From Cellulomonas dongxiuzhuiae (GTDB lineage Bacteria; Actinomycetota; Actinomycetes; Actinomycetales; Cellulomonadaceae), in contig NZ_CP076023.1 of NCBI RefSeq assembly GCF_018623035.1, forward strand, positions 3,286,001-3,350,000: 64,000 nucleotides of DNA. The letters run 5' to 3'. A program made the translations under genes and the position numbers. This document shows positions 1 to 64,000 of the stretch, piece by piece (position 1 is the stretch's first letter; every line of letters begins with the position of its first letter). Under the pieces are notes generated by a model. It saw nothing but the letters and a program-made list of their open reading frames with translations, was not told the DNA's origin and made no database searches.

Positions 1-235
1 CGACGAAGCGCCGCCACGCGAACATCCCGGCCGCCAGGGCCGGACCCATCGGCAGTGCCAGCAGCGCCGCGATCCACACGTTCGCGGCGTCGTCGCGCAG
101 GAACGGGACGAGCAGCAGCGGCACGCCCCCGGTGAGCACGACCAGACCGCAGACGACGAGCACCCACAGCACGACCGCGGCACCCCGCGACAGGGGGCCG
201 TCGCCCACCTCGTCCAGGTCGCCGGGGCGGGCCAT
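1..235 (-). CDS. DUF624 (YesL-like) membrane protein, N-terminal part
   Basis: The gene runs off the left edge, so only the first 78 codons are present. After a short charged N-terminus (MARPGDLDEVGDGPLSRGAA) come two hydrophobic segments, about residues 19-45 and 53-70, followed by a Phe-Ala-Trp-Arg-Arg stretch. This is the usual opening of the DUF624/YesL family, which sits beside Lpl-type sugar importers in Firmicutes and Actinobacteria. Its function is unproven; a role in assembling or assisting the transporter is often assumed. The ATG shares one base with the TGA of the GH39 gene (TGATG), so translation is probably coupled and this is the last visible gene of the importer operon. The family call rests on context plus the N-terminal pattern. 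Confidence 0.7.
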   Translation of the reverse strand, partial: MARPGDLDEVGDGPLSRGAAVVLWVLVVCGLVVLTGGVPLLLVPFLRDDAANVWIAALLALPMGPALAAGMFAWRRFV

Positions 236-1779
236 CACGCCCGCCCGCGCTCGTGGCGCGCGACGAGCCGGTCGTCGTCGGCACCGAGCAGACGACGGTC
301 GTCGAGGCCCTCGTGGTGCGCGGGCGTGACGGGCGTCAGCTCGACGAACGTCACCTCGTGGCGCGCGAGCGTCAGGTCGAGCTCGACGCGGCCGCCGGCC
401 GTCCGTGCGACGTCGTGCTCCACGGACGGTCGCGCGCACGCGTGCAGCAGGTCCAGCTCGCGGGCCGTCGGGGACATCGGCCGGCCCATCTCGCGCCACG
501 CGGCGAACGCGTTGCCGTCGTGCTCGTTGACGCGCTCGCGGAGCACGAACGCCGCGTCGCCGCGCACGGGCAGCGACAGCTCGACGCGGTGCTCGGCGGC
601 GTCGGCGCCGTCGGTGCCGCCCACCGGCTGCCAGGCCAGCACCGTGACGCGCCCGTCGGGGTCGGAGCACACGAGGTGGTCCTCACCGCGCGCGAGCACG
701 TCACGGCCCATGCGGGCCATGAAGGCGTAGAGGTGGTACGTCGGCTTGGCGACCTGCCGGTGCGTGAGCATGCCGAACCCGCCGTGGAAGAAGGACGTCG
801 GGACGTTGGCCTCCTCGAAGACGTCGCAGAACGTCCAGTAGGAGAACGACGCCGCCATGTCGCCACCGCCCGCGAGCACCGGGGCCAGGAACGCCGCGTT
901 GTACGCGGTGTCGTGGATCGGGTTGTCGGGGCGGTAGGAGGTGTTGAACTCGGTGATGTGCACGGGCAGCCCCGCCAGGGGCGTGCCCTGCAGGTAGCGG
1001 CGCGGCGCGTCGAACTGCTCGAGCAGGTCCTGCGGCGGCATCTGGGTCTGGTAGACGCCGAACGGGATCCGCTGCACGGGTCCGGACGCGTACGCGTGCC
1101 GGCTGACGAAGTCGATCGGCACGTCGCGGCTCGTCACGAAGTCGGTGAACGGCGCCCACCACTCGTCGTCGGAGCCGCCGCAGATCGCCGGGCCGCCGAC
1201 CTGCAGGCTCGCGTCGACGTCCTTGATCGCGCGCGCCGTCTCCTCGTAGAGACGGAAGTAGGCGGGCTGGTCGGCGTCCTTCCAGAACACCGTGAGGTTC
1301 GGCTCGTTCCACACCTCGATCGGCCACTGGCGGACCTCGTCGATCCCGTACCGCTCGATCTGGTGGCGCAGGAACGCCTGCACGAGCGCGACCCACTCGC
1401 CGTGGTCGCGCGGCGGGGTCACGTTGCCCTTCCACCAGAACACCGTCTGGTCGCCCGACGCGAGCTGCGAGGGCATGAACCCGAGCTCGAGGAAGGGCTT
1501 GATGCCGACCGACAGGAAGAAGTCGTGGACCTGGTCGACGTAGCTGAACGCGTACCGGCTGTGCGTGCGGCCGTCGATCTCGTCGGTGCGCAGCACGCCC
1601 ATGTCGTCCGACAGCACGCCGTGCCCGCGGATGTGCCGGAACCCGATCTCCTGCTGCACGCGCGTCAGGGAGTCGCGGTAGTCGGAACGCAGGGCGAGGT
1701 TCATGCGGCCCGTGCCGACGCACGCGCGCCAGGCGTCGGGCAGCGGACCGGTGGGCTGGGCGGGAACGACGGTGCGCAC
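235..1779 (-). CDS. GH39 beta-xylosidase-like glycoside hydrolase
   Basis: A 514-residue intracellular enzyme of family GH39, which releases xylose or related sugars from short oligosaccharides by a retaining mechanism. The fold's opening pattern (DAWRACVGTGR, then GFRHIRGHG) is clear. The acid/base is Glu159 in VWNEP and the nucleophile Glu277 in HITEFN. There is no signal peptide, so it should act on sugars already imported by the ABC transporter encoded just upstream. I chose the GTG at 1779 because a GGAG sits 9 bases before it and the family homology starts there; an ATG-type frame extends to 1875 but adds 32 unrelated residues. It is 180 bp downstream of the binding-protein gene and overlaps the DUF624 start. 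GH39 also contains iduronidases, but context favours xylosidase. Confidence 0.88.
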   Translation of the reverse strand: MRTVVPAQPTGPLPDAWRACVGTGRMNLALRSDYRDSLTRVQQEIGFRHIRGHGVLSDDMGVLRTDEIDGRTHSRYAFSYVDQVHDFFLSVGIKPFLELGFMPSQLASGDQTVFWWKGNVTPPRDHGEWVALVQAFLRHQIERYGIDEVRQWPIEVWNEPNLTVFWKDADQPAYFRLYEETARAIKDVDASLQVGGPAICGGSDDEWWAPFTDFVTSRDVPIDFVSRHAYASGPVQRIPFGVYQTQMPPQDLLEQFDAPRRYLQGTPLAGLPVHITEFNTSYRPDNPIHDTAYNAAFLAPVLAGGGDMAASFSYWTFCDVFEEANVPTSFFHGGFGMLTHRQVAKPTYHLYAFMARMGRDVLARGEDHLVCSDPDGRVTVLAWQPVGGTDGADAAEHRVELSLPVRGDAAFVLRERVNEHDGNAFAAWREMGRPMSPTARELDLLHACARPSVEHDVARTAGGRVELDLTLARHEVTFVELTPVTPAHHEGLDDRRLLGADDDRLVARHERGRA

Positions 1780-1959
1780 GGGTGCGACCTCCAGGCGACG
1801 GTGACAGGGGGCGACGACGACGTCCGCCGCGGCGGACGGGAACACCCTCGCACGTGCGCGCCAGGGCGGTGGCACGACGGTGCACGGACTGCACCACCGC
1901 AGGGAGAAGCCCGGCCCCCTCGCCCGCCGGGGCGGGACGAGGGGGCCGGGCCGGGTGGA

Positions 1960-3621
1960 TCAGCCGTTCTTCTCGGCGAACCGCTTCTGCGCGGCGTTCA
2001 CGACGTCGAGGTACTGCTGGAGGCTCTTGCCCTCGAGCTCGGCCACGTACGCGTCCCACTCGTCGAACGAGCGCTGGCCGAGGATGAAGGCGGCCGTGTT
2101 CTGGTTGACGTGGTCCTTCAGGGCCGTCGTCCACAGCGACACCTGCTCGCGCTCGAGCTCGTCCAGCGGGGCCGGCGGCGCCACCTCCGCGAGCTCCTTG
2201 TCGGACATCGACTGGACGAACTCCACGACCTCGGGCCGCAGCATCGACTGGTCGAGCTCGTCGGAGGAGCCGTGCTCGAGCATCCACACGCCGTTGTGGT
2301 AGCCGTAGTCGACGTTGAGGAGCTTCGGCGCACCCGGGTTCAGACCGTTCTGGTCGATCTCCGGCATGAGGGTGCGCGTGCCGTCGGCGTCCTTGGTGTA
2401 GGTCTCGCCCTCGACGCCCCACTTGGAGAACTCGAGGCCCTCGTCGGAGTAGAACAGCCAGTCGAGGAACTGGAGCATCGCGAGGAAGTCGTCCTGCTCG
2501 GCCACCTTCGACGAGAGCATCACGCCGCTGATGAGGCGCCCACCGGCGACGATGTCACCGGCCGGACCACCCGGGACCCGGATCATGACGACCTCGCCGG
2601 TCTGCCCGGTCTCGGTCATCGCGGTGCGGACCTTGAGGATCTCCTGGTCGTTCGTCAGCTGCGCGAACGCCTGGCCGTTCGCCATCTTCTGGATGGCCTG
2701 GTCGTCCTCCTGCGTGAGGCTCTCGGGGTCCATGAGCCCGTCCGCGACGAGCCCGTTGAAGTACTCGAGCAGCTCGCGGTACTCGTCCATGGCGCCGGTG
2801 TAGACGAACTCCTCGGCGTCCTCGTCCCACCAGGTGCCCTCGCCGTAGCCCCAGCCTGCAGCGGTGCCGAAGTTCGGGGCGGCGACGTTGAGGGAGGCCT
2901 CGAGCGGGCCGTTGGCCGACCAGCGGTCGGACAGCGGGTACGTGTCGGGGTAGGCGGCCTTGACCTTGGCCAGGTCGGCGGCGAAGTCCTCGTAGGTCTC
3001 CGGCGCGAGGCTCAGGCCGAGCTGCTCCCACACGTCCTTGCGGACCGCGTACGTGTAGGTCGGGCGGACCGACTCACGCAGGCCGGGCAGCACGTAGTAC
3101 TTGCCGTCCTCCTGCCGCGTGCGGTCGATCTCGGCCTGCAGGTCCCACTTCTCGACCTTGTCCAGGAAGTGCGGCATGTTCTCGACGTAGTCGCTGACCG
3201 GCAGGATCGCCCCGCCGGCGACGAACGCCGAGTCCTGGCCGGGGTACGTCACCGAGATGATGTCGGGCGCGTTGCCGGCGCCGATCGCGATCGACTGGGC
3301 CTGCTGCCAGTCCGACAGCGGGGCGGTCTGGATCTCGAACTCGACGTTCTGGTTCTCCTTGAACTTGGTGAGGATGTCCCAGTCGTCCTTGAGCGGGTAG
3401 TTCGGGTGGTCGCGGTACATCAGCCCGAAGCTCACCGGCTCGGTGGCCTTGAACGTCGTGCCGACCTCGTAGTCCGCCATCGCGCCGACCTGGCCGAGCT
3501 CGCTGGCCTCCGGGGTCTCCGCGGCCTCGTCCTCCGCGCCTCCCGAGCAGGCCGCCAGGGCCAGCGCGAGGGTCGCTGCGGTCGCGGCGTACGCCACGGA
3601 CCGCTTCTTCGTGGTCCTCAT
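1960..3621 (-). CDS. ABC sugar-transporter substrate-binding lipoprotein (LplA/YtcQ type)
   Basis: A 553-residue extracellular solute-binding protein of the large (about 550 aa) Lpl/YtcQ class. The signal peptide MRTTKKRSVAYAATAATLAL ends in a lipobox with the lipidated Cys at residue 25 (LAAC). A Gly/Glu-rich linker follows, then the typical binding-protein body with aromatic-rich segments. Two adjacent ATG codons follow an AAGGAG; the second gives better spacing and is used here. It is the third gene of the importer operon, 85 bp after the second permease. No ATPase gene is present, which is normal: Lpl-type importers usually share one multitask MsmX/MsiK ATPase encoded elsewhere. The substrate is inferred from GH39 to be a xylo-oligosaccharide or related sugar. 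Confidence 0.9.
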   Translation of the reverse strand: MRTTKKRSVAYAATAATLALALAACSGGAEDEAAETPEASELGQVGAMADYEVGTTFKATEPVSFGLMYRDHPNYPLKDDWDILTKFKENQNVEFEIQTAPLSDWQQAQSIAIGAGNAPDIISVTYPGQDSAFVAGGAILPVSDYVENMPHFLDKVEKWDLQAEIDRTRQEDGKYYVLPGLRESVRPTYTYAVRKDVWEQLGLSLAPETYEDFAADLAKVKAAYPDTYPLSDRWSANGPLEASLNVAAPNFGTAAGWGYGEGTWWDEDAEEFVYTGAMDEYRELLEYFNGLVADGLMDPESLTQEDDQAIQKMANGQAFAQLTNDQEILKVRTAMTETGQTGEVVMIRVPGGPAGDIVAGGRLISGVMLSSKVAEQDDFLAMLQFLDWLFYSDEGLEFSKWGVEGETYTKDADGTRTLMPEIDQNGLNPGAPKLLNVDYGYHNGVWMLEHGSSDELDQSMLRPEVVEFVQSMSDKELAEVAPPAPLDELEREQVSLWTTALKDHVNQNTAAFILGQRSFDEWDAYVAELEGKSLQQYLDVVNAAQKRFAEKNG

Positions 3622-3706
3622 CATTCTCCTTCGGGTTCGAACGTCGTCGTCCTGCATCCGGGGAAGTGCACCGCCGTCCGGAGGACCGCGGGGGCTGGGG
3701 TGGGGC

Positions 3707-4642
3707 TCACTGCTTGACCGAGCCGAGCATCACGCCCGACACGAAGTACCTCTGGAGGAAGGGGTAGAGGCAGACGATCGGCAGGACGGTGAGCAGCATC
3801 GTCACCGCCTTCACGTTGGCCGCGATCTGCGTGGCCTCGGCGGAGCCCGCGGCACCGTCGACGCTCGTGGCGCCCGCGATGAGGTTCCGCAGGTAGACGG
3901 TGACCGGGTACAGATCGCGGTGGTCCATGTAGAGGAACGCCGCGAACCAGGAGTTCCAGAAGGAGACGGCGTAGAACAGGATCATCGTGGCGATGACGGC
4001 CTTGCTCAGCGGCAGCACGATCCGCAAGAGCTTGCCGTAGGTGCTCAGCCCGTCGATCTCCGCGGCTTCCTCGATCTCGGTCGAGAAGTTCTCGAAGAAC
4101 GACTTCATGACGAGCAGGTTGAACACGCTGATGGCGTTGGGCAGCGCGATGGCCCACACCGAGTTGCGCAGCCCGAGCTCGTTCACGAGCACGTAGTTCG
4201 GGATCAGGCCGCCGTTGAAGAACATGGTGAAGACGGCGATGCCGATGAAGACCTTGCGACCCTTGAGGTGGTACTTGGAGATCGCGTAGGCGAACGTCGT
4301 GGTGAGGACCATCGCGACGAGCGTCGCGACGCCCGTGTAGTAGACGGTGTTCTGGTAGTTGCGCCAGAACATCGAGTCGCTCATCACCAGGCTGAACGTC
4401 GTGACGTTGAAGCCCTTGGGCCACAGGTTCACCTGGCCGGCGTTGATGTACGACTCGGAGCTGAACGCCTGGGCCAGCAGGTTGACGAACGGGTACAGCG
4501 TGACGCCCGCGATGATCACCAGCAGCGTCGCGTTGACGACGTAGAAGACCCGGTAGCCCCGGGTGTCCTTGACGGTGCGGGTGGCGTAGACGGTCGGCTT
4601 CGACAGCTGCTCGTCGAGGTGCGTGACGTTCTCGGTGGTCAC
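3707..4642 (-). CDS. carbohydrate ABC transporter permease (LplC/YtcP type)
   Basis: A 311-residue inner-membrane permease with six predicted transmembrane helices. The cytoplasmic EAA loop is visible as EEAAEIDGLSTYGKLLRIVLPLS, read here as EEAAEIDG followed by a LRIVLPLS coupling helix. The protein ends in GSVKQ, a usual C-terminus for this class. The GTG at 4642 overlaps the TGA of the first permease (GTGA), which decides the start; a GGAG lies about 10 bases upstream. The open frame extends further back but is out of register with the family. It pairs with the permease at 4639-5682 and the lipoprotein at 1960-3621 to form a CUT1-type oligosaccharide importer. Confidence 0.9.
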   Translation of the reverse strand: MTTENVTHLDEQLSKPTVYATRTVKDTRGYRVFYVVNATLLVIIAGVTLYPFVNLLAQAFSSESYINAGQVNLWPKGFNVTTFSLVMSDSMFWRNYQNTVYYTGVATLVAMVLTTTFAYAISKYHLKGRKVFIGIAVFTMFFNGGLIPNYVLVNELGLRNSVWAIALPNAISVFNLLVMKSFFENFSTEIEEAAEIDGLSTYGKLLRIVLPLSKAVIATMILFYAVSFWNSWFAAFLYMDHRDLYPVTVYLRNLIAGATSVDGAAGSAEATQIAANVKAVTMLLTVLPIVCLYPFLQRYFVSGVMLGSVKQ

Positions 4643-5682
4643 CACAGGGAGGCTCCGACCACTCGGCGCGAGATCGCGTTGGCGGACAGGACGAGGGTCA
4701 GGCCGATGATCGCCTCGAACAGGCCGATGGCCGTCGCGTAGGAGAACTGGCTGGACCCGATGCCGACGCGGTACAGGTACGTCGCGATGACGTCCGCCGT
4801 CGGGTACAGCAGGGGGTTGTACAGGAGCAGGATCTTCTCGAACCCGACCGCCATGAACGACCCGATGTTGAGGATCAGCAGCACGACCATCGTCGGGCGG
4901 ATGCCCGGCAGCGTGACGTGCCACGTCTGGCGCCAGCGGTTGGCGCCGTCGATGCGCGCGGCCTCGTAGAGCTGCGGGTCGATGGTGGACAGCGCGGCGA
5001 GGTAGAGGATGGTGCCCCAGCCGACGGTCTGCCAGATCTCCGAGGAGATGTAGATCGTCCGGAACCAGTCCGGCTGCTGCATGAACCCGATCGCGTCACC
5101 GCCGAGCGCGGTCATGATCTGGTTCACGGTGCCGCGGATCGCGGTGAGCTGGAACACCAGCCCCGCGACGATGACGATCGACATGAAGTGCGGCAGGTAG
5201 GAGATCGTCTGGATGATCCGCTTGAAGCGCTGCGAGCGCAGCTCGTTGAGCATGAGCGCGAGCACGATCGGCAGCGGGAAGATGATGACCAGGCTGAGGA
5301 CGCCGAGGACCAGCGTGTTCTGGAAGACGTTCCAGAACGTGGGGTCCTGGATGAACATCCGCACGTAGTGCAGGCCCACCCACTCCTCGCCGAAGATCGA
5401 CCCGCCCGGGCGGAACCGGCGGAACGCGATGACGTTCCCGAACATCGGGACGTAGCGGAAGATCGCGAAGAACAGCAGCGGCAGGATCAGCAGCGAGTAC
5501 AGCTGCCAGTCGCGCCGCAGCGCGCGACGCCAGGTCCGGTGCCCGCTGAGCCGCTTGCGCGCCGCGCGGTCCTGGGGCGTGCGCGGCCCGTCCGCACCGC
5601 GTGCGGCGACGGCCGGGGCCGGGTCGTGCGCGAGGGCTGCCTGCGCGGCGCCCCCGCCGACGGTCACACCGTCCGTGGACAT
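4639..5682 (-). CDS. carbohydrate ABC transporter permease (LplB/YteP type)
   Basis: A 347-residue permease, the first gene of the importer operon. A cytoplasmic tail of about 75 residues rich in Ala, Arg and Pro precedes the first membrane helix (WQLYSLLILPLLFFAIFRYV). The pattern YVPMFGNVIAFRRF is typical of LplB-class permeases, and the EAA loop is EAARIDGANRWRQTWHVTLP. The ATG at 5682 is preceded by a purine-rich GGAAGGGTGG; an earlier in-frame start at 5811 would lengthen the tail with low-complexity sequence and is less likely. The intergenic region upstream carries a perfect LacI-type palindrome 190 bp from this start, so the neighbouring divergent regulator probably controls this operon. 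Confidence 0.88.
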   Translation of the reverse strand: MSTDGVTVGGGAAQAALAHDPAPAVAARGADGPRTPQDRAARKRLSGHRTWRRALRRDWQLYSLLILPLLFFAIFRYVPMFGNVIAFRRFRPGGSIFGEEWVGLHYVRMFIQDPTFWNVFQNTLVLGVLSLVIIFPLPIVLALMLNELRSQRFKRIIQTISYLPHFMSIVIVAGLVFQLTAIRGTVNQIMTALGGDAIGFMQQPDWFRTIYISSEIWQTVGWGTILYLAALSTIDPQLYEAARIDGANRWRQTWHVTLPGIRPTMVVLLILNIGSFMAVGFEKILLLYNPLLYPTADVIATYLYRVGIGSSQFSYATAIGLFEAIIGLTLVLSANAISRRVVGASLW

Positions 5683-6073
5683 GCGTTCACCACCCTTCCG
5701 TTGTGAGGAGCACCGGAACGGGTGCTCAGGTGGTGGCGGCCGTGGCCGCGCGGCGACGGACCGGGCTTCGCCGGGTGCACGTGCTGCTGCTGCGCCTGCA
5801 TCGATCTCCACGCCCTCGTGGCCGAAACGTCTCGACGGGCCGTCCCGTCAAGGTGATGGCCGACACGTTAGGCAAACGTTTGCGATGGCGTCAACCCGCG
5901 TGACCGAAACGAGACCGGTGGCAGACGGGGGGACCATCCGGACGTATGCCTGACGGGGGCGCGACGTCACCCGGACCGGTGCTACGGTCAGTCCCGAAAC
6001 TTGCGAGCCCGTCCCGGGCGCGTCCTCGGCCCCGGCCGGGTGCGTCGCGGGCCCCTGGTCAGAGGAGACCTTC
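5683..6073. promoter_or_regulatory. Divergent control region between sugar importer and LacI regulator
   Basis: This 391-bp gap separates the divergent permease and regulator genes. It is less GC-rich around 5860-5960 than its surroundings and holds a perfect 12-bp palindrome at 5872-5883. No credible coding sequence is seen. Promoters for both directions should lie here, but I cannot place -35/-10 boxes with confidence. Confidence 0.6.
5872..5883. promoter_or_regulatory. LacI-family operator GCAAACGTTTGC
   Basis: The 12-bp sequence GCAAACGTTTGC is a perfect palindrome centred on CG, the architecture of LacI/GalR operators. It sits between the Lpl-type importer operon and the LacI gene at 6074, about 190 bp from each start. 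It is the most likely site for autoregulation and for repression of the importer. Confidence 0.75.
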
Positions 6074-7108
6074 GTGGCCACGTCCAGCGGCACCACCCGA
6101 ACGGTCACGATCGCCGAGATCGCCGCGCTCGCCGGCGTCTCCGTCCCGACCGTGTCGAAGGTCCTCAACGGCCGCGCCGACGTGGCCGCGGGCACCCGCG
6201 CGCGCGTCGAGGCGATCCTCGAGGAGCACAGCTACCGCCGCCGCCGCGGGCGCGGCTCGGGCGACCCGAACCTCATCGACCTGGTGTTCCACCACATCGA
6301 CAACGCGTGGGCGCAGGAGGTCATCAAGGGCGTCGAGGACGCCGCGGCCGCGCACCGCGTCGGCGTGGTGCTCTCCGAGCTGGGCGGTTCCCACCGGCCG
6401 CAGCAGGAGCTCATCGACGACATCCTCGCGCGGCGCCCCCTGGGCGTGCTGCTGGTGCTCTCGAGCCTCGACGCGACGCAGCGCCACCAGCTCGAGTCCC
6501 GCTCCATCCCGTTCGTCGTCGTCGACACCTGGGGCGAGCCGCCCGCCGGCGTCCCGACCGTGGGCTCGAACAACTGGAACGGCGGCCTGATCGCCACGCG
6601 GCACCTGCTGTCGCTCGGTCACCGGCGCATCGCCGTCATCGCCGGGCCGTCCGACGTGCTGTGCTCCCGCGCGCGCGTCGACGGCTACCGCAGCGCGCTC
6701 GACGAGGCGGGCATCCGTGCCGACCCGTCGTTCGTGCGCTGGGGCGACTTCCACGTCGACGGCGGGTACAACCACGGTCTCGAGCTGTTGTCCCGCCCCG
6801 ACCGCCCGACCGCGATCTTCGCCGGCTCGGACTACCAGAGCCTCGGCGTCATGCGCGCCGTGCGCGAGCTCGGACTGTCGATCCCCGAGGACGTCTCCGT
6901 CGTCGGGTACGACGACATCCCGCTCGCCCAGTGGCTCGGCCCGTCGCTCACGACCGTGCGCCAGCCGCTGCGCGAGATGGCCGGCACCGCGACCGAGATG
7001 GTGCTCAGCCTGGCGGCGGGGCAGCAGCCCGCGAACCTGCGGATCGACCTCGCGACCGAGCTCGTGGTGCGCGAGTCGACGGCGCCGGCACCGGCGGGGA
7101 CCGTCTAG
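6074..7108 (+). CDS. LacI-family transcriptional regulator
   Basis: A 344-residue regulator with an N-terminal helix-turn-helix (IAEIAALAGVSVPTVSKVLN, about residues 13-32) and the hinge segment. A periplasmic-binding-like effector domain follows, ending with [15 protein letters not shown] and a TTVRQPLREM element typical of the family. The GTG start has an AGAGGAG six bases upstream. It is divergent from the importer/GH39 operon, with the palindrome at 5872-5883 between them. The inferred role is a sugar-responsive repressor of that operon; the inducer cannot be read from sequence. Confidence 0.92.
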   Translation: MATSSGTTRTVTIAEIAALAGVSVPTVSKVLNGRADVAAGTRARVEAILEEHSYRRRRGRGSGDPNLIDLVFHHIDNAWAQEVIKGVEDAAAAHRVGVVLSELGGSHRPQQELIDDILARRPLGVLLVLSSLDATQRHQLESRSIPFVVVDTWGEPPAGVPTVGSNNWNGGLIATRHLLSLGHRRIAVIAGPSDVLCSRARVDGYRSALDEAGIRADPSFVRWGDFHVDGGYNHGLELLSRPDRPTAIFAGSDYQSLGVMRAVRELGLSIPEDVSVVGYDDIPLAQWLGPSLTTVRQPLREMAGTATEMVLSLAAGQQPANLRIDLATELVVRESTAPAPAGTV

Positions 7109-7119
7109 ATCTCCCCACG

Positions 7120-7141
7120 CCGGGCGTCGTCACGAGCCCGG
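7120..7141. terminator. Possible bidirectional terminator
   Basis: CCGGGC and GCCCGG form a 6-bp stem with a 10-base loop in the 67-bp gap between the converging LacI gene and GH95 gene. The stem is short and lacks a U-run, which is common for weak actinobacterial terminators. Confidence 0.3.
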
Positions 7142-7175
7142 TCGCCGCGGGCGTCGGCACGTGGCGGCGCGGCGG

Positions 7176-9650
7176 TCAGGCCGGTGCCACCACGACGGCG
7201 GGACGTCCCGGCTGCAGCACGACCTGGCGGCGCTCGGCGGAGCCGTGCGCGCGCACGTCGACGACGGCGGGTCGGTCCGCCTCGAGGACCGCGCGCTCGA
7301 CGCGCCCGTCGCGCCATGTCAGCTCCGTCAGGCGCAGGGCGCCGCGCAGCCGCAGACCCCGGACCCGCCCGGCGGGCCACGCGGCGGGCAGCGCCGGCAG
7401 CAGGTGGACCTCGCGCACCCCGTCGGGGCCGCGCCGGTGGGCCTGCACGAGCGCCTCGGCGACACCCGCCGTGAACCCCAGGTTGCCGTCGATCTGGAAC
7501 GGCGGGTGCGCGCACAGCAGCGAGCGGTAGACGCCCCCGCGGGCGGACCCGTCACCGCCGGACGGGTCCGCGTCGACGGGGTGCAGGAAGGCCGTGACCA
7601 GCGCCGCGACCCCGTCGGGGTCCCGCAGGCGCGCACGCAGCGCGAGCCGCCACGCGAGCGACCAGCCCGTCGAGTCCGGTCCGCGCGCGTCCAGGGTCCG
7701 CAGGGCGGCGGCGGCGAGCGCCGGCGCGGAGTCCGGGTCGATCGACGTCCCGGGGAACACCCGGTACAGGTGCGACTGGTGACGGTGCTCGGGCTCGGCG
7801 TCGGGCACGTCGGTGCGCCACTCCGCGAGGCGGCCGTCGGGGGCGACGCGCTCGGTCGGCAGCCGCTCGAGCGCGCCGTCGACGGCCGCGCGCAGGCTCT
7901 CGTCGTGGTCGCCGGCCACGTGGGCGAGCCGGCGGACCTGCTCCAGCAGGTCACGGACGATCGCGAGGTCGGACGTCGTCGACACCGACACCGCCGCGGC
8001 ACGGCCGTCGGGCAGCAGGTAGTGGTTCTCCGGGCTCGTGGCGGGCGACGTGCCCAGGGTGCCGTCGGGCAGCTCGACGAGCAGGTCGAGCACCGCGAGC
8101 GCGGCGCCCCGCACGACGGGCCAGTGCCGCCGCAGCGCGTCGTCGTCGCCCGTCCAGTCGTGGTGGTCGACGACGTGCCGGGCCAGCCACGCGCCGCCGA
8201 GCGGCCAGCTCGACCAGCTCGCGGAGTCGTGGCCGCGGCCCGTCGGGCCCGTGAAGCACCACGGGTCGCTGTTGTGGTGGGCGACCCAGCCGCGCACGCC
8301 GTAGAGCGTCCGCGCGGTGGCCGCCCCCGCTACGGCGAGCCGGTCGAGCCAGGCCAGCAGCGGCTCGTGGCACTCGGCGAGGTCACCGACGAGGGTCGGC
8401 CAGTAGTTCATCTCGGTGTTGATGTTGATCGTGTAGTTCGAGCTCCACGGCGGTCGCACGCTCGCGTTCCAGATGCCCTGCAGGTTGAGCGGCAGGGTGC
8501 CCGGGCGCGACCCCGCCACCGTCAGGTAGCGCCCGTGCTGGAAGGCGAGCACCGCGAGGTGCGGGTCCGGCTCGCCGTGCGCGTGCCGGACCAGGCGCGC
8601 GTCGAGCGGCAGGTCCGGGACCGCGGCGTCCAGGTCGAGGGACACGCGGCCCATCAGTGCGGCGTGGTCGGCGACGTGGCGCGCGGCGATGCCGTCGACG
8701 TCCGCGAGCGCGTGCCGCAGCCCGGCGAGCGCGTCCGCGGCGACGCGGGCCCGGTCGCCGTGCAGCGTGCCCGTCGCGACGTCGTGGTCGGTGGCGGTCG
8801 TCAGGACGACGCGCAGGCGACCGGTCCCGCGGACACGGACCGCACCGTCGACGACCTCGACGGAGGCGGCGTCGCCGGCCAGCACCGCGAGCGCGACGGC
8901 CGCGTGCACGGACCGGCCGCCGTACCGCACCGGGTCGGGGCCGGGGACCCAGTCGGGCAGCACGTGCGACGGCATGTCGAGCGTCGCGACAACGACGGCG
9001 GCCCGCGGGTCCCCGTCCGGCGCGTCGACCGGCGCCGGCGCGTCCGCCCACGGGTGCCGCGACGCGAGCCGCACCCACGCCTCGCCCGCGTCGGACGCGG
9101 CGCCGGCGGTGGACCGCTCGAGCAGCAGCGCCCGGTCGGGGTGGCTGACCAGCACGTCCTGCCGCCACGGGACGCCGGTGGCGGACGTCCAGGTCGTCGT
9201 CACCACGCCCCGGGCCAGGTCCAGGGTGCGGCGGTACCCCGCGTCACCCGCAGCCGCGCCGTGCGCGAGGACCACGTCGACCAGCGGCTGGTACGCCTGC
9301 ACCCAGCCGCTCTGCAGGCGCGCGAGCTCGGCCTGCGCACCCAGTGGGTCGCCGTCCGCGAGCAGCCGCCGGGCGCGGCGCACGACACCCGGCGCACCGT
9401 CGCGGCCCAGCGGCCCCACGGGCTCGACGGGACCGTCGTGCGGCGCACCCGACCAGCACGTGTCGTCGTTGACCTGCAGCAGCTCGTCCCCCGTGCCGCC
9501 GTGCACCATCGCGCCGATCCGCCCGTTGCCGACGGGGAACGCGTCCGTCCACGTGCGCGCCGGCTCGTCCAGCCGCAGCAGCAGCGGGACCTCGACGGCC
9601 TCGTCGCCCCTGTCGGCACCCACCCGTTCCACGTCGTCCGCCACGACCAC
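7176..9650 (-). CDS. GH95 alpha-L-fucosidase-like glycoside hydrolase
   Basis: About 824 residues, the usual length for GH95 (alpha-1,2-L-fucosidases and some alpha-L-galactosidases, inverting). The N-terminal signature FPVGNGRIGAMVHGG follows PARTW. The catalytic-domain motif ININTEMNYWP lies near residues 405-416 and contains the Asn residues that activate water in this family. HQSHLYRVFPG, GWSLAWR and QIDGNLG are conserved family blocks further on. No signal peptide is visible, so it should be cytoplasmic. The start is uncertain: GTG at 9650 or 9644 both precede the homology by about 25 residues, and neither has a strong ribosome site. It is convergent with the LacI gene and divergent from trmL. 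A fuconolactonase-like gene 2.6 kb away is consistent with fucoside use. Confidence 0.87.
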   Translation of the reverse strand: MVVADDVERVGADRGDEAVEVPLLLRLDEPARTWTDAFPVGNGRIGAMVHGGTGDELLQVNDDTCWSGAPHDGPVEPVGPLGRDGAPGVVRRARRLLADGDPLGAQAELARLQSGWVQAYQPLVDVVLAHGAAAGDAGYRRTLDLARGVVTTTWTSATGVPWRQDVLVSHPDRALLLERSTAGAASDAGEAWVRLASRHPWADAPAPVDAPDGDPRAAVVVATLDMPSHVLPDWVPGPDPVRYGGRSVHAAVALAVLAGDAASVEVVDGAVRVRGTGRLRVVLTTATDHDVATGTLHGDRARVAADALAGLRHALADVDGIAARHVADHAALMGRVSLDLDAAVPDLPLDARLVRHAHGEPDPHLAVLAFQHGRYLTVAGSRPGTLPLNLQGIWNASVRPPWSSNYTININTEMNYWPTLVGDLAECHEPLLAWLDRLAVAGAATARTLYGVRGWVAHHNSDPWCFTGPTGRGHDSASWSSWPLGGAWLARHVVDHHDWTGDDDALRRHWPVVRGAALAVLDLLVELPDGTLGTSPATSPENHYLLPDGRAAAVSVSTTSDLAIVRDLLEQVRRLAHVAGDHDESLRAAVDGALERLPTERVAPDGRLAEWRTDVPDAEPEHRHQSHLYRVFPGTSIDPDSAPALAAAALRTLDARGPDSTGWSLAWRLALRARLRDPDGVAALVTAFLHPVDADPSGGDGSARGGVYRSLLCAHPPFQIDGNLGFTAGVAEALVQAHRRGPDGVREVHLLPALPAAWPAGRVRGLRLRGALRLTELTWRDGRVERAVLEADRPAVVDVRAHGSAERRQVVLQPGRPAVVVAPA

Positions 9651-9677
9651 ACCCAACCACGGTGGCAGGATCGTCCG

Positions 9678-10139
9678 GTGCACGTCGCCTTCTTCGAGCC
9701 CCGCATCCCCGGCAACACCGGCAGCGCCATCCGCCTGTGCGCGGGCACGGGCGCGACCCTGCACCTCGTCGAGCCGCTGGGGTTCGAGCTGACGGAGGCC
9801 CGCCTGCGGCGCGCCGGCCTGGACTACCACGACCTCGCGCACGTCGTCGTGCACCCCGGGCTCGACGACCTGCTGGCCGCCGTGCCGACGTCCCGGGTGT
9901 GGGCGTTCACGACGCACGCCACGCGCCGCTACACCGACGTCGACTGGCGCGACGACGACGTCCTGCTGTTCGGCCCCGAGCCGACCGGCCTGCCGCCGCA
10001 CGTCCTGGCGCACCCGCGCATCGCGGACCAGCTGCGCATCCCGATGCTGCCGGGCCGCCGCTCGATGAACCTGTCGAACGCGGCCGCCGTCGCGGCGTAC
10101 GAGGCGTGGCGCGTGCTCGGGTTCCCCGGCGGGGTGTGA
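9678..10139 (+). CDS. trmL: tRNA (cytidine(34)-2'-O)-methyltransferase, SPOUT family
   Basis: A 153-residue SPOUT methyltransferase, matching TrmL in length (about 155 aa). It would methylate the ribose of the wobble base in tRNA-Leu. The opening FFEPRIPGNTG, the central GPEPTGLP loop and the C-terminal knot sequence RSMNLSNAAAVAAYEA are the three SpoU motifs expected for the trefoil-knot SAM site. The GTG start follows AGGA by seven bases and lies only 27 bp from the divergent GH95 start. It is unrelated in function to its sugar-metabolism neighbours. Confidence 0.88.
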   Translation: MHVAFFEPRIPGNTGSAIRLCAGTGATLHLVEPLGFELTEARLRRAGLDYHDLAHVVVHPGLDDLLAAVPTSRVWAFTTHATRRYTDVDWRDDDVLLFGPEPTGLPPHVLAHPRIADQLRIPMLPGRRSMNLSNAAAVAAYEAWRVLGFPGGV

Positions 10140-10194
10140 CGCGCCGGGGCGGTCCCGAGGCGACGCAGGGCCCGCGCGCTGGGAGCATCGAGGC

Positions 10195-12039
10195 ATGTTC
10201 ACGACCCGCCCGGTGCTCACCGGGACGTTCGGCATGGTCGCCTCGACGCACTGGCTGGCCAGCGCGGTCGGCATGCGCACGCTCGAGGCCGGCGGCAACG
10301 CGTTCGACGCGGCCGCGGCCGCGGGGTTCACGCTGTCGGTCGTCGAGCCGCACCTCAACGGCCCGGGCGGTGACGCACCGCTCCTGGGGCACCGCGCCGC
10401 GGACGGGCACACGTTCGTCGTGTGCGGGCAGGGCGTGGTGCCCGCGCTGGCGACGACCGACGCGTACCGCGCCCTGGGCGTCGAGGAGGTCCCGGGGACC
10501 GGCCACCTGGCGGCCGTCGTGCCGGGCGCGTTCGGTGCGTGGCTCGACCTGCTGGCGCGGTACGGCACGCTGCCGCTGGCCGACGTGCTCGGGCCCGCGA
10601 TCGGCTACGCGCGCGACGGGTACCCGCTGGTCGCGGCCGGCGCCCGCACGGTCGCGACCGTCGCGGACATGTTCCGCGCGCACTGGCCGACGAGCGCGCA
10701 GGTGTACCTGCCCGGCGGCGCCGCCCCCACGGCGGGCGACCGGTTCCGCAACCCGGACCTCGCGCGCACGTTCGAGCGGCTGCTCGCGGAGGCGGCCGCG
10801 GCGGGGCCCGACCGCGAGGCGCAGATCGAGGGCGCGCGCCGCGCCTTCTACGAGGGCTTCGTCGCCGAGGCGGTCGACGCGTTCGTCGCGGGCACGCCCG
10901 TGCTCGATGCCACCGGCCGCGCGCACACGGGGTTCCTGCGCGGCGCCGACCTCGCGGCGTGGCACGCGACCGAGGAACCGACGGTCGCGGTGCCGTTCGC
11001 GGGCGTCGAGGTGCACAAGACGGGCCCGTGGGGGCAGGGACCGGTGCTGCTGCAGCAGCTGCGGATGCTCGAGGCGCTCGGCGTCGAGGACCTGGTCCGC
11101 GACGTCGTGGCACGTCCGGGACGCGAGGCCGAGGACGACGGCCCGCTGGCCGAGCTCGTGCACGTCGTCGTCGAGGTCGCGAAGCTCGCGTTCGCGGACC
11201 GTGACGCCTGGTACGGCGACAGCGGGGACGTGCCGCTGGACGCGCTGCTGTCGACCGCCTACGCGGCGCGGCGGGCGCGCCTGGTCGGGGCCGGCGCCGA
11301 CGACGGCTACCGGCCCGGTGACCCGGACGGGAGGGCACCGCGCCTGCCGCGGGCGCTGGTGGCCGCGCGCGCCGCGGCGGACGCGGGCGGGCCCGGGGCG
11401 GTCGCCCCGGCGCCGGCGGGCCTGGGCGAGCCGACCGTGTCGCGGATCGGGCTGAGCCCCGGCGACACGTGCCACGTCGACGTCGTCGACCGCTGGGGCA
11501 ACCAGGTGTCCGCGACGCCGTCGGGCGGGTGGTTGCAGTCGAGCCCCGTGGTGCCGGGCCTGGGCTTCGCGCTGCCCACGCGCGCGCAGATGTGCTGGGT
11601 GGAGGACGGTCTGCCCGCGAGCCTGGTGCCGGGGCGCCGGCCGCGGACGACCCTGAGCCCGGCCATGGTGCTCGGGTCCGGCCACGGGTTCGCGTTCGGC
11701 ACCCCGGGCGGCGACCAGCAGGACCAGTGGCCGGTGCCGTTCCTGCTGCGGCACCTCCTCGGCGGCATGGACCTGCAGGCGGCGATCGACGCGCCGACGT
11801 GGCACTCGTCGCACGTGCACGGCTCGTTCCAGCCGCGCACCCACACGCCGCGCGGGGTGGCGGTCGAGTCGCGGCTCGGGACGGGCGTGGCCGGCGCCCT
11901 GGCGGCACGCGGTCACGCGGTCGAGGACGCAGGGCCGTGGACGCTGGGCCGGTTGAGCGCGGCTGGCGTTGGGCCGGACGGGTGGTTGCGGGCGGCGGCG
12001 AACGCACGCGGGCAGCAGGGGTACGCCGCGGGGCGCTGA
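10195..12039 (+). CDS. ggt: gamma-glutamyltransferase-family Ntn hydrolase
   Basis: A 614-residue member of the gamma-glutamyltransferase family, which cleaves itself into two subunits and then transfers or hydrolyses gamma-glutamyl groups. The opening GMVASTHWLAS and the block AGGNAFDAAAAAGF are typical of the large subunit. The predicted self-cleavage nucleophile is Thr425 in GDTCHVDVVD, followed by the small-subunit pattern WGNQVSATPSGGW and PRTTLSPAMVL. There is no signal peptide, unlike many secreted GGTs, so it may be cytoplasmic. Threonine is followed by Cys-His rather than the common Thr-His, which suggests a divergent subgroup such as acylases or GGT-like proteins acting on other amides. 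Its ATG is 55 bp downstream of trmL. Confidence 0.87.
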   Translation: MFTTRPVLTGTFGMVASTHWLASAVGMRTLEAGGNAFDAAAAAGFTLSVVEPHLNGPGGDAPLLGHRAADGHTFVVCGQGVVPALATTDAYRALGVEEVPGTGHLAAVVPGAFGAWLDLLARYGTLPLADVLGPAIGYARDGYPLVAAGARTVATVADMFRAHWPTSAQVYLPGGAAPTAGDRFRNPDLARTFERLLAEAAAAGPDREAQIEGARRAFYEGFVAEAVDAFVAGTPVLDATGRAHTGFLRGADLAAWHATEEPTVAVPFAGVEVHKTGPWGQGPVLLQQLRMLEALGVEDLVRDVVARPGREAEDDGPLAELVHVVVEVAKLAFADRDAWYGDSGDVPLDALLSTAYAARRARLVGAGADDGYRPGDPDGRAPRLPRALVAARAAADAGGPGAVAPAPAGLGEPTVSRIGLSPGDTCHVDVVDRWGNQVSATPSGGWLQSSPVVPGLGFALPTRAQMCWVEDGLPASLVPGRRPRTTLSPAMVLGSGHGFAFGTPGGDQQDQWPVPFLLRHLLGGMDLQAAIDAPTWHSSHVHGSFQPRTHTPRGVAVESRLGTGVAGALAARGHAVEDAGPWTLGRLSAAGVGPDGWLRAAANARGQQGYAAGR

Positions 12040-12251
12040 CGACCGTGCCCCGGACGTTCCGACCGTTACCTGCCCGTGACCTGCGAGGTCACAGGGGGCA
12101 CCCGGCTCCCTTGACTTTCATGTGAACGCTCAACATCGTGACGAAACAGACATCCGATCTCTCGGGCTGTCACAGGGCTCATCATGAGGGTTCTATGAGG
12201 ATTTGACCGGCAGGACGATTCAGACATCGGAGCACCGTTACCGTCGAAGAC
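12040..12251 (+). promoter_or_regulatory. Promoter region of the fuconolactonase-like gene
   Basis: This 212-bp gap is noticeably richer in A/T than its surroundings. TTGACT at 12111-12116 resembles a -35 box, with CATCGT 17 bases later as a poor -10. Between them lies TGTGAACGCTCA (12121-12132), related to the GTGAACG operators seen elsewhere in the window. CTCATCATGAG at 12178-12188 is a perfect odd-centred palindrome that could bind the downstream GntR-type regulator. These are candidate sites only. Confidence 0.4.
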
Positions 12252-13130
12252 ATGCCCTACGACGTCGTGGATGCGCATCTGCAGGTCTGGGACCCCGAGT
12301 CGGTCCACTACCCGTGGATGGCGCAGGACCCCCACCTCCTGCATCGCACCTACCGAGTCCGCGACCTCGACGGAGCCCTGGACGAGCACCACGTGGACGG
12401 CGTGGTGCTCGTCCAGTCCGCCGACAACCGCGCGGACAGCGAGCACCTGCTCTTCCAGGCGCTGTGCTCGCCCCACGTGCTCGGCGTCGTCGCGTGGGTG
12501 CCGCTGGACACCCCCGACGAGGCGGCCGCGCAGCTCGACCAGTGGCGCGTCGAGCCCATCGTCGGCATCAGCCACCACGTCGACCGCGAGGACGACACGC
12601 AGTGGCTCCTGGGCGACCGCGTCGACGAGGGCCTCACGCTGCTCACCGAGCGCCGGCTCGTGCTCGACCTGCCCGCCACGACGCCCGAGCTGCTGCGGCA
12701 CGTCGCGACCGTCGCCGACCGGCACCCCAAGCTGACGGTCGTCGTCGACCACCTGGGGTCGCCGCCGCTCCCCGCGCTGCGCGCCGGCGACTCCGCGACG
12801 TGGCAGCGCTGGACCACCGCGCTGGAGATCGCCGCCGAGGCGCCCAACGTCGTCGCCAAGCTCGCCGGCCTCGGTCGGGCCGCCGGCCCCGGCTGGACCG
12901 TGGACGACGTGCGCCCGGCCGTCGACCACGCCCTGGCCGTGTTCGGGCCCGAGCGCCTCATGGCCGGCAGCGACTGGCCCACCGCGCTCGACGCGCACGG
13001 CTCCTGGGACGAGGTGTGGGGCGGCCTGCGCGCGACCCTGGCCGACCTCGACGAGGCCGCCGTCGCGCGCGTCATGGGCCGCACCGCGGTCGAGACCTAC
13101 GGCATCCCGCCGCTCGTCCCCGAACGCTGA
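12252..13130 (+). CDS. amidohydrolase-2 family sugar lactonase (L-fuconolactonase / L-rhamnonolactonase type)
   Basis: A 292-residue COG3618-type TIM-barrel hydrolase. It opens with VDAHLQVWDP, the family's D-x-H metal or catalytic motif with Gln in place of the second His. VVVDHLG in the middle and AGSDWP near residue 238 are also diagnostic. Characterised relatives open the 1,4- or 1,5-lactones of fuconate, rhamnonate or galactarate in oxidative deoxysugar catabolism. The GntR-type regulator gene follows 50 bp downstream on the same strand, so they probably form an operon. The dehydrogenase and dehydratase for this pathway are not in the window, so the exact sugar is open. GH95 nearby makes L-fucose attractive. 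Confidence 0.82.
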   Translation: MPYDVVDAHLQVWDPESVHYPWMAQDPHLLHRTYRVRDLDGALDEHHVDGVVLVQSADNRADSEHLLFQALCSPHVLGVVAWVPLDTPDEAAAQLDQWRVEPIVGISHHVDREDDTQWLLGDRVDEGLTLLTERRLVLDLPATTPELLRHVATVADRHPKLTVVVDHLGSPPLPALRAGDSATWQRWTTALEIAAEAPNVVAKLAGLGRAAGPGWTVDDVRPAVDHALAVFGPERLMAGSDWPTALDAHGSWDEVWGGLRATLADLDEAAVARVMGRTAVETYGIPPLVPER

Positions 13131-13180
13131 CACCCCGCACCACCCCGACCGCCGCGGCGGACGACGACGGAGACGAGCTC

Positions 13181-13912
13181 GTGTCACGCACCCAGGACGT
13201 CGTCGAGGACGTCCAGCGCCTCATCCTCGACGGTGGGCTGCGCCCGGGCGACCGGCTGCCGGCGGAGAAGGAGCTCGCGTCCGAGCTCGGCGTGTCGCGC
13301 GGGTCGCTGCGCGAGGGCGTGCGCGCGCTGGTCGTCCTCGGCATCCTCGAGGCCCGCCACGGCGACGGCACCTACGTCACCGCCCTCGACCCCGCGACGC
13401 TGCTCGCACCCGTCGGGTTCCTCGCCGACCTGCCGGGCGACCACGCCCCCCTGCACGCGGTGCGCGCGATGCTCGAGACCGAGGCCGCGGGCCTCGCCGC
13501 CCTGCACCTGACCGCCGCCCACGTCGCCCGGGCCCGCACCGCGCTCGACGACATGGCCCGCGCGCTCGTCGAACCCCGCCCGGAGCCCGCCCGCCTCGCC
13601 GCCGCCGACCTCGCGTTCCACCGCACCGTCGCGGAGGCGTCCGGCAACGCGGTGCTCGCGGCCCTGCTCGACGCGCTCGCCGGCGAGGGCCCGCGGCGGC
13701 GCGTCTGGGACGAGATGCACGAGCTCGCCGGCGACCGGACCCTGGAGGAGCACGACGCGATCCTGGCCGCCGTCACGGCACGCGACCCGGACCGCGCGCG
13801 GCTGCGCATGGCCATGCACATGGTCGCCGTCGAGGACCTGCTGGCGACCGCGAGCACCGACGGCCCCGCGCCGCGCCGCCGCAACCTCGCCGAGGCGGCA
13901 CCGGCGCGCTGA
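13181..13912 (+). CDS. FadR-subfamily GntR transcriptional regulator
   Basis: A 243-residue regulator. The N-terminal winged helix contains LRPGDRLPAEKELASELGVS and REGVRALVVLGILEARHGDG, the standard GntR pattern at about residues 17-65. The C-terminal all-helical FCD ligand domain shows ADLAFHRTVAEASGN and the EEHDAILAAVTARD segment, whose Asp/His residues usually bind metal and carboxylate ligands. The GTG at 13181 has GGAG eight bases upstream and is preferred over much longer in-frame extensions. FadR-type regulators beside sugar-acid genes generally respond to the sugar acid; here that is inferred to be the lactone pathway product. Confidence 0.9.
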   Translation: MSRTQDVVEDVQRLILDGGLRPGDRLPAEKELASELGVSRGSLREGVRALVVLGILEARHGDGTYVTALDPATLLAPVGFLADLPGDHAPLHAVRAMLETEAAGLAALHLTAAHVARARTALDDMARALVEPRPEPARLAAADLAFHRTVAEASGNAVLAALLDALAGEGPRRRVWDEMHELAGDRTLEEHDAILAAVTARDPDRARLRMAMHMVAVEDLLATASTDGPAPRRRNLAEAAPAR

Positions 13913-13926
13913 GCCGCGCCGGCCGG

Positions 13927-14889
13927 TCAGCCCGTGCGCGCGTCGGTCGCCGGCCCGCACGCGGTGGTCACGTAGTCGTACAGCGCACCGCGCAGCGCGT
14001 CCGACGCCGCGACGTAGAACAGGGGCTGCTCGACGTCGTCGACCACCGCCTGCACGCCCAGCACGGTGCCCCGCTTGTCCTCGGCGATCGCGTGCAGGTC
14101 GCAGCGGGCCGGCACGGTCGCCAGCACCAGCCGCCCGTCGGGCGGCGGCACCGCCGAGTCGACGTCCACCACCCACTGCCCCGTCGAGCCCAGCGGGCGC
14201 AGCAGCGTCGTGGACTGCACCGCGACGATCCGCACGCGGGGGCCGCCCGGCACCGGCTCGACGAGCAGCGTCACGTCCGCCACCGAGGTGCCGTCGACGT
14301 CCCGCACGGCGAGCCCGTCGGCGAGCGTCACCCGCAGACCGGCGGCGACCGCCGCGGCCGCGCAGTCCTCGCCGTGGATGCGCCGCAGGTCGTCCGTCTC
14401 GTCGGTGGGAGTCACCGTGACGGTGCCGGTGCGGCCGTCGGCGGTCGTCACGTCGAGCTCGACGCGCGCACGCGGGTCGTCACCGGCCGCGGGACCGCAC
14501 ACGGCCGCGCCGAGCGCGACCCGCACGCGTCGCATGCGGCTCGCGTCGACGTCGCGGCCCTCCTCGGACTCCCCCGACACGAAGGCGCTGGTCAGGCGCG
14601 CGCGGGCGATGCTGACGTCGACCGGTCCGGTGTTGCGGACCTGCAGCTCCACGACCCGCGCGACGCGGTCGCTCCGGGCCTGCGCGACCTCGACGTCGAA
14701 CGTGACCGAGCTCGGCAGCGGACCGCGCGACGTCAGGGACGTCGGCACGGACGACGAGCCGGCGGCCGTCGGTGGCGGGCCGCCGACGCCGCACGCCGCG
14801 AGCGCGAGCACCCCCACGACGACCAGCCCGGCCGGCGTGCCGCCGACCCCGGACGCGCGCCTGCCACCGGCCATGCCCGAGCGTCCCAC
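13927..14889 (-). CDS. lipoprotein of unknown function
   Basis: A 320-residue predicted lipoprotein. The N-terminal hydrophobic stretch GLVVVGVLALAACG carries a lipobox with Cys33. The rest is rich in Val, Asp, Thr and short beta-type segments, with two or three repeats of a pattern resembling an immunoglobulin-like sandwich. I recognise no enzyme motif and do not assign a function. The start is GTG at 14889 or, equally plausible, ATG at 14874 (MAGGRR), which shortens the signal peptide by five residues. It lies 37 bp after the esterase gene on the same strand, so they may be co-transcribed. Confidence 0.75.
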   Translation of the reverse strand: MGRSGMAGGRRASGVGGTPAGLVVVGVLALAACGVGGPPPTAAGSSSVPTSLTSRGPLPSSVTFDVEVAQARSDRVARVVELQVRNTGPVDVSIARARLTSAFVSGESEEGRDVDASRMRRVRVALGAAVCGPAAGDDPRARVELDVTTADGRTGTVTVTPTDETDDLRRIHGEDCAAAAVAAGLRVTLADGLAVRDVDGTSVADVTLLVEPVPGGPRVRIVAVQSTTLLRPLGSTGQWVVDVDSAVPPPDGRLVLATVPARCDLHAIAEDKRGTVLGVQAVVDDVEQPLFYVAASDALRGALYDYVTTACGPATDARTG

Positions 14890-14926
14890 GTCCCGGCCCG
14901 CCCTCGGGAGCCCCCGGTGCGCGCGG

Positions 14927-15838
14927 TCAGTCCCCGACGAGGCCGCGGGCGAGGAAGTCGATGGACTCCCCGATCGCCGGCAGCGCGGGCACGGGCGGGA
15001 TGTCGAGGTGCCCGTGCAGCATGCCTGCGGCGACCATCTCGCGCGTGGGGACGCCCGCGTCCTGCAGCTGCAGCAGGAACATCTCGCCCGACGGCCGCAG
15101 GTCGTCGACCTCGCTCACCACCACCGACGTCGGCGGCAGGCCCGCGACGTCCCCGTTGCCCGCCATCGCCTCGGCGGGGAACCCGGACAGGCGGCCCAGG
15201 TAGGTGCGCGTCATGTCGAGCATGGGCGCGGGAAGGAACCGGATGCCGCGCGGCAGCCGGCGCAGGTCGTCGACCTGCTCGTCGGGCAGCGCGGGCGACG
15301 GGAAGTGCATGCCCGGGTAGGCCAGCAGCAGCGCGTCGGGCGCGCGCGTGCCGCGGTCCCGCACGCGCACGGCGACGCCTCCGGTGAGGGCCGCGCCCGC
15401 GGACGCACCGCCGAGCCCCAGCCGCGTCACGCCCAGCGCCGGCGCCTCGCGGACGAACCAGGTCCACGCCGCGTGGACGTCGTCGAGCGGGATCGGGTAA
15501 CCGGCGCCGGGCGTCGCGAGCCGGTACCCGACCGACGCGACGACGATCCCGTGCCGCGCCGCGAGCTCCGCGGACACCACGTGCGCCTCGCACATGTCGA
15601 GGTCGCCGTACGCGAACCCGCCGCCGTGCGCCCAGACCAGACCGGCCCCCGACGCCGGGCGGGCGGACGGCCGGTACAACCGCACCGCCACGGGCCCGTG
15701 CGGCCCGTCGACCGTGAGGTCCTCGACGTGGACGTCGGGGAGCCGGTACCCGGCGGACAGCGTCGCGGTGCCCGCGGCCCAGGAGTCCCAGTCCGTGACG
15801 GTGCGCAGCAGGTCGGAGAGCAGGGGGTGGATCGACAT
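14927..15838 (-). CDS. alpha/beta-hydrolase, hormone-sensitive-lipase family esterase
   Basis: A 303-residue carboxylesterase. The oxyanion motif HGGG is at residues 71-74 and the nucleophile elbow GGASAG places Ser146. VVSEVDDLRPSGE supplies the Asp and MLHGHLDIPP the His of the triad. This is the HSL (family IV) arrangement. No signal peptide is seen, so the substrate should be intracellular short-chain esters; removal of acetyl groups from imported oligosaccharides is an attractive but unproven idea. I used the ATG at 15838 (MSIHPLL), although no clear ribosome site precedes it; the frame stays open to 15880. Confidence 0.86.
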   Translation of the reverse strand: MSIHPLLSDLLRTVTDWDSWAAGTATLSAGYRLPDVHVEDLTVDGPHGPVAVRLYRPSARPASGAGLVWAHGGGFAYGDLDMCEAHVVSAELAARHGIVVASVGYRLATPGAGYPIPLDDVHAAWTWFVREAPALGVTRLGLGGASAGAALTGGVAVRVRDRGTRAPDALLLAYPGMHFPSPALPDEQVDDLRRLPRGIRFLPAPMLDMTRTYLGRLSGFPAEAMAGNGDVAGLPPTSVVVSEVDDLRPSGEMFLLQLQDAGVPTREMVAAGMLHGHLDIPPVPALPAIGESIDFLARGLVGD

Positions 15839-15953
15839 GGTCGCCGATGCTTGCACATCCGGGCCCGTCGGGACGCGCACGAGGTCCGACCGGGCTGCTC
15901 TCTCACGCCCCGGGGGGGTGACGGGATCGCTCTCTCGCGGGGGAAGGGGGGTG

Positions 15954-17417
15954 TCAGGAGGGGTGGGGGGTGCCGTCCGGCTCGTGCCGGGCGTACGCGC
16001 GGCGCGGCAGGCCGTAGGCGAGGTCGACGGCGGTCTCGAGCGCCTCGTCGAGGTCGAGCCGGTGCTCGACGACGAGCCGCGCGAGGAAGCCCGCGTCGAT
16101 GCGACGCGACAGGTCGTGCCGCGCCGGGATGGACAGGAACGCGCGGGTGTCGTCGACGAAGCCCGTCGTGTTGGCGAACCCGGCCGTGTCGGTGACCGCC
16201 TCCCGGAACCGGCGCATGCCGTCGGGGCTGTCGAGGAACCACCAGGGCGCCCCCAGGCGCAGCGCCGGGTACACGCCCGCCAGCGGCGCGAGCTCGCGGC
16301 TGAACGTGTCCTCGTCGAGGGTGAACACCACGAGGCGCAGGCCGGGGTGGTGGCCGAAGGCCGTCAGGAGCGGACGCAGCGCGTGGACGTACTCGGTCGC
16401 GACGGGGATGTCGTAGCCCACGTCGTGCCCGCGGGACGCCATGACGTGCGGGTCGTGGTCGCGCAGCGCACCCGGGTGCAGCTGCATGACCAGACCGTCC
16501 TGCGTCGACATGCGCGCCATCTCGAACAGCATGTGGGCGGAGAAAGCGCGCGCCGCGGCGGGGTCCACGTCGCCCCGCAGCGCGGAGGCGAAGACGGCCG
16601 AGGCGTCGGTCTCGGACATCGGCGTCGTGTCGGCCAGCAGGTGGCCGTGGTCGGTGGCGCGTGCGCCCGCCTCGACGAACGCCCAGCGGCGGGTCTCGAG
16701 CGCCCGCAGGAAGTCCCGGTACGACCCGACGGGCACCCCGGCCCGCTCCCCCAGCAGCGCCACGTCGTCGGCCCAGCCCGGGCGGTCGACGTGCAGCACC
16801 GCGTCCGGCCGGAAGGTCGGGACGACCCGCTCACCCCAGCCGCGGGTGGCGAGGTCGGCGTGGTCGGCCAGGTCCGCCGACGCCGGGTCGGTCGTCGCGA
16901 TGATCTCGATGCCGAACCGGTCGAGCAGCGCCAGCGGGCGGAAGCCCGGCTCGCGCAGGCGCTCGGCGACCGTGTCGTAGGCGGCGTCCGCCGTGGCCGC
17001 CGAGAGCCGCTCGGTCACACCGAGCACCTCGACGAGCACGTGCTCCAGCCAGAAGCGCGTCGGCGTCCCGCGGAACAGGTGCCAGTGGGCGGCGAACGTC
17101 CGCCAGATCTCGCGCGGGTCGCTCTCGACCGCACCGCCGTCGCGTCGCGGCACGCCCAGCGCGTCGTGCGGGACGCCCTGCGACACGAGCATGCGCACGA
17201 GGTAGTGGTCGGGGACGACGAGCAGCGAGGCGGGGTCGCCGAAGGCCTCGTCGCGGGCCAGCACGCCCGCGTCGACGTGGCCGTGCATCGAGACGATCGG
17301 CAGGTGCGCCGTCGCCTCGAGGATCTGCCGGGCGACCGGTCGGGTCACGGGGTCGGCCGGCAGCGCGCGGTCGGGGTGCAGCGCCCAGCCGGGAGCAGCG
17401 GCTGCGGGGTCGGGCAT
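15954..17417 (-). CDS. uxaC: glucuronate/galacturonate isomerase (uronate isomerase)
   Basis: A 487-residue enzyme of the amidohydrolase superfamily that converts D-glucuronate to D-fructuronate and D-galacturonate to D-tagaturonate. The metal-binding H-x-H is in SMHGHVDAG (His45, His47). The segments GTPTRFWLEHVL, GVPVGSYRDFL, YDIPVATEYVHALRP and PALRLGAPWWF are the conserved family blocks. The ATG at 17417 follows a strong GGAGGAT, so longer in-frame starts are rejected. It is divergent from the lacI-uxuB pair, with a near-perfect operator between them. The next step, fructuronate reduction, is encoded by uxuB; mannonate dehydratase and KDG kinase are not in the window. Confidence 0.93.
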   Translation of the reverse strand: MPDPAAAAPGWALHPDRALPADPVTRPVARQILEATAHLPIVSMHGHVDAGVLARDEAFGDPASLLVVPDHYLVRMLVSQGVPHDALGVPRRDGGAVESDPREIWRTFAAHWHLFRGTPTRFWLEHVLVEVLGVTERLSAATADAAYDTVAERLREPGFRPLALLDRFGIEIIATTDPASADLADHADLATRGWGERVVPTFRPDAVLHVDRPGWADDVALLGERAGVPVGSYRDFLRALETRRWAFVEAGARATDHGHLLADTTPMSETDASAVFASALRGDVDPAAARAFSAHMLFEMARMSTQDGLVMQLHPGALRDHDPHVMASRGHDVGYDIPVATEYVHALRPLLTAFGHHPGLRLVVFTLDEDTFSRELAPLAGVYPALRLGAPWWFLDSPDGMRRFREAVTDTAGFANTTGFVDDTRAFLSIPARHDLSRRIDAGFLARLVVEHRLDLDEALETAVDLAYGLPRRAYARHEPDGTPHPS

Positions 17418-17580
17418 GGGATCCTCCAGCGCCGGGCCGCGGCAGCGCGGCGTGGCGCTGCGGCGGTGCGGACGACGGGGGTCGCCCACCTCGGTGAATA
17501 CGTTTGCAGACCGACCCTGCCACCCGTGTGCCGCCGATGCAAGAACGGTCGGTCCCCGTTGCCCAGGCTGGTCGGACCGT

Positions 17581-17598
17581 GATGAAATCGGTTTCATC
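17581..17598. promoter_or_regulatory. LacI-type operator GATGAAATCGGTTTCATC
   Basis: An 18-bp inverted repeat with a single mismatched base pair, centred on CG, between uxaC and the lacI-uxuB genes. It begins 55 bp upstream of the regulator start at 17653, a typical position for autoregulation. A further half-site, ACGTTTGC (17501-17508), lies closer to uxaC. Confidence 0.7.
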
Positions 17599-17652
17599 GC
17601 ATGTCCGCCCCCGCCCGCCCGGCGTCCGGCACCCGACGCGACAGGAGCTCCC

Positions 17653-18639
17653 ATGGCCGTCACGCTGCGCGACGTCGCACGTGCCGCCGGTGTCTCCGCC
17701 GCGACGGCCTCGCGCGCGCTGTCCGCCCCCGACCTCGTCGCCCCCGAGCGCCGCGAGCTCGTCCGTCGCGTGGCCCGCGAGCTCGGCTACCGGCCCAACC
17801 GGGCGGCGCGCGAGCTCATCACCGGCCGCAGCGGCTACCTCTGCCTCCTCGTGCCCGACCTGGAGAACCCCTTCTTCGCGGCCGTCGCCAAGGCCGTGCA
17901 GTCCCGCGCCCGCGCGTCGGGCCACGCGGTCGTCGTCGCCGACGCCGAGGAGGACCCGCTGCTCGAGGCCGAGCTCGTCGCGCAGCTCGGCGCGCAGGCC
18001 GACGGCGTCCTGCTGTGCTCGCCCCGCATGTCGGACGACCACCTCGCCGCGGTCGCCGCCGACGGACGCCCCGTGCTGCTCGTCAACCGCGAGGGAGCCG
18101 GGGTGCCCTCGGTCGTCGTCGACAACCGCGACGGCGTGCGGCAGGCCGTGCGGCACCTGCACGCCCTCGGCCACCGCCGGATCGCCTACGCGGGCGGACC
18201 CGCCGGGTCGTGGTCCGACGCCCGTCGTCGCGACGGGCTGCAGTCGCTCGGCCCCGACGTCGAGGTGCTCGACCTCGGGGCGCACCCGCCGGCCTTCGCC
18301 GGAGGCGTCGGAGCCGCCGACCTGGCCGTCGCGAGCGGCGCGACGGCGGTCCTGGCCCACAACGACCTCATGGCCCTCGGCCTCATCGACCGGCTGCGCG
18401 CGCGTGGCGTACGGGTCCCCGACGACATGTCGGTGGTGGGGTTCGACGACGTCCCGGTCGCGACCCTGGTGAACCCCGCGCTCACGACGGTCGCGATGCC
18501 CCTGGCACGCCTGGGCCGGACCGCCGTCGACCTGCTCCTCGTCCCCCGCGAGCCCGGGGCCCCCACCACCGTCCTGCCCGTCGAGCTCGTGGTGCGTGGC
18601 ACCACCGCGCCACCACCCCAGAACTCGGAGCCCCGATGA
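17653..18639 (+). CDS. LacI-family regulator of the hexuronate genes
   Basis: A 328-residue LacI-family protein. The helix-turn-helix (LRDVARAAGVSAATASRALS) opens within five residues of the ATG, followed by the LGYRPNRAARELITGRSG hinge. The C-terminal effector domain includes VPDDMSVVGFDDVPVATL. AGGAG precedes the ATG by five bases. Its stop overlaps the uxuB start (ATGA), and uxaC is transcribed divergently, so it is very probably the uronate-responsive repressor of this small regulon, acting at 17581-17598. The effector is inferred from context. Confidence 0.92.
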   Translation: MAVTLRDVARAAGVSAATASRALSAPDLVAPERRELVRRVARELGYRPNRAARELITGRSGYLCLLVPDLENPFFAAVAKAVQSRARASGHAVVVADAEEDPLLEAELVAQLGAQADGVLLCSPRMSDDHLAAVAADGRPVLLVNREGAGVPSVVVDNRDGVRQAVRHLHALGHRRIAYAGGPAGSWSDARRRDGLQSLGPDVEVLDLGAHPPAFAGGVGAADLAVASGATAVLAHNDLMALGLIDRLRARGVRVPDDMSVVGFDDVPVATLVNPALTTVAMPLARLGRTAVDLLLVPREPGAPTTVLPVELVVRGTTAPPPQNSEPR

Positions 18640-20144
18640 CCCTGCCCCGCCTGTCCGCCGCCACCTGGGCGGACCGCGCCGCCCGCGGCCTCCCCGACGA
18701 GGTCCGCGGACCGGCGGTCGACCCCGCCACGCTGACGATCGGCCAGGTGCACCTGGGCATCGGCGCCTTCCACCGCGCCCACCAGGCCGTGTGCGCCGAG
18801 GACGCGGCCGCCGCGACCGGTGAGACCGGCTGGGGGCTGCTCGGCGTCACGCAGCGCAGCGCGCGGGTCGCCGACCAGCTGGGACCGCAGGACGGCCTGT
18901 ACGGCGTCCTGACGACGGGCGCGGACGCCACGTCCCTGCGGGTCGTCGGCGCGGTCCGCGGCGTCGCCTTCCCGGGGCGTGACACCGCCCTCGTGCTCGA
19001 CACCGTCGCGGCGCCGACGACGCACGTCGTGAGCCTCACGGTCACCGAGAAGGGCTACCGCCGCGCGCCCGACGGCCGGCTCGACACCGCGGCGCACGAC
19101 GTGGCGGCGGACCTGGCGTCGGCGACCGGCGAGCTCCGCCACGACGACGACGCCGCGACGCTGACACCCATCGGCCTGCTCGTGCGCGGGCTCGTGCGGC
19201 GGCACCGCACGTCGGGCGCTCCCCTGACCGTGGTCAGCTGCGACAACCTCACCGACAACGGCGCCGTGCTCGCGGGCCTGGTCACGCAGGCGCTGGCCGC
19301 CGTCCCGGGGTCGGACGACGTCGCCGCGTGGGTCGCCTCCTGCGTCCGGTTCCCCTCCAGCATGGTCGACCGGATCGTGCCGGCGACGAGCGGCGCCCAC
19401 CGCGCCGAGGCCGAGGCTCTGCTGGGGCTGCACGACGAGGCGCTCGTCGCCGGTGAGCCCTACTTCCAGTGGGTGGTCGAGGACGACTTCGCCGGTCCGC
19501 GGCCCGCGTGGGAGCACGCCGGTGCGACGTTCACGCACGACGTCGCACCCTTCGAGCGGGCCAAGCTGCGCATCCTCAACGCGACGCACTCGACGCTGGC
19601 GTACCACGGGGCGCTGCGCGGCTACGCGACCATCGCCGAGGCCGTCGCCGACCCGGACCTGGAGGCGCTCGTCCGTGCGCTCGTCGACGAGGACGTGCTG
19701 CCCACGCTCGTCGCGCCCGACGGCCTGGACCTGCCCGCCTACCGCGACGAGGTGCTGCACCGCTTTGCCAACCCCCGCACCGGGCACACGACCCTGCAGG
19801 TCGCGATGGACGGCTCGCAGAAGCTGCCCGTGCGGCTGCTCGGGACCGTCGCCGACCGGCTCGCGGCCGGCAGCGTGCCGCACGCGGCCGCGCGCGCGGT
19901 CGCGGGCTGGGTCGCCTACCTGCGCGCCACGACGACGGGCGAGCTCGTCGTGGCCGGCCGCCGCGTGACGCTCGACGACCCGCTGGCCGCCCTCCTGGCC
20001 GATGCGGTGACCGGCCCGGACCCCACCGACCGGGTCCTCGCGCTGCGTGAGGTCTTCCCCGAGCAGGTCGCGGCGTCGAGCGCGTTCCGCGACGCGGTGC
20101 GAGCGGAGCTGCGCGACCTGACCCCGGCAGCGGCCGTGCGCTGA
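18636..20144 (+). CDS. uxuB: D-mannonate oxidoreductase (fructuronate reductase), long-chain polyol dehydrogenase family
   Basis: A 502-residue NAD-dependent enzyme that would reduce D-fructuronate to D-mannonate. The N-terminal segment VHLGIGAFHRAHQA is the diagnostic nucleotide-binding start of this family. The catalytic block KLRILNATHSTLAYHG places Lys310, Asn315 and His318. SSMVDRIVPATS and QKLPVRLLGT are further family signatures. Mannitol dehydrogenase and tagaturonate reductase are close relatives, but linkage with uxaC and the length favour UxuB. The ATG overlaps the regulator's stop by four bases, so the two are translationally coupled. Confidence 0.9.
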   Translation: MTLPRLSAATWADRAARGLPDEVRGPAVDPATLTIGQVHLGIGAFHRAHQAVCAEDAAAATGETGWGLLGVTQRSARVADQLGPQDGLYGVLTTGADATSLRVVGAVRGVAFPGRDTALVLDTVAAPTTHVVSLTVTEKGYRRAPDGRLDTAAHDVAADLASATGELRHDDDAATLTPIGLLVRGLVRRHRTSGAPLTVVSCDNLTDNGAVLAGLVTQALAAVPGSDDVAAWVASCVRFPSSMVDRIVPATSGAHRAEAEALLGLHDEALVAGEPYFQWVVEDDFAGPRPAWEHAGATFTHDVAPFERAKLRILNATHSTLAYHGALRGYATIAEAVADPDLEALVRALVDEDVLPTLVAPDGLDLPAYRDEVLHRFANPRTGHTTLQVAMDGSQKLPVRLLGTVADRLAAGSVPHAAARAVAGWVAYLRATTTGELVVAGRRVTLDDPLAALLADAVTGPDPTDRVLALREVFPEQVAASSAFRDAVRAELRDLTPAAAVR

Positions 20145-20235
20145 GGAGCATGGCGGCTCCCACGCGCCACGACACAGCCGGCATCCAGGAAGCTCGCGGA
20201 AAAGGTCGAAAACCGGGCACACCGGACCCCCGGTT

Positions 20236-20246
20236 GCTGGTTCACT
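20236..20246 (+). repeat. Conserved block GCTGGTTCACT upstream of lipoprotein 1
   Basis: GCTGGTTCACT ends seven bases before the GTG start. The same 11 bases recur at the same distance from the paralogous gene's start. Neither gene has a recognisable ribosome site, so TTCACT may be the -10 box of a leaderless transcript. This is inference. Confidence 0.5.
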
Positions 20247-20253
20247 ACTCGCC

Positions 20254-20799
20254 GTGACCACGCGATCCTTCCGCTTCCTGACCGCCCCCGTGCTCGCCGT
20301 CGCGCTCGCGGCGGCCCTCACCGGCTGCGGCGTCCTCGACTCCGTCCTGGGTGACAGCCCCGAGCCCGCGCAGCGCGACGAGCCCGGCGGTGAGATCACC
20401 GCCTCGGCCGAGGCCGACGTCTTCTCCCTGCAGCTCGGCGACTGCTTCGACTACGCAGCCCTGTCCGAGGCGACGGAGATCTCCTCGGTGTCGACCATCC
20501 CGTGCGGTGACCCGCACGACGCGGAGATCTACGCCGAGACCACCCTCACCGAGGAGCAGTTCCAGTCCGACCTGGCCCTGACGACCGCCGGGGACACCGA
20601 GACACCGACCGTCGCGGACCAGTTCTGCTACGACGCCTTCGCGGGCTTCGTCGGCAAGGCCTACGAGGAGTCCACCCTCGACTACACCCTCTTCTCCCCC
20701 TCCGAGGAGGGTTGGGAGCAGGGCGACGACGTCGTCCAGTGCATCGTCCTGCACCCGGACGGCGGGTTCACGGGGTCGATGCGCGACTCCACGCTCTGA
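20254..20799 (+). CDS. septum-formation-family (DUF-type) lipoprotein, copy 1
   Basis: A 181-residue predicted lipoprotein: the signal peptide ends in LTGC with Cys25, followed by an acidic linker. The mature part has four Cys residues in LGDCFDY, STIPCGDPHDAE, QFCYDAF and VVQCIVLHP. The pattern V-x-x-x-x-GDCF...V-x-C-x-x-PH-x-A-E matches the Septum_form domain family of actinobacterial membrane proteins. It probably folds outside the membrane with two disulfides. Function is not established; the family name comes from a mycobacterial septation-associated protein. The copy at 20976 is nearly identical over the mature region, so this is a recent tandem duplication. Confidence 0.82.
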   Translation: MTTRSFRFLTAPVLAVALAAALTGCGVLDSVLGDSPEPAQRDEPGGEITASAEADVFSLQLGDCFDYAALSEATEISSVSTIPCGDPHDAEIYAETTLTEEQFQSDLALTTAGDTETPTVADQFCYDAFAGFVGKAYEESTLDYTLFSPSEEGWEQGDDVVQCIVLHPDGGFTGSMRDSTL

Positions 20800-20957
20800 C
20801 GTCGGCGGCTCCCACCGTCACCCGACCTCGTCACCCCTTCCCGACGGCACCACGCCCGCTCACCGGTCGCCGTCGGGGAGGGTGACGCACCCCACAGCCG
20901 ATTCCCAGGTCTTCATCCCGTCCGGCACGCCCGATCGGTCCGGGACAGGCGCCCGGC

Positions 20958-20968
20958 GCTGGTTCACT
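20958..20968 (+). repeat. Conserved block GCTGGTTCACT upstream of lipoprotein 2
   Basis: Second copy of the 11-base block, again seven bases before the start codon. It shows that the duplicated unit includes the promoter-proximal DNA, while the sequence further upstream has diverged. Confidence 0.5.
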
Positions 20969-20975
20969 GCTCGGC

Positions 20976-21509
20976 ATGAGCCCTCGTCCCCTCCGTTTCC
21001 TGACCGTCCCCCTCCTGGCCGCGACCCTCGCGGCCACCCTCACCGGCTGCGGGATCCTCGGTGACACCGCCGAGCCCGCGCAGCGCGACGAGCCGGGCGG
21101 CGAGATCACCGCATCGGCCGAGGCCGACGTCTTCTCCCTGCAGCTCGGCGACTGCTTCGACTACGCCGCCCTCTCCGAGGCGACCTCGATCTCGTCGGTG
21201 TCGACCATCCCGTGCGGCGACCCGCACGACGCGGAGATCTACGCCGAGACGACCCTCACCGAGGAGCAGTTCCGCTCCGACCTCGCCCTGACGGAGGCCG
21301 CGGACGCCACGACGCCGACCGTCGCCGAGCAGTTCTGCTACGACGCCTTCGCGGGCTTCGTCGGCAAGGCCTACGAGGAGTCCACCCTCGACTACACCCT
21401 CTTCTCCCCCTCCGAAGAGGGCTGGGCGCAGGGCGACGACGTCGTCCAGTGCATCCTCCTGCACCCCGACGCCGACATCACGGGGTCGATGCGCGACTCG
21501 GCGCTCTGA
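20976..21509 (+). CDS. septum-formation-family (DUF-type) lipoprotein, copy 2
   Basis: A 177-residue paralogue of the preceding gene, with the same lipobox (LTGC, Cys25) and the same four mature-region cysteines. The block from AQRDEPGGEITASAEADVFS through the last Cys is almost unchanged, whereas the linker after the lipobox is four residues shorter. It starts with ATG rather than GTG, and again no ribosome site is visible. A hairpin CCCCCGGC/GCCGGGGG at 21520-21548 follows its stop and may terminate transcription. Its last 32 bp overlap the 3' end of the converging thiamine-precursor ABC ATPase gene. Confidence 0.82.
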   Translation: MSPRPLRFLTVPLLAATLAATLTGCGILGDTAEPAQRDEPGGEITASAEADVFSLQLGDCFDYAALSEATSISSVSTIPCGDPHDAEIYAETTLTEEQFRSDLALTEAADATTPTVAEQFCYDAFAGFVGKAYEESTLDYTLFSPSEEGWAQGDDVVQCILLHPDADITGSMRDSAL

Positions 21510-22317
21510 CACCGGGCGTCCCCCGGCCGCCTACCGGCGCGCCGGGGGCGTCCTGCCCGTCGAGGACCCCCAGACCCGCGAGCACCTCGGCCTCGACGCG
21601 CCGGGTCCCGGCGCCTAGGGCTGCCGGGTGCCGCGGGTGCGGGTCGTCCACGACGTGACGGACCGCCACGCGGGCGGGCCGGTCGGACAGGCGCACGACC
21701 TCGTCCGCGAGGGTCACGGCCTCGCGCACGTCGTGGGTCACCATGACGACGGTCCAGCGGTGCGCGGCCCACGTCGCGGCGAGCCAGCGCTGCAGGTGCA
21801 GCCGGGTGAGCGCGTCGAGCGCGCCGAACGGCTCGTCCAGCAGCAGGACGTCGCGGCCCTGCACGACCGTGCGGGCCAGCGCGGCGCGCTGGCGCAAGCC
21901 CCCGGACAGCTCCGAGGGGCGCGCGTCGGCGTGCTCGGCGAGGCCGAACCCGGCGAGCAGGTCCCGCACGCGCGCCCGCGCCTCGCGGCGGCGCAGCCCC
22001 TGCACCTGGAGCCCGAGGGCGACGTTGTCGACGACCGTGCGCCACTCGAGCAGCAGGTCGTCCTGGGGCATCCACGCGGCGTGGCCCGTGGTGCCCGTGA
22101 CGTCGCGCCCGTCGAGCAGCACCTGCCCGCGGTCCGGGTGCCGCAGCCCCGCGACGACGCCCAGCAGCGTGCTCTTGCCGCAGCCCGACGGGCCGACGAC
22201 GCACGTGAAGGAGCCGCGCTCGACGCGCAGGTCGACGCCCGCCAGGACCGCCCGCGGCCCCCCGGGCGCGGGCAGCGCGAGGTGCACGTCGCGGACCTGC
22301 AGCAGCGCGTCACCCAC
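21478..22317 (-). CDS. thiZ: ABC transporter ATP-binding protein of a thiamine-precursor importer
   Basis: A 279-residue NBD of the nitrate/sulfonate/HMP class. Walker A is GPSGCGKST near residue 43, the Q-loop segment is MPQDDLLLEW, the signature is LSGGLRQRAALAR, Walker B is DVLLLDEPFGALD, and the H-loop is MVTHDVREAVTLADEV. The GTG start overlaps the permease 3' end by 8 bp. The last 20 or so residues are Pro/Gly/Arg-rich, extend past the normal family end and run into the converging lipoprotein gene. It is the last gene of the riboswitch-controlled operon thiY-thiX-thiZ. The gene names follow the Bacillus-type formylaminopyrimidine system and reflect the operon's regulation. Confidence 0.85.
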   Translation of the reverse strand: MGDALLQVRDVHLALPAPGGPRAVLAGVDLRVERGSFTCVVGPSGCGKSTLLGVVAGLRHPDRGQVLLDGRDVTGTTGHAAWMPQDDLLLEWRTVVDNVALGLQVQGLRRREARARVRDLLAGFGLAEHADARPSELSGGLRQRAALARTVVQGRDVLLLDEPFGALDALTRLHLQRWLAATWAAHRWTVVMVTHDVREAVTLADEVVRLSDRPARVAVRHVVDDPHPRHPAALGAGTRRVEAEVLAGLGVLDGQDAPGAPVGGRGTPGVRAPSRASTP

Positions 22318-23080
22318 GACGCACCCGCCGGGGCCGCGCCCACGGCACGACCAGGCGCTCGACGCCGCACGTCAGCGCGTACAGGACGAGCGTGAGCGCG
22401 GCGCACACCCCGACCGCGGCGAGGACGAGGTCGGTGCGGAACGCCGCGCGCTGCATCGTCATGTAGGTGCCCAGCCCCTGCACGGCGCCCGCGTACTCCG
22501 CGACCACGGCGCCGACCACCGCGTACGTCACGGCGATGCGCAGGGCCGTGAAGAAGCGCGGCATCGCGGCGGGCAGGCGCACGTGCACGAACTCCTGCCG
22601 GCGGCTCGCCCCCATCGTCGCCAGCAGCGCCGACGCGCCGGGGCCGGCCGCCGCGAACCCCTCGACCAGGCCCAGCGCGACCGGGAAGAACGTCACGAGC
22701 GTCACGACGAGGACCTTGGGCGCCAGCCCGAACCCGAACCACAGCACCAGCAGCGGCGCGACGACGAGCACGGGCACGGTCTGCGACGCGACCAGCAGCG
22801 GCACGACGCCCGCCCGCAGGCGCGGCAGCCGGTCGAGCGTCACGGCGAGCGCCCCCGCGACCACCACCGAGACCGCGAACCCCACGAGCGTCACCGTGAG
22901 CGTCGCGCCCGTGTGCCCCGCCAGGGTCTCGCGGTGGGTCCACGCCTGCTGCGCGACCCGCGCCGGCGACGGCAGCAGGCGGGGCGCCACGCCGCCCGTC
23001 GCGACGACGACCTGCCAGGCCGCGAGCAGCGCGAGGACGCCCAGGCCCACGGGGGCCAGCCGCCCGGGCGTGCCCGTCAC
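22310..23080 (-). CDS. thiX: ABC transporter permease of a thiamine-precursor importer
   Basis: A 256-residue membrane protein with about six transmembrane helices. It starts with a helix at LGVLALLAAWQVVVATGG and the family's LLPSPARV motif. The coupling loop is MGASRRQEFVHVRLPAAMP, characteristic of SsuC/TauC/ThiX permeases. The GTG at 23080 overlaps the stop of the binding-protein gene (GTGA), which fixes the start against a longer open frame. It forms the membrane part of the importer with ThiZ and ThiY. Confidence 0.87.
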   Translation of the reverse strand: MTGTPGRLAPVGLGVLALLAAWQVVVATGGVAPRLLPSPARVAQQAWTHRETLAGHTGATLTVTLVGFAVSVVVAGALAVTLDRLPRLRAGVVPLLVASQTVPVLVVAPLLVLWFGFGLAPKVLVVTLVTFFPVALGLVEGFAAAGPGASALLATMGASRRQEFVHVRLPAAMPRFFTALRIAVTYAVVGAVVAEYAGAVQGLGTYMTMQRAAFRTDLVLAAVGVCAALTLVLYALTCGVERLVVPWARPRRVRRG

Positions 23081-24102
23081 GACCCGCCGCCGAGGTCGAC
23101 GTGGTAGGTCGCCCAGTCGGGGCGACGCGTCAGCGGCTCGCCGTCCGGGCCGCTGAGCAGCCCCTGGTCGAACAGGAAGTCGCCGTACCCCGCGAGCTGT
23201 GCGGTGTCGATGCCGCCGACCGTGCCGTCGTCGGCGCGCATGTAGTCGCGCGCGAGCAGGCGCTGGCTCTCCACCACCATGGCGGGGTCCGCGAACGCGT
23301 CGGGGTGCGCGGCGACGAGGATCTCCGCGGCCTCGTCCGGGTGGTCCGCCGCGTACGCGTAGCCCCGGCGCAGCGCGTCGACGAACGCGGCCGCCGCCTG
23401 GGGCTCCTCGGCCACCCAGGACCGACGGGCGTCGACGAGCACCGCGTACGCGTCGGGGAACCCGTAGTCGGTGTACCGGAAGTACCGCAGCGGCGTCCCC
23501 AGCCGCTGCGCCTCGAGCCCCTCCCACGCGACGAACGGGATCGCGACGTCGGCCTCCCCCGCGTACAGCGCGGCGTACGCGCTGGTCCCCAGGGTGACCG
23601 ACGTGAGATCACCGCGGCCGCCGTCGGCGCGGATCACCGCCTGCAGCAGCGGCACCTCCGCGGGGCCGCCGAACCCGGCGTAGACGCGCCCGTCGAGGTC
23701 GCGGGGCCGGGTGATCGTCGTGTCGTCGGCGCGCACGCCGATCGCCGACGCCCAGTGCTGCAGCGGCGCGAGCACCGCGACCACGTCGGCACCGGCCGCC
23801 TGCGCGAGGACGGAGTCGCCGTGGAAGCTGATGCCCGCCTCGGCGGCGCCGGCGTCGATGAGCGCGTCGGGCTGGACGGCTGTGGAGGGCAGCACCTGGA
23901 CGTCGAGGCCCGCGTCGTCGAACCAGCCCTTGGCGAGGGCGACCTCGAGGCCGGTGTGGTTGGTGTTGGGGGTCCAGTCGAGCGCGAACCGCACGACCGT
24001 GCGGTCGGCTGCGGCGGCGGTGCCGCGTCCGTCGGTACAGGCGGCCGACGCGAGCACGACGGCGATGAGGGCGACGGTCGGGGCGAGACGGGGTCGAGGC
24101 AT
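23077..24102 (-). CDS. thiY: THI5/NMT1-like substrate-binding lipoprotein of a thiamine-precursor importer
   Basis: A 341-residue lipoprotein: the signal peptide ends in LASAAC with Cys22. The mature protein opens with VVRFALDWTPNTNHTGL, the hallmark of NMT1/THI5-like binding proteins. These bind hydroxymethylpyrimidine, formylaminopyrimidine or similar thiamine building blocks. FGGPAEVPLL is another family block in the ligand cleft. The ATG at 24102 follows GGAGACTCCC. It is the first gene after a TPP riboswitch, which strongly supports a thiamine-related substrate over sulfonates or nitrate. Whether the ligand is HMP, FAMP or thiamine itself is not decided by sequence. Confidence 0.9.
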   Translation of the reverse strand: MPRPRLAPTVALIAVVLASAACTDGRGTAAAADRTVVRFALDWTPNTNHTGLEVALAKGWFDDAGLDVQVLPSTAVQPDALIDAGAAEAGISFHGDSVLAQAAGADVVAVLAPLQHWASAIGVRADDTTITRPRDLDGRVYAGFGGPAEVPLLQAVIRADGGRGDLTSVTLGTSAYAALYAGEADVAIPFVAWEGLEAQRLGTPLRYFRYTDYGFPDAYAVLVDARRSWVAEEPQAAAAFVDALRRGYAYAADHPDEAAEILVAAHPDAFADPAMVVESQRLLARDYMRADDGTVGGIDTAQLAGYGDFLFDQGLLSGPDGEPLTRRPDWATYHVDLGGGS

Positions 24103-24298
24103 GGGAGTCTCCGGATGGCCGAGGTGGCGGGGCGTGCGGGCACGGCGCAGCGACGCCACGCGGCCACGGACGTGGGCGCGGGCGCGGGTGGGACCGACGG
24201 GTGCGACCGATGAGGCAGGGACGCGGCGGCGTCAGGTGGCGGCGGGCCCCCGGCGTCGGTGCGGGTGGGCGTGCAGCGGTGGACGCATGGGAGACATG

Positions 24299-24379
24299 CG
24301 CGACATCCCTTCGCTAGTGCGACCTAGATCAGGTTCGACGGGTGTGATCTCAGCCGCTGGTGCGGCACCCCGTGTCACG
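24299..24379 (-). ncRNA. TPP riboswitch (THI element)
   Basis: Read on the minus strand, the RNA contains ACGGGGTGCCG, then GGCTGAGAT, ACACCC, CGAACCTGATCTAGGT and AGCGAAGGGATGT in the correct order. The CUGAGA loop and the ACCUGAUCU segment are the invariant pyrimidine- and pyrophosphate-binding elements of TPP riboswitches. The closing helix P1 pairs GACA (24376-24373) with TGTC (24305-24302). It precedes thiY, so high TPP should switch the importer off. The mechanism (terminator or ribosome-site sequestration) is not clear from the 195-nt stretch between riboswitch and start codon. Confidence 0.95.
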
Positions 24380-24387
24380 ACGCATCG

Positions 24388-24393
24388 ACCCTA
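24388..24393 (-). promoter_or_regulatory. Candidate -10 box TAGGGT for thiYXZ
   Basis: TAGGGT on the minus strand lies about 10 bases before the 5' end of the riboswitch, the right place for transcription to begin just upstream of P1. It fits the actinobacterial TANNNT pattern. No convincing -35 is visible. Confidence 0.4.
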
Positions 24394-24483
24394 GCCAGGC
24401 CCGTCGCGCACGTCGCGGTCCCGTCCGCACTGTGGTCCGCCGACCGCCCCGCCGGCCACGGGCCCGGCCGGCTCCGGACGCAC

Positions 24484-24520
24484 GACGACCCCCGACCGGG
24501 GTGCCCGGTCGGGGGTCGTC
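24484..24520. terminator. Strong intrinsic terminator, 17-bp perfect stem
   Basis: A 17-base arm (24484-24500) and its exact reverse complement (24504-24520) are separated by a 3-base loop, GTG. It lies 38 bp past the stop of the dockerin amidase. No U-run follows, as is usual in high-GC actinobacteria. The symmetry means it could act on either strand and insulates the thiamine operon. Confidence 0.85.
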
Positions 24521-24557
24521 CTGCCCGTGGTGCCGCGGGCGTCCCGCGGCGGCGTGC

Positions 24558-26441
24558 TCAGCCGAGCGGGCCGTACAGCGCAGGCGACGTGCGCGCCCGC
24601 GTGGTCTGCTCGAAGTCGTACGCGAGGCCCAGGAGCGTGCCCTCGTCGAACGCGCGACCGACCAGCTCGAGGTTGACCCCCGCGCCCGTGATCGTGGCGT
24701 CGGCCGCGGTCGCCTGTCCCATCGGCACCGTCACGGCCGGCAGACCCGAGTTGGGGCTCAGCCGCATGTTGGTGCTGTGCGTGCCGTAGGGCGTGCCGCT
24801 CGGGTACGCCATGGCGTCGAGGTCGAGGTCGTCGAGCAGCTGCGTGACGAACGTGCGCCCGTTCGCGAGCGCCCGGGTGTGCGAGCCCTGCGGACCCGCC
24901 CACGCCTCGTACTGCTCGTCCGTGACGGCGGCCCGCTGCAGGTACGTGCTCCGGCGGGACGTCACATAGTGGCCGCCCGCGAGGATGTCCTCGATCGTGC
25001 GCGCCTGCACCGCGGGCGACAGGTGCCGCTCGACGTACCCGGCGAGGTCCCGACGGAACTCGTCGGTGCTGCCGCTCGGCTCGGCGAGCACCGCGTTGAG
25101 CTCCGCGGACGACGGCACCTCGACGAGCGTGGCGCCGCGCGCCTCGAGCGCCGCACGGGCCTCGGCCCACAGCCGCACCGTGGTGCGGTTGGTGCCGATC
25201 ATCGACGGCAGGTACCCGATGCGGGCGCCGTCGAGCGCGTCGGCGTCCAGCGACGCGGCGTACGACTCGGGGACGAGCCCGGCCTGCGAGGCCGTCACCG
25301 GGTCCGCGTCGTCGACGCCCACGACGGCGTCGAGCGCGACCGCCGCGTCGAGCACGGAGCGCGCCATCGGCCCGCCGGTGTCCTGGCTGAGCGCGAGCGG
25401 GATGATCCCGTCGCGGCTCGCGAGGCCGACGGTGGGACGCACACCCACCAGCTGGTTGTACGACGACGGCACGCGGATCGAGCCACCGGTGTCGGTGCCG
25501 AACCCGATGCCGGCGAGGTTCGCCGCGATCGCGGCACCCGTGCCACCACTGGAGCCGCCCGCGCTGCGCGACGTGGCGTACGGGCTGGCGATGCGCACCG
25601 TGCCGCCCACCGGCAGGCCCGCCGAGTACTCGGAGACGAACCCGTACGCGAACTCGTCGAGGCCCGCCTTGGCCAGGACCACCGCGCCGGCCTCCCGCAG
25701 GCCCGCGACCATCGTCGCGTCCGTCGTCGTCTGGTTGTCCTGCCAGCAGCCGCAGCCGCCCGTGGTGGGCATGTCGAGGGTGTCGTAGTTGTCCTTCACG
25801 GCCACCGGCACGCCGAGCAGGGGGCTGGTCATGCCGTGCGCGGCACGCTCGGCGTCGGCGGCGGCCGCCGCGGCGAGCGCGACGTCGCTGACGGCGATGA
25901 TCGAGCTGAGCGGCCGGCCGCCCGCCCCGGTGTCGACGAGCGTGTCGTCGTACGCCGTGATCCGCTCGAGGTAGGCCTGCGTGATCTCGACGGACGTCGT
26001 GACGCCCGCGTTCATCGCGGCCTGCATGTCCAGGACGCTCGCCTCGACCAGCTCGAACGCGCCGTCGTCGTACACCATGCGCTGGGAGACCTGGGCGAGG
26101 TCCGTGAGCGTGAGGGTCCCGTCGCCGTCCACGTCGGCGACCGCGACCTCGGTCCAGCCGGACGAGCCGGCGGTCGCACCGAGGTGCGCGGCGACGACGT
26201 CGAGGTCGGCGGTGGTGACCTGGCGGTCGCCGGTCACGTCGAGCTCGGTGAGGTACGGGGTGAGGAAGGCTCCGCCCGGCGCGGCGGCGGCCGGTGCGGC
26301 GGTGGCGGGTGCCGCGACGGCCCCCGCCAGGGCGAGGGCGCCCGTCACCGCGACGGCGGTGACGCTGCGGCGCAGCTGCGGTCGGTCCACGGGTCGGCTC
26401 CTGCGGGTCGGGTCGGTCGGGGCGGTGCCGGGGCGGCTCAT
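24558..26441 (-). CDS. secreted amidase with N-terminal dockerin domain
   Basis: A 627-residue predicted secreted protein. The signal peptide covers residues 1 to about 49 (hydrophobic core VTAVAVTGALALAGAVAAP). Residues 66-123 form a type-I-like dockerin with two EF-hand-like Ca loops: D68-V-T-G-D...D79 and the ideal D103-V-D-G-D-G...D114, 35 residues apart. From about residue 133 an amidase-signature domain follows. Lys216 lies in VAVKDNYDT, the cis-Ser in SAGGSSGG (Ser297/298) and the nucleophile Ser321 in TDTGGSIRVPSS, so the Ser-cisSer-Lys triad is complete. Its ATG overlaps the cohesin gene's stop (ATGA). The substrate is unknown; secreted members of the family include peptide amidases. 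The adjacent cohesin protein is the obvious docking partner. Confidence 0.88.
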   Translation of the reverse strand: MSRPGTAPTDPTRRSRPVDRPQLRRSVTAVAVTGALALAGAVAAPATAAPAAAAPGGAFLTPYLTELDVTGDRQVTTADLDVVAAHLGATAGSSGWTEVAVADVDGDGTLTLTDLAQVSQRMVYDDGAFELVEASVLDMQAAMNAGVTTSVEITQAYLERITAYDDTLVDTGAGGRPLSSIIAVSDVALAAAAAADAERAAHGMTSPLLGVPVAVKDNYDTLDMPTTGGCGCWQDNQTTTDATMVAGLREAGAVVLAKAGLDEFAYGFVSEYSAGLPVGGTVRIASPYATSRSAGGSSGGTGAAIAANLAGIGFGTDTGGSIRVPSSYNQLVGVRPTVGLASRDGIIPLALSQDTGGPMARSVLDAAVALDAVVGVDDADPVTASQAGLVPESYAASLDADALDGARIGYLPSMIGTNRTTVRLWAEARAALEARGATLVEVPSSAELNAVLAEPSGSTDEFRRDLAGYVERHLSPAVQARTIEDILAGGHYVTSRRSTYLQRAAVTDEQYEAWAGPQGSHTRALANGRTFVTQLLDDLDLDAMAYPSGTPYGTHSTNMRLSPNSGLPAVTVPMGQATAADATITGAGVNLELVGRAFDEGTLLGLAYDFEQTTRARTSPALYGPLG

Positions 26442-27184
26442 CGGGCGGCCGCCGTCCGGCGACGCACGAGGAACGCACCGAGCGCGACCGCACCGAGCGC
26501 GAGCGCGAGCAGGCCACCCACCTGGGCGCCGGTCGCGCTCAGGGTCCCGGTGCCCGGACCGGACGCCGCAGCGCCGGCCGTCGCGGACGGCGACGGCACG
26601 GGAGCGGTCGCCTCGGGGGTGGTCGTCGGGGTCGGGGGCGTCGCCGTCGGGCCGGGCGTCGTCGTCGGGCCGGGCGTCGGCGCGGGCGCGACCTCGACGG
26701 CGACGGACGTCACGTCCGCGGCGGCGACCGTGGCCCCGTCGGAGCCGACGAGCGTCAGGCCCGACAGCGTGACCGTCGCCGTGCCGCCGGCGAGCGTGCG
26801 CAGGCGCACCGTCGTGGCGACCGTGCCCGTGAGGCCCGGGGACGCACCGAGCCGCGTGTGCCGCACCGTCACCGAGCCGGTGCCGCTCGTGACGTCGTCG
26901 AACCCGCCGTCGGGCGCGTCCGTCACGGAGTCGAACGCGAGGAGCGCGGGGTCGAAGGTGAGCGTCGCCTCGTACGCGTACAGGTCGGTGACGTCCAGCA
27001 GGTCCAGCCGGACGTCGACGGTCGCCCCGGCGGTCACGGGCCCGGTGGGGACGGCGAGCGTGGCCTCGTCGACGGTGGGGGCGGCAGCGGCGGGGACCGC
27101 CGTCAGGAGGGTGAGACCGAGGACGGCGAGGGCGGCGTGCAGGGCACGTCGCCTCGGCCTCGACCCGGGGGTGCGGTCGCGCAT
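26438..27184 (-). CDS. wall-anchored cohesin-domain protein
   Basis: A 248-residue surface protein. The signal peptide occupies residues 1-35 (core LHAALAVLGLTLLTAVPAAAA). Residues 38-165 form one cohesin-like beta-sandwich: GATVDVRLDLLDVTDLYAYE, then LTFDPALLAFDS and LAGGTATVTLSGLTLVG follow the cohesin strand order. A Pro/Thr linker spans 166-213. The C-terminus is a sortase-type signal: LSATG (215-219), a hydrophobic helix (222-240) and RRR tail. LSATG resembles the LAxTG motif used by actinobacterial class E sortases. Translation is coupled to the dockerin amidase, so the two probably form a cell-surface complex. The cohesin call is by pattern recognition; other carbohydrate-binding sandwich folds look similar. 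Confidence 0.82.
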   Translation of the reverse strand: MRDRTPGSRPRRRALHAALAVLGLTLLTAVPAAAAPTVDEATLAVPTGPVTAGATVDVRLDLLDVTDLYAYEATLTFDPALLAFDSVTDAPDGGFDDVTSGTGSVTVRHTRLGASPGLTGTVATTVRLRTLAGGTATVTLSGLTLVGSDGATVAAADVTSVAVEVAPAPTPGPTTTPGPTATPPTPTTTPEATAPVPSPSATAGAAASGPGTGTLSATGAQVGGLLALALGAVALGAFLVRRRTAAAR

Positions 27185-27394
27185 GAGGGCGGTGTTCCTT
27201 CCGAGCAGACGGCACGCACCGGCGGACCGGTGCGTGCCGTGAGAAGCGCCCCCTGCGCTCCTGCAGGCTCGCAGCGCGGTGTTTCGTGCCGGTTGCCGTC
27301 GCGTTGCCACCCGGGCCGCCGGGCACCGCTCAGGTCACGATCGCATGGCCCGTCCGGACATCCCGGACGAACCGCCCGGCGCTCACCTCGGCAC

Positions 27395-27730
27395 TCACCC
27401 CGGCGGCGCCTCCGCGAGGCGTGCGATCGCGGCCAGCCGCTCGTCCCAGCGGGCACCGACGGCCTCGAGCGTGCGCGCGAGCAGCCCGAGGCGCGCGCCG
27501 ACCGCCCGGTACCGCACCTCGCGCCCGGCCCGGACGGGCTCGACCAGCCCGACCTCGGCCAGCACGGCCAGGTGCTTGGCGATGGCCTGGCGGCTCACCG
27601 GCAGGCGCTCGGCCAGCGCGGACGCGGACGCCTCACCGCGCCCGACCTCGGTGAGCACCTGCCACCGGGTCTCGTCGCCCAGCGCGGCGCACACCGCGAC
27701 GACGTCCGTCGCGCCGCTCGCGGACGTCAC
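27395..27730 (-). CDS. ArsR-family winged-helix regulator
   Basis: A 111-residue regulator with the ArsR pattern CAALGDETRWQVLTEVGRGE, then the recognition helix in SALAERLPVSRQAIAKHLAVL and a wing at VRAGREVRYRA. No Cys-x-Cys metal site is present, so it is not a classical arsenic or cadmium sensor. This subgroup is commonly paired with SRPBCC/AHSA1 proteins, and here the GTG start overlaps the SRPBCC stop (GTGA). Two identical-type inverted repeats upstream of the operon (28212-28229 and 28258-28273) are its probable binding sites. The signal is unknown. Confidence 0.9.
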   Translation of the reverse strand: MTSASGATDVVAVCAALGDETRWQVLTEVGRGEASASALAERLPVSRQAIAKHLAVLAEVGLVEPVRAGREVRYRAVGARLGLLARTLEAVGARWDERLAAIARLAEAPPG

Positions 27731-28197
27731 ACCGCCACCCCGCCGGCGACGAGCGCCACGAGCTCGTCGAGCTCGGCCGTCCAGCCGTCGCGGTGGTCCG
27801 CGAGCTGGCGCAGCCGCTCGTCACCGAGCCTGTCGAAGCCCGTCTCGACGACCGTGAGCAGCGTCCCGGTGCCGTCGGGCACGAGCGTGAAGGTCGCGGT
27901 CAGCTCGCTGGCGGGGTCCAGGTCACCTCCGCAGCCGGGCCACGCGAAGGCGAAGCGGCGCGGCGGGTCGTAGGCCTCGATCCGCAGCGGGACGTCGTGC
28001 TCGCCGTCCCACCCGAGGGTGCCGGTGCCACCGACGCGCAGGTCCGGCAGCGAGGCGCGCTGCCCGAACCACCGGGCGACGAGGTCCTCGCGTGTGAGGA
28101 CCTCGAACACGCGGGCGGGCGGGGCGTCGACGCGGACCGTGCGGGTGACGCTCGAGGTGGTGTCGTCGACGAGCGCGGTGGTCTGGTGAGCGGTCAT
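27727..28197 (-). CDS. SRPBCC (AHSA1-like) family protein
   Basis: A 156-residue START-fold protein. VTRTVRVDAPPARVFEVLT and the DLVARWFG segment are the usual AHSA1/activator-of-Hsp90-like opening. GTGTLLTVVETGFDRLGDER with a DGWTAELDELVAL C-terminal helix completes the fold. Such proteins bind hydrophobic small molecules in a deep cavity; no enzymatic activity is assigned. The ATG at 28197 follows AAGGAGG, a strong ribosome site. It is the first gene of a two-gene operon with an ArsR regulator, a widespread arrangement whose physiological role is mostly unknown. Confidence 0.9.
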   Translation of the reverse strand: MTAHQTTALVDDTTSSVTRTVRVDAPPARVFEVLTREDLVARWFGQRASLPDLRVGGTGTLGWDGEHDVPLRIEAYDPPRRFAFAWPGCGGDLDPASELTATFTLVPDGTGTLLTVVETGFDRLGDERLRQLADHRDGWTAELDELVALVAGGVAV

Positions 28198-28211
28198 GGC
28201 TGCCTCCTTGG

Positions 28212-28229
28212 TGCAACTCTTCTGTTGCA
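28212..28229. promoter_or_regulatory. Operator 1: TGCAAC-N6-GTTGCA
   Basis: An 18-bp inverted repeat, TGCAAC TCTTCT GTTGCA, starts 15 bp upstream of the SRPBCC start codon and abuts its ribosome site. Perfect six-base arms with a six-base spacer suit a dimeric ArsR protein. The second copy lies 45 bp away. Confidence 0.75.
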
Positions 28230-28257
28230 GACAGCCTGCACCCGTCGGCGCCGTGAC

Positions 28258-28273
28258 GCAACCCCTAGGTTGC
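28258..28273. promoter_or_regulatory. Operator 2: GCAAC-N6-GTTGC
   Basis: GCAAC CCCTAG GTTGC repeats the architecture of operator 1 with the same arm sequence and spacer length but a different spacer sequence. The centre-to-centre distance of 45 bp is about four helical turns, allowing both dimers to face the same side of DNA. It lies between the SRPBCC operon and the divergent AEC permease. Confidence 0.75.
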
Positions 28274-28329
28274 ATGTGCGGAGACCGCGTCGCGCCTGCC
28301 GCCGCCGGCCCCGTGCGAGGATCGGCGCC

Positions 28330-28371
28330 GTGACACCGAGCGCCTCGTCGGCCCCGCTGCGGACGCGCTGA
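28330..28371 (+). CDS. possible 13-residue leader peptide upstream of AEC permease
   Basis: GTG at 28330 opens a 13-codon frame (MTPSASSAPLRTR) that ends in TGA overlapping the permease ATG (TGATG). GAGG sits nine bases before the GTG, whereas no ribosome site precedes the permease ATG itself. The arrangement suggests translational coupling in which ribosomes load on the leader and reinitiate at the permease. It may equally be chance; no homology can be judged at this length. Confidence 0.35.
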   Translation: MTPSASSAPLRTR

Positions 28372-29348
28372 TGTCGGCCGTCCTCGGCGCGCTGGGCACG
28401 ATGGGCGCCGTCGTCGGGCTCGGCTGGGCGCTGGGCCGGTGGCGCGTCCTCGGCGAGCGGGCGGCGCCGGTGCTGGCGCGCGTCGTCTTCGCCGTCGCGA
28501 CGCCCGCGCTCCTCGTCTCGACCGTCGCGCACGCCGACCTGCACCTGCTCGCGTCACGGACGGCCCTCGTCACGTGGCTGAGCACGACGGTGGTGGCCGT
28601 GCTGGCCGTCGTCGTCCTGCGCCTCGTGTGGCACCGGCCGGCCGCCGACGTCACGGTCGGCACGCTCGCGTCCTCGTACGTCAACGCCGGCAACATCGGC
28701 CTGCCGCTGGCCGTCTACCTGCTCGACGACCCCGTCGCCGTCGTCCCGACGCTGCTCTTCCAGCTCCTGGTCCTGGCGCCCGTCGCGTTCGCCGTCCTCG
28801 ACGCCCGACCCACCCCGCCCCTGGAGACCGACCCGGGTGACGCCCCGGCCCCCGCGCCGGGCGGCCGCGTTCCGCTCGCGATGCGCCTCGAGACGGTCGT
28901 GCGGCGCACGCTGAGCAACCCGATCATCCTCGCGACGCTCACCGGGCTCGTGCTCGCCGCGCTGCCGTGGTCGCTGCCCGAGGTCGTCCTGCAGCCGTTC
29001 GCGCTGGTCGGGGCCGCGGCCGCACCGCTCGCGCTCATCACGTTCGGCATGTCGCTCGCGGTGCCACGCACGACCGGTGGGGCGGCGCCGCGGCGGGACC
29101 TCGCCCTGGCCGTCGGGCTGCGGTCGGTCGTCCACCCCGTCCTGACCTGGGGCGTCGGGAGCGCGCTCGGGCTGCCGGCGCCCGCGCTGCTGGCCGTCGT
29201 CGCGATGGCTGCGCTGCCGACCGCGCAGAACGTGCTGGTCTACGCGATGCGGTACCGCCACGGCGAGGCGCTCGCACGCGACACGGGCCTGGTCACGACG
29301 ATCCTGTGCGTCCCGGTGCTGCTGGTCGTCGCGGCGACGCTCGGCTGA
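28371..29348 (+). CDS. auxin-efflux-carrier (AEC) family transporter
   Basis: A 325-residue integral membrane protein with about ten hydrophobic helices. The conserved AEC sequence YVNAGNIGLPLAVYLL is in the first half, and TLSNPIILATLTGLVLA and LPTAQNVLVYA in the second, giving the family's inverted-repeat layout. Bacterial AEC proteins move malate, malonate or other small organic acids; the substrate here is unknown. The start codon lacks its own ribosome site and overlaps the stop of a short upstream frame. It is divergent from the SRPBCC-ArsR operon and could share its operators. Confidence 0.88.
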   Translation: MSAVLGALGTMGAVVGLGWALGRWRVLGERAAPVLARVVFAVATPALLVSTVAHADLHLLASRTALVTWLSTTVVAVLAVVVLRLVWHRPAADVTVGTLASSYVNAGNIGLPLAVYLLDDPVAVVPTLLFQLLVLAPVAFAVLDARPTPPLETDPGDAPAPAPGGRVPLAMRLETVVRRTLSNPIILATLTGLVLAALPWSLPEVVLQPFALVGAAAAPLALITFGMSLAVPRTTGGAAPRRDLALAVGLRSVVHPVLTWGVGSALGLPAPALLAVVAMAALPTAQNVLVYAMRYRHGEALARDTGLVTTILCVPVLLVVAATLG

Positions 29349-29432
29349 GCCGCCGAGACCGGCCGCGGTCGTCGACCGGGCGCCGGAGGACGACCCGGCC
29401 CGGTCTCGCGCTTCGGCCGTCCCACGTCGTGG

Positions 29433-30017
29433 TCAGTCCCTGCGGCGGGGGCGCGCGCGGACGTGCATGCGCTCGCCCTGCGGCCCGTAGAGGGCGAGCA
29501 CCTCGACGGGGCCGTCGGACACGTTGCCCAGCCAGTGCGGGACGCGCGTGTCGAACTCGGCGGCCTCGCCGGCGACGAGGTCGAGCGACCGGCCCCCGAG
29601 CACCAGGCGCAGCGTGCCGCTCAGCACGTAGAGCCACTCGTAGCCCTCGTGGACCCGCGGCTCGCCGACCTCGGGCGGTGTGCGCGGCGGGTACTCGAGC
29701 CGGTACGCGTGGGGACCCTCGCCACGGCGGCTGAGCGGGACGTACGTGACGCCGTGGCGGACCGTCGGGTGCGGCGCCACCCGCGGGTCGTCGCCCGCGG
29801 GGACGTCGACCAGCTCGTCGATCGTCACCTCGTGGAACCGTGCGAGGGGCAGCAGCAGCTCGAGCGTGGGGCGGCGCCGGGCGGACTCCAGGCGCGACAG
29901 CGTGCTGACGGAGATGCCGGTGACGCCCGCGACGTCGGCGAGCGTCGACCCGCGGTGCTCGCGCAGCGCACGGAGCCGGGGGCCGACCGTTCCCAGCACC
30001 GTGTCGAGATCATCCAT
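29433..30017 (-). CDS. XRE-family regulator with C-terminal cupin domain
   Basis: A 194-residue protein. Residues 8-62 are an XRE helix-turn-helix (LRALREHRGSTLADVAGVTG followed by SVSTLSRLESARRRPTLELL). The C-terminal half is a cupin barrel with HEGYEWLYVLSGTLRLVLGG and FDTRVPHWLGNVSDGPVEVL, including the His/Glu positions usual for small-ligand or metal binding. This two-domain class regulates efflux, amino-acid or polyamine genes in response to small molecules. I used the ATG at 30017 (MDDLDT), since earlier residues are not part of the domain. It is divergent from the flavin oxidoreductase at 30083, only 65 bp away, and is its likely regulator. Confidence 0.9.
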   Translation of the reverse strand: MDDLDTVLGTVGPRLRALREHRGSTLADVAGVTGISVSTLSRLESARRRPTLELLLPLARFHEVTIDELVDVPAGDDPRVAPHPTVRHGVTYVPLSRRGEGPHAYRLEYPPRTPPEVGEPRVHEGYEWLYVLSGTLRLVLGGRSLDLVAGEAAEFDTRVPHWLGNVSDGPVEVLALYGPQGERMHVRARPRRRD

Positions 30018-30082
30018 GCCCACCATTTGCCGTCTCGGCAACTGCACTTGTCAACCAGCGCCGCTTCCCGCACGCTCGGAGC

Positions 30083-31042
30083 ATGCCGATCGAGACCGCC
30101 TCGCCCGTCGACGTCCTCGTGCTCGGCGGCGGTGCCGCCGGGCTCTCCGCCGCTCTGTGCCTCGGCCGCTCGCGTCGCAGCGTGCGCGTCCTGGACGCCG
30201 GCGAGCCCCGCAACGCGCCGTCGCCGCACGCGCACAACCTGCTCACGCACGACGGCACGCCGCCTGCCGAGCTCCTCGCTGCGGGCCGCGCCGAGGTCGA
30301 ACGCTACGGTGTCGAGCTCGTCACCGCGCGGGCAGTGGACGCCCGTCGCCTGCCCGGCGACGAGCCCGCCTTCGAGGTCCGCACGTCCGACGGCACGACG
30401 CACCGCGCCCGGCGCCTCGTGCTCACCTCGGGCCTGCGCGACGAGCTGCCGGACGTGCCCGGGCTGCGCGAGCGGTGGGGCCGCGACGTCCTGCACTGCC
30501 CGTACTGCCACGGCTGGGAGGTGCGGGACCGCCGCCTCGCGGTGCTCGCCCCGGGGTCGTCGGTCGTCCACCGCGCCCTGCTGACGCGGCAGCTCAGCGA
30601 CGACGTCACGGTCGTGCTGCACGACGCCGTCGAGCTCGACGCCGACGCCCGCGCCGACCTCGCGGCCCGCGGCGTGCGGGTGGTCGCCGGACGCGCCACC
30701 GGCGTGCGGGTCGAGGACGACGCCCTGACGGGACTGACGCTCGCGGACGGGACGACGGTCGCGTGCGACGCCGTCTTCGTCGCCCCGCGCGCCGTCCTCG
30801 ACGACGCGCTCGTCGACGGCCTCGGCCTCGAGACCCACGCGGTCGGCGACACCGACGAGGACCTCGGCCGCGGCGTGACCGTCGACGGCACGGGTGCCGC
30901 GTCCGTCCCGGGCGTGTGGGCGGCCGGCAACGTCGCCGGGCCGCACCACGCGCTGGCGTCGAGCATCGCCGCGGGCTCGGCCGTCGGCGCCCAGGCCAAC
31001 CTGTCGCTCGTTACGGCCGACCTCGCCGCCGCCCGTGCCTGA
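30083..31042 (+). CDS. FAD-dependent thioredoxin-reductase-like oxidoreductase
   Basis: A 319-residue flavoprotein. The FAD-binding motif VLGGGAAGLSAAL covers residues 13-25, and the redox-active disulfide is CPYC (Cys139, Cys142) in LHCPYCHGWEV. The C-terminal FAD motif is VWAAGNVAGP. The central NAD(P)H domain lacks a normal GxGxxA/G: the expected place reads VLAPGSSVVHRALL. This matches a known actinobacterial subgroup rather than true thioredoxin reductase, and the electron donor is uncertain. The methyltransferase gene follows 37 bp downstream, and the XRE-cupin regulator is divergent, so the three probably form one stress or detoxification unit. Confidence 0.88.
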   Translation: MPIETASPVDVLVLGGGAAGLSAALCLGRSRRSVRVLDAGEPRNAPSPHAHNLLTHDGTPPAELLAAGRAEVERYGVELVTARAVDARRLPGDEPAFEVRTSDGTTHRARRLVLTSGLRDELPDVPGLRERWGRDVLHCPYCHGWEVRDRRLAVLAPGSSVVHRALLTRQLSDDVTVVLHDAVELDADARADLAARGVRVVAGRATGVRVEDDALTGLTLADGTTVACDAVFVAPRAVLDDALVDGLGLETHAVGDTDEDLGRGVTVDGTGAASVPGVWAAGNVAGPHHALASSIAAGSAVGAQANLSLVTADLAAARA

Positions 31043-31079
31043 CGCAGCGCACCCGCGACCCGTACCCGAGGAGACCACC

Positions 31080-31700
31080 GTGACCGACGACATCTCGTCC
31101 GCCGACGAGCTCGACCCGACCTGGTGGGAGGAGCGCTACCGGACGTTCGACCGCATGTGGAGCGGTCACGTCAACCCGTCCCTCGCGCAGGTCGCCGCGG
31201 ACCAGGCACCCGGCACCGCGCTCGACGCGGGCGCCGGTGAGGGTGCCGACGCCATCTGGCTCGCCGAGCACGGGTGGCGCGTGACGGCCGTCGACGCGTC
31301 GCAGACGGCGCTGGACCGCGGCGCCGCGCAGGCCGCCGCACGCGGGCTGGAGGTCACCTGGGTCCAGGCCGACCTGCGCACGTGGACGCCCGCCGAGCGG
31401 TACGACCTGGTGACGTCGCACTACCTGCACGCCGAGGGCGGACGCGGCTGGGCGTGGCTCGCGGACGCGGTCGCGCCGGGCGGCACGCTGCTGGTCGTCG
31501 GGCACGACCCGTCGGACCTGGACGGACCCGTGCCGCGGCCGCACCTCGCGCGGCTCGGTCACACCGCCGAGCAGGTCGCCGCGGACCTGGACCCGGCGCA
31601 GTGGTCGTCGATCGAGGCGCAGGTCGTCGAGCGGCCACACCGGCACGACGGTGCCGAGGTCGTCGTGCGCGACGCGGTGCTGGTGGCGCGCCGCCGCTGA
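31080..31700 (+). CDS. class I SAM-dependent methyltransferase
   Basis: A 206-residue methyltransferase. Motif I is TALDAGAGEGADAIWLAEHG, motif II ends in VTAVDAS, and the aspartate of motif III is in VQADLRTW. The N-terminal WWEERYRTFDRMWSG resembles UbiE/tellurite-resistance-type small-molecule methyltransferases. The substrate is not known; a thiol or metalloid would suit its location after a disulfide oxidoreductase, but that is a guess. The GTG start follows GAGGAG by six bases. The gene ends just before a strong bidirectional terminator. Confidence 0.87.
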   Translation: MTDDISSADELDPTWWEERYRTFDRMWSGHVNPSLAQVAADQAPGTALDAGAGEGADAIWLAEHGWRVTAVDASQTALDRGAAQAAARGLEVTWVQADLRTWTPAERYDLVTSHYLHAEGGRGWAWLADAVAPGGTLLVVGHDPSDLDGPVPRPHLARLGHTAEQVAADLDPAQWSSIEAQVVERPHRHDGAEVVVRDAVLVARRR

Positions 31701-31710
31701 GCCGGCGACG

Positions 31711-31747
31711 TGAGGGGTTGCCGTCGTCAGGCGACGGGAACCCCTCA
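31711..31747. terminator. Bidirectional terminator between methyltransferase and GH42 gene
   Basis: Two 16-base arms (31711-31726 and 31732-31747) pair with one mismatch around a 5-base loop. The outer arm begins TGAGGGGTT and ends AACCCCTCA. The GH42 stop codon lies inside the right arm. It serves both converging genes. Confidence 0.85.
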
Positions 31748-33706
31748 CGCCGGGTCGGCGGGCAGCACCCTCGCGTCGTGGGCGTCCAGATCGGTGCGGG
31801 TCCCCGCGACGTCGACGCTCACCGGGGCGCCGGTGTGGTTCACGACGACGAGGCGGTCGCCGCGCCGCACGGCCTCGACGCCCTCGACGGGGGCGGCGAA
31901 CAACGACGCCACGTCGGCCTCACCCAGCACGCGGTCGACCAGCGCGTCGAGCACGTCGGCCGCCGGCTGCGTCGCGACGTACCAGGCGACGCCGTCACCG
32001 TGCTCGCGCCGCGTCACGGCCGCACCGCCCGCGGCGTACCCGTCGGCGAAGGTCGCGACGACCTCGGCGTCGTCCACGACCAGCACGTCCTGCCACAGGG
32101 ACGCCGCACCCGCGAGCCCACCGGCGAGCCGCAGCGCGGGCCCGGGCGTGCCGCCGGGGCCGGCCGTCGGCGCGAGCTCCTCGACCCGCACGCCGAGCGT
32201 CCCCTGCAGCGGACCGAGGTACCCGCCCAGGTAGACCCGCAGGTCCTCGTCGACCACGGCGGACGCGTACGTGACGACCAGGTGCCCGCCCCCGCGCACG
32301 TACGCGTCCAGCGCCTCGAGGTGCGCGCGCCGCGCGACGTGCAGGACGGGCGCGACGACGAGGTCGTAGCCCACGACGTCGGCACCGGCCGGCACGACGT
32401 CGACCGTGACCCCGCGCCGCAGGAACGGCGCGTACCAGTCGAGGAACCGCTCGACGTACCCGACGCGCGTCGGCACCGCACCCTGCTCGAGCGCCCACCA
32501 CGAGTCCCAGTCCAGGACGACCGCGACGTGCGCCGTCACGCGCGTGCCGACCAGGTCCGCCAGACCGGTCAGCTCCTCCCCGAGGGCGACGACGTCCCGG
32601 AACACCCGGGACTGCGGCCCGGCGTGCGGCACCATCGCCGAGTGGAACCGCTCGGCGCCGGACGCCGACTGCCGCCACTGGAAGTGCAGGACGCCGTCCG
32701 CGCCGCGCGCGACCGCCTGCAGGGACTGCGCCCGGTGCTGGCCGCGGGGACGCGGCGCGTTGCGCGCACGCCAGTTCACGGCGCCGGTCGCCTGCTCCAT
32801 GAGCAGCCACGGCCGACCGCCCCCGAGGCCGCGCACGAGGTCGCGCTGCGCGGCGAGCCGCACGTACGCGGCGGGGTCGACGGGGTCCGGGTACGCGTCG
32901 TCGCTGACGACGTCGACGTACGGCGCCCAGGCCCAGTAGTCGGCCCCCTCGAAGAACCCCATGAAGTTGGTGGTGATCGGCACGTCGGGGCTGTAGCGGC
33001 GGATCACCTCGACCTCCGCCCGGTGCAGCGCGAGCATCGCGTCGGAGCTGAAGCGCCGGAAGTCGAGCACCTGCGTCGGGTTGCGGGTGGCCGGCGCGGC
33101 GGACGGCACGCCGACCTCGTCGAAGGACCCGTACCGCTGGGACCAGAACTCGGTGCCCCACGCACGGTTGAGCTCCTCGACGTCGCCGTAGCGGCGCGCG
33201 AGCCACGTGCGGAAGGCCGCGGCGCTGTGGGCGTCGTACGAGCGCGACACCTGGCAGCCGTACTCGTTGTTGACGTGCCACATCTCCAGGGCCGGGTGGT
33301 CGGCGTACCGCGAGGCGACCTGCTCGACCAGCGCGAGAGCGTGCCGCAGGTAGTCCGGGGACGACGGCGAGTACTGCTGCCGCGACCCGAAGGCCAGGCG
33401 CACGCCGTCCTCGGTGACGGGCAGCGAGTCGGGGTACCGCGCGGCGAACCACGCGGGGGGTGATGCCGTCGCGGTCGCCAGCACCACGCGCACGCCACCG
33501 GCGTGCAGGCGCCCGAGCACGTCGTCCAGCCACGCGAAGTCGTACTCACCGGGACGCGGCTCGAGGCGCGACCAGGAGAACACCCCGACCGTGGCGGTCG
33601 TGACGTGGGCGTCGCGCATGAGGCGCACGTCCTCGTCCCAGACGTCCTGCGACCACTGCTCCGGGTTGTAGTCGGCGCCGTAGCGGATGCGGGCGTCAGC
33701 GGGCAC
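31745..33706 (-). CDS. GH42 beta-galactosidase
   Basis: A 653-residue GH42 enzyme, the normal length (about 650-690). The opening IRYGADYNPEQW is the family signature. The acid/base is Glu148 in WHVNNEYG and the nucleophile Glu304 in LLMEQATGAVNW. The middle part is the trimerisation Rossmann-like domain and the last 60 residues form the small beta domain. No signal peptide, so it acts on imported galacto-oligosaccharides or pectin side-chain fragments; some GH42 enzymes are alpha-L-arabinopyranosidases. The GTG start follows AGGAGG by six bases. The 235-bp gap upstream contains an ATCCG-ACGA-CGGAT hairpin near 33840 but no recognisable operator. Confidence 0.93.
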   Translation of the reverse strand: MPADARIRYGADYNPEQWSQDVWDEDVRLMRDAHVTTATVGVFSWSRLEPRPGEYDFAWLDDVLGRLHAGGVRVVLATATASPPAWFAARYPDSLPVTEDGVRLAFGSRQQYSPSSPDYLRHALALVEQVASRYADHPALEMWHVNNEYGCQVSRSYDAHSAAAFRTWLARRYGDVEELNRAWGTEFWSQRYGSFDEVGVPSAAPATRNPTQVLDFRRFSSDAMLALHRAEVEVIRRYSPDVPITTNFMGFFEGADYWAWAPYVDVVSDDAYPDPVDPAAYVRLAAQRDLVRGLGGGRPWLLMEQATGAVNWRARNAPRPRGQHRAQSLQAVARGADGVLHFQWRQSASGAERFHSAMVPHAGPQSRVFRDVVALGEELTGLADLVGTRVTAHVAVVLDWDSWWALEQGAVPTRVGYVERFLDWYAPFLRRGVTVDVVPAGADVVGYDLVVAPVLHVARRAHLEALDAYVRGGGHLVVTYASAVVDEDLRVYLGGYLGPLQGTLGVRVEELAPTAGPGGTPGPALRLAGGLAGAASLWQDVLVVDDAEVVATFADGYAAGGAAVTRREHGDGVAWYVATQPAADVLDALVDRVLGEADVASLFAAPVEGVEAVRRGDRLVVVNHTGAPVSVDVAGTRTDLDAHDARVLPADPA

Positions 33707-33941
33707 GGGGTCCTCCTGGGGCGCGCGACGTCGCGCGGGCGTGGACGGGCCGCAGCGGCGTCGTCGCCGGCGGCCCGGGGCGCCGCCGGCGGCGTCTCGG
33801 ACGGTTGCCCGTGCACGCTAGCACCGGGACCGACCGCCGAATCCGACGACGGATCGTGGGATCCGACCGCCCTGGTCGTACGTTGGGACCGGCAAGCGGC
33901 GTCGGACCGGCGCCCACGACGAGACGAGACGAGCACCACGC

Positions 33942-34721
33942 ATGAGCAGCGCCCCCGCAGTCCTCGAGGCCACCGACGTCTGGGCCGGGTACGGCGGCCC
34001 GCCCGTGCTGGCGGGCGTCGAGCTCACGCTGCGCCCCGGCGACGCGATCGGCGTGCTCGGCCGCTCGGGCGTGGGCAAGTCGACGCTGGTGGAGATCCTC
34101 GGCGGCGGCATGCGGCCCGCGCAGGGGCACGTGACGCTCGGCGGTGTCCCCGTCGCCAAGACGCCCCGGCGCAAGCGCAAGGACGTCAAGGCCCGCCTGC
34201 GCACCGTGCACCAGAACGGCATCGCGGGCGTCGACATCCAGCGCACCGTCGAGGAGACGATCCTCGACGCGTTCAAGGAGGCCCGCAAGGCCGGTCGGAC
34301 CACGAGCAACGACGTCGAGGCCGCGCTCGCCGTCGTCGGCCTGCCCATCCGGTTCGTCACGCGGCGGGTCGGGACGCTGTCCGGCGGCGAGCGGCAGCGC
34401 ATCGCCATCGCGCGCGCGCTGGCGACCCGCCCGGACCTCCTGCTCCTCGACGAGCCGCTGACGGCCGTCGACCAGTCGATGCGCGAGGAGATCGCCGACG
34501 ACATCCGTGCGCTCGTGCGCACCGACGGCATCGGGCTGCTCGTCGCGTCGCACGACGTGCGTCTGCTGGACCGGCTCACGGACCACGTGCTCGTCCTGGC
34601 GGAGGGGCGCATCGTGGAGTCGGGGCCGCTGCGCGAGGTCCTGCGGGCGCCGCAGCACCCCGACACGCAGGCCCTCGTCGAGGCGCTGCCGGACGTGGTC
34701 GGCGGGCAGCCGCCGCGCTGA
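33942..34721 (+). CDS. solitary ABC transporter ATP-binding protein (OppF/DppF-like)
   Basis: A 259-residue NBD. Walker A is GRSGVGKST (about residues 41-49), the signature is LSGGERQRIAIARAL, Walker B is DLLLLDEPLTAVD and the H-loop is LLVASHDVRLLD. The Q-loop region (RTVHQNGIAGVDIQRTVEE) resembles peptide/nickel importer ATPases, and the EGRIVESGPLREVLRAPQHP tail is of the same class but lacks the extra oligopeptide-binding C-terminal zinc-like domain. All catalytic residues are intact. No permease or binding protein gene is adjacent, so its partner must be elsewhere or it has a different role. It is divergent from the GH42 gene. Confidence 0.87.
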   Translation: MSSAPAVLEATDVWAGYGGPPVLAGVELTLRPGDAIGVLGRSGVGKSTLVEILGGGMRPAQGHVTLGGVPVAKTPRRKRKDVKARLRTVHQNGIAGVDIQRTVEETILDAFKEARKAGRTTSNDVEAALAVVGLPIRFVTRRVGTLSGGERQRIAIARALATRPDLLLLDEPLTAVDQSMREEIADDIRALVRTDGIGLLVASHDVRLLDRLTDHVLVLAEGRIVESGPLREVLRAPQHPDTQALVEALPDVVGGQPPR

Positions 34722-34836
34722 GCCTGCCGGTCGCGGCCCGATCGCCGGTCGAGCGCCGGCGCTCCCCGGGGCGTTGGGAGGGGATCGCCGACCCCCCGGG
34801 GGAGCGTGCGGCCGGCGCTCGTCGCGGGCAGCGGGT

Positions 34837-34865
34837 GGCCGGGCGGCCCCCCGCGCCGCCCGGCC
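34837..34865. terminator. Terminator downstream of the xylanase gene
   Basis: An 11-bp perfect GC stem (34837-34847 with 34855-34865) and 7-base loop lies in the 250-bp gap between the converging orphan ABC gene and the GH10 gene. A smaller palindrome, GAGCGCCGGCGCTC at 34751-34764, sits nearer the ABC stop. Both probably contribute to termination. Confidence 0.6.
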
Positions 34866-34971
34866 CGCCCGGGTCCGAGATCCCGGGCCGCGCCCGACCG
34901 CCGCCGCCCCTGGGGCGACGGCCGGGCGTGTCGTGCGTCGGTCGGGTGTCCGGCCCGCCGACGGTCATGGG

Positions 34972-37758
<2,787 letters not shown>

Positions 37759-37826
37759 TTAGCATCGGCGACGGCCCTCCGACGAGGCCGAACGGCCGGC
37801 GACGCACGAGGAACGGGTGGGCGTCG

Positions 37827-38873
37827 ATGACGAGCAGCGGTCACGGCCCGGCCCGGCGCCCGTCGATCACCGACGTCGCGCGCCGCGCGGGGGTCTCCGT
37901 GGGCACCGTGTCGAACGTGCTCAACCGGCCCGACCAGGTGGCACCTGCCACCCGTGGACGCGTGCTGGCGAGCATCGAGGAGCTCGGGTTCGTCCGCAAC
38001 GCCTCCGCGCGCCAGCTGCGCGTCGGGGCCGCCCAGACCATCGGCGTCATCGTCCTGGACATGGCCAACCCGTTCTTCACCGAGATCGCCCGCGGCATCG
38101 AGGACCGGATCTCTCCCGACCAGTACACGCTCCTGCTGTCGTCGTCCGACGACGACCCCGCGCGCGAGGCCCGCTACCTGCGGCTGCACGAGGAGCACGG
38201 CGTGCACGGCCTCGTCGTCAGCCCTGCCCGCACGTCGCTCGACGCGATCCTCGCGATGCGCGAGCGCGGCGTGCACATCGTCCTGCTCGACGTGCCCCGC
38301 CACCCGGTGCCGATCTCGTGCGTCGGCGTCGACGACGTGCGCGGCGCGCAGCTCGCGGTCGAGCACCTGCTGGCACTGGGCCACCGCCGCCTCGGCTTCG
38401 TCAACGGCCCCGACACGGTCGGCCAGTGCGCCGCACGACGCGAGGGAGCCGTCGCCGCGCTGACCGCCGCCGGTCTCGACCCGCAGGACGCGCTCGTCGA
38501 GGTGACCGTGCCGGCGCTCGACCTCGACGCGGGTGCAGCCGGCATGGCCCGGCTGCTGGCGCTGCCGTCGGCGCGCCGACCGACCGCGACGCTCTGCGCC
38601 AACGACCTGGCGGCCGTGGGCGCCCTGCGCACGCTGCGCCGCGCCGGGGTCGCCGTGCCCGAGGACATGGCGGTCGTCGGCTACGACGACATCCCGGTCG
38701 CGAGCATGCTCGCGGTCCCCCTGACCACGGTGCGCCAGCCCACGCACACCCTCGGCTGGACGGCCGCCGACCTGCTGCTGCGCGAGGCCGCCGGCGGCCC
38801 GGACGCGGCGCCCGAGCGCGTCGTGTTCCAGCCCGAGCTCGTCGTGCGCGAGAGCTCGGGCGCCGCGCGCTGA
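37827..38873 (+). CDS. LacI-family transcriptional regulator near xylanase and GH3 genes
   Basis: A 348-residue regulator. The helix-turn-helix is ITDVARRAGVSVGTVSNVLN at about residues 13-32, followed by LGFVRNASARQLR. The effector domain shows VLDMANPFFTEIARGIE and MAVVGYDDIPVASML. The ATG at 37827 is chosen because the domain begins soon after it; the frame is open 100 bp further. It is divergent from the GH10-CBM2-GH62 gene and convergent with the GH3 gene. It is the prime candidate to bind the palindromes at 37636 and 37691 and respond to a xylo-oligosaccharide; this is inferred. Confidence 0.92.
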   Translation: MTSSGHGPARRPSITDVARRAGVSVGTVSNVLNRPDQVAPATRGRVLASIEELGFVRNASARQLRVGAAQTIGVIVLDMANPFFTEIARGIEDRISPDQYTLLLSSSDDDPAREARYLRLHEEHGVHGLVVSPARTSLDAILAMRERGVHIVLLDVPRHPVPISCVGVDDVRGAQLAVEHLLALGHRRLGFVNGPDTVGQCAARREGAVAALTAAGLDPQDALVEVTVPALDLDAGAAGMARLLALPSARRPTATLCANDLAAVGALRTLRRAGVAVPEDMAVVGYDDIPVASMLAVPLTTVRQPTHTLGWTAADLLLREAAGGPDAAPERVVFQPELVVRESSGAAR

Positions 38874-38883
38874 CGCGCGGGCC

Positions 38884-41184
38884 TCAGCCCGTGACCGTGA
38901 ACCCCGCGCGCAGCAGGTCGCGGTCGCGCGACGAGCGGCCGACGAGCAGCTCGAACTCACCGGGCTCGACGATGCGCCGACCCTCGGCGTCGACGATCGT
39001 GCAGTCGGCGACGGGCAGCTCGACGTCGACGACGACGGACTCCCCCGGTGCGACGTCGACGTGGCGGTACGCCTTGAGCTCCTTGTCCGCCCACGTCAGC
39101 GACGTGACGAGGTCGCTGACGTAGACCTGGACGACCTCGTGGGACGGCCGCGTGCCCGTGTTGGTGACCGTGACCTGCGCCCGCACGACGTCGTCGCGGC
39201 CCAGGACGGGCGTCGCCACGGTGAGGTCCGTGTACTCGACGGTCGAGTACGACAGCCCCTCGCCGAACGCGAACGCCGGGTCCTGCGTGAGGTCCGCGTA
39301 GCGGGTGCCGTGCTGACCGCGCAGACCGTTGTAGTAGACGGGCTGCTGCCCCACGTGCCGCGCGAACGTCAGCGGCAGGCGCCCGGCGGGGTCGATCGTG
39401 CCGAGCAGCAGCTCGGCGATCGCGCGGCCACCACGCATGCCCGGGTTCGCGGCCCACACGATCGCGTCGGCGCCCAGTGCCGAGTCGGGCAGGACCAGCG
39501 GCTTCGACGCGACGAGGACGACGGTCATGGGCGTGCCGGTCGCGGCGAGCGCGTCGAGCAGGGCGACCTGCCCGCCGACGAGCTCGAGCGTGGCGGTCGA
39601 GCGCGTCTCGCCCATGAGCCCGATGGTGTCGCCGACGACCGCGACGACGTGGTCGGCCGCCTGCGCCGCGGCCACGGCCTCGGCGATCAACGCGGCGTCC
39701 GGCTCGGCCGCGTGCAGGATCGGCATGCGCGGCTGGCCGTCCGGGTAGAGCTCGCCCTCGGGGTCGGGCCCGAGCGTGCCGATCTCGGCTCCCTGCGCGT
39801 AGGTGAGCTCCCAGCTCTCGGGCAGCAGACCGGTCAGCCCGTCGAGGACCGTCTCGGTCATGTCGCGCGGGTGCCCCTCCTCGCGCATCCAGTCGACCTG
39901 CCCCGAGCGGCCGGCCCAGTCGCCGAGCTGGGCGTCGACGTCGTCGGCGTTGGGGCCGACGAGCGCGATGCGCAGCGGCGGCGGCACCGAGCCGTCGGGC
40001 GCGGTCGCGCGCCCGTCGAGCCCGGACTCCAGCCCTCCGCCCAGCGGCAGGACGCCCGAGTTGCGCAGCAGCACGAGCGAGCGCCGCGTGACGTGCAGGT
40101 TGATGTCCTGGTGGTCGTCGGAGCCGATGACCTCGGCCTGCCGGACCGGGTCGGGGCGACGCGGGTTCTCGAAGAGACCGAGCTCGAACTTGATCGTGAG
40201 GATGCGCGCGACGGCCGCGTCGAGCTGCGCCTCGTCGACCAGGCCGTTGGCGACGGCCTTCTGCGCACCGTCGAAGAAGCCGGGCGTCGTCATCACCATG
40301 TCGTTGCCCGCGTTCACCGCGTTCGCCGCCGCGTGCTCGTGGTCGGGGGCGATCTTCTGCTCCCAGACCATGCGACCGACGTTGTCCCAGTCGGTGATGA
40401 GCGTGCCGGTCCAGCCCCACTCGCCGCGCAGCACGTCCTGCAGGAGCCACTTGTTGACGACGATCGGCACGCCGTCGGTCGACTGGTACCCGATCATGAA
40501 CGTCCGCGCGCCCTCGCGCGCCACGCGCTCGAACGGCGGCAGGAACCACGAGCGCAGCTTGCGCCGCGACAGGTCCGCCTCCGAGGCGTCACGCCCACCC
40601 TGGGTCTCGGAGTACCCGGCGAAGTGCTTCGCGCACGCGAGGATCGCCGTCGGGTCGTCCAGGCCGTCGCCCTGGTAGCCGCGGACCATCGCGGCGGCGA
40701 GCTCGCCGATGAGGAACGGGTCCTCGCCGAAGGTCTCGGTCACGCGCCCCCAGCGCAGGTCGCGCGTGATGCAGACCACGGGCGAGAACGTCCAGTGCAG
40801 GCCGGTGGCGGACACCTCGACGGCCGTCACGCGCGCCATGGCCTCGGCCGCGGCGGGGTCCCACGACGCGGCGACGCCGAGCTGCGTGGGGAAGATCGTC
40901 GCGCCGCGCCAGAACGAGTAGCCGTGGATCGCGTCGTCCGCGACGAGCAGCGGGATGCGCAGCCGGGAGCGCTCGACGGCGTCGAGCGCCTCGAGCACGC
41001 GCTGCGGCGAGGCGTGCAGGATCGAGCCCACGTGCTGCTCGAGGACGAGGTCCTCGACCCCCGGCTGGGCGTCGAGCTGCAGCATCTGGCCCACCTTCTC
41101 GGGCAGCGTCATGCGGCTCAGCAGGTCCGCCACGCGCTCCGGGATGGGGAGCGACGGGTCCTGGTACGGGGGGGTGTCCACCAC
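38884..41184 (-). CDS. GH3 beta-glucosidase/xylosidase-type enzyme
   Basis: A 766-residue GH3 enzyme with the usual three parts. The N-terminal barrel (to about 350) carries KHFAGYSETQGGRDASEADL, and the nucleophile Asp265 lies in LITDWDN. The alpha/beta sandwich (about 385-600) contains the acid/base region. A C-terminal fibronectin-III-like domain (about 655-766) contains RPSHEVVQVYVSD. There is no signal peptide, so it is probably cytoplasmic and acts on imported oligosaccharides. Gluco- versus xylosidase activity cannot be told from sequence. The GTG at 41184 (next residues VDTPPYQDP) follows AGAGGACCCC and is preferred over a longer open frame. A perfect GCAAGCGCTTGC palindrome lies 178 bp upstream. 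Confidence 0.92.
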   Translation of the reverse strand: MVDTPPYQDPSLPIPERVADLLSRMTLPEKVGQMLQLDAQPGVEDLVLEQHVGSILHASPQRVLEALDAVERSRLRIPLLVADDAIHGYSFWRGATIFPTQLGVAASWDPAAAEAMARVTAVEVSATGLHWTFSPVVCITRDLRWGRVTETFGEDPFLIGELAAAMVRGYQGDGLDDPTAILACAKHFAGYSETQGGRDASEADLSRRKLRSWFLPPFERVAREGARTFMIGYQSTDGVPIVVNKWLLQDVLRGEWGWTGTLITDWDNVGRMVWEQKIAPDHEHAAANAVNAGNDMVMTTPGFFDGAQKAVANGLVDEAQLDAAVARILTIKFELGLFENPRRPDPVRQAEVIGSDDHQDINLHVTRRSLVLLRNSGVLPLGGGLESGLDGRATAPDGSVPPPLRIALVGPNADDVDAQLGDWAGRSGQVDWMREEGHPRDMTETVLDGLTGLLPESWELTYAQGAEIGTLGPDPEGELYPDGQPRMPILHAAEPDAALIAEAVAAAQAADHVVAVVGDTIGLMGETRSTATLELVGGQVALLDALAATGTPMTVVLVASKPLVLPDSALGADAIVWAANPGMRGGRAIAELLLGTIDPAGRLPLTFARHVGQQPVYYNGLRGQHGTRYADLTQDPAFAFGEGLSYSTVEYTDLTVATPVLGRDDVVRAQVTVTNTGTRPSHEVVQVYVSDLVTSLTWADKELKAYRHVDVAPGESVVVDVELPVADCTIVDAEGRRIVEPGEFELLVGRSSRDRDLLRAGFTVTG

Positions 41185-41556
41185 GGGGTCCTCTACGACG
41201 TTCGGATCGTGCGACCGGCCGCACGACGCTAACGCAGGAGACGCGGCGCGCGGTAACCGTTCGACGATAGCCACCGGGGGGCGTCCCGGGCGGGCGGGTG
41301 GTGCGGGGCGGCACCGGAGCGGTGGGCCTCCCACGGCCGGCAGCGCGCCGCCGACGACGCGGCAAGCGCTTGCTTCCACGCCGGCCGGGCCTCCCCCGGG
41401 ACGCGTCGTCGCACGTCACCCGATCGCACCGGTATCTCACCCCGCCCAGCACCCCCCTGTGTCAGCAGGCGCCGATAGCGTCCGGACCGACCCGGCCGGC
41501 CCGCGGTCGCCGGGCGCTGGACCCGGGCGTCGGGGGCGCGAGCAGCGGAGGACCAC
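41185..41556. promoter_or_regulatory. Control region upstream of GH3 gene
   Basis: This 372-bp gap separates the divergent GH3 and small hypothetical genes. It contains the palindrome at 41362-41373. I see no credible gene in it; the reading frames crossing it are low-complexity Arg/Pro/Gly translations. Confidence 0.5.
41362..41373. promoter_or_regulatory. Operator-like palindrome GCAAGCGCTTGC
   Basis: A perfect 12-bp palindrome centred on CG. It has the same outer bases as GCAAACGTTTGC at 5872 but an AGCGCT core, closer to the GAGCGCTC core of CelR-type cellulase operators in actinobacteria. Probably a LacI-family site controlling the GH3 gene. Confidence 0.6.
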
Positions 41557-41883
41557 ATGGGTGAGACGGGTGCCACACCGGTGCTGACGTCGGCGGACTG
41601 CGTGCTCGTGCGCACGTCGGCGACGGTCGCGAGCACGGTGCACCGTGAGGGCGCGCACCTCGTCGTGCACTTCCTGCAGCGGACCGGCGTGACCCGGTGG
41701 ATGTGGCCGTGCGAGATCCTCGACGACGCCCTGCGCACGCCGGGCGTCGTCCACGGCGACGACGCGGTCGAGGTCGTCGTCGACCCCGAGACCGCGGACC
41801 TCGTCGTGACGCTGGACGGCGAGGACGGCAGCGCGCTGCTCGCCGTGCCGGGCGACGCCGTGCGGACGGCCCTCGCGCGCTGA
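41557..41883 (+). CDS. hypothetical protein, 108 aa
   Basis: A small soluble protein with no signal peptide or membrane segment. After VLTSADCVLVRTSAT it has alternating hydrophobic and acidic segments (HLVVHFLQRTGVTRWMWP, VEVVVDPETADLVVTLDG), suggesting a compact beta-rich fold. I do not recognise the family. The codon use is normal for the window, supporting real coding. It starts with ATG after GGAGGACCAC and is followed 57 bp later by the VOC gene on the same strand, so they may be co-transcribed. Confidence 0.7.
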   Translation: MGETGATPVLTSADCVLVRTSATVASTVHREGAHLVVHFLQRTGVTRWMWPCEILDDALRTPGVVHGDDAVEVVVDPETADLVVTLDGEDGSALLAVPGDAVRTALAR

Positions 41884-41939
41884 CGCGCGGGTGTCGGTGG
41901 CGGGTCGTAGCGTGACCGGCACCCGACCGAGGAGTCACG

Positions 41940-42338
41940 ATGCCGCTGCGCTGGTACACCACCGTCGTCGAGTCCCGCGACCCCCACGCGCTCGCGCGCT
42001 GGTGGGCGGCCGCGCTCGGCTGGGACTACGTGCCGTTCGCCGAGGACGAGGCCGGCGTCCTGCCGCCGTGGGGTCGCGAGGCCGCAGCCTCGACGCCGTT
42101 CCACCGGATGCCGCCCGGGCTCTGCTTCGTCCAGGTCGACCACGACAAGACCGTGAAGAACCGGCTGCACCTGGACCTGGCACCGCACACCTCGGACGAC
42201 CGGGACGCCGAGATCGCCCGGCTCCTGGACCTGGGGGCCACGCGCGTCGACGTCGGGCAGGGTCCCGACGTCTCGTGGGACGTCCTGGCCGACCCCGACG
42301 GGAACGAGTTCTGCGTGCTGTCCAGCCGCGACGGGTGA
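41940..42338 (+). CDS. VOC-superfamily (glyoxalase-like) protein
   Basis: A 132-residue protein of the vicinal-oxygen-chelate fold. RWYTTVVESRDPHALARWWA is the first beta-alpha unit and RLHLDLAPHTSDDRDAEIARL with the C-terminal DVLADPDGNEFCVL the second; His in RLHLDL and Glu in GNEFCVL are the usual metal positions. The glyoxalase-like domain family to which it belongs is mostly uncharacterised. ATG preceded by GAGGAGTC. Possibly in the same transcript as the flanking genes. Confidence 0.86.
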   Translation: MPLRWYTTVVESRDPHALARWWAAALGWDYVPFAEDEAGVLPPWGREAAASTPFHRMPPGLCFVQVDHDKTVKNRLHLDLAPHTSDDRDAEIARLLDLGATRVDVGQGPDVSWDVLADPDGNEFCVLSSRDG

Positions 42339-42371
42339 CGCCGATGTCAGCGGGCCGCGCGAGGATGAACC

Positions 42372-44066
42372 GTGCCCGCCTCCGTCCTGCTCACCCGTGA
42401 CACGCGCGCACGCACCGTCACCCTGACGTCGCTCGACGCCGCCGCCGCACGGCAGGACGTGCGCGTCGTCGACGACGACGCGCTCGCGGACGCGGTCGCG
42501 CAGCTCGAGGCCGCCGACCACCCGCGCTGGGTCTGGGACGACACGCGCCGCTGGTACCCCTCCCTGCTCGCCGCGGGCGTGCGCGTCGAGCGCTGCCACG
42601 ACCTGCGGCTGTGCCAGACGATCCTGCGGCACGCGGCGTCCGCCGCCGGGTCACGCCTGCAGTCGGCTCCCGCGGGCCCCCTCGACGCCCCGCCGCCGGA
42701 CGTCCCGGTGGTGCGCGAGCCCGACCTGTTCGACGCGCTGCGCGACACCTCGCCCTCGTCCGACCGGGCCGACCCCGGCGACGCGACGCCCGACGACCTG
42801 CTCGCCGCGCTGCGCGACCAGCTCGACGCCGTCGCCGGGTCGACGCAGCCCGGACGGCTGCGGCTGCTGCTCGCGGCCGAGTCCGGCGGCGCGCTGCTCG
42901 CTGCCGAGATGCAGCACGACGGCCTGCCCTGGGACCCCGTGCGGCACGACGAGCTGATCACCGCGCTCGTCGGGCCGCGACCGGTGGGCGGCGGGCGGCC
43001 GCGCCGCCTCGAGGAGCTCGTCGGCACGATCCGCGACCTGCTGAGCGACCCCCGCCTCAACCCCGACTCCCAGCCGCACCTGCTCGCCGCGCTGCGGCGC
43101 CAGGGCTTCTCGCTCGGGTCCACGAGCAAGTGGGAGATCCGTGAGCTCGACCACCCCGTGGTCGAGCCGCTGCTGGAGTACAAGCGGCTGTCCCGGCTGC
43201 TGAGCGCGAACGGCTGGGCGTGGCTCGACACGTGGGTGCACGACGGACGGTTCCGTCCCACGTACGTGGTCGGCGGCGTCGTCACGGGACGCTGGGCGAC
43301 CGACGGCGGCGGCGCGCTGCAGCTCCCCGCCTCCCTGCGCGGCGCCGCGCGCGCCGACCCGGGCTGGCGGCTCGTGGTCGCCGACGCCGCCCAGCTCGAG
43401 CCGCGGGTCCTGGCCGCGATCTCCGGGGACCGCGCGATGGCGGAGGCCGCGCGCGGGTCCGACCTCTACCAGCGGATCGCCGACGCCGGCACGGTCCCCA
43501 CCCGCAAGGACGCCAAGTACGCGCTGCTCGGTGCGATCTACGGCGCGACCACGGGCACCGCGGGCATGCTCATGCCCCGGCTGACCCGCGCGTACCCGCA
43601 GGCGGTCGCGCTCGTGGAGGCGGCGGCGCGCGCGGGCGAGCGCGGCGAGCCGGTCTCGACCTGGCTGGGCCGCACGTCACCGCCCGGGAGCGCGGCGTTC
43701 CTCGACCGCCTCGGCGCCGCGGGGGCGGAGGGCGCCGACCCCGACGACGTACGCGACGCCCGCCGGCGCGCGCGCGACCGCGGCCGGTTCACCCGCAACT
43801 TCGTCGTCCAGGGCACGGCGGCCGAGTGGGCGCTGTGCTGGCTCGCGTCCCTGCGGCGCCGGCTGCGCGGCATCGGCGACGGCCGCGCGCACCTGGTGTT
43901 CTTCCTGCACGACGAGGTCGTCGTGCACTCCCCTGCGGCCGACGCGGACGAGGTCGCGCGCGCCGTGCGGGACGCCGCCGACGAGGCGGGCCGGCTGCTG
44001 TTCGGGTCGGCGCCCGTGGAGTTCGCGCTCGACCTGGCGGTCGTGGACTCGTACGCGGACGCGTGA
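42372..44066 (+). CDS. PolA-like bifunctional 3'-5' exonuclease/DNA polymerase
   Basis: A 564-residue protein related to the exonuclease-plus-polymerase part of DNA polymerase I, as found in many actinobacteria as a second, shorter PolA-like gene. The N-terminal 200 residues correspond to a reduced exonuclease-like domain with no clear DEDD set. The polymerase palm has motif A VVADAAQLEPRVL (Asp338, with Glu343 and Arg345), motif B KDAKYALLGAIYGATTG, and motif C HDEV (His513, Asp514, Glu515). Both catalytic Asp residues are present, so polymerase activity is plausible. No 5' nuclease domain. The GTG start is 33 bp after the VOC gene. A role in repair is inferred. Confidence 0.85.
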   Translation: MPASVLLTRDTRARTVTLTSLDAAAARQDVRVVDDDALADAVAQLEAADHPRWVWDDTRRWYPSLLAAGVRVERCHDLRLCQTILRHAASAAGSRLQSAPAGPLDAPPPDVPVVREPDLFDALRDTSPSSDRADPGDATPDDLLAALRDQLDAVAGSTQPGRLRLLLAAESGGALLAAEMQHDGLPWDPVRHDELITALVGPRPVGGGRPRRLEELVGTIRDLLSDPRLNPDSQPHLLAALRRQGFSLGSTSKWEIRELDHPVVEPLLEYKRLSRLLSANGWAWLDTWVHDGRFRPTYVVGGVVTGRWATDGGGALQLPASLRGAARADPGWRLVVADAAQLEPRVLAAISGDRAMAEAARGSDLYQRIADAGTVPTRKDAKYALLGAIYGATTGTAGMLMPRLTRAYPQAVALVEAAARAGERGEPVSTWLGRTSPPGSAAFLDRLGAAGAEGADPDDVRDARRRARDRGRFTRNFVVQGTAAEWALCWLASLRRRLRGIGDGRAHLVFFLHDEVVVHSPAADADEVARAVRDAADEAGRLLFGSAPVEFALDLAVVDSYADA

Positions 44067-44198
44067 GGCGCGCGCCTCGCCCGTGCCCAGCGGGTGGTGC
44101 CGCGGGGACCCACCTCCGATGCCCGCACACCCTCGACCTCGCGGACGCACCGTGCTGCTCGCCGCCGACGCCCCGGCGGCGGCCGGGCGCGCGACCGG

Positions 44199-44816
44199 TC
44201 AGGCCAGCGTGCCGGGCGACCGGTAGGTGAACTCGCGGTCCGCGTCGGTGATGGGCCGCAGGACGCGTGCCGGCACGCCGCCGACGACGACGCCGGGCGG
44301 CACGTCCTTCGTCACGACGCTGCCGGCCCCGACGATCGAGCCGGCGCCGACCCGCACACCGGGCAGCAGCACCACGTGCGCACCGATCCACACGTCGTCC
44401 TCGACGGTCACGGGCGCCGAGAACTGGGACATGCCGGAGCGCAGCTCGGGGTGCACGGGGTGCCCCGTGACGCTGATCGTGACGTTGGGGGCGATCATCA
44501 CGCGCGACCCGATGGTGACCTCGACGTCGTCGACCAGCGTGAACCCCACGTTGACGAACACGTCGTCACCGAACGAGACGTTGTAGCCGTACGACACCTG
44601 CAGCGGCGCCTCGATCCACACGCGCTCGCCCATGGCACCGAACAGCTCGCGCAGGATCGCCTGGCGCCCCGGGACGTCCGTCGGGTTCATCAGGTTGAAG
44701 CGCCACGTGAGCTCCTTGGCGCGCTGACGCTCCGCGACGAGCGCCTCCAGGCCGGGGCCCTCGTCGTCGTACAGCTCCTGCGCCCGCATCCTGCGGCGGA
44801 CCTCGCGCTCGTCCAT
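44199..44816 (-). CDS. maa: maltose/galactoside O-acetyltransferase-like hexapeptide enzyme
   Basis: A 205-residue left-handed beta-helix acetyltransferase of the Maa/LacA/NodL type. The N-terminal helix block [20 protein letters not shown], then RFNLMNPTD and LREL, match the family. The parallel helix follows with [32 protein letters not shown] (the catalytic His lies in the GHP segment) and [21 protein letters not shown]. It would acetylate the C6 hydroxyl of sugars using acetyl-CoA, perhaps to prevent overload by imported sugars. The ATG at 44816 follows GAGGGGACGC and rules out much longer readings. Confidence 0.9.
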
Positions 44817-44921
44817 GCGTCCCCTCGTCTCGTCCGGCCGGCGGCCGGTCCGGGCCACCCTACGGTCGGGCACGGCAGCGCGCCGGGACGTGCGTCCCGC
44901 TCGCGGCCCTAGGGTGGCGGC

Positions 44922-46091
44922 GTGAGCAGCCACGAGCCCGCCCCGCCCGCCACCGCCGTGGACGTCGTCCCCGCGCAGTGGGTCCCCGACCGGCGCCGGA
45001 CCCCCGCACGCGACGTCCTGGCGATCGTCGCCGCCGCCCTCATCGCGGTGGCGGCGCTCGGCGCGGTCGCGCTGGTGCTCGTGCAGGTCGGCGTCGGCGC
45101 GGGCGTCGTCGGCACCCTGCTGGCCGTCGTGCCGCTGACCGCGGTGCTGCTGGGCGTGCGCTGGCTCGACCGCTGGGAGCCCGAGCCGCGCGGCGCCCTG
45201 CTCTTCGGGCTCCTGTGGGGCGCGGGCGTCGCGGTCCTGGTCTCCCTCGTCGCCAACGAGCTGACGATGCTCGCGGTCGCGCAGGTGACCGGGGACCTCG
45301 ACGCGGGGGTGCTCGCCGCCATGCTGGTGTCGGCCCCCGTCGTCGAGGAGCTCGCCAAGGCCGCGGGCGTGCTCGCGCTGTTCCTCGCCCGGCGCCGCTA
45401 CTTCGACGGCGTCGTCGACGGGATCGTCTACGCGGGGGTCGTCGCGGCGGGCTTCGCGTTCACCGAGAACATCCTGTACTTCGGCCAGGCGGGCCCCACG
45501 CTGGCCGAGACGTTCGTGCTCCGCGGGCTCGCGACGCCGTTCGCGCACCTGCTGTTCACGGCGTGCACCGGCGCCGCCCTGGGGCTGGCCGCCCGGTCCC
45601 GCCACCGGCACGCCGCCTGGTGGCTGCTGCCGCTGGGGCTCCTCATCGCCATGGCGGGGCACGCGGCGTGGAACGCGACCAGCGTGTTCGCGGGCGACGC
45701 CTACCTCGCGGTGTTCGCGGTCGTGCAGGTGCCCCTCTTCGCGGGCGTCGTCGGCCTGGCGTTCTGGCTGCGCCGCCAGGAGTGCGCGGTGATCCGCCAC
45801 CGCCTGTCGGAGTACGCCGGCGCCGGCTGGTTCGCCCCGCACGAGATCGACATGCTGACGTCGCTGCGACGCCGCACGACGGCGGTCGGGTGGGCGACGC
45901 GCGCCGGCGGCAAGGACGCGGGCGCGGCGATGCGCCGGTTCCAGCGTGACGCGACGACCCTCGCGTTCCGCCGGCAGCTCGCCGCGACGGGCCGCACGGA
46001 CCTGCGGCAGCACGCCGTGTCCGAGCGCGACCTCCTCGTCGCCGTCACCGCGGACCGCCACCTGGTCCTGGCGGCGGCCGCCGGGCGCTGA
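44922..46091 (+). CDS. PrsW-family intramembrane metalloprotease
   Basis: A 389-residue membrane protein with about eight hydrophobic helices. The glutamates and histidines of the PrsW/CPBP-like active site are present: EELAK (Glu142-Glu143), AFTEN (Glu182), HLLF (His209) and [16 protein letters not shown] between helices 2 and 3 is typical of actinobacterial PrsW proteins. The C-terminal 120 residues are cytoplasmic, Arg-rich and helical. In Bacillus, PrsW cleaves an anti-sigma factor; no anti-sigma gene is nearby, so the substrate is unknown. The GTG start lies 105 bp from the divergent acetyltransferase. Confidence 0.87.
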
Positions 46092-46101
46092 CGACGGCGG
46101 C

Positions 46102-46842
46102 TCAGCCCAGGTCCCACGTCTCCAGGCGGCCGCACATGCCGTACCGGCGAGGCGCGGGGACCGACTCGAGGCGCTCCGCACGCCCGGCCCGCAGGTGCGG
46201 GGCGGACCCGCGCATGAGGCCCTCGAGCACGCCGGCGGTGGCGTCGGTCTCGGCGAACGCCGTCCGCCCCCACAGGTCCTGCCAGCGTGGGACCGACGGC
46301 CGCACGAGCCGGACGGCGGCCTCGTGGAACGGCTGCAGCGCGGCGCGCGCGCCGGCCCGCTCGACCGCCTCCCGCAGCTGGTTGTAGCCCACGAGCGCGA
46401 GGTCGCGGCGCGCGCGGACGGCGGCGGCGACCTGCTCGTCTGTGACGTCGGCGTGCGCCCCGCCGACGGGCAGCGAGGCGACGTCCCGGTACGTCGCGAC
46501 ATCCGTCAACGCCGCCGGAGGGAACGTCATGACGGCGTCGCCCGCCTCGAGCAGGCCGGCGTTCGCCATGACGACGAGGACCTCCAGGTCGCCGTCGTTC
46601 ACCACGCGGTGGACGACGCCGGGGTCGATCGTGACGACCACACCCGGGCGCAGCGCGTGCTCGGCGACACCCTCGGGGCCGAGCGTGTGGACCGCGCCCG
46701 TGCCGGACAGCACGACGTACGCCTCGCTCGAGGCGATGTGGACGTGCGGCGTCCCGCTCCCGGCACGTCCGACGCCGTCGGGTGCCGGCCAGTCGTAGAC
46801 CCGCAACCGGCTGACGGACACTCCCCCGGGCAGGCTGGTCAT
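46102..46842 (-). CDS. cupin-domain protein
   Basis: A 246-residue protein. The N-terminal half is a cupin: [20 protein letters not shown] carries the first motif (His, His, Glu) and [20 protein letters not shown] the second, so a metal site is likely. The C-terminal half is helical ([22 protein letters not shown]) and ends with [14 protein letters not shown] do not know its substrate; such proteins may be isomerases, dioxygenases or regulators. It is convergent with the PrsW gene, whose stop is only 10 bp away, and starts 57 bp downstream of the TetR gene's end on the same strand. Confidence 0.83.
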
Positions 46843-46898
46843 GCGTCCAGCATGCCTGAGGGTCCCGGCGTCCCGCGGCACCCTCCCCGGGACGTCGC

Positions 46899-47573
46899 TC
46901 AGAGGGGGACCGTGAGCCGGTCGGCGACCGTGGGCAGCCACGTCGCCGCCTCCGCACGGGCGCGGGCCGCGGGCTGCGGGTCGCCCGAGAGGTCCGCTGC
47001 GTTCAGGTCGGCCAGGTAGCCCGCGGCGAGCACGCGCAGGACCTGCCGCGCGGGCAGGACGAGCCGGCGGCCGAGCGTGGGCATGAGGCGCTCGATCTCG
47101 TCCGCGACCTCGTCGGTCATCTCCCGGTCCAGGTCGTGGTGGTGGCGCGCGATCTCGGGCTGCCGCATCGCGAGCAGCGTGAGCTCGGCGCTGATGACGC
47201 GCCAGCGGCGGTCGTCGGAGATGCGCTCGAGCAGGATCTCGAGGAACCGGGCCATCGCGTCCACGTCGATGCCGGCGCCCTGCGCGCACTCGCCCTGCGC
47301 GACCGCGAGGGCGCTGCGCAGCTCGTGCAGGCGGCGCTGGTGCTCACGCGCGGCCAGCGCGAGGAGCAGGGCGTACTTGTTGTCGAAGTTCGAGTAGAAC
47401 GCGCCGCGGGTGAAGCCGGCGCGCTCGCAGACGGCCTCGATCGACGTCGCGTCGACGCCCTCGTCGGCGAACAGGTCGAACGCGGCGTCGAGCAGGCGCT
47501 CGCGGGTGTGCCGGCGGCGGCGCGAGACGGTGGCGTCGGCGGCGCCGTCCACCGCGGTGCTGGTCTCGCTCAT
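46899..47573 (-). CDS. TetR-family regulator of the MMPL/YhgE operon
   Basis: A 224-residue TetR protein. The helix-turn-helix is at about residues 20-65: TRERLLDAAFDLFADEGVDA and VCERAGFTRGAFYSNFDNKY. The C-terminal ligand domain is helical and typical. I used the ATG at 47573 (MSETST) after a GGAAGGG-rich stretch; the frame is open to 47642 but would run into its own operators. It is divergent from the MMPL gene, with two inverted repeats in the gap. It most likely represses the MMPL-YhgE operon and itself, as is common for such transport pairs. Confidence 0.92.
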   Translation of the reverse strand: MSETSTAVDGAADATVSRRRRHTRERLLDAAFDLFADEGVDATSIEAVCERAGFTRGAFYSNFDNKYALLLALAAREHQRRLHELRSALAVAQGECAQGAGIDVDAMARFLEILLERISDDRRWRVISAELTLLAMRQPEIARHHHDLDREMTDEVADEIERLMPTLGRRLVLPARQVLRVLAAGYLADLNAADLSGDPQPAARARAEAATWLPTVADRLTVPL

Positions 47574-47621
47574 GCCGCCCACCCTTCCGTCGTCGCCCCA
47601 GCAGGAGCGTACCGCCGCTAC

Positions 47622-47656
47622 CGATACAGGTCTGTATCGCATACAGTCACGTATCG
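47622..47656. promoter_or_regulatory. Tandem TetR operators
   Basis: CGATACAG-GT-CTGTATCG (47622-47639) is a perfect 8-bp inverted repeat with a 2-base spacer. A degenerate second copy (47639-47656) matches 12 of 18 positions and shares one base with the first. The 17-bp offset suits two TetR dimers side by side. They lie 48 bp upstream of the TetR start and 66 bp upstream of the MMPL start. Confidence 0.8.
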
Positions 47657-47721
47657 ATGCTGCGCCCGCGCGCGGCCGTCGGACGTCGCCGTCCTCCCCT
47701 CCACCGCCCTCGGGAGCACCT

Positions 47722-50469
47722 GTGTCCTCTGCGCTCTACCGCCTCGGCCGGGCCGCGTTCGCGCGCCGGCGCGCCGTCATCGGCGCCTGGTTGGCGCTCC
47801 TGGTCCTCGTCGGCGCCGGTGCGCTCCTGCTGGGCGGCAAGCTCGACAACTCCGTCACGATCCCGGGCACCGAGTCGCAGGCCGCGCTCGACCGGCTCGC
47901 GGCGACGTTCCCGCAGGCCGCCGGCACCACGGCGCAGGTGCTGGTCACCGGCGAGGACGGTGCGCAGGTCGACGACCCGGCGGTCGTCGCGGCCGTCGAG
48001 GACTCGATCGCGGCGTTCGGCGACGTCGAGGGCGTCACCTCGGCCGTCTCGCCCTTCGACACCGAGACCCCCGGGGCGTCGGCCGTCAGCGAGGACGGCG
48101 AGGCCGCGCTCGTCACCCTCTCGCTCGAGGGCGAGGGCGTGGCGATCGGCGCCGACGTCAAGGACGAGCTGCGCGGGCTCACCGACGACCTCGACACCGC
48201 CCTGCCCGACGGGTACGACGCGACGATCGGCGGCCAGCTCTTCTCGCAGGAGTTCCCCGGCCTGACCATCACCGAGGCGCTCGGTGTCGTCGTCGCCTTC
48301 GTCGTGCTGCTGCTCACGCTCGGCTCCTTCGCCGCCGCCGGCATGCCGCTGCTCAACGCGCTGCTGGGCGTCGGGCTGTCCACGCTGCTCGTGCTCGTGG
48401 CCGCCGCGTTCACGTCGGTCACCAGCACGACCCCGCTGCTGTCGCTCATGCTCGGGCTCGCCGTCGGCATCGACTACGCCCTGTTCATCGTGTCCCGGCA
48501 CCGCGAGCTGCTGGCCACCGGCCTGCCGGCACAGGAGGCCGCGGCCCGCGCCAACGCCACCGCCGGCTCCGCGGTGATCTTCGCGGGTCTGACGGTCATG
48601 ATCGCGCTGGTCGGGCTCGGGGTCGCCGGCATCCCCTTCCTCACGGTCATGGGCGTCGCCGGCGCGGTCGCCGTCGGCGTCGCCGTCCTGGTGTCCATCA
48701 CCCTCGTCCCCGCGATGCTCGGGGTCGCCGGCGAGCGCCTGCGCCCGCGCCCGTCGCGCCGCGCCCGTCGCGCGGCCGACGCGGCCGCGGCGGAGCCCAC
48801 CACCGCCGGACCCGCCGGTGACTCCTGGGACGTCCCGCCGCACCACAACCGCTTCTTCGCCGGCTGGGTCCGGCTCGCCACGGCGCGGCCGTGGATCACG
48901 GTCGTCGTGACGGTCGGCGCGCTGCTCGCACTGGCCCTCCCGGCCCTGGACCTGCGGCTCGCGCTCCCCGACGCCGGCGTCTCGCCCACCGACTCCTCGC
49001 AGCGCGTCACGTACGACCGGATCAGCGAGCACTTCGGCCCCGGCGCCAACGGGCCGCTGGTGGTCACCGGCAGCATCGTGACCAGCGAGGACCCGCTGCA
49101 GCTCATGCAGGACGTCGCCGACGAGCTGCGGGAGCTGCCCGGCGTCGACGACGTCCCGCTGGCCACGCCGAACGAGTCGATCGACACCGGCATCGTCCAG
49201 GTCGTGCCGACGACGGGCCCCACCGACCCCGAGACGGCCGAGCTGGTCAACGCCATCCGCGAGCTGCGCCCGCACATCCTCGACGAGTACGGATTCGACC
49301 TGTCCGTCACGGGCTTCACCGCCGTCGGCATCGACGTGTCCGCCAAGCTCGGTGCGGCCCTGCTGCCCTTCGCGGTGTTCGTCGTCGGGCTCTCGCTCGT
49401 GCTGCTGACGATGGTGTTCCGCTCCGTCGCGGTGCCGCTCAAGGCGACCGTCGGCTACCTGCTGTCCGTGGCCGCCGCGTTCGGTGTCGTCACCAGCGTC
49501 TTCGAGCACGGCGTCGGCGCCGACCTGCTGCACGTCGCCAAGCTCGGGCCGGTCATCTCGTTCATGCCCATCGTGCTCATGGGCGTGCTCTTCGGCCTCG
49601 CGATGGACTACGAGGTCTTCCTCGTGTCCCGCATCCGCGAGGACTACGTGCACTCCGGCGACGCCCGTGCGTCCATCCGCACCGGCTTCGTCGGGTCGGC
49701 CAAGGTCGTCACCGCGGCGGCGATCATCATGGTCGCGGTGTTCTTCGCGTTCGTCCCCGAGGGGGACATCAACATCAAACCCATCGCGCTCGGCCTGGCC
49801 GTGGGGGTCGCGGTCGACGCGTTCGTCGTGCGCATGACGCTCGTGCCCGCCGTGATGCAGATCCTCGGCGACCGCGCCTGGTGGATGCCGCGCAGCCTCG
49901 ACCGCGTGCTGCCGTCGTTCGACGTGGAGGGCGAGGCGCTGCACCGCGAGCTCGGGCTCGCGACGTGGCCGGGCGACCCGGACGTCGTCGTCGCCGCACG
50001 CGACCTGCGCCTCGCGGCGGCCGACCGCACCGACGTCGTCCACCTGGCCGTGCGCCGCGGCGACGCGCTCGTCGTGCACGCCGACGAGCCCGCCCGCGTG
50101 GCGGCGCTGCTCCTGACCGTCGCCGGACGCCTCACGCCCGCCGGCGGTGACCTCAAGGTCGCCGGCCACCTCCTGCCGGTGCGCGCCGCGGCCGTGCGTC
50201 GCGCGGTCGGCTACGTCGACCTGCGGACGGAGGGCATCGACGCGCTCGACGCCGCGGTCGCCGAGCGTCCGACCGTCCTCGCGGTCGACCGCACGGACCT
50301 CGTCACCGACCCGCACGAGCGGGCCCACGCCGCCGCCGCCCTCGCGCGGGCAGCCGAGCAGGGCGCGACCCTGCTCCTCGGCGTCGTCGGCACCACGTCC
50401 GCCGACGACCTGCTCCCCGCCGGCACCCCCGTCACCACCCTCGCGCCGTCCACCGGCGTCCTCGCGTGA
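47722..50469 (+). CDS. MMPL-family transporter with C-terminal degenerate ABC-ATPase-like domain
   Basis: A 915-residue membrane protein. Two MMPL/RND repeats follow: residues 1-345 and about 375-735, each with an extracytoplasmic loop and five or six helices. Motifs include GLAVGIDYALFIVSRHRE and GVLFGLAMDYEVFLVSRIRE, the proton-relay Asp-Tyr pairs. The last 170 residues look like an ABC nucleotide-binding domain that has lost its Walker A: VVHLAVRRGDALVVHADEPA, then LLLTVAGRLTPAGGDLKVAG. A VLAVDRTDL segment stands where Walker B would be, without the catalytic Glu. The GTG start follows GGGAG. The GTGA overlap and strong ribosome site of the next gene link it to the YhgE protein. Substrate unknown, probably lipid or drug export. 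Confidence 0.87.
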   Translation: MSSALYRLGRAAFARRRAVIGAWLALLVLVGAGALLLGGKLDNSVTIPGTESQAALDRLAATFPQAAGTTAQVLVTGEDGAQVDDPAVVAAVEDSIAAFGDVEGVTSAVSPFDTETPGASAVSEDGEAALVTLSLEGEGVAIGADVKDELRGLTDDLDTALPDGYDATIGGQLFSQEFPGLTITEALGVVVAFVVLLLTLGSFAAAGMPLLNALLGVGLSTLLVLVAAAFTSVTSTTPLLSLMLGLAVGIDYALFIVSRHRELLATGLPAQEAAARANATAGSAVIFAGLTVMIALVGLGVAGIPFLTVMGVAGAVAVGVAVLVSITLVPAMLGVAGERLRPRPSRRARRAADAAAAEPTTAGPAGDSWDVPPHHNRFFAGWVRLATARPWITVVVTVGALLALALPALDLRLALPDAGVSPTDSSQRVTYDRISEHFGPGANGPLVVTGSIVTSEDPLQLMQDVADELRELPGVDDVPLATPNESIDTGIVQVVPTTGPTDPETAELVNAIRELRPHILDEYGFDLSVTGFTAVGIDVSAKLGAALLPFAVFVVGLSLVLLTMVFRSVAVPLKATVGYLLSVAAAFGVVTSVFEHGVGADLLHVAKLGPVISFMPIVLMGVLFGLAMDYEVFLVSRIREDYVHSGDARASIRTGFVGSAKVVTAAAIIMVAVFFAFVPEGDINIKPIALGLAVGVAVDAFVVRMTLVPAVMQILGDRAWWMPRSLDRVLPSFDVEGEALHRELGLATWPGDPDVVVAARDLRLAAADRTDVVHLAVRRGDALVVHADEPARVAALLLTVAGRLTPAGGDLKVAGHLLPVRAAAVRRAVGYVDLRTEGIDALDAAVAERPTVLAVDRTDLVTDPHERAHAAAALARAAEQGATLLLGVVGTTSADDLLPAGTPVTTLAPSTGVLA

Positions 50470-50489
50470 GCGCGCAGGAAGGAACCCCG

Positions 50490-52625
50490 ATGTCCCGCAC
50501 CTCGGTGACCCCACGACCCGTGAGGCGGTGGCCCGCCGTCGTCGTCGCGCTGGCCGCTCCGCTCGCCCTCGTCGTGATCCTGCTCGCCGCCTCCTGGGCG
50601 CCGGCCGACGGCCTCGCGCACGTCAAGGCCGCCGTGGTCAACCACGACGAGCCCGTGACGCTCGAGGGGCAGTACACGCCGCTCGGCCGCCAGCTCGCCG
50701 GTGCCCTCGTCGACGGCACCGAGGTCGACGCCAACTACGAGTGGGTCGTCACGGACGACGCCGACGCGGCCGCGGGGCTCGACGACGGCACGTACGCGGC
50801 CGTCGTCACGATCCCCGAGAACTTCTCCGCCGCGGCGACGTCGTTCGCGTCCGGCGACGACGTGCAGCAGGCGACGATCGAGATCACCTCGCCCCCGGGC
50901 GCCACCGCGGTCGACCAGGCGGTGGCCGCGACGGTCACCACCACCGCGACGCGCGTGCTCGGCTCGCAGCTGACCAGCACCTACGTCGAGAACGTGCTCG
51001 TCGGCTTCACGACGCTGGGCGAGCAGCTCGGTGAGGCGGCCGACGGCGCGACGCAGCTGGCCGAGGGCGTCGGGCAGCTCGCGCAGGGCACCGGGCAGCT
51101 CGCGACGGGCGCCGACGGCCTCGCGGACGGCGCCGGGCAGCTCGCCGGCGGCACGCGCGAGCTGCGCAGCGGGTCGTACGACCTGGCGACGGGGACGGCA
51201 CAGCTCGCGGGCGGTGCCCGCACCCTCGCCGACGGTGCCGGCGCGCTCGCCGACGGCGCCGGGCAGTCCGCTGCCGGGGCCCGTGAGCTCGCGGACGGCC
51301 TGCGCCGGACCGCCGACGGCTCGACCGGCCTCGGGACGCTCGCGACGGCGGCCGGCGGGCTGGCCGGCGGGATCGAGGCGTCGCTCACGGAGCTGCGTGC
51401 CACGCTCCCGCTCGTCGAGGGCGGCCTCGCGCAGGCCGACGCCGCGGTGCAGGACCTGGGCTGCGAGGCCGACCCGACGACCGAGGGGTGCGTCGACGCG
51501 CTCGTGCAGCGGGCCGTCCTGACGAGCCAGCGCGCGACGCTGAACGAGCAGATCGCGGGCCTGAGCGAGCAGCTGGGCTACGTGCAGCAGATCGCGGGCG
51601 GGCTCGACCTCACGGTCAACGGCGTCCCGGGCGACGCGACCCAGCCCGGCCTCGTCGCCGGTCTGCAGCAGCTCGCCGGGGGTGCCGAGCAGCTCGCGGG
51701 CGGCATCGAGCAGCTCGCGGGCGGCACGTCCGACCTCGCGACCGGTGCGTCGACCCTCGCGGGTGGCGCCTCCCAGCTCGCGGGCGGGTCGTCCCAGCTC
51801 GCGGCGGGTGTCGCGCAGCTCGACGGCGGCGCGGCCCAGCTCGCCGACGGAAGCGCCCAGCTCGCCGACGGCGTCCGGCAGACGAGCGACGGTGCGACGC
51901 AGCTCGCCGACGGGACGGCGGAGCTCGGGACCGGGCTCGGCCAGGCCGTCGAGCAGCTGCCGACGACGCCCGAGGACCAGCGGGCGGACCTCGCGCAGGT
52001 CGTCACGGCACCGGTCGCGGCGCCCTCGGCCACGGTGTCCGCGCCGCTCGGCCTCGTCTCGACGCTCGTCGCCGTCGCCCTGTGGATCGGCGCGCTCGTG
52101 CTCTTCCTCGTGTTCCGGCCCCTGCCGGTGCGCGTCGCGGGGTCGACACGGTCGGCGTTCGCGCTGGTCGCCGGGTCCCTGGCCCTGCCCGCGGCGGTGT
52201 CGGCGGTCGCCGGTGCGGCCGTCGGTGCGGTCGCCGGTGCCATCACCGACCAGGGCGCCGGGCGCACGCTCGGGCTCGCGCTGGTCGGTGCGGTCGCGGC
52301 CGTCGCGCTCGCCGCGTTCCACCAGGCGGTCGCAGCCTGGTTCGGGACCGCCGGTCGCGTCGTCGCCGTGGTCGCGGGCTTCGCGTACCTCGTCGCCGGG
52401 CTGGCCGCCACGGTCCCCGCGTGGGTCGGCGGCTCGGTCGGGTGGCTGCCCCTGAGGGCCACGTCGGACGCGCTCGGTGCGGTCGTCGGCGAGACGCCGG
52501 CGTCCCTGCTCGGGGCCGTGGTGGCGCTCGCGCTGTGGGCCGTCGCGGGCCTCCTGGCGACGGTCGGCGCCGCCGCCCGCGCCCGCCAGGCCGTCGGCCC
52601 CCGCACGGTCGCCGCCTACGCCTGA
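50490..52625 (+). CDS. YhgE/Pip-family membrane protein
   Basis: A 711-residue protein. One N-terminal membrane helix (RRWPAVVVALAAPLALVVIL) leads to an extracellular region, and five or six helices lie at the C-terminus (from about residue 530), the ABC-2-like YhgE/Pip layout. The extracellular part has dozens of short repeats of the type LA-x-G-x-x-QLA-x-G (about 195-280 and 385-490), predicting a long helical or coiled rod. I chose the ATG at 50490 because AGGAAGGA precedes it by seven bases; the GTG at 50466 overlaps the MMPL stop and is an alternative. Homologues include phage receptor Pip and type VII secretion-associated proteins. It likely works with the upstream MMPL protein. Confidence 0.87.
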   Translation: MSRTSVTPRPVRRWPAVVVALAAPLALVVILLAASWAPADGLAHVKAAVVNHDEPVTLEGQYTPLGRQLAGALVDGTEVDANYEWVVTDDADAAAGLDDGTYAAVVTIPENFSAAATSFASGDDVQQATIEITSPPGATAVDQAVAATVTTTATRVLGSQLTSTYVENVLVGFTTLGEQLGEAADGATQLAEGVGQLAQGTGQLATGADGLADGAGQLAGGTRELRSGSYDLATGTAQLAGGARTLADGAGALADGAGQSAAGARELADGLRRTADGSTGLGTLATAAGGLAGGIEASLTELRATLPLVEGGLAQADAAVQDLGCEADPTTEGCVDALVQRAVLTSQRATLNEQIAGLSEQLGYVQQIAGGLDLTVNGVPGDATQPGLVAGLQQLAGGAEQLAGGIEQLAGGTSDLATGASTLAGGASQLAGGSSQLAAGVAQLDGGAAQLADGSAQLADGVRQTSDGATQLADGTAELGTGLGQAVEQLPTTPEDQRADLAQVVTAPVAAPSATVSAPLGLVSTLVAVALWIGALVLFLVFRPLPVRVAGSTRSAFALVAGSLALPAAVSAVAGAAVGAVAGAITDQGAGRTLGLALVGAVAAVALAAFHQAVAAWFGTAGRVVAVVAGFAYLVAGLAATVPAWVGGSVGWLPLRATSDALGAVVGETPASLLGAVVALALWAVAGLLATVGAAARARQAVGPRTVAAYA

Positions 52626-52652
52626 CCCCCCACCCACCCCATCCACCACGGC

Positions 52653-52710
52653 GAGAGAGCAATCCAGCTGCGCTCGGTGCGGGGTCCGCCCTGAGCTGGA
52701 TCGCTCTCTC
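52653..52710. terminator. Bidirectional terminator between YhgE and sugar-importer genes
   Basis: GAGAGAGCAATCCAGCT (52653-52669) and AGCTGGATCGCTCTCTC (52694-52710) pair over 17 bp with one mismatch, around a 24-base loop. The two flanking genes converge here. The right arm contains GGATCGCTCTCTC, which also occurs at 15924-15936. Confidence 0.75.
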
Positions 52711-52743
52711 ACCGGCTGGGGGTGGGGGTCCTGCGGGGGCGGG

Positions 52744-53793
52744 TCAGCGGCGGCGGACCGCCAGGACGCGCTGGAGGATGACGAACGCGAGCAGGACGAC
52801 GCCGATGAAGACGCGGGTCCACCAGGAGTCCAGACCCTCGCGGGCGATGAGCACCTGGATGAGGCCGTAGACCAGCACGCCCGCGCCGGTACCGAGCACG
52901 AAGCCCACGCCGCCGGACAGCAGCGTGCCGCCGATGACGACCGCCGCGATCGCGTCGAGCTCCATGCCGATGCCCGTCAGGTTGAACCCGGACTTGGTGT
53001 AGAGCGCGAACAGGACACCCGCGATGCCGGCGCACGTGCCCGAGATGACGTACACCCAGACGCGCGTGCGGGCGGGGCGCAGGCCCATGAGGTTGACCGC
53101 CGCTCCCCCGTCGCCCGCGCCTAGCCCGTACACGGACCGACCGAACCGCGTGTAGTGCAGCACCAGGAACGCGATGAGCAGCACCGCCAGCGCGATGACC
53201 ATGCTGGCGTTGATGCGCCACAGCTCGCGTCCCTCGCCGAACTTCAGGCTCCACGCGGCGAGCGCGGAGAACCCCGCGTCGTCGATCTTCAGGGAGTTGA
53301 CGCTGATGACGTTGGCCAGGCCGCGGGCCAGGAACATCACGGCGAGCGACGCGATGAAGGGTTGGATGTCGAACATCTGCACCATCACGCCGATGAGCAG
53401 CCCGCACGACGTGCCGATGAGCACGCCGACGACGAGCACGACGGGCAGCGGCAGGCCGGCGGTGAACATCTCGGCGATCGACAGCCCGACGAGCGCCACG
53501 ACGGCACCCACGGACAGGTCGATCCCGCCGGTGAGGATGACGAACGTCATGCCGACGGCGAGCACCAGCAGGTAGGAGTTGTCGACCAGCAGGTTCGACA
53601 GCAGCTTCATGCTGACGAAGTCGACGCGGTCGGTCGAGTACCGCTGCTGGCCCACGCCGAGCATGAGGGCGAGCGTCAGGAGCGTCCCGAGCACGGGCAG
53701 GAACCGTCGGTCGAGACCGCGCAGCGCGCGCCGCGCCCGGTGCACCACGCCGCCGCTCGTGCGCTCGGTGCGGACCATCTGGTCGGTGCTCAT
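52744..53793 (-). CDS. yjfF: sugar ABC transporter permease (YjfF type)
   Basis: A 349-residue permease of the ribose/galactofuranose class with eight to ten hydrophobic helices. GMTFVILTGGIDLSVGAVVA is the hallmark motif of this class, and the C-terminal half contains IDGIAAVVIGG-like DAIAAVVIGGTLLSGGVG. The ATG overlaps the stop of the first permease (ATGA), which defines the start. It is the last gene of the operon SBP-ATPase-permease-permease. The two-permease layout matches YtfQ-YtfR-YtfT-YjfF of E. coli, which imports galactofuranose; arabinofuranose is equally possible here given the GH62 enzyme nearby. Confidence 0.87.
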   Translation of the reverse strand: MSTDQMVRTERTSGGVVHRARRALRGLDRRFLPVLGTLLTLALMLGVGQQRYSTDRVDFVSMKLLSNLLVDNSYLLVLAVGMTFVILTGGIDLSVGAVVALVGLSIAEMFTAGLPLPVVLVVGVLIGTSCGLLIGVMVQMFDIQPFIASLAVMFLARGLANVISVNSLKIDDAGFSALAAWSLKFGEGRELWRINASMVIALAVLLIAFLVLHYTRFGRSVYGLGAGDGGAAVNLMGLRPARTRVWVYVISGTCAGIAGVLFALYTKSGFNLTGIGMELDAIAAVVIGGTLLSGGVGFVLGTGAGVLVYGLIQVLIAREGLDSWWTRVFIGVVLLAFVILQRVLAVRRR

Positions 53794-54904
53794 GCCGTCA
53801 CCTCCGCGGCGCTCACGGGCTCGACCGGGGCGGCGGGGGTGTCGACGCGGTCGGCGCGCCGTCGGCGGCGCAGCATGGCGCGCAGCGTCGGCGACGCCGC
53901 GACGCACACCGCGATGAGCACGATGGCCTTGAACAGCGGCGTGGTCTGCGAGGGCAGCTGGAAGATGATGACCGCACGCTCGAGCGAGCTCAGCAGCATC
54001 GCGCCGACGAGCAGACCGCCGAGGTAGAACCGCCCGCCGTCGAGCTTGGTGCCCCCGAGCACGACGACCATGATCGCGTCGAGCTCCTTCATCAGGCCGA
54101 TGTTGTTGGCGTCGGCGGCCATCGTCGGGGCGCCGTAGACGAGGCCGGCGAGGGCCGCGAGGACGCCCGCGATGACGTAGACGGTCCACGTGGTGCGCCG
54201 CGAGCGCACGCCCGCGAGGCGGCTGGCCTCGCGGTTGATGCCGATGGACTCGAGGAACATCCCGAGCGCGGTGCGCCGCACCACGAGGGCGACGACGACG
54301 AACGCGGCCACGGCGATGACGACGGGGGTCGGGACGCCGAGCACGAAGCCGGAGCCGATCGTCTTGAACGGCGGGCTCGTGACCGTGGTGATCTGCCCCT
54401 GCGTGATGAGCATCGCGATGCCGCGCCCGGCGACCATGAGGATCATGGTCGCGATGAACGGCTGGATGCCCAGCCCCGCGACCATCGCGCCGTTGAACGC
54501 GCCGCCGATGGCCCCCACGACCAGGCCCAGCAGGACGGCCGTCAGCACCGTGCCGACGTTCGACGGGTCCGCCGCGGTGTCGAGGTACGTGAGCGAGACG
54601 GCCAGGCCGATCGCCATGACGGCGCCCACCGACAGGTCGATGCCGCCGGTCGCGATGACCAGGCACATGCCGAGCGCCAGCAGCAGCGGCGTCGCGCTGT
54701 TGCGCAGCAGGTCGACGAGCTGACCGAACAGGTGGCCGTCGCGGACGGTCACGTCGAGGAAGCCGGGGCTCGCGACGCCGCACGCGAGCAGCAGCACGAC
54801 GAGCGCGAGGACGGGCCAGAACAGCCCGTGCCGGGTGACCTCGTGCCAGACGGCGGTGGCGCGGGACGGCCCGGGCGACGGCGTCGCCGCCGGGGTGGTC
54901 GGTG

Positions 54905-54908
<4 letters not shown>
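53790..54908 (-). CDS. ytfT: sugar ABC transporter permease (YtfT type)
   Basis: A 372-residue permease. GMCLVIATGGIDLSVGAVMA is the class motif, and GIQPFIATMILMVAGRGIAM and DAIMVVVLGGTKLDGGRF follow. An N-terminal cytoplasmic tail of about 25 residues is Pro/Thr-rich, and a charged C-terminal tail (RRRRRADRVD) ends the protein. The ATG overlaps the ATPase stop (ATGA) and precedes YjfF by the same kind of overlap, so all three are translationally coupled. The two permeases presumably form a heterodimer. Confidence 0.88.
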
Positions 54909-56491
<1,583 letters not shown>

Positions 56492-56567
56492 CGGTGTCCT
56501 CTCCTGCTCGACGGGCGTCCCGGGCGCACCGGCTGGGGGCCGGCGCGCCCGGGACGTCGCTCGCACG

Positions 56568-57560
56568 TCAGTACGCGCGGGCGTCCACGTCGGCCTGCGT
56601 GATCGTCTGGTCGAACGCCTCGTCGATCACGATGGTCTCCTTGGGCACGTCCTCGCCGTCGGCGACCTTCGTGATGAGCTCGGCGAGCTGGTCGCCGAAC
56701 ACGGGGTTGCACTCGACGACGTAGTTGAACTTCTTGTCGACGAGCGCCTGCAGCCCGTCGCGCACGCCGTCGACGGACACGATCTGGATGTCCTTGCCGG
56801 GCACCTTGCCCGCGGCCTCGATGGCCTCGATGGCGCCCAGGCCCATGTCGTCGTTGTGCGTGAAGATCATCGTCATGTCGGGGTACGCCTGCAGCGCGGC
56901 CTCGACGGCCGTCTTGCCCTCGGCACGCGTGAAGTTGCCCGACGCCTTGCCGATGATCTGCTCGCCGACGACCTCGCCGAAGCCCTCCTCGCGGTCGACC
57001 TGGGCACCGGAGCCGAGCGTGCCCTGCAGCTCGAAGATCTTGGCGTCGGGAGCGTTCTCGGCCACCCACTCGCCGGCGGTCGTGCCCTCGGCCTTGAAGT
57101 CGGCACCGATCCAGGTGACGAACGGGTCGTCGACCGTGGTGTCGACGGTGCGGTCGACGAGCACGACGGGGATGCCCGAGTCCTTGATCTCCTGGAGCAC
57201 CTCGTCCCACCCCGTCTCGATGACCGGCGAGAACGCGATGACGTCGACGTCCTGGGCGACGAAGTCGCGCAGCGCCTTGATCTGGTTCTCCTGCTTCTGC
57301 TGCGCGTCGACGAACGTCAGGTCGAAGCCGTTCTCCTCGGAGAGGCTCTCCTTGACGGACTCGGTGTTGGCGGTGCGCCAGCCGGACTCGGCACCGAGCT
57401 GCGAGAAGCCGACGCGGATGAGGTCGCTGCCGCCCTCGTCCCCGCCGTCCCCGCCGTCACCCGCCGTGTCCGAACCGCCGCCACAGGCCGCCAGGGCCAG
57501 GACCGTGAACGTCGCCACGACACCGGCGAGACCGGTGCGTGCGCGGTTGATGCCCTTCAT
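56568..57560 (-). CDS. ytfQ: sugar-binding lipoprotein (YtfQ type)
   Basis: A 330-residue binding protein. The signal peptide ends in LALAAC with Cys26, then a Gly/Asp linker. The mature domain opens with IRVGFSQLGAESGWRTANTE, the strongly diagnostic start of galactofuranose-binding YtfQ proteins. VDVIAFSPVIETGWDEVL and FTHNDDMGLGAIEAIEAAG are other family blocks. The ATG at 57560 follows GAGGAGG. It starts the importer operon 254 bp after the LacI gene on the same strand. A GTGAACGTTCTC-type operator lies about 70 bp upstream of the start. Ligand: galactofuranose-like furanose sugars by family, not proven. Confidence 0.92.
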   Translation of the reverse strand: MKGINRARTGLAGVVATFTVLALAACGGGSDTAGDGGDGGDEGGSDLIRVGFSQLGAESGWRTANTESVKESLSEENGFDLTFVDAQQKQENQIKALRDFVAQDVDVIAFSPVIETGWDEVLQEIKDSGIPVVLVDRTVDTTVDDPFVTWIGADFKAEGTTAGEWVAENAPDAKIFELQGTLGSGAQVDREEGFGEVVGEQIIGKASGNFTRAEGKTAVEAALQAYPDMTMIFTHNDDMGLGAIEAIEAAGKVPGKDIQIVSVDGVRDGLQALVDKKFNYVVECNPVFGDQLAELITKVADGEDVPKETIVIDEAFDQTITQADVDARAY

Positions 57561-57628
57561 GCAACTCCTCCTCGAGCAGCTCAGCCGACCTCTTCGTCGA
57601 CCCTTCCAGGGATGCGTGACGGGATGAG

Positions 57629-57642
57629 TGTGAACGTTCTCA
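57629..57642. promoter_or_regulatory. LacI-type operator TGTGAACGTTCTCA
   Basis: Twelve of fourteen bases are symmetric around the perfect GAACGTTC core. It lies about 70 bp upstream of ytfQ and shares GTGAACGT with the sites at 37636 and 60281. The LacI gene immediately upstream (57815-58885) is the natural candidate regulator. Confidence 0.75.
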
Positions 57643-57814
57643 AGGGGGGACGTCAACGGACAGAGGTTGCGTTTCGGTCACGAGCGTCGCCGCAGGCCAG
57701 GGGCCAGAAAACAGCGAGAACCACCCGTCCGTGTGAGCGATCACATCCGGACGGGGCCCTCACCTGCGCCGATGCTCCTGCCGCTCGCGTGGACGTCCCT
57801 CCTCTCCCCGAGCC

Positions 57815-58885
57815 TCAGAGCACCACCCGCGACGGGTGGCGCGGCGGCGCCGTGCTCTCGCGGACCAGCAGCCGCGGCGAGACCGACACCGACGACGACG
57901 TGGCCACACCGTCCCGCGCGTCGAGCAGCAGCTCGACGCAGCGGTAGCCCAGCTCCTCGAGCTCCTGCGCGACCGTCGTCAGCGGGGGGACGAAGTGCGC
58001 CGAGCCGTCGCCGTCGTCGTACCCGACCACCGACACGTCGTCCGGCACCTTGAGCCGCGCGTCCGCGAGCGCGTGCATCATGCCGAGCGCCAGCAGGTCG
58101 TTGGCCGCGAAGATCGCGGTCGGCAGGGACGAGCGCCGGCGCCGCACGCGCGCCACGAGCTCCTGGCCCGCGAGGTAGCCGACCTCGGCGCTCCAGTCGT
58201 CGGCCCACAGCGTCCGCGGCGCGAGCCCGGCGGCCGCCATCGTCTCGCGGAAGCCGACCGCGCGGGCACGCGCGTCGACCCACGGCGCCGGGCCCGCCAG
58301 GTGCAGCACGTCGCGGTGCCCCAGGTCCAGCAGGTGCCGCGTCGCGACCTTCGCGCCCGCCTCCTGGTCGATCGCGACCGCCAGCCCGTGCTCGCCGCCC
58401 GTGCGCCCCGCGACGACCACCGGCACCTGCGTCGTCGACTCGAGCACCGCCGCGGCGGCCTCGTCGTGCGACGCGATGACCACGATCCCGTCGACACCCT
58501 GGTCCAGCAGGTGCTCGATGGCCGACGTGACCTCGTCCTTGTGCTGCAGGTCGACGGTCGCGAGGGACACGAACAGCCCCTTGGCGCGCGCGGCCTGCTC
58601 GATCGACACGAGCGTGCGCGTCGGGCCGAACAGGTGCGAGCCGGACGAGACGACCCCGAAGACGCCCGTGCGCCGCGTCTTGAGCGCGCGCGCCGCGATG
58701 TTGCGCCGGTACCCGAGCTGCTGCATGGCGTCGAGCACCCGCTCGCGCGTGTCCGTGGCGACGTTGGGGTGGTTGTTGATGACCCGGGAGACCGTCTGGT
58801 ACGACACGCCCGCCACCGTGGCCACGTCCGTGATGGCAGGGGGCCGCGGACGGGCGTTCGCGGGCGACAGGGGCGGCGTGCTCAC
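57815..58885 (-). CDS. LacI-family regulator of the YtfQRT-YjfF importer
   Basis: A 356-residue regulator. The helix-turn-helix [20 protein letters not shown] is at about residues 18-37, with the hinge [18 protein letters not shown]. The effector domain includes [12 protein letters not shown] and [15 protein letters not shown], and the family's [23 protein letters not shown]-terminal helix. It is transcribed in the same direction as the importer 254 bp downstream, with its stop followed by the operator at 57629. It is therefore probably the importer's repressor. It may also act on the divergent lldD/PL11 genes, which lie 95 bp upstream of it. Confidence 0.9.
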
Positions 58886-58979
58886 CCGCCCAGCCTCGCA
58901 CGTCCGACCTACCGTGGGAGCGGGTCCCGCGCACGCGTCTCATCACGAGCGCGCACGAGAACCCCGAGAGGAGCCCCCC

Positions 58980-60191
58980 GTGACCGACCGCCGGCTGCCG
59001 AGATGGTCCGAGCTCGCACCCCTGCTGCGGCCCCAGCCGCTGCGGCTCGACCCCGTGCAGCGCCGCCTCGAGGACGCCCTGACCATCGCCGACCTGCGCC
59101 GCGTCGCCCGGCGTCGCACACCGCGCGCGGTGTTCGACTACACCGACGGCGCCGCCGAGGGCGAGCTCACCCTGCGGCGCGCGCGCCGCCTGTTCCGCGA
59201 CCTCGAGCTGCGCCCGTCGATCCTGCGCGACGTGTCGCACGTGGACACCACGACGTCCTACCTCGGGCGCCCGTCGGCGCTGCCGTTCGCGTTCGCCCCG
59301 ACGGGCTTCACACGGCTCATGCACCACGAGGGCGAGCGGGCCGTCGCGCGCGTGGCGCAGCGGCGCGGCCTGCCGTACGCGCTGTCCACCATGGGCACGA
59401 CGTCGATCGAGGACGTCGCCGCGGTCGCCCCCGACGCGCGCCGGTGGTTCCAGCTGTACGTGTGGAAGGACCGCGCGGCGGGCGAGGACCTCATGGCACG
59501 CGCCCGGGCGGCGGGCTACGAGGCGCTCATGCTCACGGTCGACGTGCCCGTCGCGGGCGCGCGGCTGCGCGACGTCCGCAACGGGTTCTCGATCCCGCCC
59601 GCGCTGACGGTGCGGACCGTGCTCGACGCCGCGACGCACCCGGCGTGGTGGACGGACCTGCTGACGACCGAGCCGTTGACGTTCGCCTCGCTCACCTCGT
59701 GGAGCGGGACGGTCGCGGACCTGCTCGACCGGCTGTTCGACCCCACGATGACCATCGCGGACCTCGAGTGGCTGCGATCGTCGTGGGACGGCCCGCTGAT
59801 CATCAAGGGCGTCCAGACCGTCGAGGACGCACGCCGCGTGACCGACGCCGGGGCCGACGCGGTCGTGCTGTCCAACCACGGCGGCCGGCAGCTCGACAAG
59901 GCGCCCGTGCCGCTGCGCCTGCTCCCCGACGTGCTCGACGCGGTCGGCGACCGCACCGAGGTGTGGGTCGACACGGGCATCACGCACGGGTCCGACGTGG
60001 TCGCGGCGATCGCACTGGGGGCGCGCGCGACGCTCGTCGGGCGGGCGTACCTCTACGGCCTCATGGCGGGCGGCGAGCGCGGCGTGGACCGCGCGGTCGC
60101 GATCCTCGAGGGCGAGGTGCGCCGCACGATGGCGCTCCTGGGCGCCACCTCCGTCGCGGAGCTGTCGCCGCGCCACGTCCGGCTCCCCTGA
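58980..60191 (+). CDS. lldD: FMN-dependent alpha-hydroxy-acid oxidase/dehydrogenase
   Basis: A 403-residue flavoenzyme of the lactate dehydrogenase/glycolate oxidase family. The start [17 protein letters not shown], the phosphate-binding [18 protein letters not shown], and the catalytic histidine His300 in [10 protein letters not shown] are present, as is the [23 protein letters not shown]-binding end. It would oxidise an alpha-hydroxy acid such as L-lactate to the keto acid. The GTG at 58980 follows GAGAGGAG. No membrane segment is seen. Its position between a sugar importer and a pectin lyase may mean that it acts on aldonic-type acids; that is speculation. Confidence 0.9.
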
Positions 60192-60280
60192 ACGACCCCG
60201 GGACGACGACGAAAGGATTCGCAGGCCTGCCGACGCGGCGCGCCCACCCCTACCGTCGGCTCGGCGTCGAAGCGGTTTCC

Positions 60281-60292
60281 GTGAACGTGCAC
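60281..60292. promoter_or_regulatory. Operator-like palindrome GTGAACGTGCAC upstream of PL11 gene
   Basis: Ten of twelve bases are symmetric. Its first eight bases match the operators at 57629 and 37636 exactly. It is 52 bp upstream of the PL11 start. A cre-like AAGCGGTTT lies immediately before it at 60270-60278. Confidence 0.55.
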
Positions 60293-60344
60293 ATCCCGGC
60301 GCCCCCACGGTCCACGACGGACGACGACGGAAGAGGCCCGGCGC

Positions 60345-62645
60345 ATGCGACGTCGCAGCACAGCAGCACTCGCGACGGCCGCCGCCGCCGTCACCGCGCT
60401 CGGCGCCCTCGCGACGGCCCCGTCGGCGACGGCCGCCGTGGCGTGCAAGGTCACCTACACGGTCACGAACCAGTGGCACGGCGGCTTCGGCGCCGACGTC
60501 CGCGTCGACAACCTCGGTGACGCCCTCACCGGCTGGACGCTGACCTGGGCGTTCACCGGCGGCCAGAGCGTGCAGCAGGCGTGGAACGGCACAGCGACGC
60601 AGTCCGGTGCGCAGGTGACCGTGACGAACGCCGCCTGGAACGGCGCCGTCGGGTCCGGCGGTCAGATCGCCTTCGGCTTCAACGGTGCGTCCGACGGCAC
60701 GACGAACCCCGTGCCGACGTCGTTCGCCCTCAACGGGACGACGTGCACGGGGTCGGTCACGCCGACGACGGCCCCCACGACGGCCACGCCGACCGCGTCC
60801 CCCACGCAGCAGCCGACGCCCACGTCGTCGCCCACGCCCACGCAGCAGCCGACGCCCACGTCGTCCCCGACCCCGACCGCCGCACCGCACCCGGTCCCGA
60901 CGACGCCCGTGGCCGGCGCGCGTCAGCTCGAGGACCTCGACCGCGGGCTGGTCTCCGTGCGGTCCGGCAGCGGCAACCTCGTGCAGTGGCGCCTGCTGGG
61001 CTACGAGGACCGCGGCACCGGGTTCCACGTCTACCGGGACGGCACGCGCATCACGTCGTCGCCGGTCACGGGCTCGACCAACCACCTCGACCCCGGCGCG
61101 TCGGCGACCGCCCGGTACACCGTGCGGGCCGTCGAGAACGGCGCCGAGCAGGCGGCGTCCGCGCCGTCGCTGAACCTGGCCGGCGGCTACCTCGACGTCG
61201 CCGTCCAGCGCCCGTCGTCCGACCACGTCATCAACGACGGGTCCGTCGGCGACCTCGACGGCGACGGCGACCTCGACGTCGTCCTGAAGTGGGACCCCTC
61301 GAACGCCAAGGACAACAGCCAGGCGGGCGTCACCGGCAACGTCTACCTCGACGGCGTGACGCTGCAGGGCCAGCGGCTGTGGCGCATCGACCTGGGCCGC
61401 AACATCCGCGCCGGTGCGCACTACACGCAGTTCCAGGTCTACGACTACGACGGCGACGGCAGGGCCGAGGTGGCCGTCAAGACCGCCGACGGCACGCGCT
61501 CGGGCACCGGGCAGGTCATCGGCAACGCCAACGCCGACCACCGCAACGGCGAGGGCTACGTGCTGTCCGGCCCCGAGTACTTCACGGTCTTCCGCGGCGA
61601 CACCGGCGCGGTCGGCGCGACCACCGACTACGTGCCGCCCCGCGGGACGGTGTCGAGCTGGGGCGACTCCTACGGCAACCGCGTCGACCGGTTCCTCGCC
61701 GGGACCGCGTACGTCGACGGTCAGCGACCCTCGATCATCATGGCCCGCGGCTACTACACGCGTGCCGTCGTCGTCGCGTGGGACTACCGCGACGGGCAGC
61801 TCACGCGCCGGTGGACCTTCGACTCGACCAGCTCGACGCCCGGCAACTCGGCGTACGCCGGCCAGGGCAACCACTCGCTGTCGGTCGCGGACGTCGACGG
61901 CGACGGACGGGACGAGATCGTGTACGGCGCGGCGACGATCGACGACGACGGGCGCGGCCTGTGGGTCAACGGCACGGGGCACGGCGACGCCGGGCACGTG
62001 GGCGACCTCGTCCCGTCGCGGCCGGGGCTCGAGTACTTCAAGGTCACCGAGGACAAGGCCCAGCCGAACATGTGGGTGGCCGACGCGCGGACCGGCCAGA
62101 CGCTGTGGCGCAGCGGCACGGGTGCGGACAACGGGCGTGGCGTCGCCGCCGACGTCTGGGCCGGCAGCCCCGGTGCGGAGGCGTGGTCGTCCGCCGAGGC
62201 GGATCTGCGCAACGCCGCGAACGGCGCGGCCGTGGGCCGCAAGCCGTCGTCGGCCAACTTCCTGGCCTGGTGGGACGGTGACCCCGTCCGCGAGCTGCTC
62301 GACGGCACCAAGATCGACAAGTACGGCACGGGCGGCGAGACGCGCCTGCTGACCGGGTCCGACGTGCGGTCGAACAACGGCACCAAGTCCACACCGGTCC
62401 TGTCGGGCGACATCCTCGGCGACTGGCGCGAGGAGGTGGTCTGGGCGCGGTCCGACGAGGGTGCGCTGCGGATCTACGCGACGCCGCTCACCACGTCGCA
62501 CCGGCTGCCGACGCTGCTGCACGACCCGATGTACCGGGTCGCGCTGGCCTGGCAGAACACGGCGTACAACCAGCCGCCGCACCCGTCGTTCTACCTCGGC
62601 GACCCGTTCACGGCCCCGCCGCAGCAGCGGCTGTACGTCCGCTGA
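60345..62645 (+). CDS. secreted rhamnogalacturonan lyase, CBM2 - PL11
   Basis: A 766-residue secreted enzyme. The signal peptide is residues 1-31 (core STAALATAAAAVTALGALAT). An N-terminal CBM2 (about 33-135) has Cys34 and Cys134 as the usual bridge and surface Trp44, Trp64 and Trp99. A Pro/Thr/Ser linker covers about 136-190. A PL11 rhamnogalacturonan lyase eight-bladed propeller follows: ARQLEDLDRGLVSVRSGSG, GSVGDLDGDGDLDVVLKWDP, VYDYDGDGRAEVAVKTADG and SVADVDGDGRDEIVYGAATI. The repeated DxDGDG loops bind calcium. It cleaves the rhamnose-galacturonate backbone of pectin. Placement of the CBM2 first, unlike the xylanase's internal CBM2, is noteworthy. ATG follows GGAAGAGGCCC. Confidence 0.95.
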   Translation: MRRRSTAALATAAAAVTALGALATAPSATAAVACKVTYTVTNQWHGGFGADVRVDNLGDALTGWTLTWAFTGGQSVQQAWNGTATQSGAQVTVTNAAWNGAVGSGGQIAFGFNGASDGTTNPVPTSFALNGTTCTGSVTPTTAPTTATPTASPTQQPTPTSSPTPTQQPTPTSSPTPTAAPHPVPTTPVAGARQLEDLDRGLVSVRSGSGNLVQWRLLGYEDRGTGFHVYRDGTRITSSPVTGSTNHLDPGASATARYTVRAVENGAEQAASAPSLNLAGGYLDVAVQRPSSDHVINDGSVGDLDGDGDLDVVLKWDPSNAKDNSQAGVTGNVYLDGVTLQGQRLWRIDLGRNIRAGAHYTQFQVYDYDGDGRAEVAVKTADGTRSGTGQVIGNANADHRNGEGYVLSGPEYFTVFRGDTGAVGATTDYVPPRGTVSSWGDSYGNRVDRFLAGTAYVDGQRPSIIMARGYYTRAVVVAWDYRDGQLTRRWTFDSTSSTPGNSAYAGQGNHSLSVADVDGDGRDEIVYGAATIDDDGRGLWVNGTGHGDAGHVGDLVPSRPGLEYFKVTEDKAQPNMWVADARTGQTLWRSGTGADNGRGVAADVWAGSPGAEAWSSAEADLRNAANGAAVGRKPSSANFLAWWDGDPVRELLDGTKIDKYGTGGETRLLTGSDVRSNNGTKSTPVLSGDILGDWREEVVWARSDEGALRIYATPLTTSHRLPTLLHDPMYRVALAWQNTAYNQPPHPSFYLGDPFTAPPQQRLYVR

Positions 62646-62751
62646 CGCGACCGGATCGGGTCCGTCCGACCGTCGTACGCCGCAGTGCCGCGGGGTACGT
62701 CACCGACCGCGGCACGCTCTGATGTGTGAGGGTGTGCGACGGGAGGACGAC

Positions 62752-63819
62752 GTGACCGAGAGCATCGACCCGGCGCGCGCGGCGTACGCGTTCGCCAACC
62801 GGTTCGTCAACGTGCTCGTCACGCTGCCGAACGGCACGCCGCTGCGGACCGCCGGGCGGTGCGGCGGCATGTCGTACTCGGTGCTCGACCACGTCACGTC
62901 GGGACGCGACGTGCCGACGTGGCCCGCCGGGCTGTTCGCGCCCGGACGCGTGCCGCCCGACGGGCACCTCGTGGCCGACCACCTCCGGGCCCGCCAGCTC
63001 GACTCGTTCCGGTCCGTCTCGGCGCTGCGGTTCGTCACGTGGTCGGCGCTGCCGGACCGCGATCTCGGCCCGCTGGCCGGCGTCCGCACGCGGACGCGCC
63101 GCGAGCTGCCCGGGATCCTGCGTGCGCTCGCCGAGGGCCGGCCCGTGGTGCTCGGGATGGTCGTCGCCCGCCACCTGCTGCGCGCGGGCGACAACCACCA
63201 GGTCGTCGCGACGGGCGTCTCGCGTGGCGCCACGGGGCCCGTCCTCACGCTGCTCGACCCCAACAGCCCGGGGCGCGAGGTGAGCCTGGTCGAGACGCCC
63301 GAGGGCTGGCACGCGAGCAACGGGCGGCTCTGGCGCGGGTTCTTCCGGCACGCCTACGCACCGCGCACGCCGCCCGCCCTGCCGAGCGCGTCGCGCCGCC
63401 CGACGGTCCGCGTCCGGCCGGGTGCGCCGCTCGCGCTCGTGCACGTCGCGACGGGCCGGCTGCTCGTCGTCGCCGACGGCGGGCCCGCGCTGCGCGCCAC
63501 GGGCACGACGACGTGGACGCCCACGGGCGGTCCCGCACTGCTCACCGACGGGGCCACGGTCAGCCTCGTCACCGGCGACCGCGCACTCACCGTCGTCGGC
63601 ACGACGCCCGTGCTGGGCTCGGCGGACGGTACCGCGGCGGACGGCACCGCGGACGGCTGGCGCGTGGTCGTCGACGGTGGCGGCCCGTGGCGCCAGGGCT
63701 CACGGGTACGGCTCCTGCACACCGCGACGGGCGCTCTCCTGGCGGGCACGGCCGACGCCCTGACGACGTCCTGGACCCCCGACGCCTGCACATGGTGGAC
63801 GATCGCCACCACCCCCTGA
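62752..63819 (+). CDS. uncharacterised protein with Cys/His papain-like (C39-like) domain
   Basis: A 355-residue protein without signal peptide. The first 210 residues contain GRCGGMSYSVLDHVTSG (Cys about residue 33) and, much later, LRAGDNHQVVATG (His). This resembles cysteine peptidase-like CGGM...NHQV families of unknown function with a papain-like fold. The block from ARQLDSFRSVSALRFV is also conserved-looking. The C-terminal 130 residues are beta-rich with repeated pairs such as VHVATGRLLVVA and LLHTATGALLAGT, suggesting a beta-trefoil or similar binding domain. The GTG at 62752 follows GGGAGG by five bases. I would not assign an activity. Confidence 0.72.
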   Translation: MTESIDPARAAYAFANRFVNVLVTLPNGTPLRTAGRCGGMSYSVLDHVTSGRDVPTWPAGLFAPGRVPPDGHLVADHLRARQLDSFRSVSALRFVTWSALPDRDLGPLAGVRTRTRRELPGILRALAEGRPVVLGMVVARHLLRAGDNHQVVATGVSRGATGPVLTLLDPNSPGREVSLVETPEGWHASNGRLWRGFFRHAYAPRTPPALPSASRRPTVRVRPGAPLALVHVATGRLLVVADGGPALRATGTTTWTPTGGPALLTDGATVSLVTGDRALTVVGTTPVLGSADGTAADGTADGWRVVVDGGGPWRQGSRVRLLHTATGALLAGTADALTTSWTPDACTWWTIATTP

Positions 63820-63873
63820 CCCCCACCCGCACAAGCCCCCCGCCGAGCGTGGGTGGTGGGCGCGGAGGGACCG

Positions 63874-64000
63874 TCAAGGGGTGGCGGTGGCCACCAGGCG
63901 CAGGACGTCGGCGAACCAGGGGGTCACCTGGCCCTCCGCGACCAGCTCGTGCGCGCGCTGCGGGGTGACCCACTCGGTCTGGGAGACCTCGGCCGGGTCG
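63874..64000 (-). CDS. Nudix hydrolase, C-terminal fragment
   Basis: Only the last 42 codons lie in the window. They read DPAEVSQTEWVTPQRAHELV, followed by EGQVTPWFADVLRLVATATP and a TGA. The E-V-S-x-x-x-W-V block with a following helix matches the C-terminal end of Nudix hydrolases. The Nudix box itself is beyond the right edge, so the substrate class is unknown. It converges with the preceding gene. Confidence 0.6.
   Translation of the reverse strand, partial: DPAEVSQTEWVTPQRAHELVAEGQVTPWFADVLRLVATATP

Follow-up and report, generated by a model that had tools for sequence, protein, structure and literature searches.

Cellulomonas dongxiuzhuiae probably holds a secreted, peptide-amidase-like enzyme at its cell wall by means of a dedicated pair of one cohesin and one dockerin, encoded by two overlapping genes. 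The combination of cohesin and dockerin-amidase is a conserved, patchily distributed actinobacterial module and not an oddity of the genome from which the analyzed DNA (a stretch of 64,000 nucleotides, hereafter the window) was taken. Cohesin-dockerin pairs are known mainly from cellulose-digesting anaerobes and underlie both cellulosomes and designer enzyme scaffolds; scattered non-cellulosomal cohesins and dockerins are known as well.

Two overlapping genes encode a cohesin protein and a dockerin-bearing amidase

Both genes are encoded on the minus strand of the window, with the following features:

26438..27184, minus strand: cohesin gene (gene 1), 248 aa; secreted protein with a single cohesin, putatively anchored to the wall (ORF/translation and Pfam Cohesin)
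27083..27184, minus strand: Sec-type signal peptide of the cohesin protein, residues 1-34, RPRRRALHAALAVLGLTLLTAVPAAAA (read by eye from the sequence)
26672..27082, minus strand: cohesin domain, residues 35-171, with the R111-L-G-x-S-P116 motif (AlphaFold2, Foldseek, VIA-align, invariant columns)
26543..26671, minus strand: Pro/Thr-rich linker of the cohesin protein, residues 172-214 (read from the sequence)
26438..26542, minus strand: LSATG sorting-type motif (residues 215-219), hydrophobic segment and RRR tail (read from the sequence)
26438..26441, minus strand: ATGA stop/start overlap of the cohesin and amidase genes, 4 bases
24558..26441, minus strand: amidase gene (gene 2), 627 aa; secreted amidase-signature enzyme with a dockerin (ORF/translation and Pfam)
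26079..26240, minus strand: dockerin domain, residues 68-121, with Ca-loop repeats D68-D79 and D103-D114 (Pfam Dockerin_1, ligand conservation)
24630..25988, minus strand: amidase-signature catalytic domain, residues 152-604, triad K216/S297/S321 (Pfam Amidase; nearest solved structure 1m21/1m22)

The first-pass annotation had described this two-gene layout exactly, down to the coordinates and the ATGA overlap, and the 248-aa product indeed comprises the signal peptide, single cohesin, Pro/Thr linker and LSATG motif ascribed to it. The amidase gene product reads, in order, signal peptide, two-loop dockerin and amidase-signature domain. A Pfam search of the whole genome, a single contig of 3.98 Mb, found exactly one cohesin, the product of gene 1, and exactly one dockerin, that of the amidase; the further dockerin proteins for which a search had been proposed at first pass are thus absent from this genome's Pfam matches. 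Six other genomes searched contain one cohesin each.

Several neighboring features were recorded alongside. A TPP riboswitch (RF00059, 68.3 bits; 24289-24382, minus strand) lies just downstream of the amidase gene and precedes an NMT1/THI5-like binding protein (24159-23077) and an ABC ATPase (22317-21478), which look like a transporter unit of the thiamine type, distinct from the pair. Two adjoining genes for an ArsR-type regulator and an AHSA1/polyketide-cyclase-like protein (27730-27395 and 28245-27730, both minus strand like the pair) lie just upstream, separated from it by about 210 bases. Farther away, two adjacent and very similar secreted proteins that both match Pfam Septum_form (20254-20799 and 20976-21509, plus strand) look like a tandem duplication.

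The upstream gene product is a cohesin with a sorting-type tail

Residues 49-163 of the upstream protein match Pfam Cohesin (PF00963) with 27.0 bits against a cut-off of 24.1 (E 5.8e-6); at E 0.01, 56 of 64 homologous upstream proteins match the profile. AlphaFold2, supplied with 56 homologues, predicted a nine-strand cohesin sandwich (pLDDT 96.2, pTM 0.88), and structural comparison by Foldseek and VIA-align placed the model closest to the non-cellulosomal cohesins of Clostridium perfringens (2w1n, 2jh2 and 2vo8; Z 16.3-16.7), followed by cellulosomal type I, II and III cohesins (Z about 12-15). One of the former, the NagJ cohesin, was also retrieved by sequence with a profile of the cohesin family (E 1.9e-8). 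Profile and predicted structure hence agree with the initial assignment of the domain. Conservation within the family is strongest in the loop after strand 6, where R-L-G-x-S-P (R111-P116) is invariant, except that fused Nocardioidaceae cohesins replace the arginine and keep LGxSP. By comparison with the Clostridium thermocellum complex as a whole, rather than residue by residue, this loop would adjoin the dockerin-binding face.

The C-terminus of the protein reads as a sorting signal, with an LPxTG-like motif, a hydrophobic segment and a basic tail. All 66 aligned homologues have the L, T and G of LxxTG and the basic tail, LAxTG being the commonest form, and most Micrococcales loci retain such a tail. 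The Pfam Gram_pos_anchor profile found no match in the window cohesin protein and matched only 2 of 64 homologues. Of the sortases encoded in the genome, one is of class E and two are class F-like; class E sortases are associated with LAxTG. The window protein resembles the LAxTG proteins of class E sortases in its LxxTG motif, hydrophobic segment and arginine tail and differs from them in reading LSATG; given this departure from the consensus, anchoring by a sortase is putative and no more than likely, and the membrane segment itself could hold the protein instead.

The downstream gene product combines a dockerin with a peptide-amidase-like enzyme

The dockerin of the downstream protein matches Pfam Dockerin_1 (PF00404) at residues 68-121 with 30.4 bits against a cut-off of 22.9 (E 4.6e-7), and 52 of 54 homologues match the same profile. 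Of 81 homologues, 77-81 retain the loop ligands D68/D72/D79 and D103/D105/D107/D114. At two loci, L082 and L057, a deletion has removed the second Ca loop but left the first loop and the amidase in place; L082 keeps its cohesin with a dockerin that lacks loop 2, which speaks against the pairing proposed below.

The enzyme itself matches Pfam Amidase over residues 152-604 (252.8 bits), and the triad K216/S297/S321 is invariant in 81 of 81 homologues. The early reading of a secreted amidase with an N-terminal two-repeat dockerin, both of whose loops and all of whose catalytic residues are present, therefore holds, with both profiles above their Pfam cut-offs. The nearest solved relative of the catalytic domain is the peptide amidase of Stenotrophomonas maltophilia (Pam; 1m21/1m22, 232 bits over residues 129-620, triad aligned). 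Pam hydrolyses C-terminal peptide amides. It shares the positions of the Ser-Ser-Lys triad with the window enzyme and, unlike the latter, has no dockerin. By homology, the window enzyme would be peptide-amidase-like, with hydrolysis of C-terminal peptide amides as its putative activity.

Cohesin and dockerin-amidase co-occur across Actinobacteria

A scan of one genome per species returned 126 places that encode relatives of the enzyme, of which 80 were kept. They are found in Cellulomonas, Cellulosimicrobium, Oerskovia, Isoptericola, Georgenia, Demequina, Curtobacterium, Microbacterium, Leifsonia, Mycetocola, Herbiconiux, Nocardioides, Aeromicrobium and others. Of 396 genomes from across the order, 19 match the dockerin-amidase profile and the identical 19 match the cohesin profile, with none discordant, counts whose statistical weight is overstated by the relatedness of the genomes. 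Within the genus, the enzyme is present in 5 of 82 genomes; among 37 same-genus genomes, cohesin and enzyme are both found in the same four, and the fifth genome (G822) carries both. In all 17 Nocardioidaceae genomes with the enzyme, the cohesin lies beside or within it. Overall, the gene pair proposed for a search in related genomes proved to be kept in about 20 genera, and pairing exceeds chance because it is conserved to this extent. The pair recurs at 67 loci and any other neighbor at no more than 7, so that the pair is a self-contained module.

A phylum-wide search with the cohesin alignment, in which the best 10 candidates per genome were scored, matched only the window genome among 396, an absence that carries little weight. 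Among plasmids, nothing similar with a dockerin was found; the one amidase, from Metabacillus, matches only from residue 125, i.e. past the dockerin, and so gives no sign of plasmid carriage. An actinobacterial dockerin-amidase at the edge of a contig labelled Stenotrophomonas maltophilia P13 (L065) probably stems from a contaminating contig.

Three sequenced Cellulomonas genomes (PMC3544764) and Cellulosimicrobium cellulans F16 (PMC4562250) have been reported to lack cohesins and dockerins. In the present analysis, Cellulomonas species and several Cellulosimicrobium cellulans strains other than those proved to carry the pair or, where a contig ended, the enzyme. Our literature search retrieved no description of a cohesin/dockerin-amidase gene pair, though single pairs may figure in the non-cellulosomal survey of Peer et al. 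2009.

Gene overlap is conserved while architecture varies

In its commonest form, the module consists of a cohesin-anchor gene followed by a dockerin-amidase gene. Wherever the cohesin gene lies just upstream, the two overlap by stop and start codon (64 of 64 measured pairs; 57 ATGA, 5 GTGA, 2 TGATG). The order is reversed with an anchored cohesin at L117 and L118, and with an unanchored secreted cohesin at eight loci: L022 (Isoptericola), L085 (Aeromicrobium), L147, L150, L153, L154, L157 and L159. The unanchored separate cohesins belong to seven Nocardioidaceae and Isoptericola.

Natural fusions complete the picture. Ten dockerin-amidase-cohesin fusions without an anchor are encoded in Nocardioidaceae (L067, L081, L082, L148, L149, L151, L152, L155, L156 and L158), one fusion of this order ends in an LAVTG tail (L115, in G613), and one Microbacterium locus (L073) encodes an unanchored cohesin-dockerin-amidase fusion. 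An LHPTG in L158, considered as a sorting signal, was rejected as a chance match. On the amidase-domain tree, these forms imply at least four changes between the fused and the two-gene state and at least six changes of architecture. Two otherwise normal pairs (L016 and L057) contain frame breaks; no in-frame read-through cohesin/amidase pair was found for complex prediction. In L147, L150, L153, L154, L157, L159, L085 and the Nocardioidaceae fusions, Ig-like repeats usually come after the cohesin and end in a short basic tail with no sorting signal, perhaps another means of envelope attachment. The conserved core is thus the union of cohesin, dockerin and amidase, of which wall anchoring is the commonest form and not the sole one.

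Cohesin and dockerin may act as a private pair

Do the two domains act together? Cohesin and dockerin distances remain correlated once amidase distances are removed (partial Mantel r 0.29, permutation p about 5e-4), lending modest support, at the level of sequence, to co-variation of cohesin and dockerin beyond that with the amidase. A mutual-information signal linking columns of the cohesin to columns of the enzyme came mainly from incomplete rows and was discarded. A fold prediction for the natural fusion L073, made from an alignment with cohesin rows only, gave a confident cohesin and a poor dockerin (pLDDT blocks 37-77, pTM 0.60).

In the mechanism we propose, gene 1 would supply a single cohesin that is secreted and kept at the envelope through its sorting-type C-terminal tail, and gene 2, whose translation the ATGA overlap probably couples to that of gene 1, would be expressed such that both proteins are made in step. 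The N-terminal dockerin of the secreted amidase would dock onto this private cohesin, probably in a Ca2+-dependent manner, and keep the enzyme at the cell wall, where it may hydrolyse amide groups of peptides or of the peptide parts of wall polymers near the cell. That a dedicated one-cohesin/one-dockerin pair retains the enzyme at the wall in this genome is our favored reading and a probable one. It draws on the identity of the domains, the conserved overlap, co-occurrence and adjacency of the genes, the natural fusions, the presence of one cohesin and one dockerin per genome, and the predicted cohesin fold. The first-pass annotation had seen here a minimal one-enzyme display system. For the window this is still the best reading—a single cohesin with a sorting-type tail, a single dockerin, overlapping genes and perfect co-occurrence—but as an account of the family it falls short, since anchoring is not universal (Nocardioidaceae, Isoptericola and one Microbacterium).

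Display alone, moreover, leaves the conservation unexplained, because both domains are retained in Nocardioidaceae and in one Microbacterium where a sorting signal is missing. In these unanchored and fused forms it is the union that is conserved, not the anchor, and a role of the cohesin as a clamp or regulator is therefore a serious rival or addition. The cohesin might stabilize or regulate the amidase, for instance as a Ca2+-sensing lid or folding partner, with the wall anchor as a lineage-specific addition. Both domains persist without an anchor in the ten Nocardioidaceae fusions, in the seven Nocardioidaceae and Isoptericola with free cohesins and in L073, and the anchored fusion in G613 keeps both even though a dockerin would be needless for attachment there. 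Against this stand the sorting-type tails kept at most Micrococcales loci, and the C-terminal repeats of the Nocardioidaceae forms might attach them by other means. We regard the clamp as a tentative explanation that falls somewhat short of an even chance.

It is improbable that cohesin and dockerin serve to join molecules into surface chains or rings. This would be clearest in the fused forms, in which both halves share one chain in at least three separate lineages (Nocardioidaceae, G613 and L073); however, such forms may bind in cis, and the window proteins, whose single cohesin and single dockerin belong to separate chains, cannot self-polymerize. Equally doubtful is that the cohesin binds another partner, that the dockerin-like repeats are a Ca2+-stabilized spacer of the amidase and that the genes are adjacent for shared regulation: the dockerin profile does also resemble EF-hand pairs such as calmodulin, but EF-hand profiles fall below their own cut-offs on this region whereas Dockerin_1 passes, the genome has a sole dockerin for a sole cohesin, co-occurrence is perfect, fusions exist in both orders, and L066, which alone among the loci with flanking DNA has no cohesin, is missing dockerin loop 1 as well, i.e. 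the two decayed jointly.

Relation to known cohesin-dockerin systems

With the clostridial cellulosome, the proposed private pair shares the cohesin fold and a two-loop type I dockerin. It differs in having no multi-cohesin scaffoldin, cellulose-binding module or enzyme set; where a cellulosome has several cohesins on a scaffoldin and several dockerin enzymes, this genome has one cohesin, one dockerin and one cargo. Closer relatives are the C. perfringens non-cellulosomal cohesins of NagJ/GH84C (2w1n, 2jh2) and GH33 (2vo8), which share its non-cellulosomal use as well as being nearest in structure and, for NagJ, recognizable by sequence. The C. perfringens cohesin is borne by a glycosidase and serves to link secreted enzymes, whereas that of the window stands alone on an anchor and has an amidase as its partner.

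Each of the parts (cohesin, dockerin, amidase, sorting tail) is a known one; we regard their one-to-one pairing in Actinobacteria as a new variation. Possibly, though we put this forward with some reserve, the actinobacterial cohesin-dockerin contact was recruited as an enzyme-specific clamp, in which a private cohesin, be it anchored, free or fused in cis, controls or stabilizes its enzyme and no scaffold is involved. Being natural and minimal, with a single partner for each half and a cargo other than a glycosidase, the module offers a clean system in which to ask what the contact does outside scaffolds, and its natural cis fusions constitute a family in which the role of that contact can be tested.
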